From the IMG/VR virus record IMGVR_UViG_3300036907_000061, positions 1-64,000 of that record: a stretch of DNA of 64,000 nt. The stretch is one strand, 5' to 3'. Positions 1-64,000 of this stretch are shown here, one piece after another. A model generated the notes under the pieces. That model worked only from the letters and a program-made list of their open reading frames with translations. It did no database searches and was not told where the DNA came from. How positions within the stretch are numbered: the stretch's first letter is position 1; every line of letters starts with the position of its first letter. A program made the translations under genes and the position numbers. This DNA comes from a virus.

Positions 1-3000
1 ACAAGGTCTTTGGGAAGTTCACCTTCTTTGTAGAATGGCACGTCCCCCAGTTTCTTCGGCAATTTGACAAAATTGCCCGACTTGACCCACTGCTCAAACT
101 CGATGTTTGCAGTGTTGTATCCCTGTTCGTTGAAAGTTTTGTATATGGATTGCAGGAAGTCATTCACCCGGTTCTGGACGGCGATCTTCACCTTGGCCAT
201 TTCAGTTGCATTTACATCTGGAGATATGTCGGCATGAGGGTCGTTGACATACTTCATGTCGTCGCGCCAGCGAGTTGAGTTGTGCGCCACTTCTGGAGCA
301 ATCATAGAAACTCCCCTGCCGTCTTTTGCTTTCCATACTGTAACTCCTTGAGCCTGCAATGCGTCTATAATTCTATTACTATCTTCTATATCTCTTGTAC
401 GGCCCGGCGCATTTTCGTGTGGTCTGAAATCCATCACTGGCACATTCTTGCCATCGACCACTGAAAATCGTCCGGTGTTCGTTTGTAGGAACCATCCCTG
501 CGGCCAGGACTTAATCTTGTCAAAGAATGAATTTACTATTGTGGCCTGATGCTTGTCATCATTGCCCATGTCAAGCCATCTGGTATAATCCTCGCTCTTC
601 GTAAAGTCGCTGAGATAGTCTCTGGTCGCCGGACCTCCCATATGGGTCAGGAATGAATATCCAGCATCGCCACTCAACAATGATTCAACCCGATTCTGGA
701 AGTAGTCCAATGCCCTTTCAGTGGAAGGAGGAAACCCCATTGCCTCCGCAAGTTTCATTGTGGTACGCAGATACAAATCTTTTATAGTTCGGTACAAGGC
801 ATTGGCAATCCCCTTGGATTGAGTGGGGTCGAATCCATTATCAATCATCCTCTTCTCAATTGCGAACGCCATCCTCTCTTCGCTTTCAATCAATGACCGC
901 GTTTCAGGAGTTACCGGACTTCCCTTATCCAGGCTCTCAATCTTTGTCTTCATCCCTGATATTCCAAGGATATCATCGACGGCCTGGCTTATTGCTTTGT
1001 GTCCCAATGCCTGAGTTTCGGGCCTCTCGGTGGAAAAGATGGCATGAAAGCTCTCATGTATCAGGGCAGACCAATTATCCACCGATGGATGAGAATGGTC
1101 TGCGGCTGATAGGGTGATAGACCTTACCAGTTCGTTCTTGCTTCCTTTCCATGCCTCGAACTTCCCGAACTCCTTGACCAATTCCCCCACCTTTTGCTTG
1201 ACCAGACTTACATTGATACCGGCGGCAGCGAGGTGGTCGATGGCGGATTTATAGGCACGGGCAACGTAGGAGTCGGATGCGCGACCGGAATCTGTGCGGT
1301 CAGGGTCGGCAAGGGAAGACCCGCGATTTCTGACAATACCCGGGTTATCTTGTCCGGGTTCTGGGGGTTGGCCGGATTGAGATTTGCGCTCGCTTGAACC
1401 GGCGCTCTCCGACCATTCTTTCGCAAGAGCCTGGCTCTCTGAAACAAGCCTTTGCGAGAACTCGGACTGAGTAAGTTTTTCATTAGACGCTCTCGAAAGA
1501 GCGATTGCTGCGTCGTCGATGAGTCTTTCATGGTCTGCATGTATGTTGGTTCCGCGTATGGAGTCTATGAAACTCCCAACGGCTTGGTGTACTTCCGGGT
1601 TCTTCTCTTCCAATAAGTCGCTCAACACATCCCTTGCGTCGTCGATGGTTAACTTTCCGCCACCAAATTCTTCAAATATTCTTCCTGCGTGAGTCGCGTC
1701 AAATGGATGCATTTCTACCAGAGTTGACAAAGCTTTCACCTCGGAGTCGGTGGGGTCTTCTACGGCTGGTTTGTGAGCTCCAGAAGGCTTTAAAATAGAT
1801 TCCGTGGCAGAAACTTCCTCGGGATGAATCTCTTCTGATTCCAAAGGCATATCCGGTTTGGTTATTCCAGATATATGCTCTTCCATCCTCTCAGCGATTC
1901 TAGCTGCGGCATTTTGCTGTCCTAGCAATTCAGCCCTTAAAGCTGCGAAGTCCTGCATGGAATATATAGCAAAGAAGTCTCTCTTGGGTACTTGTGACTT
2001 TATTGCTCCAACCAAATGATATCCCATTTCCTCTACTGCATTGGTTCTTAGTGTTCGGACGGCCCCCGTCTTTGGGTCTTTGCCTGAAATCAAATCCACC
2101 TGCCTGCCAGAACTCCTTGTCTTTCTGGCGGTTGCAACTATTACATGGGTTCCGTCTGGAGAAGCTAACACCGCCAGCTTTCTGCTATTACCCTCCTTGT
2201 CGGCAGTGGAGTCCTTCATTACGTCGGACCACTTCTCGGTATCCCGATATGCCGGTTCGGTCTTTTGACCCACTCCCTTTCCGTGCACAGATTGCGGGGC
2301 AACCTGCTGCTCGCCACTCTGCGGGTTGACCATGTTCACCAGTTCCTCGGGCGAGGTCTGTTGCATGTGCCAGTCAGACTTTGGGAACAGGGATACTTCG
2401 GAGGATTCCTTTTTGACAGGCGTTAAGGTTTCTGGCTTGGGAAGGGAATATGAAAGTTTGCCATCCTCAAGCATCCCGGTCGAACCTGGATTGTCTGGTC
2501 CCCTCTTGATAAACTTATCGGCATCAACCTCGAATCCTTTAGTCCTTGCCTCCAGCATCTTGAACGTGCGATAATGGGTGACTATAGCAGTCTGGTCCTT
2601 TGGATACTGTGCGTGTATCTTCTCCAGAGCAGTGAAGATTCGATTGCGATACTCATTGAAAGTCTCTGGCTTTTTACCATCGGGATAAGTCCCTGGAGGT
2701 CGCTGGTCGGGATGTCTGACCAGGTCTTCAATCTGTGGCGATACTGCCGCCGACTTCTTTCCTTCAATCTCCGGACCGAACCCCCACGGCCTTAATCCAG
2801 GGTCAACCACAACTTGCGCCCCGATATGTTGTGCGACTATATCGGCGGTCTCTTTGGCCCTTGAAAGGTCAGAGGTTACAACATGGGTGATGCCCCTGTC
2901 CTTCATTGATGCTCCGGCCTTGGCCGCCTCCTGTCTTCCTTCGGCATTCAGAGGCACATCAGTCCAGGAGCGCACCATGTTATTGTCATTCAGGGTGGTG

Positions 3001-5681
3001 GTGCCATGGCGGATGACAAACAAATTAGCCTGGTCAATGGGGGATTCCGGTTTGACTGCTGGTGGTTTTGTCTCTGTCTTGGGCTCTATGGTTTCAGTGA
3101 CTTGTGGGAATGGTGGTTTGTAATTGGGATTATTGCGCTCTCCGTATCCAGCACTACCTGTTCCAGTTGCATATTCATAAGCCTCCCGGAAGTATTGCGC
3201 CTTGGATGCGAATGAAGGTGCAAGGCCATAATCCTTCCTGGCCATGGCCGACTTCATATCTGACGATGCTTGTTTCTGCTGGTTCTGCAATTCTGAAAGT
3301 TCTTCCGTAGTCGTTATTGAGGCTCCGAGCTTATATGCGTCGTTCGTTAGACCACCACCTTTCGACACAGCATCAATGAAGTCTGATCCAGACAGTGGAG
3401 AAATGTATTTTATCTTGTCCATGCCACCCGACGGAACCGGTGCTGGCGATGCGGATTTTGACCGCAGGGCGTCAGGAAGCTGAAATGGCCCCTTGGGAGT
3501 CTGGACATCGGGAAGCTGTATCGGCTCTCTGAGTTCTGCTTGTGGTGCTCCAAGAAGCTTTTGCTTGGCTTGGTTGTAGGTCAGCAAAGCCTGATCTAGT
3601 TGCTTCTGAACCTCCTCTTTGTTCTGGTCAGAAATAGTGGGTGGTTTTTCTGACTGTCCTGGTTGTAAATCCGTGGGTGATTTTTCAACATCGGGAGTCT
3701 TGGAAACAGCGGTCTCGTAATACGCCCTTACTGTTCTATCGGGGTCTTGCAGCACGTCTGCAACTTGACCAAGAACAGACGGGGACTGGTCGCCACTCTT
3801 GACCTTGGCAACCAACTCGTCAACCTTTTCCTTCTTGTCCTCTGGAATTCCGTAGTTGGTCTCGGCTGGATTTATGGCTTCTGATTTAGAAGGTTTGATT
3901 CTATCTTGAATCTCTTTAGGGCTCAAGTCGAATGCATCAGCAAGTCTCTTAACCACATCTCCTGTGATTGGTTGTTTATTATAATCCAACTCATTCAATA
4001 TAGTATCTACCGCCCTAATCTTTGCGTCTGGAGTCAATGTGGAAAGTGGTACTTTTTGCTTAATGACAGGCTCTGCGCCGCCGCTAGTATCCACTGACAC
4101 TCCGGCGGATTGCAGTGCTGATTCATCAAATACCAATGGAGCCATTCCAGAGCGATTGTTAATCCTGATTCTGGCTGCTTGTCCAGCGCCTTTATTAACA
4201 AAAATACCCTGTCCGCTTGAATCTTTGGATGGGTCCAATGACCCGTCTCCATTTAAGGATACATCCGTTAATACTTCTCCGGAAGTGACATGACCCAGTC
4301 CGGCATCACCAAATTCCGGTGCTAGCCATGAAGTGACTCCAAAATGATTTCTGCCCGCACGGTTAGCAATGGCACTAAGCTGTATATCCTTCTGCACTCC
4401 AGCCAATCTATCCGATGCCTTTTTTATCAATAACTCTTTGGTTCCTTCAGACTGGATTAAATCAAGGTCGTTGGAGTTTTGTATGGTTGCAATGGCAGAC
4501 CTCAGCATGGGTTCAGCCTGGTCCTGGTGGGTTGTCAAGCTGCCAGATTGAATAAACTGTGCTGCATCTTTCCAGTTATTAAACGCAGGGGATTCCGGCG
4601 GAGTCTTCTGTGCCGTCCTCTTGGTTGGCTCTGACTCACGGGCCAGAACCCCCTGTAAAGCTCTTGTAAGACTGGAAAATATCACACCAGCCACACCCCC
4701 TGATGCCGCTGACTCTGCCAGATTGTTCAGTAAATCCCTGTCTTTATCGTAATACTGTTTGGCTACATAGTTGTCTGCGAACTGGGTTATGGTGGAAAAT
4801 AAGGCAGTAGTGGCTCCTTCCTTTGAAATCTCCATACCCCTCTGTATCAACGTCTTGCCCAATTCTCCTCCGCTGGCTTTGTTCATCCGGTCCAGCCATG
4901 GAGCCACCGGAATTGCCATCGTAGTACCGCCTAAAGCATTCCACCAGAATACAGGACCCAATGCCGTAGCCTCGTCCGCGCCCTTGGACAAAGCCTCTTT
5001 ATAAGCCCCTATAGCGCTCTGGGACGCTCCCAGCGCTGCGATTGGGGCGTTGTTGAGCATTTGTGCCAGATAGCCATCCCTGGCCTTTCCTGCGGCCTTT
5101 ACGGCGGCTGACTGGGCCAGCTCGTCAGTGGCACCGGAAGCCAGTGCGTCTTTCAGTGCGGACTCGGCGGCTGACCGTGCTATTGCTTCGACACCCCCAC
5201 GCATGATTGCCCTTCCCAACCCACCCCCCACAAGATAGGGAATGAACGAACCAAGGGTTGATGGCATCTTGTTTGCCACCCACGAATCTTCCAGTCCGGG
5301 AGTGACTCCAGGGGCAATGTTTTCAATTGCCTGTCCGGATTGGTATAAGAGACTATCCTGTAGATTTCCAGTGGTCAGACCGGTGGACTTCGATGCTGCG
5401 GCAATGGTTTCAGGTATATCAGCCACACCGCGTATTGCCGAACCGGCGAACGACTTGAATGGTTGGGTAATGTAATCTGAAGTTGTTAGGGCTGACTTAT
5501 TGGTATCCTGAACTATTCGTTGATAGTCGGAAACCGCATCTGGATAGGTGTTGAAGGTGTCCGGATACTTGGTGGCAAGGTCAAGTGTGATGACATCGTC
5601 CGGCCTGGTATCAGACGGGTTCTGTGACTTCCACCATTGTACTACGGAGTTTCCGGTCGGTGTATTTGTGGGGTCTGGCAT
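1..5681 (-). CDS. Giant polyvalent virion protein with histidine-phosphatase and zincin domains (C-terminus off window)
   Basis: An open frame starts at the ATG at 5681 (MPDPTN) and runs off the left edge, so at least 1,893 residues are present and the C-terminus is missing. The middle holds a phosphoglycerate-mutase/histidine-phosphatase-type domain: an RHG motif at residues 891-893 followed by the usual ETADIV helix and a late TH(Y) motif. Near residues 1542-1546 there is an HESFH motif (HExxH), typical of zincin metallopeptidases. The rest is low-complexity, helical linker-like sequence. Phages with short tails often carry such multi-domain proteins, which are packaged and ejected with the DNA and act on the host early. 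Its place at the end of the late operon, after two internal-virion-like genes, fits that. Function of the enzymatic domains and their substrates is unknown; the assignment as an ejected polyvalent protein is inferred. Confidence 0.75.
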   Translation of the reverse strand, partial: MPDPTNTPTGNSVVQWWKSQNPSDTRPDDVITLDLATKYPDTFNTYPDAVSDYQRIVQDTNKSALTTSDYITQPFKSFAGSAIRGVADIPETIAAASKSTGLTTGNLQDSLLYQSGQAIENIAPGVTPGLEDSWVANKMPSTLGSFIPYLVGGGLGRAIMRGGVEAIARSAAESALKDALASGATDELAQSAAVKAAGKARDGYLAQMLNNAPIAALGASQSAIGAYKEALSKGADEATALGPVFWWNALGGTTMAIPVAPWLDRMNKASGGELGKTLIQRGMEISKEGATTALFSTITQFADNYVAKQYYDKDRDLLNNLAESAASGGVAGVIFSSLTRALQGVLARESEPTKRTAQKTPPESPAFNNWKDAAQFIQSGSLTTHQDQAEPMLRSAIATIQNSNDLDLIQSEGTKELLIKKASDRLAGVQKDIQLSAIANRAGRNHFGVTSWLAPEFGDAGLGHVTSGEVLTDVSLNGDGSLDPSKDSSGQGIFVNKGAGQAARIRINNRSGMAPLVFDESALQSAGVSVDTSGGAEPVIKQKVPLSTLTPDAKIRAVDTILNELDYNKQPITGDVVKRLADAFDLSPKEIQDRIKPSKSEAINPAETNYGIPEDKKEKVDELVAKVKSGDQSPSVLGQVADVLQDPDRTVRAYYETAVSKTPDVEKSPTDLQPGQSEKPPTISDQNKEEVQKQLDQALLTYNQAKQKLLGAPQAELREPIQLPDVQTPKGPFQLPDALRSKSASPAPVPSGGMDKIKYISPLSGSDFIDAVSKGGGLTNDAYKLGASITTTEELSELQNQQKQASSDMKSAMARKDYGLAPSFASKAQYFREAYEYATGTGSAGYGERNNPNYKPPFPQVTETIEPKTETKPPAVKPESPIDQANLFVIRHGTTTLNDNNMVRSWTDVPLNAEGRQEAAKAGASMKDRGITHVVTSDLSRAKETADIVAQHIGAQVVVDPGLRPWGFGPEIEGKKSAAVSPQIEDLVRHPDQRPPGTYPDGKKPETFNEYRNRIFTALEKIHAQYPKDQTAIVTHYRTFKMLEARTKGFEVDADKFIKRGPDNPGSTGMLEDGKLSYSLPKPETLTPVKKESSEVSLFPKSDWHMQQTSPEELVNMVNPQSGEQQVAPQSVHGKGVGQKTEPAYRDTEKWSDVMKDSTADKEGNSRKLAVLASPDGTHVIVATARKTRSSGRQVDLISGKDPKTGAVRTLRTNAVEEMGYHLVGAIKSQVPKRDFFAIYSMQDFAALRAELLGQQNAAARIAERMEEHISGITKPDMPLESEEIHPEEVSATESILKPSGAHKPAVEDPTDSEVKALSTLVEMHPFDATHAGRIFEEFGGGKLTIDDARDVLSDLLEEKNPEVHQAVGSFIDSIRGTNIHADHERLIDDAAIALSRASNEKLTQSEFSQRLVSESQALAKEWSESAGSSERKSQSGQPPEPGQDNPGIVRNRGSSLADPDRTDSGRASDSYVARAYKSAIDHLAAAGINVSLVKQKVGELVKEFGKFEAWKGSKNELVRSITLSAADHSHPSVDNWSALIHESFHAIFSTERPETQALGHKAISQAVDDILGISGMKTKIESLDKGSPVTPETRSLIESEERMAFAIEKRMIDNGFDPTQSKGIANALYRTIKDLYLRTTMKLAEAMGFPPSTERALDYFQNRVESLLSGDAGYSFLTHMGGPATRDYLSDFTKSEDYTRWLDMGNDDKHQATIVNSFFDKIKSWPQGWFLQTNTGRFSVVDGKNVPVMDFRPHENAPGRTRDIEDSNRIIDALQAQGVTVWKAKDGRGVSMIAPEVAHNSTRWRDDMKYVNDPHADISPDVNATEMAKVKIAVQNRVNDFLQSIYKTFNEQGYNTANIEFEQWVKSGNFVKLPKKLGDVPFYKEGELPKDL

Positions 5682-5682
5682 G

Positions 5683-7203
5683 TTACCATAGTCCGAGGTT
5701 TGGATTTGCCTGTTGGGTGTCCATATTTCCCTGCAAAGTAGGATACATAACGCTCTGAGCAAGCCCGGGAATTGAATTGGGATTGATGTTATTCATCATC
5801 ATCTGCTGGTATCCGGGATTCTGCATCTGCATCATTGGGCTGTAATTGGGGTTAACGTTGGCCATTATGGACTGAGACATCGGGGTAGGAATATGGGCCG
5901 ATCCAAGTGGTCCCATAAGACCAAGGGGGGCCACCCCTCCGGCATTGGAAAATCCTGGAGCAAACATCTGCGCCTGTACTCCAATTGGGATATTGGGATA
6001 TGGATTGGGATGGATGCTCTGCAAATCCGGCATGGGCACCTTTGGCCCTCCAAACAGATATCTGCCGAAGTTTCCGATTGCGGTTCCCGCAGCCCTGGCT
6101 TCTCCGCCAACCACTGGTCCGATGGGATTGCCACCCTCCGGAGAGAACATCTGTGGTATGATGCCAGGATATTGCTCTCCAGAGGGATTGATATTGGATT
6201 GGGGGTTGGGCTTCGATCCGGCGGATGCCGGATTGGCAGGAAGACCGGGCTTCGATCCGGCGGATGCCGGATTGGCAGGAAGACCCACTGGAACGGACTG
6301 TGTGGATGGGGAAATGTTGGTCAACGCCTGGTGTTTGGCAAACTCTGCGGCAGCCTCCGGATACCTGGTTGCAAGCATATCCGAAGATTTGGACTTCTGC
6401 TCAATCATGTTGTTAAGCGCAAGCACTTGATACTTAACTGATTCGGTCAGTTTCTGCGGGTCTTGGAATGACTGGGTTAGGGGTCCGTCCCTCCATGCGT
6501 TTAGTTTTGCCAGTGTGTTGGGACCGACTGCTGCTGCGGCCTTGGATGCGTCACCGGAACTCTCGTACAACTTGGTGAATCTCTTTGACTCGGAATCGGT
6601 CAGTGTGGCTGAAAACTCTCCCACGGTCTGGGAATTATTCAGTGCCATTGCTGCAAGCTTGTTTGCGTTTGGATTGGATAACAGGTCATTGCGTTGACGG
6701 GTCAGGTCAGAGACCTGTCCATCCAAATCTTGCAATGTCTGTGCCGCTATTGAAATCTTTGAGTTTCCAGCAGACTGATAAGCCCCCACAACACTCTTGT
6801 AATAATCCCCCACCGATTGCTTGGGGTCATAGGACGGGAAATCCTTGGCTGGTATCTCCTGCTGCATGACCCTTACTGCGTCCCACATCTTCTGGTCGTT
6901 GGCCCGGTCCAGATAAACATTCTGCATTATCTCGGCCCTCTTGTTCATGGCGTTCTGCATGATTTCAGACCGGTCGTTCATGGACTGCTGTTGCAGGACG
7001 TATCGGTCAAGATATCTGCGCTCGGACATCTGGGCCAGTCTCTCCTTTAATGCTGCCTCATATCCCATGGAACCTATCTGAAACTGTCTGGCGTTGTAAT
7101 TCTGAACCGATTGTGATATGGGGTCAATGGACGCATACAGCGTCTCTTGAGGAGTCATCCCCTGTTTGAATGGTAGAACTTGAACTGGTGGCACGTCGGG
7201 CAT
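5683..7203 (-). CDS. Internal virion / ejection-type structural protein
   Basis: This 506-residue protein has a long helical, coiled-coil-prone N-terminal half (about residues 40-330, rich in Gln, Arg, Asn and Ala) and a Gly/Pro/Asn/Met-rich C-terminal half. Between them lies a perfect two-copy 13-residue repeat containing PANPASAGSKP. No enzyme motif is visible. It ends 2 nt before the giant polyvalent gene and begins just after the Gln-rich protein gene. A triad of helical internal proteins at the end of a late operon is the usual layout of ejection proteins in short-tailed phages, so that role is inferred from context and composition only. Confidence 0.55.
   Translation of the reverse strand: MPDVPPVQVLPFKQGMTPQETLYASIDPISQSVQNYNARQFQIGSMGYEAALKERLAQMSERRYLDRYVLQQQSMNDRSEIMQNAMNKRAEIMQNVYLDRANDQKMWDAVRVMQQEIPAKDFPSYDPKQSVGDYYKSVVGAYQSAGNSKISIAAQTLQDLDGQVSDLTRQRNDLLSNPNANKLAAMALNNSQTVGEFSATLTDSESKRFTKLYESSGDASKAAAAVGPNTLAKLNAWRDGPLTQSFQDPQKLTESVKYQVLALNNMIEQKSKSSDMLATRYPEAAAEFAKHQALTNISPSTQSVPVGLPANPASAGSKPGLPANPASAGSKPNPQSNINPSGEQYPGIIPQMFSPEGGNPIGPVVGGEARAAGTAIGNFGRYLFGGPKVPMPDLQSIHPNPYPNIPIGVQAQMFAPGFSNAGGVAPLGLMGPLGSAHIPTPMSQSIMANVNPNYSPMMQMQNPGYQQMMMNNINPNSIPGLAQSVMYPTLQGNMDTQQANPNLGLW
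6208..6285. repeat. Two perfect 39-bp tandem repeats inside the internal-protein gene
   Basis: The unit begins GGGCTTCGATCCGGCGGATG and is present at 6208-6246 and again at 6247-6285. It encodes two identical 13-residue blocks in frame, so copy number can change without a frameshift. Confidence 0.95.
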
Positions 7204-7204
7204 A

Positions 7205-8374
7205 TTATTCTCCTGGTCCCCCTCCGGGAATTATATTTCCATTTTGCATGGCGGGTCCGGTGGTGAAATTGCCATAGTTTCCATTGCCATAGGCACCCCC
7301 AAATACCCCCGCATCAAATCCGTATCCCAGGCTGGAAGGATTTCCGGCCATGGCTTGTTGCATCAACTGCTGTTGTTGGGCAAACTGCTGCTGCTGCTGC
7401 TGCTGTCCCATGGTGTAGTTCATGTATGTCGAACCCAGTCCGGAGACGCCCTGTAGCGCCAGTTGGGCGGGTCCGGCATTGGGACCCATTACCGGCAGGG
7501 GCTGCATCATGGGTGGTTGGGCCTGGTTCATCTTCAAGAAGGACAAGGGTTGAAGGCTGTTTAGAATGGCATTGTTGTACAACTGTTGTGGCAGAAGGGC
7601 TGCATTGCCAGAGTTCTGCTGCATCTGGTATGGCATGTTTATATTCTGCAATGCCGTATTTAAGCCAAGATTTTGAATCTGTTGAGTCTGTTGAAGATTA
7701 GCCAGATTAGCTCCGGCAATCTGGCCTTGGGCCGTGTTCTGCGCTCCATATTGAAGCTGCCGGTTGCCATAGGAATCACCGGAATATCCCTTGGCTGCCT
7801 GGGTGGCCCTAATGTTTTGCATTGTATTGTTAAATGCCTGCTGTGCCGCCTGCCTGGTGTAGGCCACGTTAGCCGAGGCAACTGGTTTGAAATAGTCCTC
7901 CAGCTTCTGGGTGTATCCGCCATTGAACAGTGAGTTTGCCAGGGAGTTTGCTCCAGACTGACCCTGTCCGAATCCCCCGGTAGAAGCAAGTATGCTGGCC
8001 ATGTCGGGTTGGGACATCTGATAGTTGCCAATAAGGTTCTGTCCCAGTTGATTCTCAAACCCTCCCATGTACATCGGCAAGAGTGCGTTGCCCTGAGACC
8101 CCCTGGATTGCAGGAACTCCTGATAATTGGTCTGGTTGGCATTCTTCTGAGAATTGGACGCTCGATTCGCAGCGCTATTGGTGGACTGGGAGGCCATATA
8201 AGCCCCACCCACTCCAGCAGCAACGCTACCCAGCGCAAGAGCACCACCCACGCCCAGTCCAACACCAATGCCGCAATTCGTGTCTGGTTTCAGGTTGGCA
8301 CGCTTACGGAATCCCTCAGGTTCGATGGTCTCGAATCTAAAATTCCTTGGCTGGAAATAGAAGAACTTGTTCAT
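7205..8374 (-). CDS. Gln/Asn-rich internal virion protein with hydrophobic N-terminal segment
   Basis: The protein has 389 residues. A strongly hydrophobic Gly/Ala/Val stretch at about residues 35-60 could cross a membrane. After it come long Gln/Asn/Ala-rich helices with a run of seven glutamines near residue 327, encoded by CAG-type repeats around 7386-7404. This profile (membrane-active segment plus Gln-rich helices) resembles proteins ejected by podoviruses to extend the tail across the envelope. That role is inferred; no specific family was recognised. The 3' end abuts the next late gene and the 5' end overlaps the cupin gene by 4 nt. Confidence 0.5.
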   Translation of the reverse strand: MNKFFYFQPRNFRFETIEPEGFRKRANLKPDTNCGIGVGLGVGGALALGSVAAGVGGAYMASQSTNSAANRASNSQKNANQTNYQEFLQSRGSQGNALLPMYMGGFENQLGQNLIGNYQMSQPDMASILASTGGFGQGQSGANSLANSLFNGGYTQKLEDYFKPVASANVAYTRQAAQQAFNNTMQNIRATQAAKGYSGDSYGNRQLQYGAQNTAQGQIAGANLANLQQTQQIQNLGLNTALQNINMPYQMQQNSGNAALLPQQLYNNAILNSLQPLSFLKMNQAQPPMMQPLPVMGPNAGPAQLALQGVSGLGSTYMNYTMGQQQQQQQFAQQQQLMQQAMAGNPSSLGYGFDAGVFGGAYGNGNYGNFTTGPAMQNGNIIPGGGPGE

Positions 8375-8916
8375 GCTTCAATCGCTTTCTGTTCCGTTAT
8401 TTTTAGACGATGGCGTTTATAAGAGTCTGTACGTTTGTATAAACCTTCCTCCATCTTGTCAACGTCTGTAAACAGCTCCTGATCCCATCCTTCGGTTGGA
8501 TGGATGTTTTGCATCAGAACATCCTCATGCATAAATCCAATCTTCCTGCCTGGTCCAGCCAAAAAAGCGCACGGAGCGACAATTTCTGTGACTGTGCGGT
8601 CGGAGTTCAAAATGCTCATGCGGCCTTTAAGTACTACGCAGTGATGGGGCTCCTTATGGCAGTGTCCTATAATAAGGGCGCCTTTCGGCATGATGCCTTC
8701 ACGTATGTAAGTGTGATTTGTGAATGTATGAGTCACTGGAACGTCAATTTCCCATATGCCTGGGGTTCCTTTTTCAATCAGAGAGAAGAACATTGCTTCC
8801 AGGTCGTCCAGCATGTCTGGGGTGATGTTTCCTTTGGTAGGAATAGGCAGCGAGTTAAACGGAACCAGTGCGGACTCTTTCCGTTGTCTACGTTTCTTTT
8901 TCAGCCGATTTCTCAT
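8371..8916 (-). CDS. Cupin-fold protein
   Basis: The protein has 181 residues. A basic N-terminal tail (Lys/Arg-rich, residues 1-14) is followed by a single beta-rich domain containing GHCHKEPHHCVVLKG, the usual histidine-bearing first cupin motif, and a later GPGRKIGFMHE segment that fits the second cupin motif. Cupins bind metals and small ligands and also serve as structural modules in phage particles. It sits between the fibre-like gene and the internal-protein genes, so it may be a virion decoration or an assembly factor. The exact activity cannot be told from sequence. Confidence 0.6.
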   Translation of the reverse strand: MRNRLKKKRRQRKESALVPFNSLPIPTKGNITPDMLDDLEAMFFSLIEKGTPGIWEIDVPVTHTFTNHTYIREGIMPKGALIIGHCHKEPHHCVVLKGRMSILNSDRTVTEIVAPCAFLAGPGRKIGFMHEDVLMQNIHPTEGWDQELFTDVDKMEEGLYKRTDSYKRHRLKITEQKAIEA

Positions 8917-11217
8917 TTATGTTAATGCTTCAACCCACGGAATCCTGGTCACTGATCCGAGTTGGGTTCCGGAGCCGTCTCGGGTTAAAACCACACATAT
9001 TTCTGTTCCACTATTTTGGTCAAATTCAACCGTATAATGGCACTGACTCCAACTGCTGACAATGGTTCCGAGTCCCGGCATGGCAATGGATTTAACATAA
9101 GACAATCCTATTTCCCGTCCGGGCGATGCGGTATTCCACCATGCCTGAAAGTCATTTGAAGATGCGGTTATTTTGAATATGTGCATCACTCCTACTTCGT
9201 CGGTTATGACATAAATCCTCTTTTTTATCGGATTGTATTGGAATAGCAATATTTTGGCCGTGCTTCCAGCGGGATGCCACAGTTGGAATTGCGCCACGTT
9301 TACTATCCCATTGGCCGAAGAGTCGGTCAGGTCTAGCTGGGCGGTGTTGTTGGTGGCCCAGGTATTCTTGGTGGCAGCGGTGCTGGTTACTTTATAGCAG
9401 TCAAGGTGTGAAACGGAGGTGGAGTCGTCGCTGGAAACGCACCATGCGGTGGCTGTGGGTGTGGACACGTACCACACAGGCTTGTACACACCGCTGCCAA
9501 GATGTGAAGAGAATAATGTTGGGGACCATGCTGCCGTGGTTGTGAACAGGGTCCCGGTGATTACGGTTCCAGGTGCCCCTGCGAGTGCTCCGGTAGCTGA
9601 TCCCGATGTGGTGATTGCTATCTGTCCATTGACTGCATTACTTGCCAGATAAGTTGTGGAACTTACTGTAATGGATGTGTCGTTTGATGACGGAGACCAT
9701 ATGTAGGTTCCCGCTGATGCTATGTTAACAGATGCAGCTCCGGTGCTGTCATATGTTGAGTCTGCGGTAATCAGGTTGGTTCCTGGATTGGTTGCTGCAA
9801 AGGTGTAGATTCCTCCAGAACTGCACAATAGGAACGTTGGTCCGGTGCTGAAAAACCCAGAACCGAACACGGCACCATTGACGTTCTTGAGCCCGGATGC
9901 GGATGCTATCTGGGCCAATGGAGTCACCTCATTACTGAGTAGGTCGTACTGGTTTACGTAGTACTTTCCGCTGTTGGAGAATTGGGACTGGCTGAAAGTG
10001 TATAAATGAGTGCCGAATGTGAACGCCCCCTCTGGGTTTGCCAGCTCATAGTTCAGGGCTGGAAACAAAGAAACACCAGCGTAGTTGGACAGCGCGCTTG
10101 CTTGTGCCTGTAACTGCCAGGATGCCGGGGTGATTACAACCAGTGAACCAGTGGTTGGGTTGGTAACTATTGGTGCTCCCAACTGGGTAAAATATAGATT
10201 GATAGCGTCAAACGACCACTCGAACGCGGCTTGTCCTCCAGATATGGTAAACTGATCCAGGGATACCGATTGTCCAACCCCAAATCCTGCGTCGGAAGTT
10301 ACACATATCAGGGATGGTGTGAACGTCTGCGGCATACCACCAAGACCGTGGGCAACCTGTGTGGCGGTTGGGTAGCTTGACGCCAGCACAACCTGGGGCA
10401 TGGTGAACAACTGCATACCTGACACACCGGTGGTGGTGATGACTGTTGAGTTTCCATTGCCAGATGAGGTGGTAGCGCCTGAGCCTGACAGCAGAACAAA
10501 GACTCCCGCCTTGTACACCACCGCAAAAACGCAGGGAGCTTGAATCTGGCTGGCCAGCAATTGCTGTCCGGATGACTTTATTGGGATGGCACCCAGATTA
10601 TTTACATTCAGTGTGGATGGACCTGTATTGGAAGATGTGGTATAGACAAAGAACAGCATCCCGTCGTTATAGGAAGAAACCGGGGCCGACTTCACCAGTG
10701 TCGCTGTGATGAGTGCATTAGGGGTTCCGGTCAGCACAACGCTGGACTGTGCTGCGGTAAACGCTCCAGAGGATGTGAGTGGGGGAGAGCTCTGGCAGGT
10801 TGCGTCGTTTGAACCTTTTGTCCAGTAATATCCATAGTTTAGAATCAGTCCTGAAAGAACATAATTTCCATTGGCGTCATAATTGGTGACTGACGGCACA
10901 ACGTTTGACCCACCAAGCCCCCCTTGTGCGGTAATTGCATAGGCGTTGGTGGTGGTTCCGATATCGTTATCTACTGGAACAATCTGATACAGAAGAGCTG
11001 GATTTAAGGCATTAATGGATACGGCGGCATCCTGCAAGGCGTTGATTCCAACCGATCCGTCATTTAAGGTTCCGTCCGGATTAAGCGATATTCCAAGAAT
11101 GGTTGAAAGAGAATTGCAGAAGTTCGTCAAGATGGTAAAGTTGCCATCCACTTCCTGGGAAGTCAGCGGAGACCCTTTTATCAGACGGTAAACCAATTGG
11201 GGAACTGTAAGTGCCAT
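8917..11217 (-). CDS. Tail-fibre-like structural protein
   Basis: The protein has 766 residues. The N-terminus carries the fibre-type signature KGSPLTSQEVDGNF (about residues 14-27), a motif I know from N-termini of many phage fibre and tail proteins. The rest is Ser/Thr/Gly/Ala-rich, beta-predicted sequence with few charged residues, as in elongated fibres. No signal peptide is present, unlike several neighbouring genes. It probably forms part of the adsorption apparatus; the receptor is unknown. Confidence 0.6.
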   Translation of the reverse strand: MALTVPQLVYRLIKGSPLTSQEVDGNFTILTNFCNSLSTILGISLNPDGTLNDGSVGINALQDAAVSINALNPALLYQIVPVDNDIGTTTNAYAITAQGGLGGSNVVPSVTNYDANGNYVLSGLILNYGYYWTKGSNDATCQSSPPLTSSGAFTAAQSSVVLTGTPNALITATLVKSAPVSSYNDGMLFFVYTTSSNTGPSTLNVNNLGAIPIKSSGQQLLASQIQAPCVFAVVYKAGVFVLLSGSGATTSSGNGNSTVITTTGVSGMQLFTMPQVVLASSYPTATQVAHGLGGMPQTFTPSLICVTSDAGFGVGQSVSLDQFTISGGQAAFEWSFDAINLYFTQLGAPIVTNPTTGSLVVITPASWQLQAQASALSNYAGVSLFPALNYELANPEGAFTFGTHLYTFSQSQFSNSGKYYVNQYDLLSNEVTPLAQIASASGLKNVNGAVFGSGFFSTGPTFLLCSSGGIYTFAATNPGTNLITADSTYDSTGAASVNIASAGTYIWSPSSNDTSITVSSTTYLASNAVNGQIAITTSGSATGALAGAPGTVITGTLFTTTAAWSPTLFSSHLGSGVYKPVWYVSTPTATAWCVSSDDSTSVSHLDCYKVTSTAATKNTWATNNTAQLDLTDSSANGIVNVAQFQLWHPAGSTAKILLFQYNPIKKRIYVITDEVGVMHIFKITASSNDFQAWWNTASPGREIGLSYVKSIAMPGLGTIVSSWSQCHYTVEFDQNSGTEICVVLTRDGSGTQLGSVTRIPWVEALT

Positions 11218-11229
11218 ATCTTGATTAGT

Positions 11230-11445
11230 TTAAGTCGTTTTGGTGTTGGATGCAAGTTTTTGTTTTATTGCATCTATCTCGTTTCGGTGGTCCTCCAGCA
11301 CTCTTTGAATTGAGAATGTAATGTCCCCATGCCACTTTTGAAGCGTCTGCTGACCTGCCTCGGAAAGCTTGTAGAATACGTCGCTTGGGAACTGGGGCCA
11401 CTGGATGACGCTTTTTGGTTGAGCGGGCGATGCTTGTGGTTTCAT
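11230..11445 (-). CDS. Small hypothetical protein between two structural genes
   Basis: The protein has 71 residues: a Pro/Gln-rich N-terminus, then one amphipathic helix-rich segment (residues 35-65) that could form a coiled coil. It overlaps the upstream 985-residue gene by 4 nt, indicating coupled translation in the late operon. No family recognised; it could be a small tail or chaperone component. Confidence 0.55.
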   Translation of the reverse strand: MKPQASPAQPKSVIQWPQFPSDVFYKLSEAGQQTLQKWHGDITFSIQRVLEDHRNEIDAIKQKLASNTKTT

Positions 11446-14399
11446 ATTCTGCCTATGTTGTGCGAATCCACGGGAATGGTTCTGAATATTCGTCCGGTGA
11501 TTTCAACGGGATTGTTGATTCCGGTGGTACTGATGCTGTCTCCTAGATAATAGGACATCATTGTGGGTTTTAGCAAATTGCTGGTCTTGGGATGGGCAAT
11601 AACACCTGATTGCCTGATGGGATTCGATCCGTCTGGATTAACGCTTCCAATAAAACCAACCGCCACCGAACTGTCGGCGGACTGGCTGGACAGTAAAAGA
11701 ACGTATTCGTATATTATCTTCTCGCTAGATGCGTCTCCAAATGAACCCACACCGTGGGATATGTAACTATTGTATGGTTGTCCGTCTCTATGATAAATAG
11801 AGTTTATGATCGTGAATGTATCGGATGTGATCTTGCCAGCCCCGATCACAATGACCTGTGTGGGCGAGACATATTCAGCCACTGCAAATGTTGATCCCGA
11901 AGACGTGCGAATGCTTTTCCACACATCGGAAGGCTGAAAGAAGTCGGATGATGACGATGCAGTGTTGGAAACTGATGTGTCAAGATTTGCGGTAATAGAG
12001 CCAGATGACCTGCCCTGTCCGGACATTAGCCCATAGCGGTATACCACTCCGGACTCTGTTCCAATTATAAACCAGTCCTCCCAATCGCCCGGGCTGGATT
12101 GTCCGGTTGGCCTCTTGACAGAGGCGGCAGATGTAATATCCATCGAGGTTGAAGATGCTGTTTGATACAGGTAGTCATATCTAATAGCCTTGTCCTGGGT
12201 TTGGGACGGGAAACAGATAAAGAACTCCTTGGTCACAGAGCTGGATTCAGTGAATATTCTATACTCCGCCGACTGTTCATATATCTGATTGACCGCTTGA
12301 GAGACTATCGATCCTGCGGTTCCGGTCAGAACGATGGCGGTATTTACTCCACCGATGGTGGCGGGCAGCGTACCTGCGGACATTTCCTGTAAGATGGGGC
12401 GTGGCAGTGGTGTGGAGATGGTCTGGTCTCCGGATGGTGATGTAATGATGAATTGGTCGTCGAATCCTGCCAGAACGCCCAGGGAATAATTTCCCGAACC
12501 ATCATATGTTTGTCCATCGGGAACAAGGTTTACGCTGGTGATGGGTGACTGGCTGGCCTGTTCAAAAAATAAATTCTCGCAAGGCTGTAGTACCTGTACC
12601 GGCATTGGAACCTGACGGAGCAGGTCAAATTGATAGAAGTGGTCTTCTGACGCCCACATTAGAAACACATCGTTTATGCTTTCCAGCGTGTGTGGATATG
12701 CGATTTGAGTTCCACGGGTGCACTTGATTCTTTGAAATGTGAACGGCTGAGAAGCGTTACCTGTGAATTGTGCGATGTATATGTCGGGGGTATCCTTTAG
12801 GATGACCAGATACCCCCTAAGCATCTTGGCCTGAACAATGGTTCCACCATCATCGTCCAGGTCTTGGAATTGTCCGGTTATGCTTCCCACTGTATCCGCC
12901 CTTTGTGCCAGCATGTCCAAGGCGTGGTTGTCATCGGAAGTGTCATGCAAAACGGTGGTTTGAACAACATCTGACAGTATGATTGAGTTGGCAGAGCCTG
13001 GGTATACAAACGCAATGACGGATGTTAGATTGTTGCCCTGATCTCCAATGCCATTCACAGTTATGCTTCCACCGTCCCCAAATAGTTCCGGCAGTGATTT
13101 GACGGGATAGTCCAGGTGTACCGTAGTTTGCCCCTGCGTTGCCCACGAAGGAACGGTTGCCCCAAATCTCCTGGGATCATCCGGCAGAGACCATATGCTT
13201 CTTCCTCCATAATGAGTGATGCCTGATTCATTATTGAACAAAGCATAGGCGGATGGATTCTGTATGGAAACCGACTGTGGTTTTATTGGGTCATTGGATG
13301 CAACCGTAAGGTAGTGTGTGGACCCATCGGTATGTATTCCGGTTATTTGACTGATGGTGCCATCCTGCCAGAATAGATTGAGACCAATTACCGCGTCTGG
13401 ATTCAACGTGAATGTATTGTTAGGGAAAAGATTCTCTACGGATGGCTGTACGGAATAGTCTTTGTATGCATCGGGGCTGGAAGGGTTGGAGGATATGGTA
13501 AATAACTGTGATGGCTCGGAAAGATTGGATGAGTCGATAACACAATGGGTGGCATCCGTGACCGAAAGTATTACTCCCTGCAATCCATTGGCCATTGTTA
13601 CAGTACATCCCTCCAGACCAACAAATCCATTGCCATCATTGAACACCGCAGAGGAGGCCGTAAGAATTGATCCAGCAACTCCGGTGGTTCCGGAATTTAC
13701 CGTTCCGGTGGCGGGGAGCGAAGATGACACTCCTGATATGTATGCATTGTCGGAGGCGTTGATGGAAGACATTATGGTATTCATGGAGTCTTCCGTTATT
13801 TCCCGAATGTCGTGGCAGCAAAGAATATCATCAACCACCGAAATGGTGCCCACGCTTGCTATGCTGTTTTCCCTCAACTCATAAATAGGCTTGCATTTCA
13901 AGTCAAGAAGGTTATAAGTCATTGGAAGGTCCAGTCCGTTGTTCAGAACCAGCCACGACCCCACCTGTTCCGACTCCCATCTTCCGGCGTTGGGAGAAAG
14001 CCCGCTTGCTATGGTGATCCAATTTCCAACCTCGGTCTGGAAATATCCCACTACGGCGTATCCATCATCATTATAATCTCCGTTGTCCAGCCCGAAGTAT
14101 CTCCAGATGGTGGTCTTGGTTCCCACTATTACAGCCCTGCTTCCATTTGGAAGTATGCATTCTGCCGACAGGGTGATTGGGCCATCTACCCCAGGTGGAA
14201 CAGATTGGTCTACAGAGGATGAGTTTGGGTTGGGTCGGAACTTGTCATATCCCTCTCCGCGAACCTCTCTTTCCAAAATCCTTCTCCAATCCCGTTTGGC
14301 AGTGTAGTTGGATGGACCAACATCCTCAACCGACATTCCAGACATCAGCCTGCCTCCGGAGGAGGGCTTGATTTCTATTGGTCTCGGAGGTCTGGCCAT
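11442..14399 (-). CDS. Large beta-rich virion structural protein
   Basis: The protein has 985 residues and starts MARPPRPIEIKPSSGG. It has no signal peptide. The sequence is acidic, Ser/Thr/Gly/Asp-rich and beta-predicted throughout, with repeated blade-like segments such as YFGLDNG and YRYGLMSGQG that suggest beta-propeller or tail-tube-like folds. Its position between the fibre-like gene and the secreted-protein cluster fits a tail hub or stopper role, as large proteins of this type have in podoviruses. This is a context-based inference. Confidence 0.5.
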   Translation of the reverse strand: MARPPRPIEIKPSSGGRLMSGMSVEDVGPSNYTAKRDWRRILEREVRGEGYDKFRPNPNSSSVDQSVPPGVDGPITLSAECILPNGSRAVIVGTKTTIWRYFGLDNGDYNDDGYAVVGYFQTEVGNWITIASGLSPNAGRWESEQVGSWLVLNNGLDLPMTYNLLDLKCKPIYELRENSIASVGTISVVDDILCCHDIREITEDSMNTIMSSINASDNAYISGVSSSLPATGTVNSGTTGVAGSILTASSAVFNDGNGFVGLEGCTVTMANGLQGVILSVTDATHCVIDSSNLSEPSQLFTISSNPSSPDAYKDYSVQPSVENLFPNNTFTLNPDAVIGLNLFWQDGTISQITGIHTDGSTHYLTVASNDPIKPQSVSIQNPSAYALFNNESGITHYGGRSIWSLPDDPRRFGATVPSWATQGQTTVHLDYPVKSLPELFGDGGSITVNGIGDQGNNLTSVIAFVYPGSANSIILSDVVQTTVLHDTSDDNHALDMLAQRADTVGSITGQFQDLDDDGGTIVQAKMLRGYLVILKDTPDIYIAQFTGNASQPFTFQRIKCTRGTQIAYPHTLESINDVFLMWASEDHFYQFDLLRQVPMPVQVLQPCENLFFEQASQSPITSVNLVPDGQTYDGSGNYSLGVLAGFDDQFIITSPSGDQTISTPLPRPILQEMSAGTLPATIGGVNTAIVLTGTAGSIVSQAVNQIYEQSAEYRIFTESSSVTKEFFICFPSQTQDKAIRYDYLYQTASSTSMDITSAASVKRPTGQSSPGDWEDWFIIGTESGVVYRYGLMSGQGRSSGSITANLDTSVSNTASSSSDFFQPSDVWKSIRTSSGSTFAVAEYVSPTQVIVIGAGKITSDTFTIINSIYHRDGQPYNSYISHGVGSFGDASSEKIIYEYVLLLSSQSADSSVAVGFIGSVNPDGSNPIRQSGVIAHPKTSNLLKPTMMSYYLGDSISTTGINNPVEITGRIFRTIPVDSHNIGRI

Positions 14400-14407
14400 T
14401 TTTATTC

Positions 14408-14815
14408 TTATTGATAGTTTGTTCTGGAATTCATTGAGTAAAACGACTGTCTATCCCATTCTGGAAGATTGGTGGTCCAATGATCGTTGAGCACTTTGAT
14501 CACTTTTTCTTGATTTTTAATTAGAATGCTCTGCTTATTGGTTATAGCAGCCAGCACTTCCGACTGTTGATTGAGTTGGTTTAGAAACCGTGAATGAAAA
14601 TAGTTGTTGTCCGATATGAACACATTGAGATTGGAATCAATCAGTGCCATTTTTGCTTCAAGACGTGCTTGATTGGCTGGTGAACGAGCCACATCGACAG
14701 CGCGGCCTATTAACCACGCCCCGCTTGCTATGGAAGTGAGAACAACGCTGATAATGGTTAATGTCTGTTTCCATTCAGTCCAATATACCCGAAAGAATGG
14801 TTTGAATGTTTTCAT
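14408..14815 (-). CDS. Single-pass membrane protein with coiled coil (possible i-spanin/holin-type)
   Basis: The protein has 135 residues. A short cytoplasmic N-terminus is followed by one transmembrane segment (about residues 18-38, IISVVLTSIASGAWLIG) and a long polar helical region rich in Asn/Gln/Leu, predicted as a coiled coil. An N-terminal anchor with a periplasmic coiled coil is the architecture of Rz-type inner-membrane spanins. The tiny gene just upstream overlaps it by 4 nt. No endolysin was found nearby, so the lysis role is only a possibility. Confidence 0.45.
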   Translation of the reverse strand: MKTFKPFFRVYWTEWKQTLTIISVVLTSIASGAWLIGRAVDVARSPANQARLEAKMALIDSNLNVFISDNNYFHSRFLNQLNQQSEVLAAITNKQSILIKNQEKVIKVLNDHWTTNLPEWDRQSFYSMNSRTNYQ

Positions 14816-14925
14816 ATCCCCATCTTTGGTTGACCGTCATTACAGTTTTGACCGGCGCACTCGCTCGCAATAACACCGCTAGCGGAGCAGAGTATGCCGA
14901 TGATCCATTTTTCGTTATTGTTCAT
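14812..14925 (-). CDS. 37-residue peptide, hydrophobic N-terminus
   Basis: The frame starts MNNNEKWIIGILCSASG and ends at a TGA that overlaps the ATG of the downstream membrane protein (ATGA). Its own ATG overlaps the TGA of the upstream FN3 gene. The overlaps on both sides support it being translated. It has a short hydrophobic stretch with a cysteine followed by a small polar tail containing further cysteines. It could be a lipoprotein-like or membrane peptide; function unknown. Confidence 0.4.
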   Translation of the reverse strand: MNNNEKWIIGILCSASGVIASECAGQNCNDGQPKMGI

Positions 14926-15572
14926 GGCCGGTTAAATTTAGGCGGGTTAAACGGCACGGTGTAGGCTACCTCGCTGGAATATGCGCTCTCGCTTCCGTCG
15001 CCCGCCAGACAAGTGGCCGCGAAATAATAGGTACTGCCCTGAATCAAACCAAATACCGTTGCTGAATTGGTGGTTGACGAACAAGCCAGCGAATAAACGC
15101 CGCTGTTTGTTCCCACATACAGATTGTACCCTGTGATTTGCTGCTGACTGGCGTTCCATGCCAATCCTACTCTAGTCGTCAACTGGCAGAAGTTCTGCCA
15201 CATCTTGCAGTCGGACGACACCTGCACCCAGTTGTTGGATGACCGGATGAAGAAAGTGAAAGCGTCACTGTAGGTGGTCGTGACCGTCAAACTGGACACC
15301 GTATTTGTGGTGTTCAAAACTGCACCTGATTCAAGCTTTAGCTGCGTCTGTTTAGGTGACAGTGTGGCCGCGCCCGCCAAGCCAGCACAGAGCAGCAACA
15401 GAGAAATTGAAATCCTATCCCTGTTCAAGAAACGGCCTTTGTAAAAGTTCTTACGAACCACTTTGGAGACATCACACAGAGCGGCAAGATGTGGACATCC
15501 ATCCGGCTTGTGCGCCTTATGGCAACTGCAACAGTGCATCCCGGTAGGAACGTATATGTCACAGGTTTTCAT
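14922..15572 (-). CDS. Fibronectin type III-like protein with cysteine-rich head
   Basis: The chosen ATG at 15572 overlaps the TAA of the upstream 65-residue gene (TAATG). The first 35 residues contain a Cys/His-rich patch (MHCCSCHKAHKPDGC). A hydrophobic segment near residues 57-70 (SLLLLCAGLAGA) could be an internal membrane or late signal segment. The C-terminal 90 residues look like an FN3 domain (VGLAWNASQQQITGYNLYVG through YYFAATCLAGDGSESAYS). FN3 modules in phages usually decorate virion proteins and bind carbohydrate. An alternative is that the cysteine-rich head is a separate small gene fused here. Confidence 0.55.
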   Translation of the reverse strand: MKTCDIYVPTGMHCCSCHKAHKPDGCPHLAALCDVSKVVRKNFYKGRFLNRDRISISLLLLCAGLAGAATLSPKQTQLKLESGAVLNTTNTVSSLTVTTTYSDAFTFFIRSSNNWVQVSSDCKMWQNFCQLTTRVGLAWNASQQQITGYNLYVGTNSGVYSLACSSTTNSATVFGLIQGSTYYFAATCLAGDGSESAYSSEVAYTVPFNPPKFNRP

Positions 15573-15769
15573 TATGCGGTTGGGTTCCAAGTGTACGGGG
15601 AGAAACATACAGACGGTCTCGGCATAGCTTCAATTTTATCCGCCAACAACTGCATCTCATTCGCTGAACGGGACAAGGCAGCGTGTTGGCTTGTTTCTTC
15701 TGGCCAAGTCTTGGCAGCCCGTTCAAGGAACAAGCCACGCTCTTTTATTATTTGCAGGATTTGACTCAT
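15572..15769 (-). CDS. Small helical protein, 65 residues
   Basis: The start MSQILQIIKERG at 15769 overlaps the TGA of the upstream 912-residue gene (ATGA), and its stop overlaps the next ATG (TAATG). It is mainly helical and charged for 50 residues. The overlaps argue for real translation. No family recognised. Confidence 0.5.
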   Translation of the reverse strand: MSQILQIIKERGLFLERAAKTWPEETSQHAALSRSANEMQLLADKIEAMPRPSVCFSPYTWNPTA

Positions 15770-18504
15770 GGCATCCTCCGTCCGAATGGCACCCACCAGA
15801 ATATCGGCGCCGTGTTCGTGTAAAGGCTGAGGGTTGCGGTGACGGGAATTCCTGCCACTTGTCCCGGCGATTGAAGGAAAAATCCCAAGTCGCCCGCAAT
15901 CCCAGGATAGGTGAATGTCACCGCTATGTCCCACGCAAAGTATTCCAGGCCCGAAGAAAGGTCATGTGCCGAAAAGTCATTAGTGCCAAAAGTGAGCGTG
16001 TATGTCGTGCCGAGTTGGATAATGGTAGCATCTGGATTATTTCCATCCCCGCTTCTGAGGTAATATCGTCCCGCTGCATCATACACTGCTCCACTCGGTA
16101 TCAGCGGTGCGTTTGTCCCGGCTGGCGCATTGGTTCCCGCCGGAGCCGTGTAAGATGTTCCGCCGCCTTTAAGTGCCAATTCTGACACTTCTGTCGCTGG
16201 CAGGGCGCGGTTGTAAATACGAACATCGTCCAAACCCCCCTTGAGCCATCCGGCATTAGGGAAGATGTCCGTTGGCACGTCCCATTGATATGTCCCTTGA
16301 TGCATCTCTGCTCCGATGCACATCCAAGGAACATAAGGGTTGCCAGAAACTCTCAACCAAGGAGCATTAAGTGCATTAGTGCTGATGGGCTGGCCGTTTT
16401 GATAGGCGACAATTGTGTTGCTGGCCGCGTTCCAAACAACCGCCAAGTGCCACCAGTTGCTTCCGTCACGCGGCTGGTTAAAATGAAGGCAAAGACTCGG
16501 ATTGTCCGAGTTATTCGTCACGGTATTCCCATAAATGACAAAGCATGGGCCAAACGGAGTTGTGTTCGTTTCCAAACTTCCGGTCATGGTCGGAGTCGGC
16601 TCGCCATAGGCCAGTGTCCAAGAATTTGTCGAGGCAGATGGCGTGTAGGAGTACGCCGGATTGTAACCGCAATCTAAGATGGTGTCGTGCCGCTCGGTAT
16701 TGGTTGCCCACAAAACCCAACAGGCAACTGTGCCGTTCGTGATGAACTGAATCTGATTCAAATTCGTGATGGCAGCGTACTGCGTCTGCGCGTGCGGCCC
16801 AGTACCATCCGTATAATTCGTGCCCGACACATACCACCAGCCAGCCTGTCCATCCGGCCCGGTGGATGCAATTATCCAGTTCGTGCCGAAATTCAGTCCG
16901 GTGTGACCATAGCCCGTCACGTCCGCCAACTGATTTGACGACACAAAATTCTCGTTGAAGTCAAAATGAACCAACAGGTTCGGGTCGAACTCGAAACAGC
17001 CGATGTCGTATCCTGCCCCCAATGACCTTGCTGTTCCCTCAATATCCGACGAATTGTAAGCCGACACATTTGTGCCAGTGTCAATCAGCGGACTGCCGTA
17101 AAGGGGCCGGAAATCACCGGCAAACACAGCGTAGGATAACGCCGCCAGCTTGGGGTCGGTGCCGGGATTGATGTCAGCAGGTAGTATCCACTGATCTGGG
17201 TCAGTAGCATCGCCAACGTATTCAATTATAGAGGTTGTTTTTGGCGACCAGTTCGTCCCATCCCAGTTCACGACGTAGTTGGAGACTAAAGTAAGATTCC
17301 AGTTGTTAGTCGGGGCGCCATGTGGACAAGCAAATGTAACAAAACCCCCATTCGTGTTGCGTCCGCAGCCAATAAAAGCACAGTTGGCGACGACACCATT
17401 GCTTGCCGTTCCCCAATAGTCTGAAAGGTCATTGGTGGAATGAGATACGAAGTTGATTACTTCTCCGGAGGCGTTCTGATTTGTGGCACAAAAAATATAG
17501 GTATTATTGATTGCTTGAAAACCTGCAATACCCATTGACCCATTACCACCATTCGTCACCCCGCAACGCACAAACAGGTTGTTCCGTTCGGTGAAATTAC
17601 GCACGGGGTCGGAGGCTACGGAACCACTTACCATTTGGCCAAAGTCTATTAAGCAGTCCCAAAACTGATTGTCCTCAGCAAAATTATCGTGTGTAATAAA
17701 CCAAGGATTGGAAAGGCTGATTGGATCCGCCGTCATCTGTCCGTAACACTGAAACATGTCAGGATGCTCACCGCCCGGCACATTCTGCATGTTCGTTATG
17801 TAATTACCACGGAAAGTATTGTAAGCACCAAAGAACTGAAAAGCGTCACAGGACATCAAGTTATAGAGGCGGTTGTTTACAATCAAGTTGGTTGTGCCGC
17901 CAACGCGGATACATTGAGCCGCGTACATATTCGTGATTACATTATTGCTGATAATGCAACTGTTGGCGCAGGCATCTAGGGATACATTTGTGTTTGCATC
18001 AATTCCGCTCTGACTATAGTTCCACCTTACCACCCAACACTCGCCAGCATTCGAGAAATCACGAAAGACGCAATCGTGGACAAACAAATGGCTCGCCTGT
18101 GGCCCTATGTTAATTGCCGCAATTGACATCCCACCATTAAAGATGTTAGAGAACGTCATGCTGACGAATACTGTGTTGCTACCAACCACGTCAATGCCAC
18201 CAGCGACATTGACCGCCCCCGGCATACCCTGAATGGTAATCGGCGCGCTTGGAGTGCCGGAATTGGGCGATGTGATGACGCTCCCATTCGCGGTTTCATC
18301 ATTGTAGTAAATGCCCGGCTGTTGAATGAGTGTGTCGCCAGCCGAAAGTTGGGGCAATGCGTGAAGCAGCGTAGTCCAAGGCTGCGCCAGTGTGCCAGAA
18401 TTGGTGTCGGAGCCGGTGGGCGAAACGTAATAAGTCGCGCCGAAGCAGGCCGTCGCCAAGAGCAGCAGCAACAGGAACAGGATAATGGATAGGGTGCGGG
18501 TCAT
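15766..18504 (-). CDS. Secreted parallel beta-helix plus LamG-domain protein
   Basis: The protein has 912 residues. It opens with a clear Sec signal peptide (RTLSIILFLLLLLLATACFG) with a possible lipobox-type cysteine. YYVSPTGSDTNSG directly after it is the usual first strand of right-handed beta-helix proteins of the DUF1565/pectate-lyase kind, continuing to about residue 480. Residues of about 500-790 form a LamG/concanavalin-like domain (LVHFDFNEN, WWHLAVVWNA, GGLDDVRIYNRALPATEVSEL). The remaining C-terminal part is beta-rich. Such proteins bind or cleave polysaccharides. A Sec signal on a gene inside a phage late operon is unusual; either the protein is exported by the host or was acquired from a bacterial surface protein gene. 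Confidence 0.7.
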   Translation of the reverse strand: MTRTLSIILFLLLLLLATACFGATYYVSPTGSDTNSGTLAQPWTTLLHALPQLSAGDTLIQQPGIYYNDETANGSVITSPNSGTPSAPITIQGMPGAVNVAGGIDVVGSNTVFVSMTFSNIFNGGMSIAAINIGPQASHLFVHDCVFRDFSNAGECWVVRWNYSQSGIDANTNVSLDACANSCIISNNVITNMYAAQCIRVGGTTNLIVNNRLYNLMSCDAFQFFGAYNTFRGNYITNMQNVPGGEHPDMFQCYGQMTADPISLSNPWFITHDNFAEDNQFWDCLIDFGQMVSGSVASDPVRNFTERNNLFVRCGVTNGGNGSMGIAGFQAINNTYIFCATNQNASGEVINFVSHSTNDLSDYWGTASNGVVANCAFIGCGRNTNGGFVTFACPHGAPTNNWNLTLVSNYVVNWDGTNWSPKTTSIIEYVGDATDPDQWILPADINPGTDPKLAALSYAVFAGDFRPLYGSPLIDTGTNVSAYNSSDIEGTARSLGAGYDIGCFEFDPNLLVHFDFNENFVSSNQLADVTGYGHTGLNFGTNWIIASTGPDGQAGWWYVSGTNYTDGTGPHAQTQYAAITNLNQIQFITNGTVACWVLWATNTERHDTILDCGYNPAYSYTPSASTNSWTLAYGEPTPTMTGSLETNTTPFGPCFVIYGNTVTNNSDNPSLCLHFNQPRDGSNWWHLAVVWNAASNTIVAYQNGQPISTNALNAPWLRVSGNPYVPWMCIGAEMHQGTYQWDVPTDIFPNAGWLKGGLDDVRIYNRALPATEVSELALKGGGTSYTAPAGTNAPAGTNAPLIPSGAVYDAAGRYYLRSGDGNNPDATIIQLGTTYTLTFGTNDFSAHDLSSGLEYFAWDIAVTFTYPGIAGDLGFFLQSPGQVAGIPVTATLSLYTNTAPIFWWVPFGRRMP

Positions 18505-18506
18505 TT

Positions 18507-20840
18507 TTAATACGTGCCGGTGGAAACAAACACTCCGTTGGTCATGTATCCAGAGTAGCCATGAGTAAGTGTTATATTGGTCGGAATATCCACACTGCCA
18601 AAAGACGTGCCGACCGTCCCAATGACGTTATTCAATCCCGAACCATTTCCGGCAAAAATTCCAACAAATGGAAGGTTGGGAGTTACCACAACACTTTTGA
18701 TGTTGGTGGTTCCGGCTGTGTGATACCTATAGAAAGAAACAAGTTCTTTCCCACTATTGTCTAAAAGAGCACCACTAGGATAACCCCCATCAGATTGTGG
18801 CGCAGAATCATTAATCTGTCCGATGTTTTGTATGTTGGTCATGGATAGTAGAGAAGTATTCGTCCAAGCTTGTGAAACAAGTGCCACGCTATTATATAGA
18901 ATCCCAGAGTATCGGTCACCAAAATCCATTTCAATCGCCGGGCCGTTGGGAAGGGTGATTAAATTTAAAGATACGGGAGATGAAAACGAACCATTAGTCC
19001 AAGTAGTAATCATACCAGTTGCTGGTTCATACCATGTTACCCCGGCGTTGGTTGTCCAGTCCGCCCACAGGCAACAAGGATTTCCAACTGCCCAATTCTC
19101 TCTCCGAGAAACGCTTAGCCAGAATGTATCATTGATTGGCAGGATTTCAGGTTCGCTTAGATTGGCCTCGTAGTCTATCAGGTGATTAGTCCAAGTTAAT
19201 CCATCCAGCGAACCCACCAACGCATAAATTGGGTCGTCCACCGCATAGTTGTAAAAACCGCATACCAAATTCGTTCCAGCCTTGCGGATGTGGCCATATG
19301 GCACACCAGTAAATGGGCTTTGGTAATGTATCATCCCATTCGTTGATATTGTGGCAATATCAGTCCACGTAATGCCTTGGTCGTCAGACACAGAAACAAT
19401 TGGTAAACCAAACATCCCAATGTTCGTAATTGATTGCATCCCGCGCACCAAAAAAAGCCGTCCATCAATGCAGCCAAAGGCCGTATTTCTCATATCCCAA
19501 TAAGCATTGGTATAGATTATGGAAGTGGCTTGCCAAGTTAAACCGCCATCGGTGGTTTTCGAGAAATGTACCGAACTCGCCGCGGTGCCGTTTTGCGAGG
19601 AAGCACCCCATACTCGGTACACAGTCTTCCGGTCAGAGCTACTGTCTTGATTAGCTAAGGACTCGTATTGAGTGCCGGGCATCGTAGGGTAATTGGTGGG
19701 TCCGCCATCTGATAGGGCTGAGCTTGGTCTTAAATTATTCAGCAAAACACCATTAGGGGCGTTGGTAGCACTGTTCGCCGTCAGCGACGTGGTTGCATTG
19801 CTCACTGGCCCGGAGATTTGTGCGGGAAGTATCGGCGCGGTGTTGGTTACCGTGGCGGACAGGTTTCCGGCGGTGATGCTGGATGCCGCCACCGATCCCG
19901 CATTGCGCGCATAATCCACCACAAATCCAGCCCCATTTGTGGGACTTCCGCTGGTGACAGAGTTGGTATTGCCAACCGCCATCGGATAGTTGGTCGGCGA
20001 AATCATCCCACTCTCGTTGGGCAGTGGATTGCCGTCAATGCCATAAATTGCGATGCTGGATGTGGTGGCATTGGGCACCGTATTCGTGGCGATGTTTCTG
20101 GCAAAATTAGAGTCAAAGTTGGAGACGGATACTGAAAGTGCATTTATGGCATTAGGCCAAAAGAAAGTATTGGTGTTTGGCAGTGACGTGATCGTTGACA
20201 AAATATTTGTCGGCAGTGCTCCCCATCCCGCATTATAGGCCGAGGATAAAAGAAAGCTCGACAGCACGTTCGTTCCTATCAATGCCCACCCAGCCGATAG
20301 GTTCGCCGGTATGCCGCTGATCCCACTAGCCCACGGTAGTCCAGTAGAGCTCGAGAGATTCAGACCCGCCACCGTTGTTCCATTCGTGAACAGACTCCAC
20401 GCATTGGTTGTAACCCAAGCATTGCTGCTCAAGATTGAAGATGATCCGAGGGGTGGAAGATTGGAAAGCGAGTTGTAATCAGACGATCCACCGCCAAGGG
20501 TTAAAAGAGTGTTGGTGCTCAAAGACTCCCACTGTGTCAAAAAACCAACATTTTGGATTGATGCAAAGCTTATTGCGTTTGTGGCTATGTAGTGGTCTAA
20601 TACGCTTAATGACTCTCCGGATGGCTCGAATGCGCTGGCGTCTGCAAATGCGGCTGTGCCTAACACATTGGAACCATTTCCATTGATACCCATGTCATTT
20701 AAGAACCCACCGGTGGTCTCGTTGGTCAGGGCCTTGCGGGTCAACTCGGAAGTGGTTACAATTTCTCGTCTTTGGGTATCCTGGGCCAATACACCAAGGG
20801 CGCAAGCCAATGAAAGTAAGAGGGATATGATTTTTTTCAT
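18507..20840 (-). CDS. Secreted BNR/sialidase-like propeller protein
   Basis: The protein has 777 residues. The N-terminus is a Sec signal peptide ending LACALGVLAQ. The first half is Asn/Ser/Thr-rich. The second half carries Asp-box motifs typical of BNR/sialidase propellers, for example SKTTDGGLTW, SDDQGITW and NAGVTW, each opening a blade. A role in recognising or trimming surface glycans is likely from the fold, but catalytic sialidase residues were not identified. It lies 2 nt upstream of the beta-helix/LamG gene, so the two are probably made together. Confidence 0.65.
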   Translation of the reverse strand: MKKIISLLLSLACALGVLAQDTQRREIVTTSELTRKALTNETTGGFLNDMGINGNGSNVLGTAAFADASAFEPSGESLSVLDHYIATNAISFASIQNVGFLTQWESLSTNTLLTLGGGSSDYNSLSNLPPLGSSSILSSNAWVTTNAWSLFTNGTTVAGLNLSSSTGLPWASGISGIPANLSAGWALIGTNVLSSFLLSSAYNAGWGALPTNILSTITSLPNTNTFFWPNAINALSVSVSNFDSNFARNIATNTVPNATTSSIAIYGIDGNPLPNESGMISPTNYPMAVGNTNSVTSGSPTNGAGFVVDYARNAGSVAASSITAGNLSATVTNTAPILPAQISGPVSNATTSLTANSATNAPNGVLLNNLRPSSALSDGGPTNYPTMPGTQYESLANQDSSSDRKTVYRVWGASSQNGTAASSVHFSKTTDGGLTWQATSIIYTNAYWDMRNTAFGCIDGRLFLVRGMQSITNIGMFGLPIVSVSDDQGITWTDIATISTNGMIHYQSPFTGVPYGHIRKAGTNLVCGFYNYAVDDPIYALVGSLDGLTWTNHLIDYEANLSEPEILPINDTFWLSVSRRENWAVGNPCCLWADWTTNAGVTWYEPATGMITTWTNGSFSSPVSLNLITLPNGPAIEMDFGDRYSGILYNSVALVSQAWTNTSLLSMTNIQNIGQINDSAPQSDGGYPSGALLDNSGKELVSFYRYHTAGTTNIKSVVVTPNLPFVGIFAGNGSGLNNVIGTVGTSFGSVDIPTNITLTHGYSGYMTNGVFVSTGTY

Positions 20841-20853
20841 TTTGTGTGGTGCA

Positions 20854-21546
20854 TTAGGGTGCTGTTGTGGTAATGGTTATGGTATACGCTCCCACGGGTA
20901 TTGTGAGGTATTCTCCATATCCAAGAGTGGTAGCAATCTGGGCTTGAAATTGTTCTCCAACCTCATACGAAATAAACCATGCCGAGTCCGGTATGGGCGG
21001 ATTAACACTTACAATAGTTACGCTTGGAAATGGGGAATAGGTTTGGCTATAATGTACTCCAAACGGAATCAAATTACCGGGCAATATGCTCAACTCGTTG
21101 GTCACGGTCATTATTATTTTCATGCTGGAATCAGATGGTGATCCGTAGAATGCTGAAAATCCAAAACCCGTGGTATAATCGTCCAATGTTGGGGGGCATC
21201 CGACCAGGTTAATATCCAGGTTATTGCTTCCAAAAAAAGAATACACGCACACGCTCGAAAGTGTGAAAGAAGTTCCATCAGGAGAGACGTAGGTGTTGCT
21301 TCCCGTTGGTGTAACATCGCAAAAAACTAGGTGCTTTTGTAAAGTGAGGTCGTAATAAACCATTCCATTCAGGCCAGACACTTTGCCTGTGGTAGTTAGA
21401 GTACAGTCAAGGCTGATATTGGTGTTGAACAATGAGTAGATCGTTTCCGTACCGTAAGACGCGGTGCCCACCACTGACAGATTTGTCTGCGACCACAACG
21501 GCAAACAAATCATCAAGTACAATAAGGAGATTAGTTTTTTAATCAT
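20854..21546 (-). CDS. Secreted beta-rich protein, function unknown
   Basis: The protein has 230 residues. A signal peptide (MIKKLISLLYLMICLPLWSQ) precedes a Thr/Ser/Gly/Tyr-rich beta sequence with five cysteines that could form disulfides after export. The 5' end overlaps the collagen-like gene by 4 nt. No family recognised. The membership in a run of exported proteins suggests a shared surface role. Confidence 0.55.
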   Translation of the reverse strand: MIKKLISLLYLMICLPLWSQTNLSVVGTASYGTETIYSLFNTNISLDCTLTTTGKVSGLNGMVYYDLTLQKHLVFCDVTPTGSNTYVSPDGTSFTLSSVCVYSFFGSNNLDINLVGCPPTLDDYTTGFGFSAFYGSPSDSSMKIIMTVTNELSILPGNLIPFGVHYSQTYSPFPSVTIVSVNPPIPDSAWFISYEVGEQFQAQIATTLGYGEYLTIPVGAYTITITTTAP

Positions 21547-22373
21547 GGATTCTGACTGCCAGTAAAGTTACCGGAAGGAACGCAGGTCAGCATAAACTGA
21601 CACACCCCTCCCGTTACAAGATTGGTCGGAGGGGGAGAGTTGCCGTTCACCGACTGAGCAACCCATTGGTAATTGGTTGGCCACGCAAAATTCAATGCGT
21701 TGGTGGTAAGATTGTGCAGGATGATGTTGAAAGTTTGGCTGGAATTCGATCCTGGTGTGGCATTGGTAACTGAAAGGTAAAACAGGTTGGTGTCGTGGGA
21801 ATACGAGAACAGTTCAAATGTTTGAGCCGACACTCCATTAAACGAACAGTTGGTCTGTCCATTGGTAAGAACCAGAAGTGAGTAGGTGTTGAAGTAGTTT
21901 GTGGTCACTCCGCTCATTGCGTTGGTTCCATTGATACCATTGGTTCCGTTTGTTCCATTGGTGCCATTTAATCCATTGGTGCCATTTAATCCATTGGTGC
22001 CATTTAATCCATTGAGTCCGTTGGTTCCGGTTCCATTGTTACTGACCCATATTCCACCCGTCATAGTTAAGTACGCCGTGATTAACCCCTGTGAGTTGGT
22101 GGTTTTAAGTACTATTAGATTTGTGTTGAGACTTTGAATGTCTACTATGAATCTTCCTCCATTTGTGGTAGGAATGTACAAATTACCAGATGAATCGTTG
22201 GTGATTCCAAGTACGCCTAGTGATTGCGCTGAGTACTCGTTTGTTATAACTCTGCGCCACAACTGGCTGGTCTGGGGTATGATTCTAAGCTGGGTTCCTA
22301 TTTGGTTGGTTACCAGTGTTCCTCGCGCTGAAATAGCGAAGGCAATAATGATGATGGATAGATACTTGCACAC
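21543..22373 (-). CDS. Secreted collagen-like protein with GTN/GLN repeats
   Basis: The protein has 276 residues. It has a hydrophobic signal-like N-terminus (LSIIIIAFAISARG), an N-terminal beta region, and then at about residues 115-153 a run of Gly-X-Asn triplets (GTN, GLN, GIN) with no break, which looks like a collagen-type triple-helix stalk. The C-terminal 120 residues are a beta-rich head. Such stalk-plus-head proteins trimerise. In phages they appear in fibres, here combined with a possible Sec signal. The DNA of the stalk (about 21915-22030) is internally repetitive. Confidence 0.6.
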   Translation of the reverse strand: MCKYLSIIIIAFAISARGTLVTNQIGTQLRIIPQTSQLWRRVITNEYSAQSLGVLGITNDSSGNLYIPTTNGGRFIVDIQSLNTNLIVLKTTNSQGLITAYLTMTGGIWVSNNGTGTNGLNGLNGTNGLNGTNGLNGTNGTNGTNGINGTNAMSGVTTNYFNTYSLLVLTNGQTNCSFNGVSAQTFELFSYSHDTNLFYLSVTNATPGSNSSQTFNIILHNLTTNALNFAWPTNYQWVAQSVNGNSPPPTNLVTGGVCQFMLTCVPSGNFTGSQNP

Positions 22374-22375
22374 AA

Positions 22376-22807
22376 TTATGACGGGTTAGGGACTGCGTTT
22401 CCGGCCAGCAATACCCACGCCCCGTTGGACGGGGATGTTCCAACCCATTGCAGAACTGCACTAAATCCTATGGAGTTGAACGTCAATGACTGAAAACTGG
22501 CGAAGATGCCATTCATGGTCCACGTCTGGGTGGTGGGAAGCGTGTAGGGGGGAATAATTACCGTCTTGACCTGTCCATTCCATTGTCCGTTGGGAATGGT
22601 GGCAATGAAATTTGATACCGGGCTCTTGGGTGTGGAAACGGCTAGAAACGTTGTGGAAGTGCTCAAGTCAACGGTGCCGTCGGTAATCAGTGTTTGAATG
22701 TTAGGCGTGAGTGGCGGTCGATGCCATGGGGCGATTGGACTGGGTACTACCAGTGGCCCGTGGTTGCATCCGCCCCCGCCGTTATCGTCCCAATCGAATA
22801 GTGTCAT
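22376..22807 (-). CDS. Hypothetical structural protein, 143 residues
   Basis: The protein starts MTLFDWDDNGGGGCNHG and has no signal peptide. It is beta-rich with Pro/Thr content and contains GQWNGQVKTVIIPP and GTSPSNGAWVLLAGN, which resemble short carbohydrate-binding or fibre-tip domains in phages. It lies between the adaptor-like gene and the collagen-like gene and may be a minor tail component. Confidence 0.5.
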   Translation of the reverse strand: MTLFDWDDNGGGGCNHGPLVVPSPIAPWHRPPLTPNIQTLITDGTVDLSTSTTFLAVSTPKSPVSNFIATIPNGQWNGQVKTVIIPPYTLPTTQTWTMNGIFASFQSLTFNSIGFSAVLQWVGTSPSNGAWVLLAGNAVPNPS

Positions 22808-22810
22808 AAG

Positions 22811-23533
22811 TTATTTATTTGATCTTGGTTGAGTGAAAAGGTTCTTGCGTATTAACGCATATGACTGCATGAAGCTTTGGTGTCTGGCGATATCGTGCTC
22901 GACGTATAATGCTGTTTTTGCCGTCGCAAACGCGGCCACGGCTTCGGCTGCCTGTTCGTCATAAGGAACAAGTTCATCGTTATTGGATGTAAGCTTAAAA
23001 CCGTTCCAATGCAAGGAAAATTTCTCGTTTGGCCTTATGAACGGATACAGGTAAAAGGTTTCGTTGTCGGGTCCTATGGAGAAAAGCGGCCTGCCGTCGA
23101 AGTGTTGTATGCGACCGTGCACCAGGTCGTATCGGTGTTCCCACGGCCAGTTTCGGCAGCTTAAACGATGCTGGTTTCTTTCTCTGCCCGACCTGCCATC
23201 CTCATCACGATCCACGCCGTATCCGGGATCAAGATGCTGGTGATAGAAGTCGTGGTCATACATATCATGTTCGTGTCCCACCACCCATGCATCAACAACG
23301 GAGCAGGAAGGGGGCAGGGTTCCAACTCCAGCCTTCCCTTCGATGACAAAGTCCGTGCAGTAGTAAATGGTCTCGTGGTTCTTGCGATATCTTGGGATGT
23401 AATGCTGCAAATCAAGGACTGCGTTTCTGATTTGCTGGGGCAGGAATTCCTCCAGTCCTATGCGATTGGCGTCCAGAGGCAACTGTGACAGGACCAAATC
23501 CTGGAACTCTGACCATTTCATATAATCGTCCAT
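22811..23533 (-). CDS. Head-tail adaptor / tail tubular-type protein
   Basis: The protein has 240 residues. The N-terminal segment (MKWSEFQDLVLSQLP, LPQQIRNAVLDLQHYIPRY) is helical and resembles the opening of podovirus adaptor proteins. The middle is His/Asp/Arg-rich, and the last 60 residues are helical (QAAEAVAAFATAKTALYVEHD). Its place downstream of capsid and upstream of the fibre genes fits a connector component. Assigned from pattern and context, not from a firm family match. Confidence 0.5.
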   Translation of the reverse strand: MDDYMKWSEFQDLVLSQLPLDANRIGLEEFLPQQIRNAVLDLQHYIPRYRKNHETIYYCTDFVIEGKAGVGTLPPSCSVVDAWVVGHEHDMYDHDFYHQHLDPGYGVDRDEDGRSGRERNQHRLSCRNWPWEHRYDLVHGRIQHFDGRPLFSIGPDNETFYLYPFIRPNEKFSLHWNGFKLTSNNDELVPYDEQAAEAVAAFATAKTALYVEHDIARHQSFMQSYALIRKNLFTQPRSNK

Positions 23534-23540
23534 AATGATT

Positions 23541-23966
23541 CTATTGAGTGATTGTGGGGGTCTTTATGTCCATTACCCTGCCGATTACCAAGGCGTCGTC
23601 CAAATCGTTTATAGGGGCTTTACCGGAGTCGGTGGCTGGTGATGGGTTGGGTTCAACGAGAGCCCCCGCAGGCGAGACAAGGACGGATGTCTGGGATTGC
23701 CCCGGCAAGTTCAGTGAGTCGTTCCAGTCGGAGAGTGTGCCTGAGTTTTTTTTTAAACAGTTTTCATATTCTTCTTTGTTTATTTCCGTCACTGCCAGAT
23801 TGGTCTTGCACAGTTCTGACAGGGAAGTTATCTTGATTGGGTCGGATGCGGAGAATACTCCCATCCATGTTCCACAAAGTATGTAGCACTCGAATTTGAA
23901 CTGGAATCCTTTTCCCTGTATGGGATGGGCTGCGTTAAGCGCGTGAAAGTATCTTGTTTCGCTCAT
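23541..23966 (-). CDS. Hypothetical structural protein, 141 residues
   Basis: The protein starts MSETRYFHALNAAHP. The first 90 residues look like a compact alpha/beta domain (FQFKFECYILCGTWMGVFSA) and the C-terminal 50 residues are Pro/Ser-rich and probably flexible. It lies 7 nt upstream of the adaptor-like gene and just downstream of a terminator-like hairpin. No family recognised; possibly a capsid-fibre or connector protein. Confidence 0.5.
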   Translation of the reverse strand: MSETRYFHALNAAHPIQGKGFQFKFECYILCGTWMGVFSASDPIKITSLSELCKTNLAVTEINKEEYENCLKKNSGTLSDWNDSLNLPGQSQTSVLVSPAGALVEPNPSPATDSGKAPINDLDDALVIGRVMDIKTPTITQ

Positions 23967-23973
23967 ATTAGCT

Positions 23974-24009
23974 AAAACCGGCGTCAGCCCACCGAAAGGC
24001 CAACGCCGG
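23974..24009 (-). terminator. Rho-independent-type terminator
   Basis: Read on the minus strand, a 7-bp perfect stem (CCGGCGT at 24009-24003 with ACGCCGG at 23984-23978) is followed by TTTT at 23977-23974. A second hairpin (ACGCGG/CCGCGT, 24017-24039) lies just before it, right after the stop of the 195-residue gene. Together they could end or attenuate transcription coming from the capsid gene. Confidence 0.55.
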
Positions 24010-24045
24010 AGGTTGTACGCGGAGAACCCAAAACCGCGTCACATA

Positions 24046-24633
24046 TTAGTGGTATAAACCAAATCCTACTGTCACGTCCCAATCGTCGTTGGAGTTGGTG
24101 CTTCCGTTCTGGAGTGACACCAGTCGGGCAACGTCCGCGTTTCCGAATTGATTTGTGTTGATCGCTATGGAGAACCGACCGTCCACTTCGTTGGTGAGAG
24201 TAGTGGCGGTTACAACGGCAATGGTGTTGGTAACCAGGCTATTGGTGCACCAGATATATCCGCCTGATACTGAATAGTTGGTATATGCCGTTGTTGGACC
24301 ATTAGTGATGGTGTAAGCGCCAATCTTGTATCCCGGATACCACGTAAGGATTAGATTCCCATTGGTATCTGCGGTTATATTGTGATTGGCAACCTTGTAG
24401 AAAACGTCGAAGCTGGTTGTGGTCCCGTGCAAATCAATCACCCCGGCAACACCCGGTGCAGAGAAGGGATTGAGTGTAAATCCGGTAATGCTGGTGACGA
24501 CGTTGGATGGGCCGATATCTTGGTTGAGCACCAGAATTCTAGAGTCGTATTGGTACTGAGGAACGAAACTCTGCGCCAGTGCCATACCCCCGATGGCGAA
24601 TGATGTTAAAATTGCTAATGTGTATTTTTTCAT
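24046..24633 (-). CDS. Secreted beta-rich protein, 195 residues
   Basis: A Sec signal peptide (MKKYTLAILTSFAIGGMALA) precedes a Thr/Asn/Val-rich mature part predicted as beta strands, ending DDWDVTVGFGLYH. No charged or catalytic motif is seen. It follows directly after another signal-peptide gene and is abundant-transcript territory, immediately downstream of the capsid gene. It may be an exported or virion-decorating protein; unknown. Confidence 0.55.
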   Translation of the reverse strand: MKKYTLAILTSFAIGGMALAQSFVPQYQYDSRILVLNQDIGPSNVVTSITGFTLNPFSAPGVAGVIDLHGTTTSFDVFYKVANHNITADTNGNLILTWYPGYKIGAYTITNGPTTAYTNYSVSGGYIWCTNSLVTNTIAVVTATTLTNEVDGRFSIAINTNQFGNADVARLVSLQNGSTNSNDDWDVTVGFGLYH

Positions 24634-24638
24634 GGTGG

Positions 24639-25310
24639 TTATTGGTAAACGATATCTGATGTGCTGGGCTGAACCGTAGCATTGGTTGCGGTGAATTGAG
24701 AATTGGGCTGCATTGCAACGGTAAACGTGTTAGTGCCCACCCCAAGATACTTCACAATTGATCCACTTACTGCATTGCTATACCATAGCCCACCGGCGGC
24801 GGTGGTTGGACTTAATGTAACGGTCACTATGGCCCTGCGATTGCCAAGAACATACCAAACGCCGGTTGTGAAGTCGGTGGTGACTTCGCTGAATTTCGTG
24901 GAGTTTGTGGAATAAGTGCCGGATATGGTTGTATTCCCAAGAAAGGTTGAGTTGGTGGAATATATTGATACCGGATTGGTTTGTGTTCCAATGGTCCAAG
25001 TCTGCCAATAAGCCGTGTCTACGGTCCAAATCTCGTACAAACCGCCGCTGCTATTGGTGCTGACATTGATGGTCAGAATGTCGTGTATCAGATTTGGAAA
25101 GTTGGTGGACGGAAAGGCAATATGGAACGTGCCCTGCGCGTTATTCGTAGTGGTCGAATTGGCCGTTGAATAAATCACATATGGCCAGGACGACTGATAA
25201 AGGTCGGGCAGGCTGTTTCCGTTGTTTTGGTTGGGCCACTGTGCTGGCTGTGCAAAAGCATAAGCCATAACGGTCAGCGACGCCAGTGTGGTTAAAATCA
25301 GTTTTCTCAT
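24639..25310 (-). CDS. Secreted beta-rich protein, 223 residues
   Basis: The frame extends 23 codons further upstream, but the start MRKLILTTLASLTVMAYAFA at 25310 gives a canonical signal peptide and follows an A-rich leader. The mature part is Thr/Asn/Ser-rich beta sequence with a style like its downstream neighbour. A GC hairpin separates it from the capsid gene. Function unknown. Confidence 0.55.
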   Translation of the reverse strand: MRKLILTTLASLTVMAYAFAQPAQWPNQNNGNSLPDLYQSSWPYVIYSTANSTTTNNAQGTFHIAFPSTNFPNLIHDILTINVSTNSSGGLYEIWTVDTAYWQTWTIGTQTNPVSIYSTNSTFLGNTTISGTYSTNSTKFSEVTTDFTTGVWYVLGNRRAIVTVTLSPTTAAGGLWYSNAVSGSIVKYLGVGTNTFTVAMQPNSQFTATNATVQPSTSDIVYQ

Positions 25311-25342
25311 GTGTTTTTCTTTGTGTTTTGGTTTATGCGGGA

Positions 25343-25360
25343 GCGGGGTATTATCCCCGC
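25343..25360 (-). terminator. GC-rich hairpin after the capsid gene
   Basis: GCGGGG (25343-25348) pairs with CCCCGC (25355-25360) around a 6-nt AT loop. It lies 12 nt past the capsid stop. No T-tract follows on the minus strand, so it may stabilise the capsid mRNA 3' end or act as a weak terminator rather than a full stop. Confidence 0.4.
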
Positions 25361-25371
25361 CCCCAATATTG

Positions 25372-27108
25372 TTAGCCATTCAAGTCACAACCGGTAACCG
25401 TCAGCTTCGGACAGGCGTCGCTGAAATTCTCGATTATCTGGTGGCGGTTGGCATTGCCAACTCGAACTTCAAATGTCTGGCTGTTGAGCAGATAGTGCTG
25501 GACATTGGGGGTGATCACATCAATGTACAGGTTGTCTGACAGGTTGTTCGTGCGAGGAACGCTCATCGTTTTGATGAGATTGATCATAATATCCGACCAA
25601 TCAATCATCCACAATGCCCGTCCTCTTGATTTTTGAGCACCCTGGAATTGGGCAACCCGGTCATCAAAGTACAGGTCGCTGAACACACAGAGCTGGTATC
25701 CGTAATCCGGCAGGTCGTACATATCGTACTCCCACAGGACGGCACCATTGAAACTAATCTTCTCTCCGATTTTGGCAAAGAGAGTCAGGTCGGACGAGTA
25801 TTTCGCTTTGTAATACTTCATCATCAACTGACGAATCGCCGGACGTGTTTTGAGCAGGTCGGTCATTACATCGACTCGGTCAACCGAAATGCCAGCCTCG
25901 CCCTCGCGCTCGCGCTTGGCAATATGACCGGCTTGGAACAGTTGGTCAAGGTCAAGCGGGCCTCCTTGTTTGTCAAGAACCTGTCCGCATTCGTCCATCT
26001 GGGTTCTGAAACCCTTGGTATTTGCCTTGTATTCGATGGCCAGAGTGGAACCCGCTCCTTGAGTAGCGGCCCATGCGGGGTCGTATACCCGGGGCAGAGA
26101 CTGCCACAGCGCGGTAGTCTGGTTTTCGTTGATGGCCTTGCCATAGAAACAGGTGCGGTAATATTCATCCTCACGGAATTTCTCCTGTTGGGCACGAAGC
26201 TTGGCAAGAGGAAGGGTGCGGAATAACTTGGTTCCAGCGCTGGTTGTGGCGGCTTCCAAAGCCTTCACGTATTCATCATTGTATTTGTGAACCCAGCGAT
26301 AGGTTTGCTGCCAGTAGTCGATCAAACCGTAATCGTTGTAACCAGGCAGTGCGAATCCATATTTCTCGAAGTCGCTCACACTGTTGGTGAGGATTTGCAC
26401 AACTCCAGTCGTGGGCTGATAGGCGGCTTGCTGGCCTCCGGTGGCAGACTCCCACCATCCGTTTGTGCCAGCATCATTTGTGCCGCCGTAAGCAAAGTCA
26501 CCCTTATAGGTCTGGCTGGGGGCAACAATCACATAGGCGGAGTTGGCGTCAATGTTGGCGGACGAAACAATTCGCATGTTGGCAGTCATGGAAACGTTGG
26601 CGGTCCCAAGCCATTCAATCACAACATAATGACCCGGCAGGAAATATCGCTCAATGTTTACCAGTGCGCTGTTGGGCTTCTTGACCCACGGAGAGGCATC
26701 GGCGTCTTGGGTGCCATTGGTAACCGTCAGGGTCCAGTGTGCGCCGGGGGATGTTCCGCCAGTTGCAGCACCGGCACTGACTCTGAAATAGTTTGGATTG
26801 ACTTTGTTCCGGCGAGGAACCAGGCTAAAGGGGGCGATAACACTGGGGGCTCCGCTTGATTTTCCTTCTTTGAATCCAACGGTGCGAGACAGGAGCAGGT
26901 CGGTAAGTGAGCGTTCTTGCACACCGGCCATTCGCGCTTCCTTGGTTTGTGCAATCACTCGGTCGAGACCGATTTCTTTCAAGAAGGCGCTCTCGATGTC
27001 GCTCTGCGTCCAGGTGGAAATACTGGCTCTCGTCAAACTCATCGCGTCGTCGACGCTAATAAGGCGGGGGCTGCAATTGTCGGCGTTAAAGGCTAAGGGG
27101 TCTGGCAT
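25372..27108 (-). CDS. Major capsid protein (candidate)
   Basis: The protein has 578 residues and starts MPDPLAFNADNC. It has no signal peptide and is a balanced alpha/beta sequence with long helices (residues 30-75, RASISTWTQSDIESAFLKEIG) and beta segments toward the C-terminus (RALWMIDWSDIMINLIKTMSV). It lies directly downstream of the scaffold candidate, behind its own promoter, the usual arrangement for a capsid gene that must be made in excess. The size is large for an HK97-fold capsid, so an inserted surface domain at about residues 100-230 is likely. Assigned from order and composition. Confidence 0.65.
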   Translation of the reverse strand: MPDPLAFNADNCSPRLISVDDAMSLTRASISTWTQSDIESAFLKEIGLDRVIAQTKEARMAGVQERSLTDLLLSRTVGFKEGKSSGAPSVIAPFSLVPRRNKVNPNYFRVSAGAATGGTSPGAHWTLTVTNGTQDADASPWVKKPNSALVNIERYFLPGHYVVIEWLGTANVSMTANMRIVSSANIDANSAYVIVAPSQTYKGDFAYGGTNDAGTNGWWESATGGQQAAYQPTTGVVQILTNSVSDFEKYGFALPGYNDYGLIDYWQQTYRWVHKYNDEYVKALEAATTSAGTKLFRTLPLAKLRAQQEKFREDEYYRTCFYGKAINENQTTALWQSLPRVYDPAWAATQGAGSTLAIEYKANTKGFRTQMDECGQVLDKQGGPLDLDQLFQAGHIAKREREGEAGISVDRVDVMTDLLKTRPAIRQLMMKYYKAKYSSDLTLFAKIGEKISFNGAVLWEYDMYDLPDYGYQLCVFSDLYFDDRVAQFQGAQKSRGRALWMIDWSDIMINLIKTMSVPRTNNLSDNLYIDVITPNVQHYLLNSQTFEVRVGNANRHQIIENFSDACPKLTVTGCDLNG

Positions 27109-27148
27109 AATTTAATCTTTCGTTGCGATGGTTTTCGCTTTTGATCAC

Positions 27149-27177
27149 ATCTTAACATACAACACCATCATAATCAA
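27149..27177 (-). promoter_or_regulatory. Sigma70-type promoter for the capsid gene
   Basis: On the minus strand, TTGATT (27177-27172) and TAAGAT (27154-27149) are separated by 17 bp. The expected start near 27142 would leave about a 34-nt leader before the capsid ATG at 27108. It sits in the only sizeable AT-rich gap (27109-27248) of the packaging/capsid block. Confidence 0.45.
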
Positions 27178-27248
27178 CAAATACCATTTAGAAGTATTAT
27201 TTTATGGGTTTGGATTTGTTTTGCTGTATTGTTACTTTATGACGAACA

Positions 27249-28688
27249 TTACTTGATGCTGAACAGCTTTCCCGACACAGACTTTACATCTAATGGCCTT
27301 CTTGTTGAATCAGCAGGATTAGCTGGTTGGGTTGATGGTATGGAGGGTCCAGGAATGCGTCTTGGACCAGCCGGTGCCGTCGGGGTGTTTGGCGGTGCCG
27401 CAGGTATGTTTTGTGGCGCAGGGGTAACATTTTGTTCTGGTGCGGGTATGTATCCGAATTCTTCCGCCATCTTCCTTGCATGCACAACCCGAGCCTCTGC
27501 CCCCTGTTTGGCAGCCCAGGCAAACATTTCCAGAATCTGACTATGGGTTGCGGTCCAATAACTCTTGGTCTCAAAGTTATTATTTAGAGTTGATGCCTCA
27601 GATGGATTAGATTGAAGCATGGTTGAAAATTGCTGCCTGGTCAGGAACCGGCGACCGTTTCTAACTGTTATGTCGGGACCCGAGTTTGCTATGCTGTTGC
27701 ACTGTTCATTGATGAATGAAGATATTGCAATGTGGGTGGCGTCTCTCTCGTTGAACTTCTTTGCACCCCTCAGTAAGTAAACATATTCACCGGCATATTT
27801 TGCGGCGCGTTGCGCCTCTTCGTCGTAGACTGTAAGGGCCATTTTTTGCTGCTTGGTGATCTTATCTGGGGTGGTAGACCTTGCTTTTATGGCGTCGGCT
27901 ATGGGTGAGTTTACATCTGGTAGAATAAGCTTTTCGCCCACGTCGCGTATGATGTCATGCTGCATCTGCTCAATTCCGGGTCGCAGTTCATTTTCAAGGC
28001 TCCTGGCTGATAACTCCTCTATTTGAGGGGCCAGATTTTTTCGTACCCTTTCTTCCGCTTCCCGGGTTCCGATCTCGCGCTGTACCCTTCTGGACTCTGA
28101 CGCGCCTATTCTTGGTTTGGATGCAAGCACCTTCTGGAATGCGGTGTCGTTCTCATCAAAGGTTCGATCGGGGTCTTCCGATGACAGCTTCTGCACCTTC
28201 TGGTCATATTCCTTGTAGAACGCCACCATCTTCTTCTGCAATCCTTTATGGCGGTCGGGGTAAAGACTTTCGGCCACCTCCATTTCTCTAAGTTCTTCCC
28301 TTTGTTCTTCGGTCAGGGAGGAAATATATTGTTCGTCATCCGGTATAACCGGAGCTGGCGGCGGCTCCGCAGCAGGGATCGGTGCGGGTTCTGGAGGAAG
28401 AATAGATTCGGCATTGACGATCTTCGCCCTTTTTTTCCTGGCTGCCGGAGCTGGAGGAGGCTCTGGAGATACTGGTGGAGCGGGAGTGGCGGGTGCTGCG
28501 GGTGTAACATCTGAAACCACTACCGGGGGAACCGTTGGTGTGGGTGTCGGTTCTGGAGCGGGTTCTGGGGCTGGTGCCACTACTACGTTTTGACCCAAAT
28601 CACCTAAAATCTTTTGGATGAATGAGTCTGGTTTTTGAGGTTCTGTCACAACCGGAACTTCCGGTGTTGGGTTTGTGGGTTCTGGCAT
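27249..28688 (-). CDS. Scaffold-like protein with Pro/Ala-rich N-terminus
   Basis: The protein has 479 residues. Residues 1-130 are almost entirely Pro, Ala, Val, Glu and Thr. Residues 130-330 are highly charged helices (SSLTEEQREELREME, RRVQREIGTREAEERVRKN) predicted as coiled coil. The C-terminal part becomes Pro-rich again. Helical, charged, disordered-ended proteins between portal and capsid genes are usually scaffolding proteins. No protease motif is seen. Confidence 0.6.
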   Translation of the reverse strand: MPEPTNPTPEVPVVTEPQKPDSFIQKILGDLGQNVVVAPAPEPAPEPTPTPTVPPVVVSDVTPAAPATPAPPVSPEPPPAPAARKKRAKIVNAESILPPEPAPIPAAEPPPAPVIPDDEQYISSLTEEQREELREMEVAESLYPDRHKGLQKKMVAFYKEYDQKVQKLSSEDPDRTFDENDTAFQKVLASKPRIGASESRRVQREIGTREAEERVRKNLAPQIEELSARSLENELRPGIEQMQHDIIRDVGEKLILPDVNSPIADAIKARSTTPDKITKQQKMALTVYDEEAQRAAKYAGEYVYLLRGAKKFNERDATHIAISSFINEQCNSIANSGPDITVRNGRRFLTRQQFSTMLQSNPSEASTLNNNFETKSYWTATHSQILEMFAWAAKQGAEARVVHARKMAEEFGYIPAPEQNVTPAPQNIPAAPPNTPTAPAGPRRIPGPSIPSTQPANPADSTRRPLDVKSVSGKLFSIK

Positions 28689-28692
28689 AATG

Positions 28693-31107
28693 TTATTGCG
28701 GTGGTGGTGCCCCTTGAGTCATCCCACCGGGTGGCGATCCGGGGGGTGGACCTTGTGGGCTGGATTGTTTTTCAATTTGTGCGGCTGCTTGGGGATTGGT
28801 CTGGCTGATGACCTGCAATATTGCCTGAACTTGTTTTGCGGTTGTGTGTTCGGTGTCTGCCAGTTGTTGTATGGCCTGCATTACTTGCTGGTCGTCTCCC
28901 ATTTCAAATGAATCGCTTTCGCCATCTTTGAGCTGCATGTTCAGGTCTACTCCGGCATCGGAGTCGCGCACCATGGTGTTGATGAGTTCCAGGACTTTCT
29001 TCTTGCCCATGGCGGTCAGTACGGCCTTTTGGACTTCTGGTTGCAGGGTTCCAATGGCGTGGAGTATCTGCACCAAAACCTGGGCTCGTTGGGTTCCAAT
29101 GGAACGGAATGATCCGTCGCGGGTATTGAAGATGTAGTTGTGAATCAGGTTCTGTTTATTGCCCATGATGGTGTAAAATCCAGGAACATAACCCATGGGC
29201 ATGTCACCATCTTCATTTGGCTTTACCTCAAATCCAGCCTGCTCCACTATGGATTGTGGATATCTTGCCTCCACCGTAAGTTCAATATCTGGCGTGCCGC
29301 ATGCTATGAGGGATTCAAAGCAGATTCGTTTCATTGCCGCCCTGCCCTCATCTATTGGGGAAGAAATGAAGTTGTAAATTACATCGGTTGTGCCGCTGAT
29401 CGCGGCGGTCTCGGTTGCGGAAATCTCATGCGATGGAACCTGCCCCTGTTCATGGGCGCTCATCATTGCCAGGCGCTCTGCCAGATTTATGGTGGTTGTT
29501 ATCGCTTGCAGGATTTCCCCTATCTGGGTATTGGTTTGGGCGCGGGTAACACTAAATATATTTTCGCCCTTTATCTCAATTCCCATCTCCCGCATCTTTG
29601 AGAAAGACGCCTCAAGTATGATGATGCCCGCGTAGTAATCCTTGGAGGTCATTGACTTTACAAATTCGTCATATGCCTTCTTGCCGTCTTCGGTGTCTGG
29701 GAACACATCCTTGTTCAGCGTTGCCACTGTAAACAGGTCTCGCTTAACCACTTCCAGAAGCTGGCTGAACAGGTTGGTGATCTGGTCCTGGAATGGAAGC
29801 ATCTCGTGGGCGAGGGAAATATTAAGGAATCTAGCATCCTGCTCATTGAAGCTGTATACTGCCCCCGGGCTGCTTGGCATTATCTTGGCATAAACAACAG
29901 TATTGTCTCCAGCAACTTTCAAATGTATCCACACAGGATACGGGTAAGTGCCCCAGTTCCAGTTTTGGGGAATGACCTTTACCCACAGGTTGGTGTAGAA
30001 AGTGGCCACTTCTTCCATGCCTCCCTGATAAATACCGGCATAGACTCCTATGGTATTCTTGCGGTCGTTCTTGGCGGCCGGGTCATCGTCCACGTTGGGT
30101 ATCAGTGGTGGAATGAGTCGGTCGAAATATTGATTGAAGTAGGTTGGGAAGGTGGTAAACCAGCTAATCATTCCCCTGGAGAAACAAACAGAATCTCGGT
30201 TGAAGAAGTCGGGACTCTCCATCACATCGCCCCACCGGCAAACATCCCAGTATCCAACGTATTCGCATCCTGTGTCGGTGTTCAGACTTGTCAATGGATG
30301 ATTGTTGTCGTAGAATAATCTGGATGGGTGGGGAGTAACCCAGGCAATCCCCTCCTTGGACACTCTGGGTGTAATCTTGAAATCTGATTTTCCCGCCAGT
30401 TCTGGTGCTATTTTCTCGGCTTCATAGGTCCAGTATCGTTCCCAGTTTGATCTGGGAAATGCCACCGTGTGTCCATACAAAAGCATTTCACGCACGAACT
30501 GGTCCTGCTGGTGCCGATATCCAAAATCATCAGCCATTACATCCATTCTCTGACTGGTAAGGTCGGCCCTGAGATATCCAACTTGACTGACGTTTCGGGG
30601 GTCATATTTCCACCATGGCCACAATCCTGCATATTTTGCCGATTGGGCGGCAACCCTACGCATGATAATGGATCGCACTATATTGACGTTTACCTCTGTG
30701 AACTTTGGAAGATCGATGAATACGGGCTCTCCATCCTTGTTCTTTTTGACGTACTTGTCTCCGCCTGGAACTCCCTCCATGGCTTTTGCGGCTTTTGGGA
30801 TGTCTATCCTTCCTTGAGCGTATTGCATCAGGGGAAGAATCTGCTTGTTGATGGGGCAAGAATCCCATGCCAAATCTACTGCGGAATAGATGGCATGATT
30901 AACCAGAGAATGGTATATATGCTCCTGCAACCAACCGGCAACCATGAGTTTGAACTTCTCCCTTAACTTTACCTCTTCTGTGATAGCCTTTAGTTCTCCG
31001 GGAGACATCTTTTTCTGCTTGCGAGGATCGGGCATCTTGGACGTGAAGAATTTTCGCAGTCGGGAATCGTTGGTTCCAAACCGTTCCAGGATGTCGTAGT
31101 TTACCAT
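28693..31107 (-). CDS. Portal protein
   Basis: The protein has 804 residues and starts MVNYDILERFGTNDSRL. It has the size and helical profile of podovirus-type portals: an N-terminal wing, a central stem segment with INLAERLAMMSAHEQ and ATETAAISGTTDVIYNFI, and a long Gln/Pro-rich C-terminal barrel tail (residues 720-804). It lies between GroES/terminase genes and the scaffold, as portals do. No other gene in the window fits the portal role. Confidence 0.7.
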   Translation of the reverse strand: MVNYDILERFGTNDSRLRKFFTSKMPDPRKQKKMSPGELKAITEEVKLREKFKLMVAGWLQEHIYHSLVNHAIYSAVDLAWDSCPINKQILPLMQYAQGRIDIPKAAKAMEGVPGGDKYVKKNKDGEPVFIDLPKFTEVNVNIVRSIIMRRVAAQSAKYAGLWPWWKYDPRNVSQVGYLRADLTSQRMDVMADDFGYRHQQDQFVREMLLYGHTVAFPRSNWERYWTYEAEKIAPELAGKSDFKITPRVSKEGIAWVTPHPSRLFYDNNHPLTSLNTDTGCEYVGYWDVCRWGDVMESPDFFNRDSVCFSRGMISWFTTFPTYFNQYFDRLIPPLIPNVDDDPAAKNDRKNTIGVYAGIYQGGMEEVATFYTNLWVKVIPQNWNWGTYPYPVWIHLKVAGDNTVVYAKIMPSSPGAVYSFNEQDARFLNISLAHEMLPFQDQITNLFSQLLEVVKRDLFTVATLNKDVFPDTEDGKKAYDEFVKSMTSKDYYAGIIILEASFSKMREMGIEIKGENIFSVTRAQTNTQIGEILQAITTTINLAERLAMMSAHEQGQVPSHEISATETAAISGTTDVIYNFISSPIDEGRAAMKRICFESLIACGTPDIELTVEARYPQSIVEQAGFEVKPNEDGDMPMGYVPGFYTIMGNKQNLIHNYIFNTRDGSFRSIGTQRAQVLVQILHAIGTLQPEVQKAVLTAMGKKKVLELINTMVRDSDAGVDLNMQLKDGESDSFEMGDDQQVMQAIQQLADTEHTTAKQVQAILQVISQTNPQAAAQIEKQSSPQGPPPGSPPGGMTQGAPPPQ

Positions 31108-31108
31108 A

Positions 31109-31435
31109 TTAAGCCCGTTTTACAATAGCGATGATGTTGTTCTCTCTCGTGAGATGGCAGTGTAAGTCTTCAACGTCCACATCCTGATGGCCGTATGGAT
31201 CATATTTCACAATGTCGCCAATCCGCACCTCCACCGGAATCAGGGTGCCATTGGTAAACCGCCTGCCCGGCCCATGTGCTAGAACTTTTCCATTTATGTG
31301 TGGATTGCGAGGGTCTGGTGCGGCATTCTGTGGAAGTATAAATCCTCTTAGTGTTTGTTCGCCTTCGTCCACTGGATGTATTAATACCTGATTAGAGCAC
31401 GGCTGAAGCATATTGGTCTCTATATTTTTTACCAA
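31109..31435 (-). CDS. Phage-encoded GroES (Cpn10) co-chaperonin
   Basis: The protein has 108 residues. The Cpn10 pattern is clear: NQVLIHPVDEGEQTLRGFILP (strand, mobile-loop region), then GKVLAHGPGRRFTNGTLIPVEVRIGDIVKYDPYG, and the terminal strand ENNIIAIVKRA. Length fits the 95-110 residues of the family. Phage GroES homologues, such as T4 gp31, partner host GroEL to fold capsid proteins. Its position immediately before portal and capsid genes agrees with that. The segment between the first strands is shorter and Asn/Pro-rich, so the mobile loop differs from bacterial GroES. Confidence 0.8.
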   Translation of the reverse strand: MVKNIETNMLQPCSNQVLIHPVDEGEQTLRGFILPQNAAPDPRNPHINGKVLAHGPGRRFTNGTLIPVEVRIGDIVKYDPYGHQDVDVEDLHCHLTRENNIIAIVKRA

Positions 31436-31802
31436 TGAAGTTCATTGGCATGATTGGTTCTCCGCTGTGTTGGGTTCTGAAATATACCAGGGCACTCTGT
31501 ATGATTGCGAAATGAAGAGACGCTACCGGCTCGAATTTTCCTTTGTAGATTGCCCGCTCCAGTTGCGACTTCTTGAGGCAGCATAGCTCCGCCAGTTCTT
31601 CCATGGTGCAGTTGAGTTGCTGGCATAGGTTTACGGCGCTTTGCAGGCTCCATCCGGCATGAATGCCAAGCCTTTCGTAATGCCTGTGGATACGATACGC
31701 AGCGCCGGTTTTGAGCAGTTCTCGTTGATGTTTGTAATTCCTTCGCTTCTTACGGCTGCATTCCGTCGGCGGTTTTTGTGGTTGGGTTGGCGCTGACTCC
31801 AT
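31392..31802 (-). CDS. Helix-turn-helix protein, small
   Basis: The protein has 136 residues. A basic N-terminal tail (CSRKKRRNYKHQREL) is followed by helices containing LQSAVNLCQQLNCTMEELAELCCLKKSQLERAIYKGKFEP, which has the spacing of an XRE-type HTH. It overlaps the GroES gene by 44 nt and the acidic-protein gene by 53 nt. It may regulate late genes, or be a DNA-binding packaging accessory; no family match was recognised. Confidence 0.5.
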   Translation of the reverse strand: MESAPTQPQKPPTECSRKKRRNYKHQRELLKTGAAYRIHRHYERLGIHAGWSLQSAVNLCQQLNCTMEELAELCCLKKSQLERAIYKGKFEPVASLHFAIIQSALVYFRTQHSGEPIMPMNFIGKKYRDQYASAVL

Positions 31803-32091
31803 TTTCGGATTCCTCTTCGGCGTCCTCGTCTTCCTTGTCCCCCTTTACCACCTTGACGCCGGGTTCGTCGTTTTCGGCGGTATCACCGGACTTGGTTGAT
31901 CCCTTGGGGGTGACGAATTCTATCTCGGAAATTGAGAATGTGCAGGTATTGTCATCAGATTGGTCTAACTGCAAGACGGCGCTTTTTACTGTCAGCTCGT
32001 CGCCCGGTTGTAGTTTGCTGACTAATGAAGCGAGTTCCGGTTCGTCCCGAGTGTCAATAATGACCTTGTCGATTTGTGTGGTATTCATCAT
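31750..32091 (-). CDS. Acidic small protein
   Basis: The protein has 113 residues. A compact N-terminal domain (IDKVIIDTRDEPELASLVSKL, LTVKSAVLQLDQSDD) is followed by a highly acidic tail (KEDEDAEEESENG). It is co-linear with terminase and head genes. Acidic tails of this type occur in assembly factors and DNA mimics, but nothing specific is supported here. Confidence 0.5.
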   Translation of the reverse strand: MMNTTQIDKVIIDTRDEPELASLVSKLQPGDELTVKSAVLQLDQSDDNTCTFSISEIEFVTPKGSTKSGDTAENDEPGVKVVKGDKEDEDAEEESENGVSANPTTKTADGMQP

Positions 32092-32172
32092 GGCGGTGTG
32101 CCTTTGTTAGTTAATGGAAAATGTATGTTCGACCATAAAATATGCCATATCACCGTTGGTGTCAAGATTTCT

Positions 32173-33744
32173 TTAACCGGAGCCTACTCTGATGAGTCTT
32201 GGTGCCACTTCGGCCTGTTTGAAAACCAACCTTCCGCCCAGCGACTCTTTGAACATGGGATACGAACAGGCATCAAACACATCCACGTATGGGTGCTGTC
32301 GCTTGGGTTTCTCTGGGTCTTCCTTGTCGGCCTCCAGATTCCCCATCATGTCTCGCACATTCTTGCAGGTTGCAGAAACGAATAACTCATCCTGCCACAA
32401 TTTGGATTGTAGTAATCTGATTCGGGCCGAGATGCTTCCCTGTCCCTTGGGGCAGCCAATCATCTTAATCTGTCTCACTCCAACGGCACCGATGTCTTTT
32501 GAAAATTCAGGGGCGGCTTTGTTGAACTCTTTCTCAAACTCCATTGCGTCGTAACTTCCGGTGCCGGGCCGGTACTGGTTGATGGCCGATTCATCGGTGA
32601 TGTGCATGTATTGAAACTCGAAATTGCATGTTTTCTTCCAGAACCGCATCCTTTCAATCACCTCCCAGGCCAGGCTTTTATACAGCGTTCGTTTGTAAAA
32701 CTTGCAGATTTCATCGAAAATTATTATGACATTCTTGTCCTTCATGGGTATGAATTGCTCGAATATGATTGCCGACCACATCTGTCCCAGGTCGTATCCG
32801 ATGTGGATGGGCCATCCGGGCCGGGGCAGTAATCCCTCTCCTTTGATAATATCCCCCTTACAGTGCCGGTCCTGATTCCAGTATTCGGTAAGTATTCCAT
32901 CTCCCCTTGGCCGGTCCACCCATTCTCCACCAACCAGTCTGCGGTATTCGGTCGGGTCGTTCTTGAGGGTCTTTTGAAGCTGTTCCATGTAGCCCCTGGG
33001 AACCCTATGTGCGTTCTCAGTGAATGGAATGTGGAATATGGAAAAATCCTTGTCTCTGATGCCGGTCTTTTCATCAACGCATTCTACATGAAATACCTTG
33101 AATACCCAATGAGAAGGACCTTCTGGATTGCAGGTGGCAACAAATTGCTGTGGTCCGGTGATTCCCCGTCTGCGACCCAGTTGCAGTTTTGGATAGACGA
33201 AGTATTCCCTGCCGTCGCAATTGGTCAATTCCTCCACAATTACCATGCTGGGAGACCATGCTTTTACTCGATGCTCAACCTGAACAGAATACTGAATTGA
33301 CATCAATAGAATCTTGGACCAGCCGCCATATCTGTTCCTGATCCATCTATGTCGATCTTTGGTGAGCGGGTCTAGTTTGCTGGCGGTGTATTCCAGTCCA
33401 ATTCCGTCCTTCCATGCTGGAAGAATCAAGGTATCCATGTCATACCAAAGGCCTTCAAATCCAGACCGCAGTGAGGGTGTGATGATTAGAACCAGGGCGT
33501 TATCGTTGTCGTAGGCGTGTCTAACCCCCATATAACCGGCACAGATTGATTTACCGCTTGCCTTTTCGGCTTCCATCAATACGTTCAAAGCCGAACTGTG
33601 AAATGCCAGTTTCTGGGTTGGATTAAGATCGGGCTCCCACGTCTTGTCGGGAATGGGTTTGGATGTGGGCGGTGGCGGTGTTTCGACCGGCTCGAATTGC
33701 TCAACTATGGCGCTGGCAAGGTCGTCTGTGAAATTAGGTCGCAT
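32173..33744 (-). CDS. terL: Terminase large subunit
   Basis: The protein has 523 residues. The Walker A-like loop AEKASGKS lies at about residues 59-66, followed by a hydrophobic Walker B strand and acidic pair (MVIVEELTNCDG, near residue 165). The nuclease half has the usual acidic triad candidates, IHIGYDLG near residue 308 and HITDESA near residue 375. The size and order fit a TerL ATPase-nuclease that pumps DNA into the prohead. Its start overlaps the small-terminase candidate by 11 nt. Confidence 0.8.
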   Translation of the reverse strand: MRPNFTDDLASAIVEQFEPVETPPPPTSKPIPDKTWEPDLNPTQKLAFHSSALNVLMEAEKASGKSICAGYMGVRHAYDNDNALVLIITPSLRSGFEGLWYDMDTLILPAWKDGIGLEYTASKLDPLTKDRHRWIRNRYGGWSKILLMSIQYSVQVEHRVKAWSPSMVIVEELTNCDGREYFVYPKLQLGRRRGITGPQQFVATCNPEGPSHWVFKVFHVECVDEKTGIRDKDFSIFHIPFTENAHRVPRGYMEQLQKTLKNDPTEYRRLVGGEWVDRPRGDGILTEYWNQDRHCKGDIIKGEGLLPRPGWPIHIGYDLGQMWSAIIFEQFIPMKDKNVIIIFDEICKFYKRTLYKSLAWEVIERMRFWKKTCNFEFQYMHITDESAINQYRPGTGSYDAMEFEKEFNKAAPEFSKDIGAVGVRQIKMIGCPKGQGSISARIRLLQSKLWQDELFVSATCKNVRDMMGNLEADKEDPEKPKRQHPYVDVFDACSYPMFKESLGGRLVFKQAEVAPRLIRVGSG

Positions 33745-34447
33745 CTTGCGGCTCTCTGGTTAGTGGGCCAAAAGACGGACTGCGTGGTGGTTTTCCTCCT
33801 AGGTTTTGAGACTGTGAAAGCTGACGTATTCTTGCGGCGGTGAGGGTGGCTTTGAGTGCCCGGTCATACATTCCGTTCATCAATTCAAGCAGTCTGCTTC
33901 TGTCCTTGCGAAGCATTTCCTCGTAATCTAGCGCAAGTTCGCTGTTCACAGATTGTTTGTCTGGGTCGTTGATTACCGAGGTGATGTTCTTTACCTCAAT
34001 CATCATCTCTATGAACTGTCGGGCTATTCCCCCACCAAGAAGATCGACCACATTTCGGAAATGGGCTCGATGGAATTTCTGTAGATTGACAGCAAGATCA
34101 AGGTCTTCCCCGGATATTCCAATGTTTTCAAGACCGCTTCTTACCAGCCTGTCCTCTTTCTCAATCAACCTGGCCATTGCGTCCTCCGCTATTAATGGCG
34201 CTATAGCCTCGCTGGGAGCCGTAGGAAGCGTCGGGGCCGCCCGGTTGATGTCTGTGTAGTCTACTGGAATCGGTGGGGTCTTGTGCTTTCTCTGCCACCT
34301 AAGCGATAAGTTCTTGTTTCCGTTGATTTTTTGCTTTAGATCGGGTCCGGTTATCCCCAGCACTCGTGCAGCCCTTGAGACCACACCTTGACACTGTTCC
34401 ATTGCTTGGTGAATGGAAGCCTCTGAGATTGGGTTTTCATCAGGCAT
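33734..34447 (-). CDS. Terminase small subunit candidate
   Basis: The start MPDENPISEASIHQAMEQC at 34447 is preferred because it overlaps the upstream DUF1353 gene by only 8 nt; an upstream start would overlap by 68 nt. The protein then has 237 residues. Residues 10-45 form a Fis-like HTH (GVVSRAARVLGITGPDLKQKI), and the rest is helical with basic and acidic stretches. Position directly before TerL and a DNA-binding N-terminus fit the small subunit that recognises the packaging site. Confidence 0.6.
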   Translation of the reverse strand: MPDENPISEASIHQAMEQCQGVVSRAARVLGITGPDLKQKINGNKNLSLRWQRKHKTPPIPVDYTDINRAAPTLPTAPSEAIAPLIAEDAMARLIEKEDRLVRSGLENIGISGEDLDLAVNLQKFHRAHFRNVVDLLGGGIARQFIEMMIEVKNITSVINDPDKQSVNSELALDYEEMLRKDRSRLLELMNGMYDRALKATLTAARIRQLSQSQNLGGKPPRSPSFGPLTREPQDAT

Positions 34448-34850
34448 GTCGGTCACTGTCGAAAGCTGAACCTCCGCCAAGTCTAAGCGAGTAATAAATT
34501 GTTTCAATCTCTACATCTGCAACTCCCTGCGCCGCAAGGGCTTCCTTCATCAACTCGTCGCACTCGAACCGGGACAGGGTGAGTTGTGTCCATGTTCCAT
34601 CGGGCTGTAGCTCTTGCAGGAAGTTATGATACCCGGCGTCGTGTAATAGGCCCGGAAACCATTCTGGCCCAAACGGAGGAATAATGTCCCACACGAATCT
34701 TGGAGTAGAAATCCCATCCGTGGAACCACCGTCAATGGCCCTCAGTACGCGACCATCTTGAGTCACATACTCAAGTGGCTCCAGCAGAATGAAATTATGG
34801 CCGTCATAGGTTCTGACGGCCAATGACAGGTTTTTGAAACCGTATGACAT
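34440..34850 (-). CDS. DUF1353-family protein
   Basis: The protein has 136 residues. The family core is clear: STDGISTPRFVWDIIPPFG and FPGLLHDAGYHN, with the conserved histidine-aspartate pair HD. DUF1353 proteins are frequent near phage lysis and packaging genes; their activity is not established. It is translationally coupled to the next gene. Confidence 0.75.
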   Translation of the reverse strand: MSYGFKNLSLAVRTYDGHNFILLEPLEYVTQDGRVLRAIDGGSTDGISTPRFVWDIIPPFGPEWFPGLLHDAGYHNFLQELQPDGTWTQLTLSRFECDELMKEALAAQGVADVEIETIYYSLRLGGGSAFDSDRHA

Positions 34851-35486
34851 TTAGAACTTCCAAGTGAAGTTGATGTGAGCCATGGGCATGGCAGGTTGCA
34901 ATCCACGCGCGGCGGCACCGGCGCAGTTCACTACCCCACCTCCAAAATCGATGAACTTGTCCGATCCGACCTGAAAATTAAGGTCGCCGGTCAACCCGCT
35001 CTGCTCTCCAATTAACACCCCTCCATTCAAAGAGGTGAATGGTCCGGAGAATAGTCGCACAATAACCGGAAGGTTTAGAACAGGAATGGTTTCCACGGTG
35101 GAGATGGAAAGGTTAATCGTGGCGTCGTAAAAGTTAAATGCCCGAGTTTTCTTGCCCGTGTTCAGGTCGGTCGTCTCGGTCTGGATTCCGGCAATCGCAA
35201 AACCGGCGTTTACCATGGAATTTGTGTTGACTCCATTCACTTCAATGCCGCCGCCGTAATTTCCAGACCCGTTTTGCAGACCGAAGATACCGGCTGAAAT
35301 GGGATTGGTCAAGGTCAGTGTCTTGAAGAAGTTGTACCCATCGGTTACGACCTTGGTTGCCCCAGCTGGAACAGAAGATATAACGTTGCTGACGGTGGTT
35401 ACCGTGTTGGTGGATACCACTGTTTGGGCGGCGGCGGAGAGCGACAGCATTGACACCAATGCCGCTGTGAATAATAGGGTTTTCAT
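34851..35486 (-). CDS. Secreted outer-membrane-barrel-like protein
   Basis: The start at 35486 (MKTLLFTAALVSMLSLSAAA) gives a canonical signal peptide; a 20-codon extension upstream would overlap the neighbouring gene. The mature 190 residues are beta-rich and end INFTWKF, with a C-terminal phenylalanine and alternating hydrophobic residues, the signature of Bam-inserted outer-membrane barrels. A phage-encoded barrel could mask a receptor, exclude other phages or act in release. The barrel assignment is inferred from the signal peptide and C-terminal strand. Confidence 0.55.
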   Translation of the reverse strand: MKTLLFTAALVSMLSLSAAAQTVVSTNTVTTVSNVISSVPAGATKVVTDGYNFFKTLTLTNPISAGIFGLQNGSGNYGGGIEVNGVNTNSMVNAGFAIAGIQTETTDLNTGKKTRAFNFYDATINLSISTVETIPVLNLPVIVRLFSGPFTSLNGGVLIGEQSGLTGDLNFQVGSDKFIDFGGGVVNCAGAAARGLQPAMPMAHINFTWKF

Positions 35487-35496
35487 GGTTGGTATA

Positions 35497-35688
35497 TTAT
35501 CGGAGTTGTGGGACGGGGATGTCGTGGGCATGTCCCAGAACCCCAAACACTTGGAGCAACCAGAACACCACGCAAATTAACACTACTACGTTGATTACTT
35601 TTTTGATTGTTCCGTCGATTGGCAGGTAGGTGTTTAATACCCACAACAGCAATCCAACAACGGCCAGGATGATGATGACTTGAAACAT
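35497..35688 (-). CDS. Thivi_2564-family small membrane protein
   Basis: The protein has 63 residues with two transmembrane segments (QVIIILAVVGLLLWVL and INVVVLICVVFWLLQVFG) linked by a short polar turn. This is the pattern of Thivi_2564-family membrane proteins found in bacteria and their phages. Role unknown; a holin-like lysis function is possible from position among small membrane genes. Confidence 0.65.
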   Translation of the reverse strand: MFQVIIILAVVGLLLWVLNTYLPIDGTIKKVINVVVLICVVFWLLQVFGVLGHAHDIPVPQLR

Positions 35689-35695
35689 AATTTAT

Positions 35696-35998
35696 TTATG
35701 GACTTACCGCAGGAACTGCGGATTTGTTTGGGCCGGTTTGGTTGATGGCATCGACGGCGTCTGCGATGTTGTTTACAATTGAAGCGTCAGCGGCATAGTA
35801 CGCGGTGAGGGCCTTGCCAATTGCGCCCACAATCACTCCAAACAGGGCCACATACCACATCACAGCAAGCTGCGTGGGTGATAGTATTGTGGATGTGTTG
35901 GGTGAGATTTGGGATAGTTGGGTAAGGAATCCGATTCCCGCCAGAGAGGCCCCCAACACCTGAACCGCACCACCTAGATTTGTTTTTGCGTGTGCCAT
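35696..35998 (-). CDS. Small membrane protein, holin-like
   Basis: The protein has 100 residues. Hydrophobic segments lie at about residues 10-28 (VQVLGASLAGIGFLTQL) and 45-65 (LAVMWYVALFGVIVGAIG), with a polar Ala/Asp/Asn tail. Two transmembrane helices and a short tail are compatible with a holin or pinholin, but no endolysin was found to pair it with. Confidence 0.45.
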   Translation of the reverse strand: MAHAKTNLGGAVQVLGASLAGIGFLTQLSQISPNTSTILSPTQLAVMWYVALFGVIVGAIGKALTAYYAADASIVNNIADAVDAINQTGPNKSAVPAVSP

Positions 35999-36002
35999 AA
36001 AT

Positions 36003-36599
36003 TTAGATGCATAGAATGTTTACCGCCTGCGTTCCTCCACCTACCGTCATGTACAGGTCGGCCATGTTGAACTTGAACTGGGTCGGTGAGGTCAGGGTCA
36101 GGGAATTCCCGGAGGTGATAGTCGTGAACCATCCATATGAGTTTGCCAGACTGACCGAGTCGGGGGAGATGGAAACCGTAGCACCGCCGGAAGGAACTGA
36201 AATTGTAACCTGTTGAGCCATAACCACTAATGAGATGATTCCACCAACGGTTGGGCTGTTGTTGGTAACTGCGAACGCGCTCTCTCTCCAGTTGTCTGGG
36301 TTCTGGGGAATGGTGGCTGTAATTGTTTTGGCAGCATAGTCAACGGAGGTAATGAGATAACTTTTGGCATTCAGCATCGGGTCTTCCGTGATGCCAGATA
36401 CGTTAACCACCTGTCCGACCCTAACCCAGAATATTCCAGCCGATGCAGAAAACGTAACACTGCCCAGTCCGTCACCAACATATCCGGTGATTAAGATGTT
36501 GGGGGGTGCCAAAGATGTGGGGGTGGTTGCGATGGTTGCCGAATAGGTTAACCAGCCCAGATTGGGAAGCCCGGTTGCGGATGACGTGGCTGTTAGCAT
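36003..36599 (-). CDS. Beta-rich protein, paralogue A of a tandem pair
   Basis: The protein has 198 residues. It aligns along its full length with the next gene upstream: both share LPNLGWLTY/LPTLLWQTY, VGDGLGSVTF/SGDGVGNVTF, RVGQ(V/F)VNVSGI, YLITSVDY/FLITAVDY and a C-terminal FKFN(M/L). It has no signal peptide and no catalytic motif. Likely a virion decoration or fibre-type protein that arose by duplication. Confidence 0.6.
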   Translation of the reverse strand: MLTATSSATGLPNLGWLTYSATIATTPTSLAPPNILITGYVGDGLGSVTFSASAGIFWVRVGQVVNVSGITEDPMLNAKSYLITSVDYAAKTITATIPQNPDNWRESAFAVTNNSPTVGGIISLVVMAQQVTISVPSGGATVSISPDSVSLANSYGWFTTITSGNSLTLTSPTQFKFNMADLYMTVGGGTQAVNILCI

Positions 36600-36643
36600 T
36601 GTGGTGAATCTAGGTCAGATGATGGTCGGTTGCAAGTTTTATT

Positions 36644-37240
36644 TCAGATGTACATTATTTGCAGGATGGTAGTTCCAGACGTAGAAATACCGTACCAGTC
36701 TCCGAGATTGAACTTGAAATCCCTTGGCATGAAGATAGGTCCATAAACTGTTCCAGATGAATAGGTTGTGATTTGACCATAGCCTCGATTTAGGCTGATG
36801 TCGTCTACCGAAACCTGCACATCTCCGGCACCTGATTTTGTCTTGAAATACACCCTCTGAGCCATGGCAACCATGGATATGATTGGCGTTCCGGATGCTG
36901 CGCTGGTGGCGCTAAAGGTGTTGGTGCCATAGTTCTGAGGGTTGGTGGGTATTTTGCATGTGATCGTGGTGTTGGTGTAGTCTACTGCCGTTATCAGGAA
37001 TGATGTCTGGTTTAGATTGGGATACTCCACTATTCCAGATACGTTTACAAATTGGCCCACCCTGGCCCACAGGATTCCACCGGAACAAGTAAAAGTAACA
37101 TTTCCAACGCCGTCTCCTGAGTAAGAAGTAATCGCTATGTTTGTCGGTGCCAGGCTGATCGGGCCTGAGGTTAGTGGAACTTCATAGGTCTGCCACAGCA
37201 ATGTGGGAAGGCCTGTTGAGGAGGTGTAGCATGTAAGCAT
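36644..37240 (-). CDS. Beta-rich protein, paralogue B of a tandem pair
   Basis: The start MLTCYTSSTGLP at 37240 is chosen because the paralogue starts MLTATSSATGLP; a GTG two codons upstream (37246) is the alternative. The protein then has 198 residues, very similar in layout to paralogue A. It is the first gene of the leftward late operon and lies next to the divergent early promoter. Confidence 0.6.
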   Translation of the reverse strand: MLTCYTSSTGLPTLLWQTYEVPLTSGPISLAPTNIAITSYSGDGVGNVTFTCSGGILWARVGQFVNVSGIVEYPNLNQTSFLITAVDYTNTTITCKIPTNPQNYGTNTFSATSAASGTPIISMVAMAQRVYFKTKSGAGDVQVSVDDISLNRGYGQITTYSSGTVYGPIFMPRDFKFNLGDWYGISTSGTTILQIMYI

Positions 37241-37248
37241 AACCACTC

Positions 37249-37276
37249 AATATACCTCATAGTCAACCGGTTGCAA
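37249..37276 (-). promoter_or_regulatory. Possible promoter for the leftward late operon
   Basis: On the minus strand, TTGCAA (37276-37271) and TATATT (37254-37249) are separated by 16 bp. The predicted start would fall within a few bases of the ATG at 37240, giving a leaderless or very short leader. Weak -35; kept because the spacing is good and an operon start is needed here. Confidence 0.25.
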
Positions 37277-37294
37277 GAAAAAAGATTTAACCAC

Positions 37295-37322
37295 TTGACA
37301 AACGTTGGATGTGTGCTATCTT
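37295..37322 (+). promoter_or_regulatory. Early promoter (TTGACA-N16-TATCTT, extended -10)
   Basis: TTGACA at 37295-37300 and TATCTT at 37317-37322 are 16 bp apart, and TGC sits just upstream of the -10 (extended -10). The sequence TGTGCTAT around the -10 recurs in the promoter at 40367-40394. The expected start near 37329 gives a leader of about 200 nt before the first early gene. Confidence 0.6.
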
Positions 37323-37352
37323 GTTGTACGATGCGAGTCAGACATAATTTGC

Positions 37353-37422
37353 CCCCTATGCCCGCCAGAAGTTCTGGCGCTCTCCGGTCAGACAATGACC
37401 AGGCTCGCATGGGTGATAGGGG
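37353..37422 (+). ncRNA. Structured 5' leader of the early operon
   Basis: Three nested helices can be drawn: a closing stem CCCCTAT (37353-37359) with ATAGGGG (37416-37422); a hairpin CGCCAG/CTGGCG (37363-37379) with an AAGTT loop; and a hairpin GGTCA/TGACC (37386-37400) with a GACAA loop. A three-way-junction leader between promoter and first gene suggests a regulatory RNA. No known riboswitch class was recognised. Confidence 0.45.
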
Positions 37423-37485
37423 CTTCTCTTTCCCCCACACCCCTTATCTCTTAAATACATATACAGAGACAGATATAGATATATG

Positions 37486-37524
37486 CGTCGTAACGTCAGG
37501 TGTTACGACGTGTTACAGTGTAAC
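37486..37524 (+). promoter_or_regulatory. Inverted-repeat operators before the first early gene
   Basis: CGTCGTAAC (37486-37494) and GTTACGACG (37502-37510) are perfect 9-bp inverted repeats with a 7-bp spacer. A second palindrome, GTTAC-AGT-GTAAC (37512-37524), follows. The block ends 3 nt before the ATG at 37528, so a bound protein could block translation or transcription. The repeat half-site GTTAC is shared by both palindromes. Confidence 0.55.
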
Positions 37525-37527
37525 GTT

Positions 37528-38148
37528 ATGAGCTCCACCAGCAACCAGTTTGTTAGGGTTTTCCTTAAAATATTAGATTCTTCCATTGCGGAGGATTACA
37601 GGGTAAGGCACGTCTTTGAAGACTTATTCAAGCTCTGTGATTACAAGACTGGCGTTCTGGACATGACCAGACAGTCCTTATCCAGGAGGCTCAACATGCC
37701 AATTGAAGAAATTAATCGGGCAATAGAAAAGCTAGAGTCTCCAGACCCAAACAGCAGGGACCAGCAATTCGATGGAAGAAGGATCGAAAAACTGGATGCC
37801 CATCGGGATTGGGGCTGGAAAATATTAAACTGGGAAAAGTATAGAGAAATACTCAAGAAATCTTCTGGAGCAGAAAGAACAAGAAATTGCAGGTCGGAGT
37901 CTGGAGATTTTATTAATCCAACACTTGAGGAAGTGATTCAATTCTGCGAATCCATCGGACTGCAAAAACTTGATGCAGAGGGCTTTTATTGGGGAAAGGA
38001 ATCCGGCAAGGAAGGTGGAAGGTGGATGAATGGAAAATATCCAATGAAGGATTGGAAGGCAACCATACGGCAATGGAAGTCGTATGGATACATGCAGAGC
38101 CAAAAATCAGAACAGAAACAAAAGAAAGTGGTTGATTTTGCCCCATGA
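37528..38148 (+). CDS. Replication-initiator-like (DnaD/phage O type) protein
   Basis: The start at 37528 (MSSTSNQFVRV) is chosen because it follows the palindromic block; the longer frame would translate the operator itself. The protein has 206 residues: an N-terminal winged-helix-like domain (KTGVLDMTRQSLSRRLNMPIEEINRAIEKLESPDP) and a C-terminal helical domain with GFYWGKESGKEGGRWMNGKYPMKDWKATIRQW typical of phage replication initiators. The N-terminal motif ESPDPNSR...GRR recurs in the minus-strand gene at 51243-51725, so the two are related. It directly precedes and overlaps the primase-helicase gene. Confidence 0.65.
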   Translation: MSSTSNQFVRVFLKILDSSIAEDYRVRHVFEDLFKLCDYKTGVLDMTRQSLSRRLNMPIEEINRAIEKLESPDPNSRDQQFDGRRIEKLDAHRDWGWKILNWEKYREILKKSSGAERTRNCRSESGDFINPTLEEVIQFCESIGLQKLDAEGFYWGKESGKEGGRWMNGKYPMKDWKATIRQWKSYGYMQSQKSEQKQKKVVDFAP

Positions 38149-39800
38149 AGTATCAGGATTTCATCACAAGGTTTCCCAGGTTCAGGAAGCTGGGAGGAAG
38201 GGTGGAAGGAATTCTCACCAACTGTCCGGCACACGAGGATGGAACTGCATCGTTGCAGATTTGCCGGGGCAATGACGAAAGGGTTTTGATTACTTGTCAC
38301 GCTGGCTGTTCTACGGAATCGGTGGTTTCTTCCCTGGGACTCAAGATGGGAGATTTATTTCCAGACCGGGAAAACAGACCCTTCATTGTTCCAAAATCAA
38401 CATCGGCAGCAACAACAGTAAAACCTGAAATCGAGTGCGTTTATCCATACCTTAATCACTCAGGAAATGAAGTGTATCAGGCGGTAAGACTTCAACCCAA
38501 GTCGTTTCGGCAGAGGCATTTGGTGGACGGAAAGTGGGTTTGGTCAATGGATGGGGTTGAAAGGGTTTTGTATCATTTGCCGGAAGTTCTTCAATCGCAG
38601 GAAGTTTGGATTTGTGAGGGCGAAAAAGATGCCGACAATCTGGTCGCGCTTGGATACTGCGCCACATGCAATGTTGGGGGAGCCGGAAAATGGCTTGACG
38701 GATATACAGAAACGCTTGTTGGAAAAGACGTTGTGATTTGCGGAGACTCTGACGATCCCGGCAAAAAGCACGTCGAACTGGTTTTTGATTCAATCTGCGG
38801 AAAGGTAAAGACAGTAAGAATCATCAAACTGCCAGAGGGGATCAAGGATGTTTCAGATTATATATCCACTTTCAAAGACCCATCTGGACCCAAAAGGGCG
38901 CTCGACGACATTAAAAATTCGGCACATCCCTTTGTAAAAGGAATCAAACTCCCAATTTATTCCATGAGCGAGATGGAGGGAAAGTATAAAGCACACGTTC
39001 GTAGAGCCTCCGAACTAAAACTTGACCTTGGAAAGTGGATTCCAACATTCGGAAGACACATACGTCCCCTGGTGGAGGGGGAGTTGGTGTTTGTGCTGGG
39101 AGATGTAGGGGGAGGGAAAACCGCCGTGCTGCAACAGATTGCAGAAGTCTCCAGACCACTGCCAACCATCATGTTTGAGTTGGAACTTCCAGAAGAGCTT
39201 TTGTTCGAGAGATTTCTGGCACACAAATCCAAACTGACCTGCTCTCAAATTGAGACCGGATATCTGTCTGGCGACTCTCTGGGGGCGGGACTGGACTCCG
39301 CATTTAAAAATCTCTTCGTCTGTCCAGAATCCAAACTCACACTGGAGGACATTGAACGATACATCATGCGCGGAGAGCTGAAACTGGGCGAGAGGCCACG
39401 GTTAATTTTAATAGACTACATCCAGCTAATGCAAGGAATGGGAGACAATCGCAGGGAGAGGGTATCAGATATTGCAGAAGGATTGAAAGTGCTGGCCAAG
39501 TCCACCAGGACAATCATCATCTGTTCGTCCCAAGTCCAGCGGCCCACCGAGGGCAATAGGAAGATTGGGCTGCATTCAGGCAAGGAAAGCGGCAGCATAG
39601 AGGCCTCATGCGGATTGCTGCTTGGTCTTTGGAGAGACGAAGAAGACCCCACATTGATGCACTTGAAGGTGCTGAAATCAACCAAGGGAGGAGCGGGCCT
39701 GGAAGTTCTCTGCAACTTTGATGGCGCAAGAATGACAATAACCGAACGCTCGCAGTTTGCAGGGTCGGACGTTCCCAACACGCAATCTAAAGACCCATGA
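38145..39800 (+). CDS. Bifunctional primase-helicase
   Basis: The protein has 551 residues. The N-terminus has a zinc-binding-like pattern (NCPAHEDGTAS ... CHAGC). It is followed by a TOPRIM domain (ICEGEKDADNLVALG near residue 151, then ICGDSDDPG near residue 198). The C-terminal half is a RecA-type helicase with Walker A GDVGGGKTA near residues 319-327 and Walker B-like LILIDYIQLM near residue 421. This is the gp4/DnaB-type layout that makes primers and unwinds DNA at the phage fork. It overlaps the initiator gene by 4 nt. Confidence 0.85.
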   Translation: MKYQDFITRFPRFRKLGGRVEGILTNCPAHEDGTASLQICRGNDERVLITCHAGCSTESVVSSLGLKMGDLFPDRENRPFIVPKSTSAATTVKPEIECVYPYLNHSGNEVYQAVRLQPKSFRQRHLVDGKWVWSMDGVERVLYHLPEVLQSQEVWICEGEKDADNLVALGYCATCNVGGAGKWLDGYTETLVGKDVVICGDSDDPGKKHVELVFDSICGKVKTVRIIKLPEGIKDVSDYISTFKDPSGPKRALDDIKNSAHPFVKGIKLPIYSMSEMEGKYKAHVRRASELKLDLGKWIPTFGRHIRPLVEGELVFVLGDVGGGKTAVLQQIAEVSRPLPTIMFELELPEELLFERFLAHKSKLTCSQIETGYLSGDSLGAGLDSAFKNLFVCPESKLTLEDIERYIMRGELKLGERPRLILIDYIQLMQGMGDNRRERVSDIAEGLKVLAKSTRTIIICSSQVQRPTEGNRKIGLHSGKESGSIEASCGLLLGLWRDEEDPTLMHLKVLKSTKGGAGLEVLCNFDGARMTITERSQFAGSDVPNTQSKDP

Positions 39801-40096
39801 GACGACAAAAGCAATACACCGACCGAATCAGCATTGTTGCTGAAATCAACGACCACAAGCGAAAGGTAAAACAGAAGATTGAGGAGGCAGAACAACTGGA
39901 CAATTCTGCCACCGAGATGTTCCGGGCCGGAATCAAAGAAGATGGAGAATATCGCAGAGACCGGGCAAGAAAGCTGCGCCGGTCTGCATTCCTGATCGAA
40001 GATGGAAGGCTTAAGAGATTGAAAAACACCCTGGCCGCATTCGACACCCAGACCCTGCCTGGAATTGTGGGAGACTCCACTGTTGTATTACAATGA
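39797..40096 (+). CDS. Coiled-coil small protein
   Basis: The protein has 99 residues, almost entirely charged helix with heptad-like spacing (EINDHKRKVKQKIEEAEQLD, RRDRARKLRRSAFLIEDGRLKRLKNTL). It overlaps both neighbours by 4 nt. Probably a small replication or DNA-binding accessory; no family recognised. Confidence 0.6.
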   Translation: MRRQKQYTDRISIVAEINDHKRKVKQKIEEAEQLDNSATEMFRAGIKEDGEYRRDRARKLRRSAFLIEDGRLKRLKNTLAAFDTQTLPGIVGDSTVVLQ

Positions 40097-40350
40097 CAGT
40101 CAGTCACTTAGAGGACGGAAGGTTCTCGGTTCCCAGCGAGACCGACCCATTCAAGGAATACATAGTTGACGTGATGGATAATCCCAGCCACCCAATCTGC
40201 ACCTGTGACTATTACATAGCGGTCATCGAGAAGGATATGGAGAGGGGGGTTCCGTATACGCCCTGCAAGCATATAGAATGTACGCTAATGTTCCTGGGAC
40301 AAAGTGTTGTAAATCATATGGTTAGGAAGCACCACAAAATAGTTGGATAA
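40093..40350 (+). CDS. SWIM zinc-finger-like small protein
   Basis: The protein has 85 residues and contains CTCDYYIAVIEKDM...PYTPCKH, which matches the SWIM pattern CxC-xn-CxH. Small SWIM proteins are common in phage recombination operons, where they probably bind DNA or partner proteins. It overlaps the coiled-coil gene by 4 nt. Confidence 0.6.
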   Translation: MTVSHLEDGRFSVPSETDPFKEYIVDVMDNPSHPICTCDYYIAVIEKDMERGVPYTPCKHIECTLMFLGQSVVNHMVRKHHKIVG

Positions 40351-40366
40351 ATCTGCATGCCAGCCC

Positions 40367-40394
40367 TTGACTTTTTCCAGACTTGTGCTATACT
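40367..40394 (+). promoter_or_regulatory. Internal early promoter (TTGACT-N16-TATACT, extended -10)
   Basis: TTGACT (40367-40372) and TATACT (40389-40394) are 16 bp apart with an upstream TGC, and the segment GTGCTATACTGTAGG resembles the promoter at 37295-37322. It drives the nuclease/SSB/recombination genes, starting about 27 nt before the ATG at 40421. Confidence 0.65.
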
Positions 40395-40420
40395 GTAGGA
40401 AGTAAGTTGAATAAGAATAA

Positions 40421-40759
40421 ATGAAACTGAGCTATAACCCAAAGCTGGTCGTCTCGTATCTTGCCGAGCATGGAATTCCCACTCCCATATTTGAACACCG
40501 ATTCGCAGAATGCATAGGACGACGCTGGAGATTCGACCTTGCATGGGAATTATCTCCCACCCAAAAACTGGCCCTGGAAGTGCAGGGGGGATTGTTCATA
40601 CCCAAAGGCAGGCATGTTTTCGGAGCCTCGCTGATCAAGGAGCACGAAAAGCTCAACACCGCAGCCGCCATGGGTTGGAGGGTGCTGTTCTGCCAGCCTA
40701 AAGATTTGCTGACCCAACCAACAATCATATTCATTAAAAAATCACTCGGATTACCATGA
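40421..40759 (+). CDS. PD-(D/E)XK-fold endonuclease, resolvase-like
   Basis: The protein has 112 residues. Candidate catalytic residues are D39 (RWRFDLAW) and E53-x-Q55 (LALEVQGG), followed by the GRHVFG...KEHEKLNTAAAMGWRVLF segment that recurs in small phage endonucleases. The length and order in a recombination operon fit a Holliday-junction resolvase-type or debranching nuclease. The product overlaps the SSB-like gene by 4 nt. Confidence 0.7.
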   Translation: MKLSYNPKLVVSYLAEHGIPTPIFEHRFAECIGRRWRFDLAWELSPTQKLALEVQGGLFIPKGRHVFGASLIKEHEKLNTAAAMGWRVLFCQPKDLLTQPTIIFIKKSLGLP

Positions 40760-41040
40760 TAACAGTAAACATTGAAACCGGAAAGATAAATAAAGAATTC
40801 CTGGTCAAAGGCAAGAATGGAAAAACGTATCTCGATGTGGTGCTGTTTGAGACTCCCGATTCCGAATATGGCAATGACTACGTGGCGGTTCAGGGAGTAA
40901 CCAAGGAACAGCGAAACGAAGGGAAAAAGGGACCCATCATTGGAAATGCGAAGATATATCAATCTCGCAAGGAAGACGCTCGGGTTGACAAGGCGAAAGA
41001 ACCATCACCCGCACCAGATGACTCGGAAGTACCATTTTGA
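40756..41040 (+). CDS. Single-stranded DNA-binding-like protein
   Basis: The protein has 94 residues: a short OB-like beta domain (KTYLDVVLFETPDSEYGNDYVAVQ) and a disordered tail ending DDSEVPF, like the acidic C-terminal peptide of bacterial SSBs that recruits partners. It sits between the nuclease and recombination genes. It is shorter than cellular SSBs but within the range of phage ones. Confidence 0.6.
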   Translation: MITVNIETGKINKEFLVKGKNGKTYLDVVLFETPDSEYGNDYVAVQGVTKEQRNEGKKGPIIGNAKIYQSRKEDARVDKAKEPSPAPDDSEVPF

Positions 41041-41043
41041 TTT

Positions 41044-41205
41044 ATGAGAACAAATGTAGGATTTAATGATTCACCTTTCCAGAAATGGAATTCAATGTCA
41101 GAATCTGGAGACCCGTTCAAGCCATGGAATAACCCGTTTGGCTCTGACGGAAGAGAATACCAAAAGTGGTGCGATCAACACCATATTCCAAGTCGAGAAA
41201 GATAA
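41044..41205 (+). CDS. Small protein, 53 residues
   Basis: The frame starts MRTNVGFNDSPFQKW at an ATG 3 nt after the SSB-like stop and ends SRER before TAA. It is Asn/Ser/Trp/Pro-rich and probably mostly unstructured. The tight spacing supports translation. No family recognised. Confidence 0.5.
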   Translation: MRTNVGFNDSPFQKWNSMSESGDPFKPWNNPFGSDGREYQKWCDQHHIPSRER

Positions 41206-41235
41206 ACCATACCAACAATACCCACCAAGCCCAAT

Positions 41236-41505
41236 ATGAGAGAAATAACAATTAAACCAGTACTTAATGGCTATATCGTAACAGTAGGATGTCAGAAGGT
41301 TGTATTTGACTGCAAGGACTGTCTGCTTCAAAAACTTTCGGAATACCTTGACCACCCAGAAGCGGTGGAACAAGAATTCTTAAAAGACGCGCTCAATCCA
41401 ATGCCAGTCATGCCAGCGCCAGAACCGCCTTGCCTTCCAGTAGGATATGGGGGTTTGGACTCCTCTCGCCCCATGTCCGATATTTCGACTTCCCGACCAC
41501 GATAA
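41236..41505 (+). CDS. Conserved phage hypothetical, 89 residues
   Basis: The protein starts MREITIKPVLNGYIVTVGCQKVVFDCKDCLL, a beta-hairpin pattern I recognise from many small phage proteins near recombination genes. The C-terminal part is Pro/Ser-rich. Function unknown; it precedes the recombinase-like gene by 3 nt. Confidence 0.55.
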   Translation: MREITIKPVLNGYIVTVGCQKVVFDCKDCLLQKLSEYLDHPEAVEQEFLKDALNPMPVMPAPEPPCLPVGYGGLDSSRPMSDISTSRPR

Positions 41506-41508
41506 TTT

Positions 41509-42531
41509 ATGAAACAAGGATTAGTACCGATTGAAGTTGAGGTGTTGCCGGTATCGGTTGCCGGAACGCTTGAGCGGGCGGAGATAGATGTTCAGATCGC
41601 CACCGCAAGGGCATACCCGCGTTCTCTGGAACAGTTTCAAAAGCGGGCGTTGAGCATGGCCACTTTGGATGAGGAAACCGCCGAGTCGTGCATCTATCAA
41701 CGGCCCGTGGGAGATGGAAAGATTGCCGAGGGCGCGTCCATTCGACTCGCTGAAATTGTCGCTGCATCATACGGAAATCTTAGGGTTGCGTCCCGGCTGA
41801 TCGAACAGACCGAGCGGTTCGTAAAGTGCGAGGGGGTTGCGATTGATTTGGAATCCAATTACGCCGGTAAGAGCGAGGTCATCGAGCCAACCGTCACCAA
41901 GGAAGGCAGGCCTTACTCTGAACGGCAGCGGGCCGTGGTCGCCAAGGCCGCACTGGCCAAGGCTTATCGTGACGCCACCTTCAAGGTCATACCCCGGTCG
42001 GTGTGCAAGTCCATCATTGACGCCGCCAAGAAAGTGGCCGCCGGAGACGAGAAGACCATCGACAGCCGCAAGAAGCGGGCACAGGACTGGCTGAAACTCA
42101 TCAAGGTTGATGATTCAAGGGCATTTCGCGCCCTGGGAGTGCAAGGCTGGTCGGATGTTGGAGTGTCGCATCTTCTGGTGATTACCGGGCTCAGAACCGC
42201 TATCAACGATGGGGACACCACGGTTGATGAGGCGTTTCCGGGATTGTCCATCAAGCAGGCGAATACGGGTGCGGCACCAAAGACCTTCACGGTTGGAAGT
42301 GGTGAAGTTCCGGAAACTCCCAAGAAGGTTGTGCCCGAGAACCTGATCCTGCTTCGCAAGAACATGGTCGCGTCAAACATCGAAGAGAAACCGCTGCTGG
42401 AGTTGGGGCGAGCCACCGGAATGTTTGACGAGTCATTGAACAGTCTTGAGGAAGTGTCAGAAATGCAACCCAAGGCGATTGATGCCGCAAACTCCGGATG
42501 GAAGTCCATTCTCAAAACCTTAAAGAAATAA
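41509..42531 (+). CDS. Candidate recombination (strand-annealing-type) protein
   Basis: The protein has 340 residues. Residues 1-240 are alpha/beta with motifs such as RPVGDGKIAEGASIRLAEIVAASYGN and RQRAVVAKAALAKAYRDATFKVIP; a Pro/Lys-rich linker and a helical C-terminal domain follow. Its place between an SSB-like gene and a Cas4/RecB-like exonuclease gene is that of a single-strand annealing protein (RecT/Erf class). No diagnostic family motif was recognised, so the assignment rests on context. Confidence 0.5.
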   Translation: MKQGLVPIEVEVLPVSVAGTLERAEIDVQIATARAYPRSLEQFQKRALSMATLDEETAESCIYQRPVGDGKIAEGASIRLAEIVAASYGNLRVASRLIEQTERFVKCEGVAIDLESNYAGKSEVIEPTVTKEGRPYSERQRAVVAKAALAKAYRDATFKVIPRSVCKSIIDAAKKVAAGDEKTIDSRKKRAQDWLKLIKVDDSRAFRALGVQGWSDVGVSHLLVITGLRTAINDGDTTVDEAFPGLSIKQANTGAAPKTFTVGSGEVPETPKKVVPENLILLRKNMVASNIEEKPLLELGRATGMFDESLNSLEEVSEMQPKAIDAANSGWKSILKTLKK

Positions 42532-42532
42532 C

Positions 42533-42724
42533 ATGCTGGACTTTTTCTTTCAACCACACGACCAGTCGTACCATGTATTCCGTGGCCCCGACAAGCTGGG
42601 AACCATATTTCATGGACAGGACAAGTTCTTCCACTTCCTGCCTTCCGTTCAGCCGCAGCCGTTGAGCATGCTGATGATGGATGAAATAGCCGTCAAACTT
42701 GAAAGATTGAATAACTCAAAATGA
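42533..42724 (+). CDS. Small protein, 63 residues
   Basis: The protein starts MLDFFFQPHDQSYHVF. It is aromatic and His-rich with a helical C-terminus (LMMDEIAVKLERL). It overlaps the exonuclease gene by 4 nt and lies 1 nt after the recombination gene. Probably a genuine small operon member; function unknown. Confidence 0.5.
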   Translation: MLDFFFQPHDQSYHVFRGPDKLGTIFHGQDKFFHFLPSVQPQPLSMLMMDEIAVKLERLNNSK

Positions 42725-43821
42725 AAAAAGACGCACGAAAGGGACTTCCTAGCGCAAGTTCCATGTCCCGATTGGAACACTGTCCCGGGTCTAACAACCT
42801 CATCAAACAGGTTGAACCCACCAAGATCAAGTCCCATAAAGAGTGGGCATCCTCTGGGGATAGGGTGCATAAATACCTTGCCAAGCCCAATGACAAGAAC
42901 TTCAAACTTTTGAGTCCTGATGAATTATCTGTGGCACAGTCCTGTCAAGAGCAGCGAAAGCTGATCATCGAACAGGTCATTGCTGGAGAGTTCGACAGCA
43001 TTGCTGAACACCGCTACTGGTATGCCCTGGAACATCCGCAGAACTTTTCAGGACAGCCAGACGAAGTGATTGTCACCATGGATGGCAAGACGGCGTTAAT
43101 CATTGATTACAAGTCACTTCCGGGAGACGTGGAGAGCGCGGAGAACAATCTGCAATTGATGTCTCTGGTATGCCTGATTCATGTCAATTTTCCCACTGTG
43201 GAAGAATGCTTTGCCGCCATAATCCAACCGCTGGTTTCGTCAAAACCCACCATTGCACATTATCGGCGCGAGGATATGGCGGCTGCTTTAACACGCATAC
43301 TAAAAATAATTAAGGACTCACAAAACCAGGAAGCCATACGCAACCCAGGCAACCACTGTCAGTATTGCGGGGCCAAAATCTCCTGCCCGCAGGCACACGG
43401 ATTGGTGACAAATGCATCCCTGGTTCGCCGGGATGAGGTGGCGGTAATGACTCCGGATAGGTTGGTGATTCTGTTGAACGCCTGCAAAGCCGCCGAGTCC
43501 ATCATCAAAGCGGTAAAGGAAAGAAGCAAGGAATTGCTAAAAGAGAATCCAGAATGTATTCCAGGATGGAAACTCGAACCCGGCGACAACGTTCGCTCCA
43601 TCATCGACAACAAGAAGGCTTATCTTGCCTTGATGAACGCAGGAATGATTGACCTTGAAACCTTCATGGCCATTGTCAAAATACCGCTTGGAGAACTGGA
43701 GAACACTGTGGCCGCGCGCATCAAAGTCAAGAAGACTGAGGCCAAGGTAATGGTTAATGAGACTCTCGGCGCATTGATTGAAGTGAAACAAAAAGACTCG
43801 TCACTTGCTCAAGTAAAATGA
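42721..43821 (+). CDS. Cas4/RecB-like exonuclease (DUF2800 type)
   Basis: The protein has 366 residues. The opening LPSASSMSRLEHCPGSNNL matches the first motif of phage Cas4-like exonucleases, and the nuclease core is in TALIIDYKSL (the D...xK strand) near residues 126-135. A cysteine cluster (HCQYCGAKISCPQA, plus C20 upstream) is consistent with an iron-sulfur or zinc site as in AddB/Cas4. It probably resects DNA ends for recombination. It follows the recombination gene directly. Confidence 0.7.
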   Translation: MKKDARKGLPSASSMSRLEHCPGSNNLIKQVEPTKIKSHKEWASSGDRVHKYLAKPNDKNFKLLSPDELSVAQSCQEQRKLIIEQVIAGEFDSIAEHRYWYALEHPQNFSGQPDEVIVTMDGKTALIIDYKSLPGDVESAENNLQLMSLVCLIHVNFPTVEECFAAIIQPLVSSKPTIAHYRREDMAAALTRILKIIKDSQNQEAIRNPGNHCQYCGAKISCPQAHGLVTNASLVRRDEVAVMTPDRLVILLNACKAAESIIKAVKERSKELLKENPECIPGWKLEPGDNVRSIIDNKKAYLALMNAGMIDLETFMAIVKIPLGELENTVAARIKVKKTEAKVMVNETLGALIEVKQKDSSLAQVK

Positions 43822-44123
43822 AGTTTCAAATTATCTATTGCGATCCTCCATGGATGGAGTCTGGAGGTGGGGCCATCAGGAGGGGCGCAGACCGACATTA
43901 TCCGCTGATGAAAACTGGGGATATAGCAATCCTGCCAGTGCACAGGATTGCTGACACAAACTGTCATCTGTATATGTGGTCAACAAACAATCACCTTCCA
44001 GATGCATTGAAAGTCATGGAATCGTGGGGATTCAGATATGTAACACTGAGGTCAGGCACGGCGGAGCCTGACGTTGGAATTAACCCGCAGCGCAACCCGC
44101 CGTTGCCTGCACCGATTGGTTAG
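43818..44123 (+). pseudogene. MT-A70 adenine methyltransferase, N-terminal part interrupted by insert
   Basis: The first 75 codons are a normal MT-A70 N-terminus: CDPPW at residues 8-12, the LPVHRIADTNCHLYMWSTN strand and ESWGFRYVT. At 44045 the frame enters foreign DNA and ends after 101 codons. The missing C-terminal part resumes at 45712 in the same phase: joining 43818-44044 to 45712-46156 restores a 223-residue MT-A70 protein. The enzyme would methylate adenine N6 and protect phage DNA, but is inactivated here. Confidence 0.85.
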
Positions 44124-44127
44124 ATGC
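44045..44127 (-). other. attC-like recombination site (outer, split by the insertion)
   Basis: Read on the minus strand, GCATCTAAC opens the site and GTTAC at the target closes it. The arms GCAGGCAACGGCGG and CCGCCGTGCCTGA pair except for one extra A in the first arm, the arrangement seen in integron attC sites. The start of this sequence (TAACACTGAGGTCAGGC, plus strand) is very like the site at 44676. Confidence 0.65.
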
Positions 44128-44393
44128 GTATGAACGAACAACAAAAAATAGAAGCTCTGCGAGCCGCGCTGGTAACGAAAAACTCCGCGCTCGAAAACTA
44201 CGGACGGCACTTTGACTGGTGCTTCGTATCCAAAGTGACCAACGCCAATGGCAAACTGGGAATAATCACGAACGAAGCGGAAGCCTGCGACTGCGGCCTG
44301 ATGCGAGAACGCGCAAGCCATCTAAAGGTGCTCGCCGACGCTGAAGCATCTAAACGATTTGTTAGCCCAAAATATTATGACAAAAACATATAA
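44124..44393 (+). CDS. Cassette 1 protein, unknown
   Basis: The protein has 89 residues and starts MRMNEQQKIEALRAALVTKN, two bases after the cassette boundary. It is helical, with ENYGRHFDWCFVSKV and a Cys-rich EACDCGLM segment; this style recurs in small mobile-cassette proteins. Its frame runs past the degenerate 3' attC into cassette 2 and stops at 44393, so its last residues (after about ASKRF) are probably not original. Function unknown. Confidence 0.55.
   Translation: MRMNEQQKIEALRAALVTKNSALENYGRHFDWCFVSKVTNANGKLGIITNEAEACDCGLMRERASHLKVLADAEASKRFVSPKYYDKNI
44346..44368. other. Collapsed attC-like site between cassettes 1 and 2
   Basis: GCATCTAAAC (44346-44355) is followed directly by GATTTGTTAGC, the same 11-bp end found at 44792-44802. 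The palindromic middle of a normal attC is missing, so this looks like an attC that has lost its interior by deletion. Confidence 0.55.
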
Positions 44394-44682
44394 ACATGCA
44401 GAAATCATCGGGCCGTTTGTCGAGCCTGAATGGAGTTACGCGGTCATTGATGGCTACAAGGTGCCACATATCAGGCTGCGGCCACTCACGGGTGAGAACG
44501 ACGGCAAAACTGAAATCCATATGGTGCGCGGCGGGCAGTGCTGGATAATAGACGACAGCGGAATAGACGTGATACTACACCTGCTGGCAACCGCGATGGC
44601 CGTGGCTGCGGGATACACCTGCCACGGAGAGCAGTCACAGCCAGCAAACCCGTTCAAAGTCCGAATGACATCTTTGGGCTAA
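44377..44682 (+). CDS. Cassette 2 protein, unknown
   Basis: The ATG at 44377 (MTKTYKHAEIIGPF) is preferred over a TTG further upstream; it lies 14 nt inside the cassette. The protein has 101 residues, mixed alpha/beta, with VIDGYKVPHIRLRPLTGENDG and a hydrophobic segment (VILHLLATAMAVAAGY). Its TAA stop (44680-44682) lies inside GGGCTAAC, a common position for stops in integron cassettes. Function unknown. Confidence 0.55.
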   Translation: MTKTYKHAEIIGPFVEPEWSYAVIDGYKVPHIRLRPLTGENDGKTEIHMVRGGQCWIIDDSGIDVILHLLATAMAVAAGYTCHGEQSQPANPFKVRMTSLG

Positions 44683-44806
44683 CAGTGAGTTCAGGCGTGC
44701 GGAACCTGAACCGTCCGAATAACTGGAAGGCGTATCCCGCATCGCCTGAACGTAGAACTGAGCGATGGCCGCGGTGGACATTCGCTCCAGTGATTTGTTA
44801 GCGGAA
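44676..44806 (-). other. Complete attC-like site between cassettes 2 and 3
   Basis: The site runs from GGGCTAAC (44676-44683) to GTTAGCGG (44797-44804). Inner arms TCAGGCGTGCGG (about 44691-44702) and CCGCATCGCCTGA (about 44738-44750) pair with one unpaired A, which in minus-strand reading lies in the first arm as in canonical attC sites. A further hairpin GAGCGA/TCGCTC sits toward the right end. Confidence 0.7.
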
Positions 44807-44816
44807 TTTTTGATGA

Positions 44817-45710
44817 ATGAACTATTACAACGAACACGACCCAAAGGCGGCTGCCTGGTTGCGCGAACTAATCCGCGCTGGCGAAATCCCGCCCGGTCAT
44901 GTGGATGAAAGGGATATACAAAATGTCAAACCAACTGAACTTGCTGGATATACCCAATGCCACTTCTTCGCCGGAATCGGCGGGTGGCCACTCGCGCTGC
45001 GCCTCGCCGAATGGCCAGACACAGAACCTGTCTGGACAGGCTCATGCCCATGTCAGCCGTTTAGCTGTGCTGGCGAAGGAATGGGAGAATCTGACGAAAG
45101 ACACCTGTGGCCGGATTTCCGAAACCTCATCGGCAACAAAAAGCCTCCAGTCGTGTTTGGCGAGCAGGTTGCGAGCAAGTCTGGACTGCAATGGCTCGAT
45201 GGAGTATGCGCTGACATGGAAAGAGCGGGCTACGCCATCGGGACGGCTGATCTGTGCGCTGCGGGCTTCGGGGCGCCGCACATCCGCCAGCGGCTCTACT
45301 TCGTCGCAGAGCGCGTTGGAGTCGCCCAGGGCGACTGCGACGAATCCCGACGGGACGACGCGCACGCGGCTCGACCAGCTTCCGCGGCAGGCGAATCTGG
45401 CGAGCTGGCGGACGCCGAATGCAACGGACGGCGATCATGGCGGACCAAACTCTCGGGACTCGGCGGGCGGATTGCACCTTTCGGGGCAGGCACTCCCGAT
45501 GGGCACCCCGGCCCGACTAACGGCCACTGGCGAGCTGCTGATTGGCTCCTCTGCCGGGATGGCAAGTGGCGGCCAGTTGAACCCGGCACATTCCCGCTGG
45601 CTCATGGGGTATCCGGTCGCGTGGGACTCCTGCGGGGCTACGGCAATGCAATCGTGCCACAAGTTGCCGCGAAATTCATCCAAGCATGGTGCGAGTCCGT
45701 ATTCCGCTAA
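44817..45710 (+). CDS. C5-cytosine DNA methyltransferase (cassette 3)
   Basis: The protein has 297 residues. Motif I FAGIGG is at residues 51-56, the catalytic PCQPF at 78-82 (C79), motif VIII-like QRLYFVA near 160, and RGYGNAIVPQVAAKF closes the fold near the C-terminus. Length and order match phage-type Dcm enzymes that methylate cytosine to protect DNA from restriction. The stop TAA (45708-45710) is inside the cassette's TTCCGCTAAC end. A second, recognisable frame overlaps most of it. Confidence 0.85.
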   Translation: MNYYNEHDPKAAAWLRELIRAGEIPPGHVDERDIQNVKPTELAGYTQCHFFAGIGGWPLALRLAEWPDTEPVWTGSCPCQPFSCAGEGMGESDERHLWPDFRNLIGNKKPPVVFGEQVASKSGLQWLDGVCADMERAGYAIGTADLCAAGFGAPHIRQRLYFVAERVGVAQGDCDESRRDDAHAARPASAAGESGELADAECNGRRSWRTKLSGLGGRIAPFGAGTPDGHPGPTNGHWRAADWLLCRDGKWRPVEPGTFPLAHGVSGRVGLLRGYGNAIVPQVAAKFIQAWCESVFR

Positions 45711-45759
45711 CCAAGATTACTTGGATGAAGGACAGAATGGGAATCGGACAGTATTTTAG
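44923..45759 (+). CDS. Overlapping-frame protein nested over the cytosine methyltransferase
   Basis: A 278-codon frame, read in a different phase from the Dcm gene, starts MSNQLNLLDIPNA. It contains YALTWKERATPSGRLICALRASGRRTS and NPAHSRWLMGYPVAWDSCG, which I recognise as belonging to a family of phage proteins annotated alongside or over Dcm genes. A long open second frame across a GC-rich gene can arise by chance, but the family pattern makes dual coding plausible. Its last codons lie beyond the cassette end, in methyltransferase sequence. Function unknown. Confidence 0.45.
   Translation: MSNQLNLLDIPNATSSPESAGGHSRCASPNGQTQNLSGQAHAHVSRLAVLAKEWENLTKDTCGRISETSSATKSLQSCLASRLRASLDCNGSMEYALTWKERATPSGRLICALRASGRRTSASGSTSSQSALESPRATATNPDGTTRTRLDQLPRQANLASWRTPNATDGDHGGPNSRDSAGGLHLSGQALPMGTPARLTATGELLIGSSAGMASGGQLNPAHSRWLMGYPVAWDSCGATAMQSCHKLPRNSSKHGASPYSANQDYLDEGQNGNRTVF
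45702..45711. other. Right boundary of the cassette insert
   Basis: TTCCGCTAAC is the exact reverse complement of the cassette 3 start (GTTAGCGGAA at 44797-44806). The methyltransferase gene resumes at the next base (CAAGATTACTTGG). Confidence 0.7.
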
Positions 45760-46156
45760 AGGCATCACCGAAGACTGTCTATTTGGAGTAAGGGGCAATC
45801 TGCCATATCTTAACAAGAATGGAAAGAGGGCCCAAGGGATTACCGGGTTCACCGCCCCCAGAACGGAACACAGCGCAAAGCCTGTGGAAATGCGGGCAAT
45901 GATTGAGCATGTATCTGGATCAGAAGACAGAAAAATGCTTGAAATGTTCGCCCGAGAGCCGCACGAAGGATGGCATTGCATAGGAAACGAAATAAACGGA
46001 AACAGCATACTTGATGAAATTTTACAATTAACCAGCCATGAAACACTTCCAGGAAATATCGGAGACCATCATTCGCAACTGCCGACGGGCATCCGGTCTG
46101 GCGAAGAGGGCGGTGGGAAAAAAGAGACAGAAGCTCAACCGGACATCGTGCCTTGA
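45712..46156 (+). pseudogene. MT-A70 adenine methyltransferase, C-terminal part
   Basis: Continues the N-terminal part in phase: TKITWMKDRMGIGQYFRG, then EHSAKPVEMRAMIEHVSG, RKMLEMFAR and GWHCIGNE, all standard MT-A70 C-terminal landmarks. No start codon suited to independent expression of this half is evident. The last 50 codons overlap the next gene. Confidence 0.8.
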
Positions 46157-46238
46157 ACTTATAGAAGTTGCCCGGGCCATAAACTCATCCGCCCAATACC
46201 TGGAATGCGCCGCCACCGGACAATACCTTGGAAACTAA
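46038..46238 (+). CDS. Small basic protein, 66 residues
   Basis: The protein starts MKHFQEISETIIRNCRR and is helical with a basic middle (GLAKRAVGKKRQKLNR). It overlaps the end of the methyltransferase frame and sits directly upstream of the next gene. Possibly a small DNA-binding protein. No family recognised. Confidence 0.5.
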   Translation: MKHFQEISETIIRNCRRASGLAKRAVGKKRQKLNRTSCLELIEVARAINSSAQYLECAATGQYLGN

Positions 46239-46239
46239 A

Positions 46240-46752
46240 ATGAACGAAAAAATAGAAAGGCTGTTAAAAATTGTCGACGAGTTCCCCATCAGGGGACGAA
46301 TAGACTACACCGACCAGTCCGACCTGCTGTTCTGCAACTCGGTGCTTGCCGCGATCAGGGATGCGGCACCTGCGATCCGTTTCGCATTCACCAGCCAAGC
46401 CCCGATTGTGGAAGCGCAAGTCGTGCCCAGCAGTTTTCCTCAAGCATTGCGACTAGAGGAACAAAGCATCCGCATCCAAGATTCGAGCCGGGGTATGCCG
46501 GATGTGCCCCCGGTGGCCGGGCCGGTCTACACCTCAGGAGCAGCGGGTCAAAAATCGGACACCGATAACAAACCCTCACCTTCCGAAACCAGTCCCGGCG
46601 TGTTAGCCGTGACAGCCTCGGAACCATCAGAACAAAAGAAAACAGCAAAACGAAAATCTTCCAAACTGAAAACTCGGAAGAAGAAATCTTTATCACCCGC
46701 GCCCATTGCGCGTACCGAAGAGGTTTCAGTCCAAACCACAGCACAACCATAA
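46240..46752 (+). CDS. Hypothetical protein with disordered basic C-terminus
   Basis: The ATG at 46240 (MNEKIERLLKIVDEF) gives 170 residues. Residues 1-60 are a compact helical domain. The rest is Pro/Ser/Thr-rich, ending in a Lys/Arg-rich, low-complexity tail (KKTAKRKSSKLKTRKKKSLS). Such tails bind nucleic acid non-specifically. Function unknown. Confidence 0.5.
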   Translation: MNEKIERLLKIVDEFPIRGRIDYTDQSDLLFCNSVLAAIRDAAPAIRFAFTSQAPIVEAQVVPSSFPQALRLEEQSIRIQDSSRGMPDVPPVAGPVYTSGAAGQKSDTDNKPSPSETSPGVLAVTASEPSEQKKTAKRKSSKLKTRKKKSLSPAPIARTEEVSVQTTAQP

Positions 46753-46762
46753 CATAGCACAT

Positions 46763-47272
46763 ATGGCAAAGAAAGTCAAATCCCCACAGTTAATCCCGGT
46801 GTTTCCGGAGTCGGTTACACAAATGAAGCTTCGTTTTTCAAAGGCATTGGAGCATGTCTTCAAACTTGACCAGCCTGCGGACGGAAAGGAATACAAGCCG
46901 GAAATGCCCGGACCCGTAAACGTGTTTGATTCTATGGGGTCAATCCGGTTCGTGGTACAGAAGATTTCCGCCAACGGTGCCCCTCCGGTATTGAACTTCA
47001 CGTTCGGATGGGGGCCGGATGTAAAGCAGCCTCCGGTCAACCTGGAATGGTTCATTGTGGAATGCCACAGCCTGGCCTATGAACTATGCGGAAAGCTGCG
47101 GCCACTTTCCTGCGAACTGATCGGAAACAACTTTCTGGCCATAAACTATTCAATCGAGGAAAACAATGACGCCCACAAGCACACTGGCACTGGTGAGGAA
47201 TCTGTCGGAGGGAAGGCTGTCACAGGCCAGGCCGATAAAGTTCAAGACGGTAAAATTACTGCCCAAGACTGA
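46763..47272 (+). CDS. Hypothetical protein, 169 residues
   Basis: The start MAKKVKSPQLIPVFPE at 46763 follows the previous stop by 10 nt. It has one beta-rich domain (VVQKISANGAPPVLNFTFGWG, LEWFIVECHSLAYELCGKL) and a polar tail. A longer upstream start would overlap the previous gene. No family recognised. Confidence 0.55.
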   Translation: MAKKVKSPQLIPVFPESVTQMKLRFSKALEHVFKLDQPADGKEYKPEMPGPVNVFDSMGSIRFVVQKISANGAPPVLNFTFGWGPDVKQPPVNLEWFIVECHSLAYELCGKLRPLSCELIGNNFLAINYSIEENNDAHKHTGTGEESVGGKAVTGQADKVQDGKITAQD

Positions 47273-47387
47273 CAACATCAAACCCGAACTGGTGTATGTG
47301 TGCACAGAATGCGACTGGGGGCATCCGTTTAGCCCCAAGTTCTGCATGGAATGCGGAAATGACAGGTTCACCATGGAAATAATATGA
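47166..47387 (+). CDS. Zinc-ribbon small protein
   Basis: The protein has 73 residues. CTECDWGHPFSPKFCMECGN is a typical CxxC-x11-CxxC zinc ribbon. It overlaps the previous gene by about 100 nt and the next by 4 nt. Probably binds DNA, RNA or protein; specific role unknown. Confidence 0.6.
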   Translation: MTPTSTLALVRNLSEGRLSQARPIKFKTVKLLPKTDNIKPELVYVCTECDWGHPFSPKFCMECGNDRFTMEII

Positions 47388-48187
47388 AAGAAATATCAAT
47401 CGTAGGACTGGGAGACATTCACGCCGGAAGCAAATCCGCCATATGCGTTCCAGACATGGAACTATGCGGAGGGGGATACTTCCGGTACTCAGCAGCCCAG
47501 AAGGGCCTGTATGACGCATGGGCCGGTCTGGCCCGGGACTGGCAAAACCCAGACATCCTGATCGCCAATGGTGACTTGATTGAAGGTCAGGCACGCAAGG
47601 AATCGGGAGTGCCCTGCTGGTCGACCGACCTGGAGGATCAAATGCATTGTGCCGAGCTCTTAATCAACATGTTCCATCCCAAGCAATTATACATCATTAA
47701 TGGCACTGGATATCATGTTGACGCCGGAGGAAAAAGCCTGGAAAACATTCTGGCGGAAAAGATGGGTGCGGTGAAGATTGGAACCGGTCGATCCGTCTCA
47801 GCCGAAGAGCTGTTCCTTAGAGTTGGCGGGTTCACGTTCCACGCCGCACATCATATTCAGGTGGGGACCGGATGGTATCGCACAACTCCGGTGTCCAGGG
47901 AATTGGTATTCGCCCTGCTGAACGAATCACACAAGCACAAGGTTGACGTTATCCTAAGAAGCCATGTCCATTCGTTTGTTGGTGTGGAATTTACCAGACA
48001 ACACGGATTCACGCTGCCATGTTGGCAATTACAGACCAGATACATGTATAAGAAGTCCGCACTGGGGATGGTGCCGGATATTGGTGCCATACGATTCAGA
48101 ATCAACAATGGAGAATTAAAACTCGACAAACGTTTCTTTAAGATACCCGAAGCGAGACCAACACTGTTCAAATATGAAGACCAATAA
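47384..48187 (+). CDS. Calcineurin-like metallophosphoesterase
   Basis: The protein has 267 residues. The metal-binding pattern is complete: GDIHAG (residues 10-15), NGDLIEG (62-68), GTGYH (about 108-112), HAAHH (about 154-158) and SHVHSF. This superfamily cleaves phosphodiesters or phosphomonoesters; in phages it is linked to RNA or nucleotide metabolism and repair. Substrate cannot be told. Confidence 0.8.
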   Translation: MKEISIVGLGDIHAGSKSAICVPDMELCGGGYFRYSAAQKGLYDAWAGLARDWQNPDILIANGDLIEGQARKESGVPCWSTDLEDQMHCAELLINMFHPKQLYIINGTGYHVDAGGKSLENILAEKMGAVKIGTGRSVSAEELFLRVGGFTFHAAHHIQVGTGWYRTTPVSRELVFALLNESHKHKVDVILRSHVHSFVGVEFTRQHGFTLPCWQLQTRYMYKKSALGMVPDIGAIRFRINNGELKLDKRFFKIPEARPTLFKYEDQ

Positions 48188-48425
48188 GACGAGTGAAAAT
48201 ACTCACTCAACTGAGTTAAATATCCCCAAGGAGTGGGCTGAGGCCCTGTCAAACGAGCGGCCCGAGGGATGTTTTACAATCACTGAATTGATGCAACTCA
48301 TCCATCCCAGCATATCCCGATCCGCAACCCATAGAAGGATTAAAAAATTGGTAACACTGAAAAGGGCCAGCGTGATATCTCAGGTATATCAAGGAACAAT
48401 GACCCACTTTTACAAATTGAAATGA
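48174..48425 (+). CDS. Small winged-helix-like protein
   Basis: The protein has 83 residues with FTITELMQLIHPSISRSATHRRIKKLVTLKRASVIS, the layout of a winged helix (HTH plus strand). It overlaps the phosphoesterase gene by 14 nt. Likely a DNA-binding regulator or a primosome accessory. Confidence 0.55.
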   Translation: MKTNKTSENTHSTELNIPKEWAEALSNERPEGCFTITELMQLIHPSISRSATHRRIKKLVTLKRASVISQVYQGTMTHFYKLK

Positions 48426-48571
48426 ACTTGATCCGGCGCAAATTTGGACGGGTCGGAGTGGCCGTTTATTCCAGCCAGCCAACGCAACTGGAAGTTTCCG
48501 GTGCTCAACATTCAGCCCGCCAGCTTGACACCCGTATGCTGGCTTTGGCCCGGAGATGCGCCGGACATTGA
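48422..48571 (+). CDS. Small basic protein, 49 residues
   Basis: Starts MNLIRRKFGRVG by overlap with the previous TGA (ATGA) and ends ARRCAGH 2 nt before the DUF4406 start codon. Basic and short; spacing supports translation, but function is unknown. Confidence 0.45.
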   Translation: MNLIRRKFGRVGVAVYSSQPTQLEVSGAQHSARQLDTRMLALARRCAGH

Positions 48572-48573
48572 CT

Positions 48574-49359
48574 ATGAAAGAAATAAAATCACTATACCTG
48601 GCAGGTCCAATGAGGGGTTATGAATCCCTTAACTTTCCAGAGTTCCACCGTATGTCAAGGGAATTAAGAATACGTGGATACGAAGTATGGAGTCCGGCGG
48701 AAAACGATTTGTCCAACGGAGTTGATCCTGAAAACCCAAAAACCACCGACCCTTCATTTGAAGACTGCATGGCGTTCGACCTTCCATTCGTGTGCAAGCT
48801 GGATGGAATTGCGGTATTGAAAGGATGGGAGAAGTCTGCCGGTGCAACATTGGAAGTTTCTGTTGCCAGAAGCCTCGGCAAGCCGGTACTGGATGCTTAC
48901 ACCTGCGATCCAGTGGAGACTATTAGTAATGGAGGAAAACCTTCCAATCCCAAAGATGCGATTGGAAGCCACAAGATACCACTGCATTTATGGCCCGAAA
49001 CAGCAACCATCATGGGCAGTCTTGGAATGCTGGATGGAATGTTGAAGTACGGAAGGGCAAACTTTAGGGCCATTGGCATACGATACTCCATCTACATCGA
49101 CGCCTTGAAACGACATGTAAACGCCCTGTTCGAGGGAGAAGACCTTGATCCTGACAGCGGACTTCCGCATGAGGCCCACGTTCTGGCATGCATGGCCATC
49201 ATCATTGATGCAAAGGCGGCTGGTAAATTGAACGATGACAGACAGGTCAATGGAGGATACAGGGGACTGATCAATTCCATGACACCACACGTCGAGAGGC
49301 TAAAAGAGCTTTACAAGGACCGCACCCCCCATCATTACACCATACAGGACAAGTTATGA
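48574..49359 (+). CDS. DUF4406-DUF5664 nucleotide-metabolism protein
   Basis: The ATG at 48574 (MKEIKSLYLAGPMRGY) is the natural start. The first 115 residues match DUF4406 (YLAGPMRG, EVWSPAEND, EVSVARSLGKPV), a nucleoside-deoxyribosyltransferase-like fold. The second half is DUF5664-like (GGKPSNPKDAIGSHKIPLHLWP, LKYGRANFRAIG), related to dATP/dGTP diphosphohydrolase N-terminal domains. Phage fusions of this type are thought to adjust dNTP pools. Substrate not verified. Confidence 0.7.
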   Translation: MKEIKSLYLAGPMRGYESLNFPEFHRMSRELRIRGYEVWSPAENDLSNGVDPENPKTTDPSFEDCMAFDLPFVCKLDGIAVLKGWEKSAGATLEVSVARSLGKPVLDAYTCDPVETISNGGKPSNPKDAIGSHKIPLHLWPETATIMGSLGMLDGMLKYGRANFRAIGIRYSIYIDALKRHVNALFEGEDLDPDSGLPHEAHVLACMAIIIDAKAAGKLNDDRQVNGGYRGLINSMTPHVERLKELYKDRTPHHYTIQDKL

Positions 49360-49460
49360 CCGACGAACAAGAGTCCAAACCAGCCGTGGCCGCGCTGGTG
49401 TTCCTGTGCGGTATTGCAACCGTGGCAACCGTCATCTACCTGATACTCAACAATTTATGA
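49356..49460 (+). CDS. Single-pass membrane peptide, 34 residues
   Basis: The start overlaps the previous TGA (ATGA) and the stop overlaps the next ATG. One hydrophobic segment (AALVFLCGIATVATVIYLIL) follows a polar N-terminus. Overlaps on both sides support it. Function unknown. Confidence 0.55.
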   Translation: MTDEQESKPAVAALVFLCGIATVATVIYLILNNL

Positions 49461-49717
49461 ATCAGAGATTTCTTTCACCGGCAACCAATCCGGTTTACAT
49501 TGTCGATCCCATGGAGCGGCACCAGTTTGTTCCTCCGGGAGAATTCTGCCAGCGGTGCGGCAAGTTAAGGGCATTGCATCGCAATGACGGGTTCGTTCCC
49601 AATCAAGAACCCCCAAGATGTTCGATGAGGATGGACGTGAGATACAATCGTCATCCGTACTTCTTCAAACCGGGAGACGTGCCGGAGGATGAATTCGGGA
49701 AAGGGCCCAATCAATGA
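49457..49717 (+). CDS. Small hypothetical protein with CxxC
   Basis: The start at 49457 (MNQRFLSPATNPV) gives 86 residues. FCQRCGKLRALHRND has one CxxC, followed later by a lone cysteine in RCSMRMD, so a small zinc site is possible. It overlaps both neighbours by 4 nt. Confidence 0.5.
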   Translation: MNQRFLSPATNPVYIVDPMERHQFVPPGEFCQRCGKLRALHRNDGFVPNQEPPRCSMRMDVRYNRHPYFFKPGDVPEDEFGKGPNQ

Positions 49718-49926
49718 ACATTGAATTCGACCGATACTGTTCTTTAATGAACAACGACTCGGCATTAACCGAGGAGGAAATCAACTGCGGGTGGCACTTC
49801 TGCGCCGACTGGGACCTGCTTCTGATAGGCCCGGGAATGGGTGAGATTGCGTCATGCGACTGTGACATACCATGCCTGGAGAACGAAAAGAAGATTCAGA
49901 TTGAGAAGATGATGATTAATCTATGA
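49714..49926 (+). CDS. Small acidic protein, 70 residues
   Basis: Starts MNIEFDRYCSLMNND; acidic, with clustered cysteines (ASCDCDIPCLE). Overlaps neighbours by 4 nt. No family recognised. Confidence 0.45.
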   Translation: MNIEFDRYCSLMNNDSALTEEEINCGWHFCADWDLLLIGPGMGEIASCDCDIPCLENEKKIQIEKMMINL

Positions 49927-50285
49927 AACCACACAGACTTGGAATATACTCCATGGGCAGGCATGAAGTGGAGCTCTGGGTTGATCCCAACTCCCAGGAC
50001 GGGGCGTTCTGGAGCAAACCGGAACACGGTAAACTTCCCCGGATACAGGTCGGACTGCGGCACGAGGATTGGAGGTCCGTGCTTTGCGTGCTGATTCACG
50101 AGTGCATGGAATGGCAGTTAACGTATTTAAGGGCCCGATACACCGTATCCAGTGAAGTCGGACAGGATTCCGGGTCGTATCTGTTTAGCTGCAATCATCA
50201 GGTATTTGACGAGGCTTGTGTTGGGACTGCAATTTACCTTGCTGAATGCTATCAAACCCTGAAACGGGAATGGGAAAACAAATGA
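49923..50285 (+). CDS. Hypothetical protein with HExxE motif
   Basis: The protein has 120 residues. VLIHECMEWQLTYL contains HECME, and a later NHQVFDEACV could supply a further metal ligand. The pattern resembles small zincin-like proteins found in phages but lacks the second histidine of HExxH. Activity is therefore doubtful; a structural metal protein is equally possible. Confidence 0.45.
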   Translation: MKPHRLGIYSMGRHEVELWVDPNSQDGAFWSKPEHGKLPRIQVGLRHEDWRSVLCVLIHECMEWQLTYLRARYTVSSEVGQDSGSYLFSCNHQVFDEACVGTAIYLAECYQTLKREWENK

Positions 50286-50509
50286 CCGAAATGCTTAAAA
50301 TAACCATCGGTTCCGCCGAAAGGATGTATACCGGAAAGAGATATCACCTGGCTCCAACACCCGCAGAGCGTCAGAGACATGGCGACTTCATGGCGGCCAT
50401 GCAAAACTTGTCGGACATGCAAAACTCTAAGCCAGACATCAGAATCCAATTACCAGGGGGTGCCATGCCACCCTATCAAGGCTGGCCGTTTATTCCATTT
50501 ATCACATGA
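50282..50509 (+). CDS. Small hypothetical protein, 75 residues
   Basis: The ATG at 50282 (MTEMLKITIGSAERM) overlaps the previous stop. Helical N-terminal half, Pro/Gly-rich C-terminus ending WPFIPFIT. Overlaps the next gene by 4 nt. No family recognised. Confidence 0.45.
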   Translation: MTEMLKITIGSAERMYTGKRYHLAPTPAERQRHGDFMAAMQNLSDMQNSKPDIRIQLPGGAMPPYQGWPFIPFIT

Positions 50510-50832
50510 AAATGACCAAAGAGCAAAGAGAGTCCAACGGTGCCAAAATCAAAGCGACCGTTGCCTTAAACAGGAAGAAGTGGGATTCCCAGACCATTGT
50601 GGTGGACGAGAACTGGAAGGTGCACCGGTGCGACCAGTTCAACTGGGAGATTCGATACCGGGAAGAATTCTCTGGATATTACGGAAGACTAACCTCGGCG
50701 CTGGAGGCTTTGCTTCCCAAGATGCTTGGGGAAGAGTCACCGGGAGGGTCTATAGCATCCCTGCTTGAGCTGGGGCGCGATATTAAGCGCCGGATCATCC
50801 AATCCCTGCCGGACACCCTTCCGACGCCTTAA
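50506..50832 (+). CDS. Conserved phage hypothetical, 108 residues
   Basis: Starts MKMTKEQRESNGAKIKATV; contains DENWKVHRCDQFNWEIRYREEFSGYYGRLTSALEALL, which reads as an alpha/beta fold. Ends 9 nt before the HNH-like gene. No family recognised. Confidence 0.5.
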   Translation: MKMTKEQRESNGAKIKATVALNRKKWDSQTIVVDENWKVHRCDQFNWEIRYREEFSGYYGRLTSALEALLPKMLGEESPGGSIASLLELGRDIKRRIIQSLPDTLPTP

Positions 50833-50841
50833 ATCAAACCT

Positions 50842-51171
50842 ATGAGAGCCAACCGCATCGAACCAAAGCCCCGAACCGCCAGGCCGTCAAAAGTGCCGCC
50901 CAAGGAGCAGGAGCGCAGGCAATACGTGCACCGGGTGAGGGAATGGTTAAGGGAGCCCCTGAACCAATGGTGCGTCGTATCCATACTGGAGGACGAGACC
51001 GGAGTTCATTTATCCCGCGCCACACAATGTCATCACAGCAGGGGCAGGCTTGGATGCCTGCTTCTGGACGAGAGATTTTGGATACCTGTAAGCTCCGCCG
51101 GACACCGATACATTCACGATCATCCCGATTTCGCACGTCGGCATGGATGGATATGCGAGAAGGCTTCATGA
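50842..51171 (+). CDS. HNH-like protein, possibly degenerate
   Basis: The protein has 109 residues. ATQCHHSRGRLGCLLLDERFWIPVSSAGHRYIHDHPDFARRHG has the spacing of an HNH endonuclease (CHH/H...D...H), as in phage HNH genes often found before terminase or replication genes. Some expected cysteines are missing, so activity is uncertain. Confidence 0.5.
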   Translation: MRANRIEPKPRTARPSKVPPKEQERRQYVHRVREWLREPLNQWCVVSILEDETGVHLSRATQCHHSRGRLGCLLLDERFWIPVSSAGHRYIHDHPDFARRHGWICEKAS

Positions 51172-51242
51172 GATTGAGTCTGGTGAATCAATCGAACAGG
51201 AATTGGAGCGGGAAATGAGTCCAGAAAACCTAAAGATTGAGG

Positions 51243-51725
51243 TCAGGAACTCTTCCGGACAGTGGGTGGAAGATACTTTTCCAGAACCTTCTGGGCACCG
51301 TCAGAGTCTCCCCGCTTAAGGTATTCCAAGTATTCCGTTTCCCCAACCAGCGGAAGACCATTCTTTCTGGCCCTGTACACCGCTTGTTTGATTCTCTGGT
51401 ATTCCGCCCTATCATCGGCAGACATCTTGTGCCTATAAAGGGCGTGATTAAGAAGAATCCAGCCACCATTAACTTTCTTCAAGCGCCTTCCTTCATGCTC
51501 GGTTGACCTGGAATATGGGTCAGGAGACTCAAACTTCCTTAGAGCATCCTCGCAGTCTTTAACCGATATCCTTGCAGCATTTGCCAGTCCTGGAATAGCC
51601 GCTTCCACCATGCCGCTTCTATCGGCGAGGGCCAGCAACGTCACCCACAGAATCCTAGTTTTATCATCCTCGCTCCATATTGATGATGTGACTATTGAAT
51701 TGAAAAGCTTTGTATAATTTGCCAT
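51243..51725 (-). CDS. Replication-initiator-like regulator on the opposite strand
   Basis: The protein has 160 residues and starts MANYTKLFNSIVTSSIW. Its N-terminal 80 residues (GMVEAAIPGLANAARISVKDCEDALRKFESPDPYSR, then GRRLKKVNGGWILLNH) match the layout of the initiator at 37528, including the ESPDP-SR and GRR turns. It lacks that protein's C-terminal domain and ends in a helical YRARKNGLPL segment. It is the only clear minus-strand gene in the early half. It could start a second replication origin or repress the early region. Confidence 0.6.
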   Translation of the reverse strand: MANYTKLFNSIVTSSIWSEDDKTRILWVTLLALADRSGMVEAAIPGLANAARISVKDCEDALRKFESPDPYSRSTEHEGRRLKKVNGGWILLNHALYRHKMSADDRAEYQRIKQAVYRARKNGLPLVGETEYLEYLKRGDSDGAQKVLEKYLPPTVRKSS

Positions 51726-51756
51726 ATGTAAACTATGTTACCATATTTGTTTACAT
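51726..51756 (-). promoter_or_regulatory. Operator upstream of the minus-strand regulator
   Basis: ATGTAAAC (51726-51733) and GTTTACAT (51749-51756) are perfect 8-bp inverted repeats with a 15-bp spacer, immediately upstream of the regulator's ATG. The AT-rich surroundings also hold sigma70-like elements. Autoregulation is plausible. Confidence 0.5.
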
Positions 51757-51817
51757 TTGTCAACATAAATAACACATGTGCATAAGCATAAGCAATTACG
51801 CAGAAAGTAAACACCAC

Positions 51818-51852
51818 CAACTGTGCCATTATGGCTCAACTGTGCCATTATG
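51818..51852. repeat. Two 16-bp iteron-like direct repeats
   Basis: CAACTGTGCCATTATG occurs at 51818-51833 and 51837-51852, period 19 bp, beside the initiator-like gene and an AT-rich stretch. This is how small replication origins bind initiators; only two copies are present. Confidence 0.5.
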
Positions 51853-51856
51853 TCAC

Positions 51857-52139
51857 ACTTTAAGACAATAGACCATTCCAGACATGGTGATAATCACAAA
51901 GCACATAATTTGACTAAAAATTTGGAAAGTTCGGAGAGGGGACTTGTAAAGGAATCGCAGCCAGGAACCGAGACCCCACCCCACCCCCACCCCTCAACGG
52001 AGTCTTGCGTCATAACGTCAATTAAGCTATCAACCCATTGATTGCCAATGGTTTGCAACAAAAGCCAAAAAACCAAAAAATATCATTTTCGACGTAAATC
52101 GTTGATACTCAACGACTAACAACAAAAAAAGTGTAGCTA
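51857..52139. other. AT-rich gene-free stretch with one palindrome
   Basis: No supported gene. The stretch holds a C-rich run near 51973-51993 and the perfect palindrome TCGTTGA-TAC-TCAACGA (52099-52115), followed by a run of A residues at 52121-52130. It may be a promoter, operator or origin element. Confidence 0.4.
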
Positions 52140-52780
52140 GTAACTCCCTATTTCCCCGTAACCAGTTGAATATCAGTGATTTACACCAGGTTGCGTGTCT
52201 TATAGGTCCCCTTGCACGGTATTAGCTAGGGGGGTACTGGCCAGTGGGGCTAGTACGGTTGGGCGGTCAAGCTCGGTGGAGCTTGTAGCAATTCGCTCAA
52301 GGCAAACGCCGAGTGGCTTTGACTAGGTTGTGACTGTCTAACGCATTAACCGGCCTGAAAAACTGAAAGCGTTAGCGTGACTGTCAGCACGAGATATACT
52401 GAGAAGAACGGGGAAGAAGTAGCGTAACAGAGAAATAGCGTCACCTATGGTGCTTACGCCCTGCGCGTCTAGAGCCTGTACCCGGCACGTGTGCCGAGCA
52501 GAGCAAACGGCGCAACGGCCAATCCTGGGTGTAAAGGCGTCCCGTACAGCGTTAGTGTTCCCAAAGTCGAAAAGAACACCCCGTTGCCATGACAAAACTA
52601 TCAATACCGGCTGAGTCCGTGAGGTGGTTGGCGCGGTAGCGATTCACCTGGTGCGTTTGCATCAGCCATGGTTAGAATCCGCCGTTAAAGACTATTGGAG
52701 TCCTGCTTTGGTGTCAGTCGGGAATCATATGGATTAGAGTCTGCGGGTCGTTGACGCAGGAAAGTGAAACCCTTTCCAAC
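52140..52780 (+). ncRNA. Candidate large structured non-coding RNA
   Basis: About 640 nt without a supported coding frame, GC-rich compared with its AT-rich left flank. Several local hairpins can be drawn: AAGCTC/GAGCTT around 52270, CGGCAC/GTGCCG near 52483, CTGCG/CGCAG near 52741, and GGAAAG/CTTTCC near 52760-52780. The density of helices and lack of a gene suggest a large phage RNA of the GOLLD/ROOL kind in scale; no specific family was recognised, and the strand is assumed from the flanking plus-strand gene. Confidence 0.4.
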
Positions 52781-52924
52781 TCGAACTCACATTTTTTCCG
52801 CTCCTTTCTTCATTCTTTGGCTTCCATGAAACCACCCTCCCGGAACACGTCAAGCGGTTGGTCTCTACTGATTAACCCGTGCTTAGGAAGCTGTGACAAG
52901 GCAGCAATTCAAGTGGCGAGTCAC

Positions 52925-53431
52925 ATGGAGTCAAATCAAATGCACACAGTAGCAACAGTAAAAACGGAATCGACGCTGGCAATGGCAATCATAGGTGCAG
53001 GCATGACCGGCATGCAGATCGTACCAAAAGTCAGCGCCAGGGGCAAGCAAATCGGCGCGAACATCAAGGTCGGAACCCAGGGTTCCTTCCGCGACATCAA
53101 ACTGGCTTTGCAGTCGGCTGATCCGAAGCTCAAGGGCAATAAGCTCACCAAGAAAACCAATGAAATCTTCTTTGGCGAGTCTGACTTGCGCGATACCGTT
53201 GAACACGTCCTGCTGGACAAAGCCCACAAAGAAGGCGTCCATCTGGATTCAGCGACCATCACCACCCGCGGCATGACCCTCCGGTTGAAGAAACCGGCTG
53301 ACGCGGATGCCCGTGGCGCGAAACTCAAAAAGGCGATGGAAGCCCTCGCGGAGTCGCGCGGCATCTCCGTTGCCGAACTGGAAGCATCGCTTCCGAAGGC
53401 CAAGACCGAAGAAACGGTTGTGGAAGTCTAA
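52925..53431 (+). CDS. Hypothetical protein, about 168 residues
   Basis: Start chosen at 52925 (MESNQMHTVATVKTE) rather than the longer upstream frame, which would run into the RNA-like region; an ATG at 52940 is the alternative. The N-terminal part has a small hydrophobic, Gly-rich stretch (LAMAIIGAGMTGMQI). The centre is basic and mixed alpha/beta, and the C-terminus is charged helix. Codon use is more GC-rich and codon-biased than most neighbours, similar to the ubiquitin-like gene. No family recognised. It could be an abundant early protein. Confidence 0.55.
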   Translation: MESNQMHTVATVKTESTLAMAIIGAGMTGMQIVPKVSARGKQIGANIKVGTQGSFRDIKLALQSADPKLKGNKLTKKTNEIFFGESDLRDTVEHVLLDKAHKEGVHLDSATITTRGMTLRLKKPADADARGAKLKKAMEALAESRGISVAELEASLPKAKTEETVVEV

Positions 53432-53509
53432 TCGGCGGCAAAACATCCGGCTGTCAGCAATGGCAGCCGGTCATTTGCTTCTGGTCAACTATACAAAAAG
53501 GAACGGGTT

Positions 53510-53674
53510 ATGACATGGCTAATTACCGTCAAAGGCGATGATACCTTTGTCTGGGATGGGCAGATAACCGGCACAGAATCGGAAATGCTGGCAAAACTGC
53601 CATTATTGCTTCACAATCTGGGAAGCAGCACAATCGAGCAATTCAGATCAATCACCATTGACAAGATTGATTGA
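53510..53674 (+). CDS. Small protein, 54 residues
   Basis: Starts MTWLITVKGDDTFVWDG and ends TIDKID. Alpha/beta pattern (beta hairpin, then a helix LPLLLHNLGSS). It is preceded by an AAAAAGG stretch. Too short for the usual size cut-off but well formed; no family recognised. Confidence 0.5.
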   Translation: MTWLITVKGDDTFVWDGQITGTESEMLAKLPLLLHNLGSSTIEQFRSITIDKID

Positions 53675-53675
53675 T

Positions 53676-53840
53676 TTTCACTTTCCCGCGTGCCTGGACT
53701 GGCAAACAGCGTAATCCGTCACTAATTCAGCGGCATCCGTTCAGTCCGCGTCTTTAAGGTGACGTTGCGAATCGTCCGGAGTTCTGGCCCATAAAGGCTA
53801 AACCGGCGGCGCGGGAATCCACTTTCCCTGACGGTAAACA
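53676..53840 (+). other. Gene-free stretch with long inverted repeat
   Basis: CACTTTCCCGCG (about 53682-53693) is answered by CGCGGG (about 53809-53815), and CACTTTCCC recurs directly after it near 53820. These could close a structured RNA of about 130 nt, or form a terminator-like element. No coding frame is supported. Confidence 0.3.
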
Positions 53841-54228
53841 ACAACAAAAAACTATGGAAACCACAAACATAAATGAAGTAGAAATCAACGGCGTTCAGTA
53901 TGTTCGAAAGGACTCTGTTATTCCGAAACTCAACAAGGAAAACGCATGCATAGTGCGATGTGAAACGGCGGGCGTTTTCTTTGGCTATCCATCGTCAACC
54001 GACCTTTCCAAAGGCGTTGTGACATTGAAACAGGCGCGCAGACTATGGTATTGGTCTGGAGCCGCGTCCCTGTCTCAACTGGCGGTTGACGGCACATCCA
54101 AACCCGGGGAATGCAAGTTCCCGGTGTCGGTCCCTGAAATCTCCCTAACCAAAGTCATTGAATTGATTCCCTGTACTGAAAAGTCGGTGAATTCAATCAA
54201 TGATGTCGCCATATGGAAAGTCTAAATA
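53840..54228. repeat. 389-bp perfect direct repeat, copy 1
   Basis: Identical to 55609-55997 base for base as read, starting 14 nt before the DUF6948 ATG and ending 3 nt after its stop. The sequences differ outside the block. It may reflect a recent duplication or an assembly effect. Confidence 0.85.
53854..54225 (+). CDS. DUF6948-family protein, copy 1
   Basis: The protein has 123 residues. CIVRCETAGVFFGY, VTLKQARRLWYWSGAASLSQLAVDG and TKVIELIPCTEKSVNSINDVAIWKV are the family's conserved segments. The function is unknown; it is a recurrent small phage gene, often followed by a glycine-rich repeat protein, as here. The protein encoded at 55623 is identical. It overlaps the repeat gene (ATG at 54213). 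Confidence 0.75.
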   Translation: METTNINEVEINGVQYVRKDSVIPKLNKENACIVRCETAGVFFGYPSSTDLSKGVVTLKQARRLWYWSGAASLSQLAVDGTSKPGECKFPVSVPEISLTKVIELIPCTEKSVNSINDVAIWKV

Positions 54229-54458
54229 AAGGCTACGGCTACGGCTCCGGCTCCGGCGACGGCTACGGCTCCGGCTCCGGCGACGGCTACGGCTACGGCT
54301 CCGGCTACGGCTGCGGCTCCGGCTACGGCTACGGCTACGGCTCCGGCTCCGGCGACGGCTGCGGCTCCGGCTCCGGCTGCGGCTACGGCTACGGCTGCGG
54401 CGACGGCTCCGGCTCCGGCTCCGGCTACGGCTACGGCTACGGCTCCGGCGACGGATAA
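54213..54458 (+). CDS. Gly-X dipeptide repeat protein, copy 1
   Basis: The frame starts MESLNKG and is then only GY, GS, GD and GC dipeptides for 37 units, ending DG before TAA. The DNA is a hexanucleotide array of GGC plus TAC, TCC, GAC or TGC, so single base changes swap Tyr, Ser, Asp and Cys. The start overlaps the DUF6948 end by 13 nt, suggesting coupled translation. Function unknown; low-complexity, Tyr/Ser/Cys-rich proteins may form flexible or gel-like assemblies. Confidence 0.6.
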   Translation: MESLNKGYGYGSGSGDGYGSGSGDGYGYGSGYGCGSGYGYGYGSGSGDGCGSGSGCGYGYGCGDGSGSGSGYGYGYGSGDG

Positions 54459-54478
54459 ACCACAACAAAAGGAACTGC

Positions 54479-54631
54479 ATGCCCCGATGTAAAATGTATA
54501 AGATGGGCGATGTCATTTACACCGCTGTGCGAAATGACAACGTCATTGACATCTATCAACATACCACGTTCATCAAAACCACCACCTATCCAAGCAATGC
54601 GGTTGCAAAGAAGGCAATAAACGAACTGTAA
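54479..54631 (+). CDS. Small protein, 50 residues
   Basis: Starts MPRCKMYKMGDVIYTAV and ends AKKAINEL. Beta strands followed by a helix; looks like a small SH3-like or regulatory domain. Preceded by an A-rich leader (ACAACAAAAGGAACTGC). No family recognised. Confidence 0.5.
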   Translation: MPRCKMYKMGDVIYTAVRNDNVIDIYQHTTFIKTTTYPSNAVAKKAINEL

Positions 54632-54691
54632 TTCAGCAATACAACTCCCGGCATCCAATCGTGCCGGGACTTCTGTTACTGAAAGGAACTT

Positions 54692-54862
54692 ATGGCATCT
54701 CCCAACACCCTGCAATTACGCAAGATAGGAACGGTTAACAAGTCCGTTTTTGTCAAACAGCCGCATCTCTCAAAAACCATTCGCCAACAGCGCGATGTTC
54801 CGGTGTACCAATTGGGAAAGGTCATCCATTCCGGAGGAACCAGGGTTGGATCGTTCAAATAA
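54692..54862 (+). CDS. Small basic protein, 56 residues
   Basis: Starts MASPNTLQLRKIGTVNKSV behind GAAAGGAAC; basic and helical in the middle. Nothing specific recognised. Spacing and the Shine-Dalgarno-like leader support translation. Confidence 0.5.
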   Translation: MASPNTLQLRKIGTVNKSVFVKQPHLSKTIRQQRDVPVYQLGKVIHSGGTRVGSFK

Positions 54863-54936
54863 CAATTTCGGCGGTTTGCCAAGGCTGTCAGGTTGGCTGT
54901 ATAGCGCCGGGCAAAACCGGGTGAACCGCCTCCAAT

Positions 54937-55008
54937 GTCCGGTAGCTCAGAGAGAGCGCGAATTTGATAAATTTGAGATGACAGGCTTAATTCCTGTCCC
55001 GGACGCCA
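54937..55008 (+). tRNA. tRNA-Ile(GAT)-like gene with reduced D-loop
   Basis: A cloverleaf can be drawn over 72 nt: acceptor GTCCGG with CCGGAC, D-stem GCTC/GAGC with a 5-nt loop (AGAGA), anticodon stem CGAAT/ATTTG with loop TTGATAA (T33, anticodon GAT), T-stem ACAGG/CCTGT with loop CTTAATT, then GCCA at the 3' end. The missing D-loop guanines and a non-standard T-loop are unusual, so it may be an atypical or non-functional phage tRNA. Confidence 0.5.
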
Positions 55009-55012
55009 ATTT

Positions 55013-55060
55013 CGGCGGGTAGCTCAATTGGCAGAGCGCAGGACTAATAATCCTCCCAAG
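55013..55060 (+). tRNA. Truncated tRNA-like sequence (5' half)
   Basis: An acceptor arm (CGGCGGG), D-arm GCTC-AATTGGCA-GAGC and anticodon arm AGGA-CTAATAA-TCCT follow the previous tRNA by 4 nt. After 55060 no T-arm or matching 3' acceptor strand is found. It may be a tRNA remnant or the 5' half of a broken tRNA. Confidence 0.3.
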
Positions 55061-55089
55061 CGGACACGTCCAAGTTAAAACGAGGGGTC

Positions 55090-55227
55090 GTGGATGTTGG
55101 AGTGGATGGCAACAACTACAAACCATATTCAATGGACAACATCAACAGCATTATGGCTTTCAAGCCAATGATGCCAAACGATTTACCCTTCCAAGACCAC
55201 CACGATTTAAGGGAGGAAGATTTATGA
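55090..55227 (+). CDS. Small protein, 45 residues (GTG start)
   Basis: The frame opens at GTG (MDVGVDGNNYKPYSMD) and ends REEDL, with its TGA overlapping the next ATG. No ribosome-binding site is clear, so the start is tentative; a shorter ATG start at 55132 is possible. Confidence 0.35.
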   Translation: MDVGVDGNNYKPYSMDNINSIMAFKPMMPNDLPFQDHHDLREEDL

Positions 55228-55313
55228 GCGACACCACAAAAATACTGGACGTATGCCTGGTAATAGCGCTATGCTTCTACGCACTGTCCATCATTATATC
55301 TCTCATCTGGTAA
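55224..55313 (+). CDS. Membrane peptide, 29 residues
   Basis: MSDTTKILDVCLVIALCFYALSIIISLIW: one transmembrane segment preceded by a short polar head. It sits behind GGGAGGAAGA, a good ribosome-binding site, and 1 nt before the next membrane gene. Confidence 0.5.
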   Translation: MSDTTKILDVCLVIALCFYALSIIISLIW

Positions 55314-55314
55314 T

Positions 55315-55515
55315 ATGGACTATCACCTGTGCCAGCAATTCTCCCACCTGTTATACTTCGCCCTGGTTGCGGCGTACATGACTGTGATCTGGATACAATG
55401 CGGAACCGAGCGAATGTGTCGGGGATTGAATTTTAGACACGATGTCAACACAGCTCTCCTGGGTTGGATATTGATAGTCTGGGGAGCTTTCAACCTGATG
55501 ATGGTATTTATATGA
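55315..55515 (+). CDS. Two-pass small membrane protein
   Basis: The protein has 66 residues with hydrophobic segments LLYFALVAAYMTVIWIQ and LLGWILIVWGAFNLMMVF separated by a polar loop. Forms a pair with the 29-residue peptide upstream; a holin- or superinfection-type membrane role is possible. Confidence 0.5.
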   Translation: MDYHLCQQFSHLLYFALVAAYMTVIWIQCGTERMCRGLNFRHDVNTALLGWILIVWGAFNLMMVFI

Positions 55516-55604
55516 GCAAACATCTCAAACAAGCCTGCAAGCGATTCATACGCAAGGCAACCCATGTTCACTGGGTGAAGCTGCAAATCGCGGCGGGAAA
55601 GTGA
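55512..55604 (+). CDS. Small basic peptide, 30 residues
   Basis: MSKHLKQACKRFIRKATHVH...; very basic, starting by ATGA overlap with the previous gene and ending 19 nt before the DUF6948 copy 2 ATG. Could bind nucleic acid; too short for assignment. Confidence 0.4.
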   Translation: MSKHLKQACKRFIRKATHVHWVKLQIAAGK

Positions 55605-55608
55605 TTTA

Positions 55609-55997
55609 AACAACAAAAAACTATGGAAACCACAAACATAAATGAAGTAGAAATCAACGGCGTTCAGTATGTTCGAAAGGACTCTGTTATTCCGAAACTC
55701 AACAAGGAAAACGCATGCATAGTGCGATGTGAAACGGCGGGCGTTTTCTTTGGCTATCCATCGTCAACCGACCTTTCCAAAGGCGTTGTGACATTGAAAC
55801 AGGCGCGCAGACTATGGTATTGGTCTGGAGCCGCGTCCCTGTCTCAACTGGCGGTTGACGGCACATCCAAACCCGGGGAATGCAAGTTCCCGGTGTCGGT
55901 CCCTGAAATCTCCCTAACCAAAGTCATTGAATTGATTCCCTGTACTGAAAAGTCGGTGAATTCAATCAATGATGTCGCCATATGGAAAGTCTAAATA
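55609..55997. repeat. 389-bp perfect direct repeat, copy 2
   Basis: Second copy of the block at 53840-54228, 1,769 bp to the right. Confidence 0.85.
55623..55994 (+). CDS. DUF6948-family protein, copy 2
   Basis: Same 123 residues as the gene at 53854, with the same A-rich leader (AACAACAAAAAACT) before the ATG. The downstream repeat gene differs between the copies. Confidence 0.75.
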   Translation: METTNINEVEINGVQYVRKDSVIPKLNKENACIVRCETAGVFFGYPSSTDLSKGVVTLKQARRLWYWSGAASLSQLAVDGTSKPGECKFPVSVPEISLTKVIELIPCTEKSVNSINDVAIWKV

Positions 55998-56233
55998 CAG
56001 GCTCCGGCGACGGCTACGGCTACGGCTACGGCTACGGCTCCGGCGACGGCTACGGCTCCGGCGACGGCGACGGCTACGGCTCCGGCTCCGGCTCCGGCGA
56101 CGGCTACGGCGCCGGGTCCGGTGGCGGCTCCGGCTCCGGCTCCGGCTCCGGCTGCGGCGACGGCTCCGGCTCCGGCTCCGGCGACGGCTACGGCTCCGGC
56201 TCCGGCGACGGCTCCGGCTGCGGCGACGGATAA
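55982..56233 (+). CDS. Gly-X dipeptide repeat protein, copy 2
   Basis: The frame opens MESLNTG and continues with GS, GD, GY, GA, GG and GC dipeptides to GCGDG. Length (83 residues) and order of dipeptides differ from copy 1 (81 residues), although the 389 bp just upstream are identical. The 3' ends share GGCGACGGATAAACCA. Confidence 0.6.
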   Translation: MESLNTGSGDGYGYGYGYGSGDGYGSGDGDGYGSGSGSGDGYGAGSGGGSGSGSGSGCGDGSGSGSGDGYGSGSGDGSGCGDG

Positions 56234-56336
56234 ACCATTTCCGGGAAACCGGACGGTGTCGGGGGTAATGTTCTAATACTTGGCAGAGGGCGAGAACACG
56301 TCTGTCTGTTCAGGAACCTCCGACGCTTTTAATTTT

Positions 56337-56540
56337 ATGCAGATTGTTACCGACCCACATGGAGCGCAGGTTCTTTCGGAGCTAAACGATGAGGGTGATC
56401 AATCTGATACCCCCATTCACAATAGGCTTTATTCCATAAAAGGGGATCACTCACAAATGGTGGTAATGACTGGAGAGGAGTTGGACTCTCTCGCATCCCA
56501 ATGGAAACAACATAGTTTACAAAATAAAGGATACACATGA
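56337..56540 (+). CDS. Small acidic protein, about 67 residues
   Basis: The ATG at 56337 (MQIVTDPHGAQVLSEL) gives 67 residues; a TTG at 56280 would add 19 residues. Compact alpha/beta domain (MVVMTGEELDSLASQWK). No family recognised. Confidence 0.45.
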   Translation: MQIVTDPHGAQVLSELNDEGDQSDTPIHNRLYSIKGDHSQMVVMTGEELDSLASQWKQHSLQNKGYT

Positions 56541-56586
56541 CGTTCTCAGAACTTGAATTAAAAATTGGAAAATAGGACAAATCATA

Positions 56587-56974
56587 ATGGCACGAACATG
56601 CAAATGGGGGCGGGTGGGTTCAAAATGATGCCATCGTTGCATCATCTGTATTCATCGGCAAAAAAGTAATAGTCCATTGCTTCTTAGGAACACCGCGGGT
56701 GTATGGGAATGCTCGGGTGTCTGGTGGTGCTCAGGTGTATGGGGATGCTCGGGTGTATGGGGATGCTTGGCATCAATCTCCACTATTTATCGTTGGCAGC
56801 GTGTTCTCTTTGACCAATTGCAAACATGGTCATATCCAAATCGGTTGCCAATGCCGTACTTTTGAGTGGTGGAAGAAGAGCGGATTAACCCTTGCCAAGG
56901 AGCACTCTTTCACTCCAGGACAAATCAAGGAATACAAGGCTTATATCGAGCTATTTGAGAAAGTTGGGAAATGA
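56587..56974 (+). pseudogene. Hexapeptide-repeat (VYGNARVSG) protein, frameshifted at its start
   Basis: The body runs in one phase from about 56592: GGGWVQNDAIVASSVFIG, then YGNARVSGGAQVYGDARVYGDAW, SPLFIVGSVFSLTNCKHGHIQIGCQC and a helical C-terminus. This is the layout of small polymer-forming hexapeptide-repeat proteins common in phages. The only nearby ATG (56587) is one base out of phase with this frame, so the first codons would be read in a different frame. Either a one-base loss broke the gene or translation uses a non-standard start. Confidence 0.5.
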
Positions 56975-57262
56975 GTAAAGTAAAATTAATCCCACCAGAC
57001 ATTTAATCAATTTCAGGCGCAGGGTCACTTCCGGTTCCGTCCGGTTTTCGACCTCCAAGCAAGAGAATCGGCGTGGCTGGTAGCATTCGTCGGGTTCGTA
57101 CCCGACTCACCAAGCCTTTTACCCCGAAAGAAAATGGCATGATACGCTCCCCTTAAGGTGGCCGATTGGCTGCTGGGTGGTGTATGTGGCCGTCCCGCCT
57201 GTTTAAACGTCACAGTGAACGCAATAGAATCTTTAACAGGCAGTTAAAAACAACATCACACT
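56975..57262. other. Gene-free stretch of 288 bp
   Basis: No supported gene. It contains a strong hairpin GTCGGGT-TCGT-ACCCGAC (near 57089-57106) and an A-rich leader directly before the next ATG. No T-tract follows the hairpin. Confidence 0.4.
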
Positions 57263-57448
57263 ATGGGATTACTTGGAAAGTTAATTGGTACGGCACTGGA
57301 TGTGGCTACTTCGCCTATTGCGGTTATAAAGGACGCAATCCCCGGAGCTGGTGGATACATTGACGGCAACCTCAGCCACACTGGAAGGAAAATCGAAGAA
57401 GTGTCCGATGATCTCAAAGAAGTGCGCGAAGACATCGAAGACCTGTAA
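57263..57448 (+). CDS. Small phage protein, GAGGYIDG type
   Basis: The protein has 61 residues: a hydrophobic N-terminal segment (GLLGKLIGTALDVATSPIAVIKD), IPGAGGYIDG, and a charged helical end (KIEEVSDDLKEVREDIEDL). I recognise this pattern from small phage proteins of unknown function. Possibly membrane-associated. Confidence 0.6.
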   Translation: MGLLGKLIGTALDVATSPIAVIKDAIPGAGGYIDGNLSHTGRKIEEVSDDLKEVREDIEDL

Positions 57449-57472
57449 CTCATTTACAGACAAGAAACCACC

Positions 57473-57892
57473 ATGCAGTTCTCAGACAAGTTAAAAAGCT
57501 TTCCTCCTATTTTATGCCGACTGCTGGGCCGCAGGCCCTGGGCTGGACCTCTATCAACAAAGGAGATAGCAGAAGTCAGCGGACTTTCGGAGCCAAAAGT
57601 AGAAACCATTTCACAACAGACTGGCTGGGATGAAATCACAGTGGGTGACATGTTCGCATTCCTGACCGGTTGCGGAATCCCGCTGGACAACAGCAGCCAG
57701 ATGAGAAGGGTGCTGATGTATCTCAGGAGAAATCCTGAATTTGAGTATTTATTCAACGATTCCGAGTGGAAAACCAGATGGCTGCCCATGCTGGTGAAGT
57801 TCCGCAAGATTTACCCCAGCCATCTCGTCCCAGGGACTCCTCAATTTAAACCGCTCAGGCGCCTGCTGGAACGGCTGGCCCCCATTATATGA
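57473..57892 (+). CDS. HTH-like protein, 139 residues
   Basis: LSTKEIAEVSGLSEPKVETISQQTGWDEITVGDMFAFLTGCGIPLDN has the spacing of an XRE/MerR-type HTH, followed by a helical region. It overlaps the next gene by 4 nt. Probably a DNA-binding regulator; target unknown. Confidence 0.5.
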   Translation: MQFSDKLKSFPPILCRLLGRRPWAGPLSTKEIAEVSGLSEPKVETISQQTGWDEITVGDMFAFLTGCGIPLDNSSQMRRVLMYLRRNPEFEYLFNDSEWKTRWLPMLVKFRKIYPSHLVPGTPQFKPLRRLLERLAPII

Positions 57893-58263
57893 CCAAGAAA
57901 GAACTCCAATCCGGACTGTTATCCTTCTCTGGACTGTCCAAGAGATGGCACAGGCATCAGTCGGGATTGGTATATTCGGATGGTGTTAAGTGGCTGTGCG
58001 ACAACAACAACTGTAATGTATTGATTGATGACATATCCGCTTTCCAGGACTCGGATCGGGTCGGCAACAATATTGAAATGCAGGACTTCCAATTATGGAT
58101 ACTGTGGCACGACCAGTTCACCCATGTCTCCATTCTTTACGGAATGATTGACGAAAACATTCCCCCGCTCATCGAGCACAATATACCCATTCTTCTTCCT
58201 CTGGATGTCATCCGGCTTCACGTAATCAACTCCGTTTTAATTCTACCCACTGAAAACATATGA
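57889..58263 (+). CDS. DUF6876-like protein
   Basis: The protein has 124 residues. SGLSKRWHRHQSGLVYSDGVKWLCDNN and the later LPLDVIRLHVINSVLILPTEN match DUF6876, a small family in phages and plasmids of unknown function. It overlaps both neighbours by 4 nt. Confidence 0.65.
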   Translation: MTKKELQSGLLSFSGLSKRWHRHQSGLVYSDGVKWLCDNNNCNVLIDDISAFQDSDRVGNNIEMQDFQLWILWHDQFTHVSILYGMIDENIPPLIEHNIPILLPLDVIRLHVINSVLILPTENI

Positions 58264-58325
58264 AAACCACCGAATTCGGCAAGCAGAAGATACACAAACT
58301 CTGGATTACCATTATCCCATTATGA
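58260..58325 (+). CDS. Micro-ORF, 21 residues
   Basis: MKTTEFGKQKIHKLWITIIPL starts within the previous stop (ATGA) and stops within the next ATG (ATGA). It could be a coupling peptide that keeps ribosomes on the mRNA. Only the overlaps support it. Confidence 0.3.
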   Translation: MKTTEFGKQKIHKLWITIIPL

Positions 58326-58696
58326 CCCACAACTCAATTCGATGCATATCGCCCTACAAGTGGAACGGCTTGTGGGTGTTCGACGACCCCAACACCGGAC
58401 TGGAGAGGGAGGCTTTCGTGGCGGGGGCAGATGTCATCATAGACCAGGCAACTGCACACATCCGGGACGCGGCCAATGGATTCATTCTACTTTTCTCTGA
58501 TAATCCCTTCCCCAACCACCAGGTCAGATTGGATTTGGTGGAGACACTCAAGTCTGACGATCCCGGGGAGATTGGCATGTGTGGCAGCACTTACCAGTGC
58601 CAATCCCTTGGTCTAACCGGATGGCTTTGTCCGTCCCTGTATCTTTACTTTGCCAGCATACCGCAACACATATACACGCAATTCAAATCAATTTAA
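58322..58696 (+). CDS. DUF6717-like protein
   Basis: The protein has 124 residues. ISPYKWNGLWVFDDPNTGLEREAFVAGAD, FSDNPFPNHQVRLDLVE and GLTGWLCPSLYLYF match DUF6717. Companion of DUF6876-type genes in mobile elements; function unknown. Confidence 0.65.
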   Translation: MTHNSIRCISPYKWNGLWVFDDPNTGLEREAFVAGADVIIDQATAHIRDAANGFILLFSDNPFPNHQVRLDLVETLKSDDPGEIGMCGSTYQCQSLGLTGWLCPSLYLYFASIPQHIYTQFKSI

Positions 58697-58706
58697 GGAG
58701 TCGGGC

Positions 58707-58895
58707 ATGGACACGGACGCCAAATCCAATCAGGATACATTGCACAACTGTCCGAAATGTTCATGTCCGATTTCCTTTTCTGAACACTGCCCGGTATGTC
58801 TGGGAATGGAAAGGGTTGAGATAGCGAGAATGGTTTTCAAATCCCTTCGCCGAGTTGGAGGCATGGTGCACCTGGAAAGAAGCTGTCCGGATTGA
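58707..58895 (+). CDS. Zinc-ribbon small protein
   Basis: Start MDTDAKSNQDTLHNCPKC at 58707 behind TAAGGAG, one of the better Shine-Dalgarno sites here. CPKCSCPISFSEHCPVC holds two CxxC pairs. 62 residues, ending HLERSCPD. Likely a metal-binding adaptor. Confidence 0.55.
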   Translation: MDTDAKSNQDTLHNCPKCSCPISFSEHCPVCLGMERVEIARMVFKSLRRVGGMVHLERSCPD

Positions 58896-58897
58896 TT

Positions 58898-58962
58898 TCG
58901 CCTTCTGTCTTATGGGCAGACGGCGTGGTCAAGCTTGACCTCACGCCAAACCCCGGTTGACA
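58898..58962 (+). promoter_or_regulatory. Hairpin pair and -35-like box before the ubiquitin-like operon
   Basis: Two adjacent hairpins can be drawn: CGCC-TCTG/CAGA-GGCG (about 58900-58925) and GGCGTG-GTCAAG/CTTGAC-CTCACGCC (about 58922-58947). TTGACA follows at 58957-58962, with only a weak -10 (TACTGT) downstream. This may be a terminator for the upstream genes plus a promoter for the operon. Confidence 0.35.
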
Positions 58963-58993
58963 GGGTAAATGACAGATTACTGTCGCAACACAA

Positions 58994-59236
58994 ATGAAAG
59001 ACAAAACAATGATCCGCATCGTATGCACATTCGGCGTTGCCGAAACAACCACCCACGAGTGCCCGCAAGGCACCACCATCGGCGAACTCAAGGCCGACTC
59101 TTCGCTGAAAGCCCGCCTGGGCTACGGTGACAACGTGAAATGCCTCATCAACGGCGTTTCGATAGATGACGACGCCGAAGTTCCCGCCGGGGCCACTGTC
59201 CGTTTCGAGACCGCGGCCAACCAGAAGGCGGCGTAA
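58994..59236 (+). CDS. Beta-grasp ubiquitin-like protein (PRTRC-C/ThiS-MoaD type)
   Basis: The protein has 80 residues. The order is beta hairpin (MIRIVCTFG, THECPQG), helix (TIGELKADSSLKARLG), then strands (DNVKCLINGVSIDDDAEVPAGATVRFE), the beta-grasp layout of ThiS, MoaD and PRTRC protein C. It ends AANQKAA with no terminal diglycine. A start at 59009 (MIRIV) would remove five residues. It is the first gene of an operon with an E2-like, an E1-like and a JAMM gene, so it is the probable modifier of that system. No attachment targets can be deduced. Confidence 0.7.
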   Translation: MKDKTMIRIVCTFGVAETTTHECPQGTTIGELKADSSLKARLGYGDNVKCLINGVSIDDDAEVPAGATVRFETAANQKAA

Positions 59237-59296
59237 GCCGTTCTTGGCAACAACCCAAAGAGGGGGGATAGAAATATCCTCCCTCTCCCTTAATTT

Positions 59297-59992
59297 ATGT
59301 CACAACGATACTTCAGGCTGGACCTGGACGGAACGGTCACCGATGTCACCCTCTCCGAGAACAAACTTGAAGTGGGAGAGGATTTGATTTCCAACATTGG
59401 CGGATCGATTGTTAGAAAATGCCTTAATGTCTTTCAAATAAAGGACCATGCACCCACCAGCATGGTTATAACATCGGAAAAGGTCTGCGCCACCACAATC
59501 ATCTCGGAAATTCCCATCACTGCTCCGTTCATCATGTCCGGAGACGCCCTGGTTCCGGTCTTTTCATCCGACGCAGACCCTGTTTTTACAATGGTTTGGA
59601 AAGTTCCGGGGGACATGATTCTGGCATTCATGGTTGAATGCTTCCGAGAGTCAAACCGATGGTATGCGGCACACAATCACCTGATTGCATTTGATGGCGA
59701 AAAAGCCGCCTATCGCATTCCATTGTCCAACATATACGATGACGGAAAATTATGCAATGGAGAGTTCAATTCAACGGGTAAAACGATCCAGGAAAGCGTG
59801 TCCAAAGCCCTGGACCAATTCTGCAAATCCCAATGGAACCAGGATTTGGACCGAACCCCGTCCCAATCGCAGGCCATGTTCCGGTTCAAACCCACCGACG
59901 CTGGATTTGATCAACTGCCCCCACTCCAGAAGGACTGGAGATTACTGTGCCAGAAAATCGGAACCGAATCACTTCCGCTATTCCTGTTCTAA
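59297..59992 (+). CDS. E2-like protein (PRTRC-B / Prok-E2 family D type)
   Basis: The protein has 231 residues, close to the length of PRTRC protein B. The hallmark is AAYRIPLSNIYDDGKLCNGEF, where N145, G150 and C153-x-G155 match the conserved motif I know from PRTRC-B, with C153 the candidate thioester cysteine. An N-terminal beta-rich half (LDLDGTVTDVTLSENKLEVG) and a helical C-terminal half surround it. It starts 60 nt after the ubiquitin-like gene and would accept the modifier from the E1-like enzyme two genes on. Direct proof of E2 activity is lacking. Confidence 0.65.
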   Translation: MSQRYFRLDLDGTVTDVTLSENKLEVGEDLISNIGGSIVRKCLNVFQIKDHAPTSMVITSEKVCATTIISEIPITAPFIMSGDALVPVFSSDADPVFTMVWKVPGDMILAFMVECFRESNRWYAAHNHLIAFDGEKAAYRIPLSNIYDDGKLCNGEFNSTGKTIQESVSKALDQFCKSQWNQDLDRTPSQSQAMFRFKPTDAGFDQLPPLQKDWRLLCQKIGTESLPLFLF

Positions 59993-59994
59993 AC

Positions 59995-60804
59995 ATGAAA
60001 CCAAATCCCGCAGATTTTACCATCTTGAATATCAATGCAGAACGGGGGACGATCCGATCCCTACCCCATCCAACTCTTGGATATATTCACGAATTGGAAC
60101 GTGATCCCCATCTGTGGATTCACGCTGAGAGCAATCAGGGAGGGAATGGGTACACCGACGAAATCGATGAGGCGGGATGGTTTACTGCTGCAAGCGTTCA
60201 TGAATTATATATTGGGGACGGTGCTCAATTCTGGGTTCCCAGTAATCCATTTGTTATCAAAGCGGAAAAATCAGCCCCATCCGGCCCATCCAGACGGTGT
60301 TTTATCGTTGAACCATCACGTCCAAACCAATCATTTTACTGGCTGAGGGGTGAAAATGGAATGAGCTTTGGGTATACCGCCAACCGGGTGACTGCCGGAA
60401 TATGGACCTTGCAGGAGGCGATGGAAAAATCATTGGGTGTCCAGTGTGAATTTTGGATTATCAATGATCGAAAATTCGAGCCCAAATCACCCACCCACCA
60501 CCTCGTCCACCTGCTCACAACCTGCAAGAATAGTCCCGAGGAGGTTGATTGGCGCAAGATTCTTTCCATGGATTTTGCCAGCATGACGTCCCGGAATATA
60601 TCTCCCATAAGCGACAAATGCGATTCAGCAGTCATGGCTGGATTGCTGGCTTATTCCGATAGGGCAAGAGACTTGCTGTCGTATGATGATTTCGTTGAGT
60701 TTCACATGATCTTATCAAGAGCCTGTGACCGGTACAAGTCAAAGGTGAAGGAAAATAACCTTCCCAAGACTGCAAGCAAGATAGTGTCGGCATTATTAAA
60801 ATAA
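59995..60804 (+). CDS. Unknown component of the ubiquitin-like operon (269 residues)
   Basis: The ATG at 59995 (MKPNPADFTILNINAE), 2 nt after the E2-like stop, is preferred over a frame extending upstream. The protein is alpha/beta, with WFTAASVHELYIGDGAQFWVP, GYTANRVTAGIWTLQEAMEKS and a helical C-terminus. No known domain was recognised. Its position between E2-like and E1-like genes with almost no spacing suggests it works in the conjugation pathway, for example as an adaptor or substrate-recognition factor. It could correspond to PRTRC protein F or a new component. Confidence 0.55.
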   Translation: MKPNPADFTILNINAERGTIRSLPHPTLGYIHELERDPHLWIHAESNQGGNGYTDEIDEAGWFTAASVHELYIGDGAQFWVPSNPFVIKAEKSAPSGPSRRCFIVEPSRPNQSFYWLRGENGMSFGYTANRVTAGIWTLQEAMEKSLGVQCEFWIINDRKFEPKSPTHHLVHLLTTCKNSPEEVDWRKILSMDFASMTSRNISPISDKCDSAVMAGLLAYSDRARDLLSYDDFVEFHMILSRACDRYKSKVKENNLPKTASKIVSALLK

Positions 60805-60805
60805 T

Positions 60806-61468
60806 ATGGCAAGAATATTCATCATTGGATGCGGCGGAGTGGGCTCATGGCTCGCTCCGGCAATCTGCCTGCTGGCGGGCAGGAGAAACGTAACCCTGGT
60901 TGACGGAGATTCTCTGGAGGACAAGAATCTGGACCGTCAATTATTCTCCGAGGACGATATCGGGAGAAACAAGGCCGAGGCCCTTGCGGAAAAATACCAA
61001 TGCGAGCACATACCCTCGTTTTATGAGGAGGGCCTGGTCCGGCATAAGGATTCTGACTGGCTGCTGGTTGGGGTGGACAACAATGCCGGAAGACTCTCAT
61101 GTTTAAAGTCGTGCGACGACTTCGGGTGTCAGGCCATATTTGGGGCCAATGAAACCCACTCCTCCGAGGCATACTATTATCGAAAAGACTGGTCCGGAAC
61201 CAGGCTGGACCCCAGAATTTACTACCCGGAGATTCTCAAACCTGGCTCCGACCCCAGGGTCAGGTCCATTGGGTGTACCGGGGAGGCGCAAAAGGACAAT
61301 CCCCAACTGGTATCCTCCAACGTGTCGGCCAATTCCCTTATGCAAAGCCTGTATGTGGTCTGGGGCATGGAGGCTCCCAAGTTATCAGCCGATATCATTC
61401 CCTTTCTGCCTTTCAGAAGAATCATCAACCTGTCTGCCATGTCGGAAATTAAAGTAGGACAAGCATGA
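60806..61468 (+). CDS. ThiF/E1-like adenylating enzyme
   Basis: The protein has 220 residues. The nucleotide-binding loop IIGCGGVGSW is at residues 6-15, D33/D35 follow (TLVDGD), and NLDRQ (41-45) supplies the asparagine and arginine-finger positions of E1-type enzymes. K56 (RNKAEAL) and D91 (GVDNNAGR) complete the adenylation site. SIGCTGE holds C157, a candidate thioester cysteine. This is the PRTRC/ThiF arrangement without extra domains. It would activate the modifier protein and pass it to the E2-like protein. Confidence 0.8.
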   Translation: MARIFIIGCGGVGSWLAPAICLLAGRRNVTLVDGDSLEDKNLDRQLFSEDDIGRNKAEALAEKYQCEHIPSFYEEGLVRHKDSDWLLVGVDNNAGRLSCLKSCDDFGCQAIFGANETHSSEAYYYRKDWSGTRLDPRIYYPEILKPGSDPRVRSIGCTGEAQKDNPQLVSSNVSANSLMQSLYVVWGMEAPKLSADIIPFLPFRRIINLSAMSEIKVGQA

Positions 61469-62544
61469 AACAAAACACAAGATTCAAGGATTGGAAAAAA
61501 TTCGAGGCGGCAGACCCCGCCTTGAAGTCCATGGACCCGAAGCTTGAATCCATTGTCATAAACAACCATCAAACCCAGGAGGATGGCGTATTTTATTCCT
61601 CCAAGGCTTCCGGAAAATATAACAAGACCGAAAAGGGCGCGGAGCGGATTTCCCTGGAAGAGGCCCTGAAAGTTTGCGCCGACAGGTCGGCCACCCACAT
61701 ATGGGTTGAGGTGTGTTTTATTTACAGTAGAATAAAATGCTCAGCTCTATCAGAATGGATTTCCCGACCGCCAAACATTGAAGGATGCCTGGTATTGTGC
61801 ATGCCCCGCGAGGTGTTCTACACCCGAAGTGGTTCTGGTGGTTTTTTGTCCACCACTGACGACATCCAACTGGCCGGTAGGTGGAACGCAACTCATCCCA
61901 CCATATTAAATACAGCAGGCAATAGAAGTATGGAGATTTGGATTCCATCGGAAGAGAAAATACCCGACGGCAAGACCAGGATGTGCTCCATGGAGAAAAT
62001 GTTGAGCGGCAGTCTGATTGATTTGATCAAGTCCGCGCCCAAAAATCCCGTGGTCAGGTCCATCGTGCTTCAAAAGATGAAGAAGTCCCCCCCGGACGCA
62101 TGCGACACTTTTGAAAAGATCAAGGACTGGATTGAGTTCAATTTCGCCGCTTACGAATGGGCCCCCAATCCCAAGAGTGGTCGGGGGGTGAACTTTACCA
62201 TTGAGGGTTCGGATCGGGAAACGGGTTCTTGCAGCTATGCATGCCACCGATTTGGGAATGTGGAGGAGACGATTTCCGAGGATGACATTTTAGCGGAGGC
62301 CCAACGGGCGCTTGCGGAGGGCTCAATGGAAAGCTTCATAGATTCCATACATGAAACACTGCGGGAGCGAGCCGCGTCCAACATGGAATGCGGGGGAGGG
62401 GAGGATTATGAATATGATGATTACGAAGGAAATGCTTCGGATGGATTGGAAATTGATTTGAATATCTCTGTGGTAAAAGATAAAATAACCGGATTCCTGC
62501 AAACATATCATCGGGACATCCTCAATCAACTGAAAGAACTATGA
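61465..62544 (+). CDS. Unknown component of the ubiquitin-like operon (359 residues)
   Basis: Starts by a 4-nt overlap with the E1-like gene (ATGA) and overlaps the JAMM gene in the same way. Residues 1-110 are helical and charged, 110-230 alpha/beta (MEIWIPSEEKIPDGKTRM), then helices, and an acidic segment (GGGEDYEYDDYEGN) near residue 310 before a final helix. No domain recognised. A PRTRC-F-like role, a target-binding subunit or an E2/E3-type helper are possibilities; the tight coupling argues for a shared pathway. Confidence 0.55.
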   Translation: MKQNTRFKDWKKFEAADPALKSMDPKLESIVINNHQTQEDGVFYSSKASGKYNKTEKGAERISLEEALKVCADRSATHIWVEVCFIYSRIKCSALSEWISRPPNIEGCLVLCMPREVFYTRSGSGGFLSTTDDIQLAGRWNATHPTILNTAGNRSMEIWIPSEEKIPDGKTRMCSMEKMLSGSLIDLIKSAPKNPVVRSIVLQKMKKSPPDACDTFEKIKDWIEFNFAAYEWAPNPKSGRGVNFTIEGSDRETGSCSYACHRFGNVEETISEDDILAEAQRALAEGSMESFIDSIHETLRERAASNMECGGGEDYEYDDYEGNASDGLEIDLNISVVKDKITGFLQTYHRDILNQLKEL

Positions 62545-63776
62545 ACCTGGTCAAAACCGAAATAACCCATCTGATAAGAAACAAGGAGGCCGCCGGGATA
62601 CTCCAGTTCAAGGGGGAGTATAAAGTAACCGAGGCCAAAGGGGAGCTGACCTATGCCGGTCCCAAGATTCCCCCCGGCGAATGGAACAAGATACTTTCAT
62701 TCTTAAAGTGGGTGTATGACACCACCCAGAGCGAGGCCCAGGTCAGGCTGTATCTCAACACCAAGACCAATGTGTGGGCGGCGTGGGCCTATCCCCAGGA
62801 AGCCAACACCGGAATGACCGCCAAGGAGATTGCCAATGAGGCGGCCAACGCCCAAAGGGCTCAGTTCAAAGATGATGCGGGGTGGATATATTTCGGAACC
62901 GTGCACTCTCATTGCGCCTGTTCAGCATTCCAGTCCAGCACGGACGAGTCCAATGAGAAGGACCAGGACGGAATCCATATCACCATTGGATATCTGGACA
63001 AGACGGTGTATGACTTTCACGCCAGGCTCTATTTCGGAAAGGACCAGTTTACCCCAGATATGTCTGTTTTCTGGGAAACGGGGGATGTCATGAGCGGAGT
63101 GCCGGATGTTGTAAGGGACATGATCCCGGACGGATGGCAGGACAAACTGGCAAGGATGCAAATGGTGGTTCCACCATCCGAACCATCTTTCCCGGAACCA
63201 TGGAAGGAAAATGTGGTGGATGTAAGGCCGCAATGGCAGAAAAACGACCGGGCCTGGGATGAGGATAACAGGCAGGGATGGAATGGTCGTTCCAACATCA
63301 TCCACATCGATGGCAAGCCCAACCGCTGGGATGAGTCCACACACCGGTATATTGAACAGGAGTGGGACCAGTTCAAATCGCAGTACGTGCCGTTGGGTTC
63401 GGCATCAAACAAAGTTCCCGAACCCTCCTCCAATCCGGCGTGGTCAAAACAAAGAAGGAAGAAGGGAAACAGGGACAAGCTTATGCCAATTGACGTCCGC
63501 AAACAGGAAGCTTGTGATGAACTTTTCAAGATGGCCAATGAGCTGGGAGCGGAAGAGGCCGATATCATGCTGGAGTCCCAAGGCCTGGCCGATTGTCCTC
63601 TGGCCTGCGCCCTGGTAAAGGTGTTAAAGGATTACGATTTGGTTCCATCCGACATGGTTGACCAGATTGAGTGGGAGTTCAAATTTGACAAGAACACAGG
63701 AGCTCTCAAAGACCCGGTCCTGGAATATGACAAGTCCACCAACCAGTCAGAATTCGAGTCCGGTTTTCCGAATTGA
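62541..63776 (+). CDS. JAMM/JAB metallopeptidase (PRTRC-A type) with long C-terminal extension
   Basis: The protein has 411 residues. Residues 122-135 are HSHCACSAFQSSTD, which fits H-x-H-x7-S-x2-D of JAMM deubiquitinase-type peptidases; FGTV before it and a GYLD strand after it complete the fold. PRTRC-A proteins are shorter; the last 200 residues here are Trp/Asn/Asp-rich and then helical, with no match. The enzyme would cut the modifier from targets or mature its C-terminus. Zn-binding residues look intact. Confidence 0.75.
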   Translation: MNLVKTEITHLIRNKEAAGILQFKGEYKVTEAKGELTYAGPKIPPGEWNKILSFLKWVYDTTQSEAQVRLYLNTKTNVWAAWAYPQEANTGMTAKEIANEAANAQRAQFKDDAGWIYFGTVHSHCACSAFQSSTDESNEKDQDGIHITIGYLDKTVYDFHARLYFGKDQFTPDMSVFWETGDVMSGVPDVVRDMIPDGWQDKLARMQMVVPPSEPSFPEPWKENVVDVRPQWQKNDRAWDEDNRQGWNGRSNIIHIDGKPNRWDESTHRYIEQEWDQFKSQYVPLGSASNKVPEPSSNPAWSKQRRKKGNRDKLMPIDVRKQEACDELFKMANELGAEEADIMLESQGLADCPLACALVKVLKDYDLVPSDMVDQIEWEFKFDKNTGALKDPVLEYDKSTNQSEFESGFPN

Positions 63777-63779
63777 TTT

Positions 63780-64000
63780 ATGAAAATACCAACAATAAAA
63801 TTAAAACTCAGAGCTGGCAATGGTCTGTATGCATATAGACAAGGAAGAGCGATCATACTGTGCCATAGATTTGTGGAAGAAACCATCGGAACAACACCAC
63901 CAATCATAACGGTAACAACAAGTCTAAAGAAGCCTAAATACAAAAAGGCAAGATTTATCAAGCTGGGTTCTTTGTATGGCAAGTTTTCCCATTGGCAAGG
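63780..64000 (+). CDS. Unknown basic protein, C-terminally incomplete in window
   Basis: Starts MKIPTIKLKLRAGNGLYAY 4 nt after the JAMM gene stop. The first 73 residues are basic and beta-rich (IILCHRFVEETIGTTPPIITVTT, KKPKYKKARFIKLGSLYG). The end lies beyond the window. It may belong to the same operon, but no function is visible. Confidence 0.5.
   Translation, partial: MKIPTIKLKLRAGNGLYAYRQGRAIILCHRFVEETIGTTPPIITVTTSLKKPKYKKARFIKLGSLYGKFSHWQ

Follow-up and report, generated by a model that had tools for sequence, protein, structure and literature searches.

The genome of an uncultured phage was found to carry what is probably a system for the conjugation and deconjugation of a ubiquitin-like modifier (UBL), most likely acting early in infection. 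The cassette consists of six co-directional genes (59009-63776) in the 64,000-nucleotide stretch of DNA analysed here (the window, 93% of a 68.6-kb IMG/VR phage record), in the order UBL, E2-like, P3, ThiF/E1, P5, JAMM peptidase (Table 1). A preliminary description had read this region as a phage-borne UBL/E2/E1/JAMM operon related to PRTRC, and our analysis supported that reading. The four proteins it named are all real, with coordinates and residues as given there, and the operon grows to six genes by the addition of P3 and P5, which lie between E2 and E1 and between E1 and JAMM, respectively, and abut or overlap the flanking genes. Bacterial UBL conjugation is known as an anti-phage defence (CBASS, Bil) and as unexplained plasmid cargo (PRTRC); with a conserved, mobile and complete version in phages, the attackers too would have this chemistry at their disposal.

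Table 1. Genes of the cassette and phage marker genes in the window.
Feature	Position	Strand	Length	Remarks
UBL, beta-grasp ubiquitin-like modifier	59009..59236	+	75 aa	Ends ETAANQKAA; ORF may be read from 58994
E2-like protein (Prok-E2_D / PRTRC-B related)	59297..59992	+	231 aa	Candidate catalytic Cys153 (59753-59755); Asn145 (59729-59731)
P3	59995..60804	+	269 aa	Between E2 and E1
E1-like ThiF adenylyltransferase	60806..61468	+	220 aa	One adenylation domain; Cys157 (61274-61276) as candidate catalytic residue
P5	61465..62544	+	359 aa	Conserved core at about residues 170-330
JAMM/JAB metallopeptidase	62541..63776	+	411 aa	E65, H122, H124, S132, D135
Terminase large subunit	32173..33744	-		phrog_2, 6e-17; phage hallmark, lineage marker
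Primase/helicase	38145..39800	+		phrog_239, 1e-50; cassette strand, replication region

The UBL gene is present as first described, except that its start is most likely the ATG at 59009 rather than 58994, because relatives begin at the equivalent methionine. Structure prediction had been named beforehand as the test of its beta-grasp fold, and the fold was recovered: the AF2 model (pLDDT 88) is a beta-grasp with 176 Foldseek matches in the PDB at E ≤ 0.001, the best being Hub1, ubiquitin and SUMO at TM ~0.7 (Hub1, E = 6e-5, TM 0.69/0.72). The assignment rests on this model because matches at the sequence level, to ubiquitin-like/ThiS and also MoaD proteins, were weak; a profile search against Prok_Ub (PF14454) gave no match. 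A record-wide PF14454 search also came back empty, but so did its controls, and it therefore carries no weight. The window UBL is a single-domain mono-UBL with no di-glycine end. Its C-terminal lysine is invariant (49/49 aligned UBLs), and Lys-Ala or Lys-Gly stands at the C-terminus or one residue before it in 47 of 63 distinct UBLs. Some UBLs have a short C-terminal tail or occur as di-UBLs, the latter only in loci L015-L018, L021, L038, L051 and L108; one such di-UBL matches PADLOC BilA at 0.0011.

The E1 matched PF00899 well above threshold (61.6 bits against a cut-off of 28.1, 8e-17), and the full set of adenylation residues claimed for it was found (GxGGxG, D33/D35, N41, R44, K56, D91). 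Across the alignment D33, N41, R44 and Q45 are kept in 72/72 sequences, K56 in 73/73 and Cys157 in 74/74. The best PDB matches to the E1 profile were UBA5 and the SUMO and NEDD8 E1s, with bacterial BubCD matching too. The JAMM motif HxHx7SxxD is likewise intact, as HSHx7SxxD, and is kept in 73/74, with the glutamate in 74/74. The window protein fell short of the Prok-JAB cut-off (PF14464, 23.2 bits against 25, E = 6.4e-5) and matched TIGR03735 at 9e-5; its profile had no matches in the PDB.

For the E2, the preliminary description had proposed a PRTRC-B-type protein with catalytic Cys153. The cysteine and the homology at family level stand, while the window protein itself is sub-threshold for Prok-E2_D (PF14460, 16.7 bits against the Pfam cut-off of 25). 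The link to E2 family D is nevertheless secure, because 14 of 53 relatives match PF14460 (best 5.1e-8) and profile-profile comparison agrees (hhalign against PRTRC-B, probability 93, E = 3e-7, N145 and C153 aligned). Both residues, which form an N-x7-C motif, are kept in all 67 aligned sequences. The model (pLDDT 92) has a beta-meander, the N-x7-C loop and a helix 11 residues past the cysteine. Foldseek (PDB) and VIA-align returned weak, unrelated folds only, with no E2/UBC among the matches listed, BFVD returned only uncharacterised or unnamed viral proteins, and the E2 profile had no PDB matches. The downstream histidine described for type-6d E2s (Iyer 2006, PMC1779556) is absent from the conserved columns of our E2 alignment. 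This, the missing UBC match and the lack of a di-glycine end on the UBL count against the conjugation reading.

These components suggest how the system may work. The JAMM would trim the UBL where a C-terminal tail or a second fused UBL is present, leaving a Lys-Ala or Lys-Gly end. The single-domain E1 would adenylate this C-terminus with ATP and probably carry the UBL, thioester-linked, on Cys157. From there the UBL would pass to Cys153 of the E2. Together with Asn145, in a UBC-like loop, this protein would join it to amino groups of its targets. P3 and P5 might serve as scaffolds or as adaptors for targets, and the JAMM may also take the tag off again. A sulfur-carrier system, with the UBL as a ThiS/MoaD-like thiocarboxylate donor activated by ThiF and the JAMM only freeing its C-terminus, could account for the weak ThiS and MoaD matches and for a single-domain E1 of the ThiF family. 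We regard it as very improbable: an E2-like protein with an invariant N-x7-C accompanies the UBL, which ends in KA/KG and not GG, the E1 resembles PRTRC ThiF and ubiquitin-type E1s, and no sulfur-metabolism family was found among the cassette and neighbouring genes scanned.

Recurrence of the gene order in related phages had also been named beforehand as a test. The order UBL-E2-(P3)-E1-(P5)-JAMM was found in 60 of the 70 viral loci, which come from several lineages of phage. Most dN/dS values were 0.04-0.4, indicating purifying selection. A degenerate or chance set of genes without joint function might be suspected from the strong sequence divergence of E2, P3 and P5, but it is refuted by dN/dS values mostly well below 1 and by the conservation, across dozens of phages, of both the order and the catalytic residues. 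Cassette order, near-invariant catalytic residues and dN/dS amount to more than chance.

We compared the cassette with PRTRC, a system of plasmids and ICEs (TIGR03735-TIGR03737, among other families) that is similar to operon type 6d (Iyer 2006, PMC1779556). Both combine a UBL, an E2 of family D with an N-x7-C loop, a JAB peptidase, a stand-alone ThiF/E1 and extra proteins, and most PRTRC-C sequences aligned have K-G as their last residues or close to them. By profile comparison, each of the three enzymes has a remote homologue in PRTRC: ThiF for the E1 (hhalign E = 1.4e-20, with the cysteine aligned), B for the E2, and A for the JAMM (E = 5e-5, with the motif aligned). The cassette is nonetheless a separate, mostly phage-borne branch and not a member of PRTRC, because it has no ParB, its order differs (ParB-E-C-F-B-A-ThiF in PRTRC), its scores fall far below the cut-offs (29.9 against 144.75 bits for E1 and TIGR03736, 12.7 against 131.45 for E2 and TIGR03737, 22.1 against 101.8 for JAMM and TIGR03735) and its UBL is not recognisably PRTRC-C (hhalign E = 0.17, the K-[AG] end being the sole shared feature). 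The phage UBLs, in addition, usually end in K-A.

The absence of ParB, reported at the outset, held for the whole window record: a profile search found no ParB_N there. Of 18 further phage records searched, 17 lacked it too, while a PRTRC plasmid used as control was positive at 1.8e-24. ParB-like proteins suspected by eye in loci L002 and L013 had no Pfam match and no homologue in the window. The lack of ParB_N in the window record and in those 17 others makes plasmid-like maintenance less likely. Under that alternative, segregation or replication proteins would be modified and the phage kept as a plasmid-prophage. That the E1, E2 and JAMM all have PRTRC homologues would fit, as would the replication and recombination genes that adjoin the cassette in relatives (those for DNA polymerase A, a helicase and a PD-(D/E)XK nuclease), but the gene order is unlike PRTRC and the window record encodes a tyrosine integrase, which suggests integration; we consider it distinctly unlikely.

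Bil defence tags phage tails. A phage might instead tag its own particle proteins, altering assembly or resisting such host tail-tagging; in Salmonella phage Arash, the E2-like gp248c and the E1 gp246c carry the annotation label 'structural protein'. We think this unlikely, since the virion and packaging genes identified in the window are on the opposite strand, tens of kb distant, and the cassettes of relatives sit beside replication genes. The cassette sits on the genome's replication side, at a distance from those virion genes that were identified. In the preferred reading, conjugation and deconjugation of a UBL early in infection, the system would most likely act inside the cell, on host or defence proteins, to the presumed benefit of the phage.

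Among known systems, Bil (BilABCD)/Bub has the same four activities, and its di-UBL form occurs in some relatives. The window cassette differs in being phage-borne, with a mono-UBL and a single-domain E1; BilD, by contrast, has two adenylation domains, IAD+AAD (PMC11354881, where parts of the Bil system are described). Both the two-domain E1 and the ISG15-like two-domain BilA are absent from the window, and PADLOC gave nothing but E1-region matches for the window proteins; of its E1-E2 models, just the E1 region matched. Type II CBASS Cap2/Cap3 uses E1/E2 thioester chemistry to conjugate a terminal Ala or Gly, with a JAB-type isopeptidase (Jenson 2023, PMC10097602). There the E1 and E2 are fused in Cap2 and the tag is a CD-NTase, whereas the phage cassette has separate genes and a true UBL. 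The TAPI/TAPK pair of phage tail assembly (Iyer 2006) is likewise a phage-encoded UBL with a JAB peptidase, but lies in the virion tail cluster without E1 or E2, and its UBL has a conserved C-terminal Gly and is fused to another domain.

P3 matched none of the families in Pfam, NCBIfam, PADLOC or PHROG. An ORF occupies its position in nearly every relative, mostly of only about 80-150 aa. P5, a candidate adaptor or E3-like factor, had no family match above cut-off (Pfam, NCBIfam) and no similarity to PRTRC-F; homologues occur in 29 loci, while most marine loci lack it and their E1 and JAMM genes abut.

Of 34 records tested, only L016-L018, L021 and L051 contained homologues of the window terminase. 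This distribution disagrees with the cassette tree, and the cassette has thus been exchanged between phage lineages. A complete UBL pathway, polyubiquitin-like precursors included, may be carried and exchanged by phages of several lineages and serve during infection to tag proteins of the host or its defences, as an offensive counterpart to Bil/CBASS; this is a serious possibility that we put forward tentatively. Protein tagging by phages may then resemble that in our own cells, and the E1-E2-UBL-JAMM set would be small and genetically simple for the study of ubiquitin-system origins. No phage UBL-E2-E1-JAMM cassette was described in the literature searched (preprints and most subscription papers aside).

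A search of GenBank phages with the window E1, which also matched generic ThiF genes, revealed divergent cassettes in the cultured phages Arash, D69 and KLEB27-3; used as queries, the JAMM of the window, a further two divergent JAMMs and one marine E1 matched nothing. The best-covered E1 match, MT835529 (H1), was a MoeB-like frame beside ABC-transporter genes (by eye) and belongs to another system. Because cultured phages carry such cassettes, the question is open to bench testing now. Bacillus phage vB_BauM_KLEB27-3 has a tetra-UBL 'polyubiquitin' gene, and triple UBLs also occur in cultured phages; such tandem UBLs, di-UBLs included, imply a processing protease. The tetra-UBL units, joined at KG|M junctions, share 98-100% amino acid but only 81-84% nucleotide identity.

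The four parts of a ubiquitin-like conjugation pathway named in the preliminary description lie on one strand, almost without gaps from the E2-like gene onward (gaps of at most 2 nt, with 4-nt overlaps at two junctions), but the operon holds six open reading frames rather than four. E1 is a ThiF protein, scoring far over the Pfam cut-off, and all its adenylation residues are there. The JAMM protein falls under the JAB cut-off of 25 bits and has E65, H122, H124, S132 and D135 in place; the enzymatic motifs first proposed for both proteins were upheld.

Coordinates of the cassette genes and of two other phage genes in the window, with family matches
Gene	Position	Strand	Family match
UBL	59009-59236	+	
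E2-like	59297-59992	+	
P3	59995-60804	+	No family above cut-off
E1	60806-61468	+	ThiF, 61.6 bits (Pfam)
P5	61465-62544	+	No family above cut-off
JAMM	62541-63776	+	JAB, 23.2 bits
Terminase large subunit	32173-33744	-	
Virion protein	11442-14399	-	

The description of the second protein as a PRTRC-B-type E2 with Cys153 held at the level of sequence. Profile-profile comparison matched it to PRTRC-B (probability 93, E = 3 × 10−7), aligning Asn145 and Cys153 with the corresponding Asn and Cys of PRTRC-B, and both residues were kept in 67/67 aligned proteins. Prok-E2_D was matched by 14 of 53 relatives (best 5.1 × 10−8), but the window protein reached only 16.7 bits against a cut-off of 25. The Asn-to-Cys spacing is 8, the same as that between the HPN motif and the catalytic Cys of eukaryotic E2s. 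Whereas a downstream His is absolutely conserved in type-6d E2s, the present family conserves Asn181 and Asp183 instead (Iyer 2006 for type 6d). The model (pLDDT 92) comprises a beta-meander, the Asn-Cys loop and then a helix 11 residues past the Cys; searches with it by Foldseek and VIA-align found no E2, and the E2-like assignment therefore rests on sequence and not on a structural match.

The beta-grasp modifier was borne out by an AlphaFold model (49 homologues, pLDDT 88) with strands and helices in beta-grasp order, for which Hub1, ubiquitin and SUMO were the best PDB matches (TM about 0.7; 176 matches at E ≤ 0.001). Redesigned ubiquitins ranked first in a profile search of PDB sequences, and the family matches of the sequence, ThiS and a ubiquitin-like domain known from plants, were weak. 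Reversible UBL conjugation is the best supported function of the cassette; a sulfur-carrier role is unlikely. The sole invariant UBL column is a Lys near the C-terminus (49/49), and in 47 of 63 distinct UBLs Lys-Ala or Lys-Gly closes the protein or is followed by a single residue. The absence of di-glycine is no obstacle, because CBASS conjugates through a C-terminal Gly or Ala, and Ala is functional there (Jenson 2023, PMC10097602). Nine UBLs, of soil or freshwater type, carry 5-30 extra C-terminal residues, and tandem two-domain UBLs occur at loci L015-L018, L021, L038, L051 and L108, one matching the PADLOC BilA model at 0.0011. JAMM would trim these tails and split the tandem UBLs. At loci L003, L005, L006, L008, L011 and L019 the residues after Lys-Ala (TVELALA, ELACA, NELELVAA, TEVLA) resemble ssrA-like degradation tags; such a tail could be a degron that JAMM removes.

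Besides many contigs of uncultured viruses, the E1 and JAMM searches returned a small number of metagenome-assembled contigs from bacteria (nominally Verrucomicrobia, Geobacteraceae and Cloacimonadota). An HMM survey, with near-duplicate records set aside, gave 70 viral loci including the window, and the order UBL-E2-E1-JAMM was found on a single strand in 60 of them. The others mostly missed an end gene, frequently at a contig end. The order was UBL-JAMM-E1-E2 at a single viral locus, L108, and on a Cloacimonadota contig, L038. The cassette spans 2.7-5.9 kb in the 63 loci carrying all four genes. Nearly all loci have an ORF between E2 and E1; P5 homologues were found in 29, and in most marine loci P5 is missing and E1 abuts JAMM. 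Among aligned positions, E1 Cys157 was kept in 74/74 and the JAMM motif in 73/74. Ten close pairs gave dN/dS mostly of 0.04-0.4 (Nei-Gojobori); a single P5 pair, which had very few changes, reached 0.67. Locus L016 has a gene for a 400-aa Cys-rich, HNH-like protein between E1 and P5 (10707-11909), with no match in Pfam, possibly a homing endonuclease inserted into the cassette.

The cassette is related to PRTRC without belonging to it. E1 matched PRTRC ThiF (E = 1.4 × 10−20, Cys aligned) and JAMM matched PRTRC-A (5 × 10−5, metal motif aligned), but UBL did not match PRTRC-C, nor P5 PRTRC-F, and PRTRC plasmids have the order ParB-E-C-F-B-A-ThiF. As originally noted, there is no ParB gene: ParB_N was absent from the window record, with a positive PRTRC plasmid control, and present in one of 18 other phage records tested (that of L054, 77111-77395, 8.5 × 10−16). 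In the E1 tree, which carried long-branch warnings, these phages' cassette E1s split from plasmid E1s (99/94), and another IMG/VR contig, L023, clusters with the plasmids. Replicon maintenance is a rival role of low probability.

The window, positions 1-64000 of an IMG/VR record of 68,626 bases, belongs to a tailed phage whose + strand carries primase/helicase, exonuclease and DNA methyltransferase genes, with a tyrosine integrase gene in the final 4.6 kb of the record. The cassette closes this replication side, and its neighbours in relatives are DNA polymerase A, helicase and PD-(D/E)XK nuclease genes. Because it lies among replication and recombination genes and away from the identified virion genes, we tentatively favour a role early in infection, inside the cell, with host or defence proteins as targets. 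Virion modification is a less probable rival. Close downstream is an acyl carrier protein gene (PF00550, 8 × 10−16; record 64745-65014, L001:7745-8014). An exact 389-nt direct repeat (53840-54228 and 55609-55997) holds the same 123-aa ORF in both copies; after each copy comes a low-complexity array whose units of ~12/18 nt give Arg-Ser or Gly-Tyr repeats.

In the E1 tree the window sequence falls in a clade (22 rows, 100/100) made up mainly of phages of ~56 kb. None of these phages has a homologue of the window terminase; among 34 records tested, such homologues were confined to those of L021 (43%), L016-L018 and L051 (28%). The cassette aside, only the integrase and one small gene of the right-hand 11.6 kb are common to other loci. 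Exchange of the cassette between phage lineages is the simplest reading. A terminase match in the record of L052 (23375-24175) is broken by 6 TAG and 3 TAA codons, which may reflect a pseudogene or recoding.

We found no description of a complete phage UBL-E2-E1-JAMM cassette in the literature searched (preprints were outside the search). Iyer 2006 reports UBL and JAB genes paired within the tail clusters of phages. Isolated parts had also been noticed earlier: the annotation of Acinetobacter phage ME3 includes 'PRTRC system protein A' and ThiF. Divergent cassettes (E2, JAMM, E1) occur in the cultured Salmonella phage Arash, Vibrio phages D69, D148 and D181, and Bacillus phage vB_BauM_KLEB27-3 (gp196 E2-D, gp195 JAB, gp194 ThiF), which opens the idea to laboratory tests, though their UBL-like proteins show weak similarity at best to the window UBL. 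KLEB27-3 gp199 (L128:2931-3638, -), annotated 'hypothetical protein', consists of four near-identical UBL-like units of 57 aa in tandem, with KG|M junctions (...GVKG|MARTVKYG...). Three units compared were 98-100% identical in protein and 81-84% in DNA, diverging mostly synonymously, a polyubiquitin-like pattern; eukaryotic polyubiquitin genes likewise have near-identical protein units with diverged DNA. D69_0307 has three repeats, each ending GTKG. In Arash, a 66-aa UBL-like protein ending RTGTKG lies in an unannotated frame just upstream of E2/JAB/E1 (L125:1-420), and gp251c as annotated may follow an incorrect reading frame. The annotation divides the D69 E1 region (L126:4476-5442) between 0302 and 0301, two CDS that lie on opposite strands, and the gene may be frameshifted beside intact three-repeat UBL, E2 and JAMM genes.
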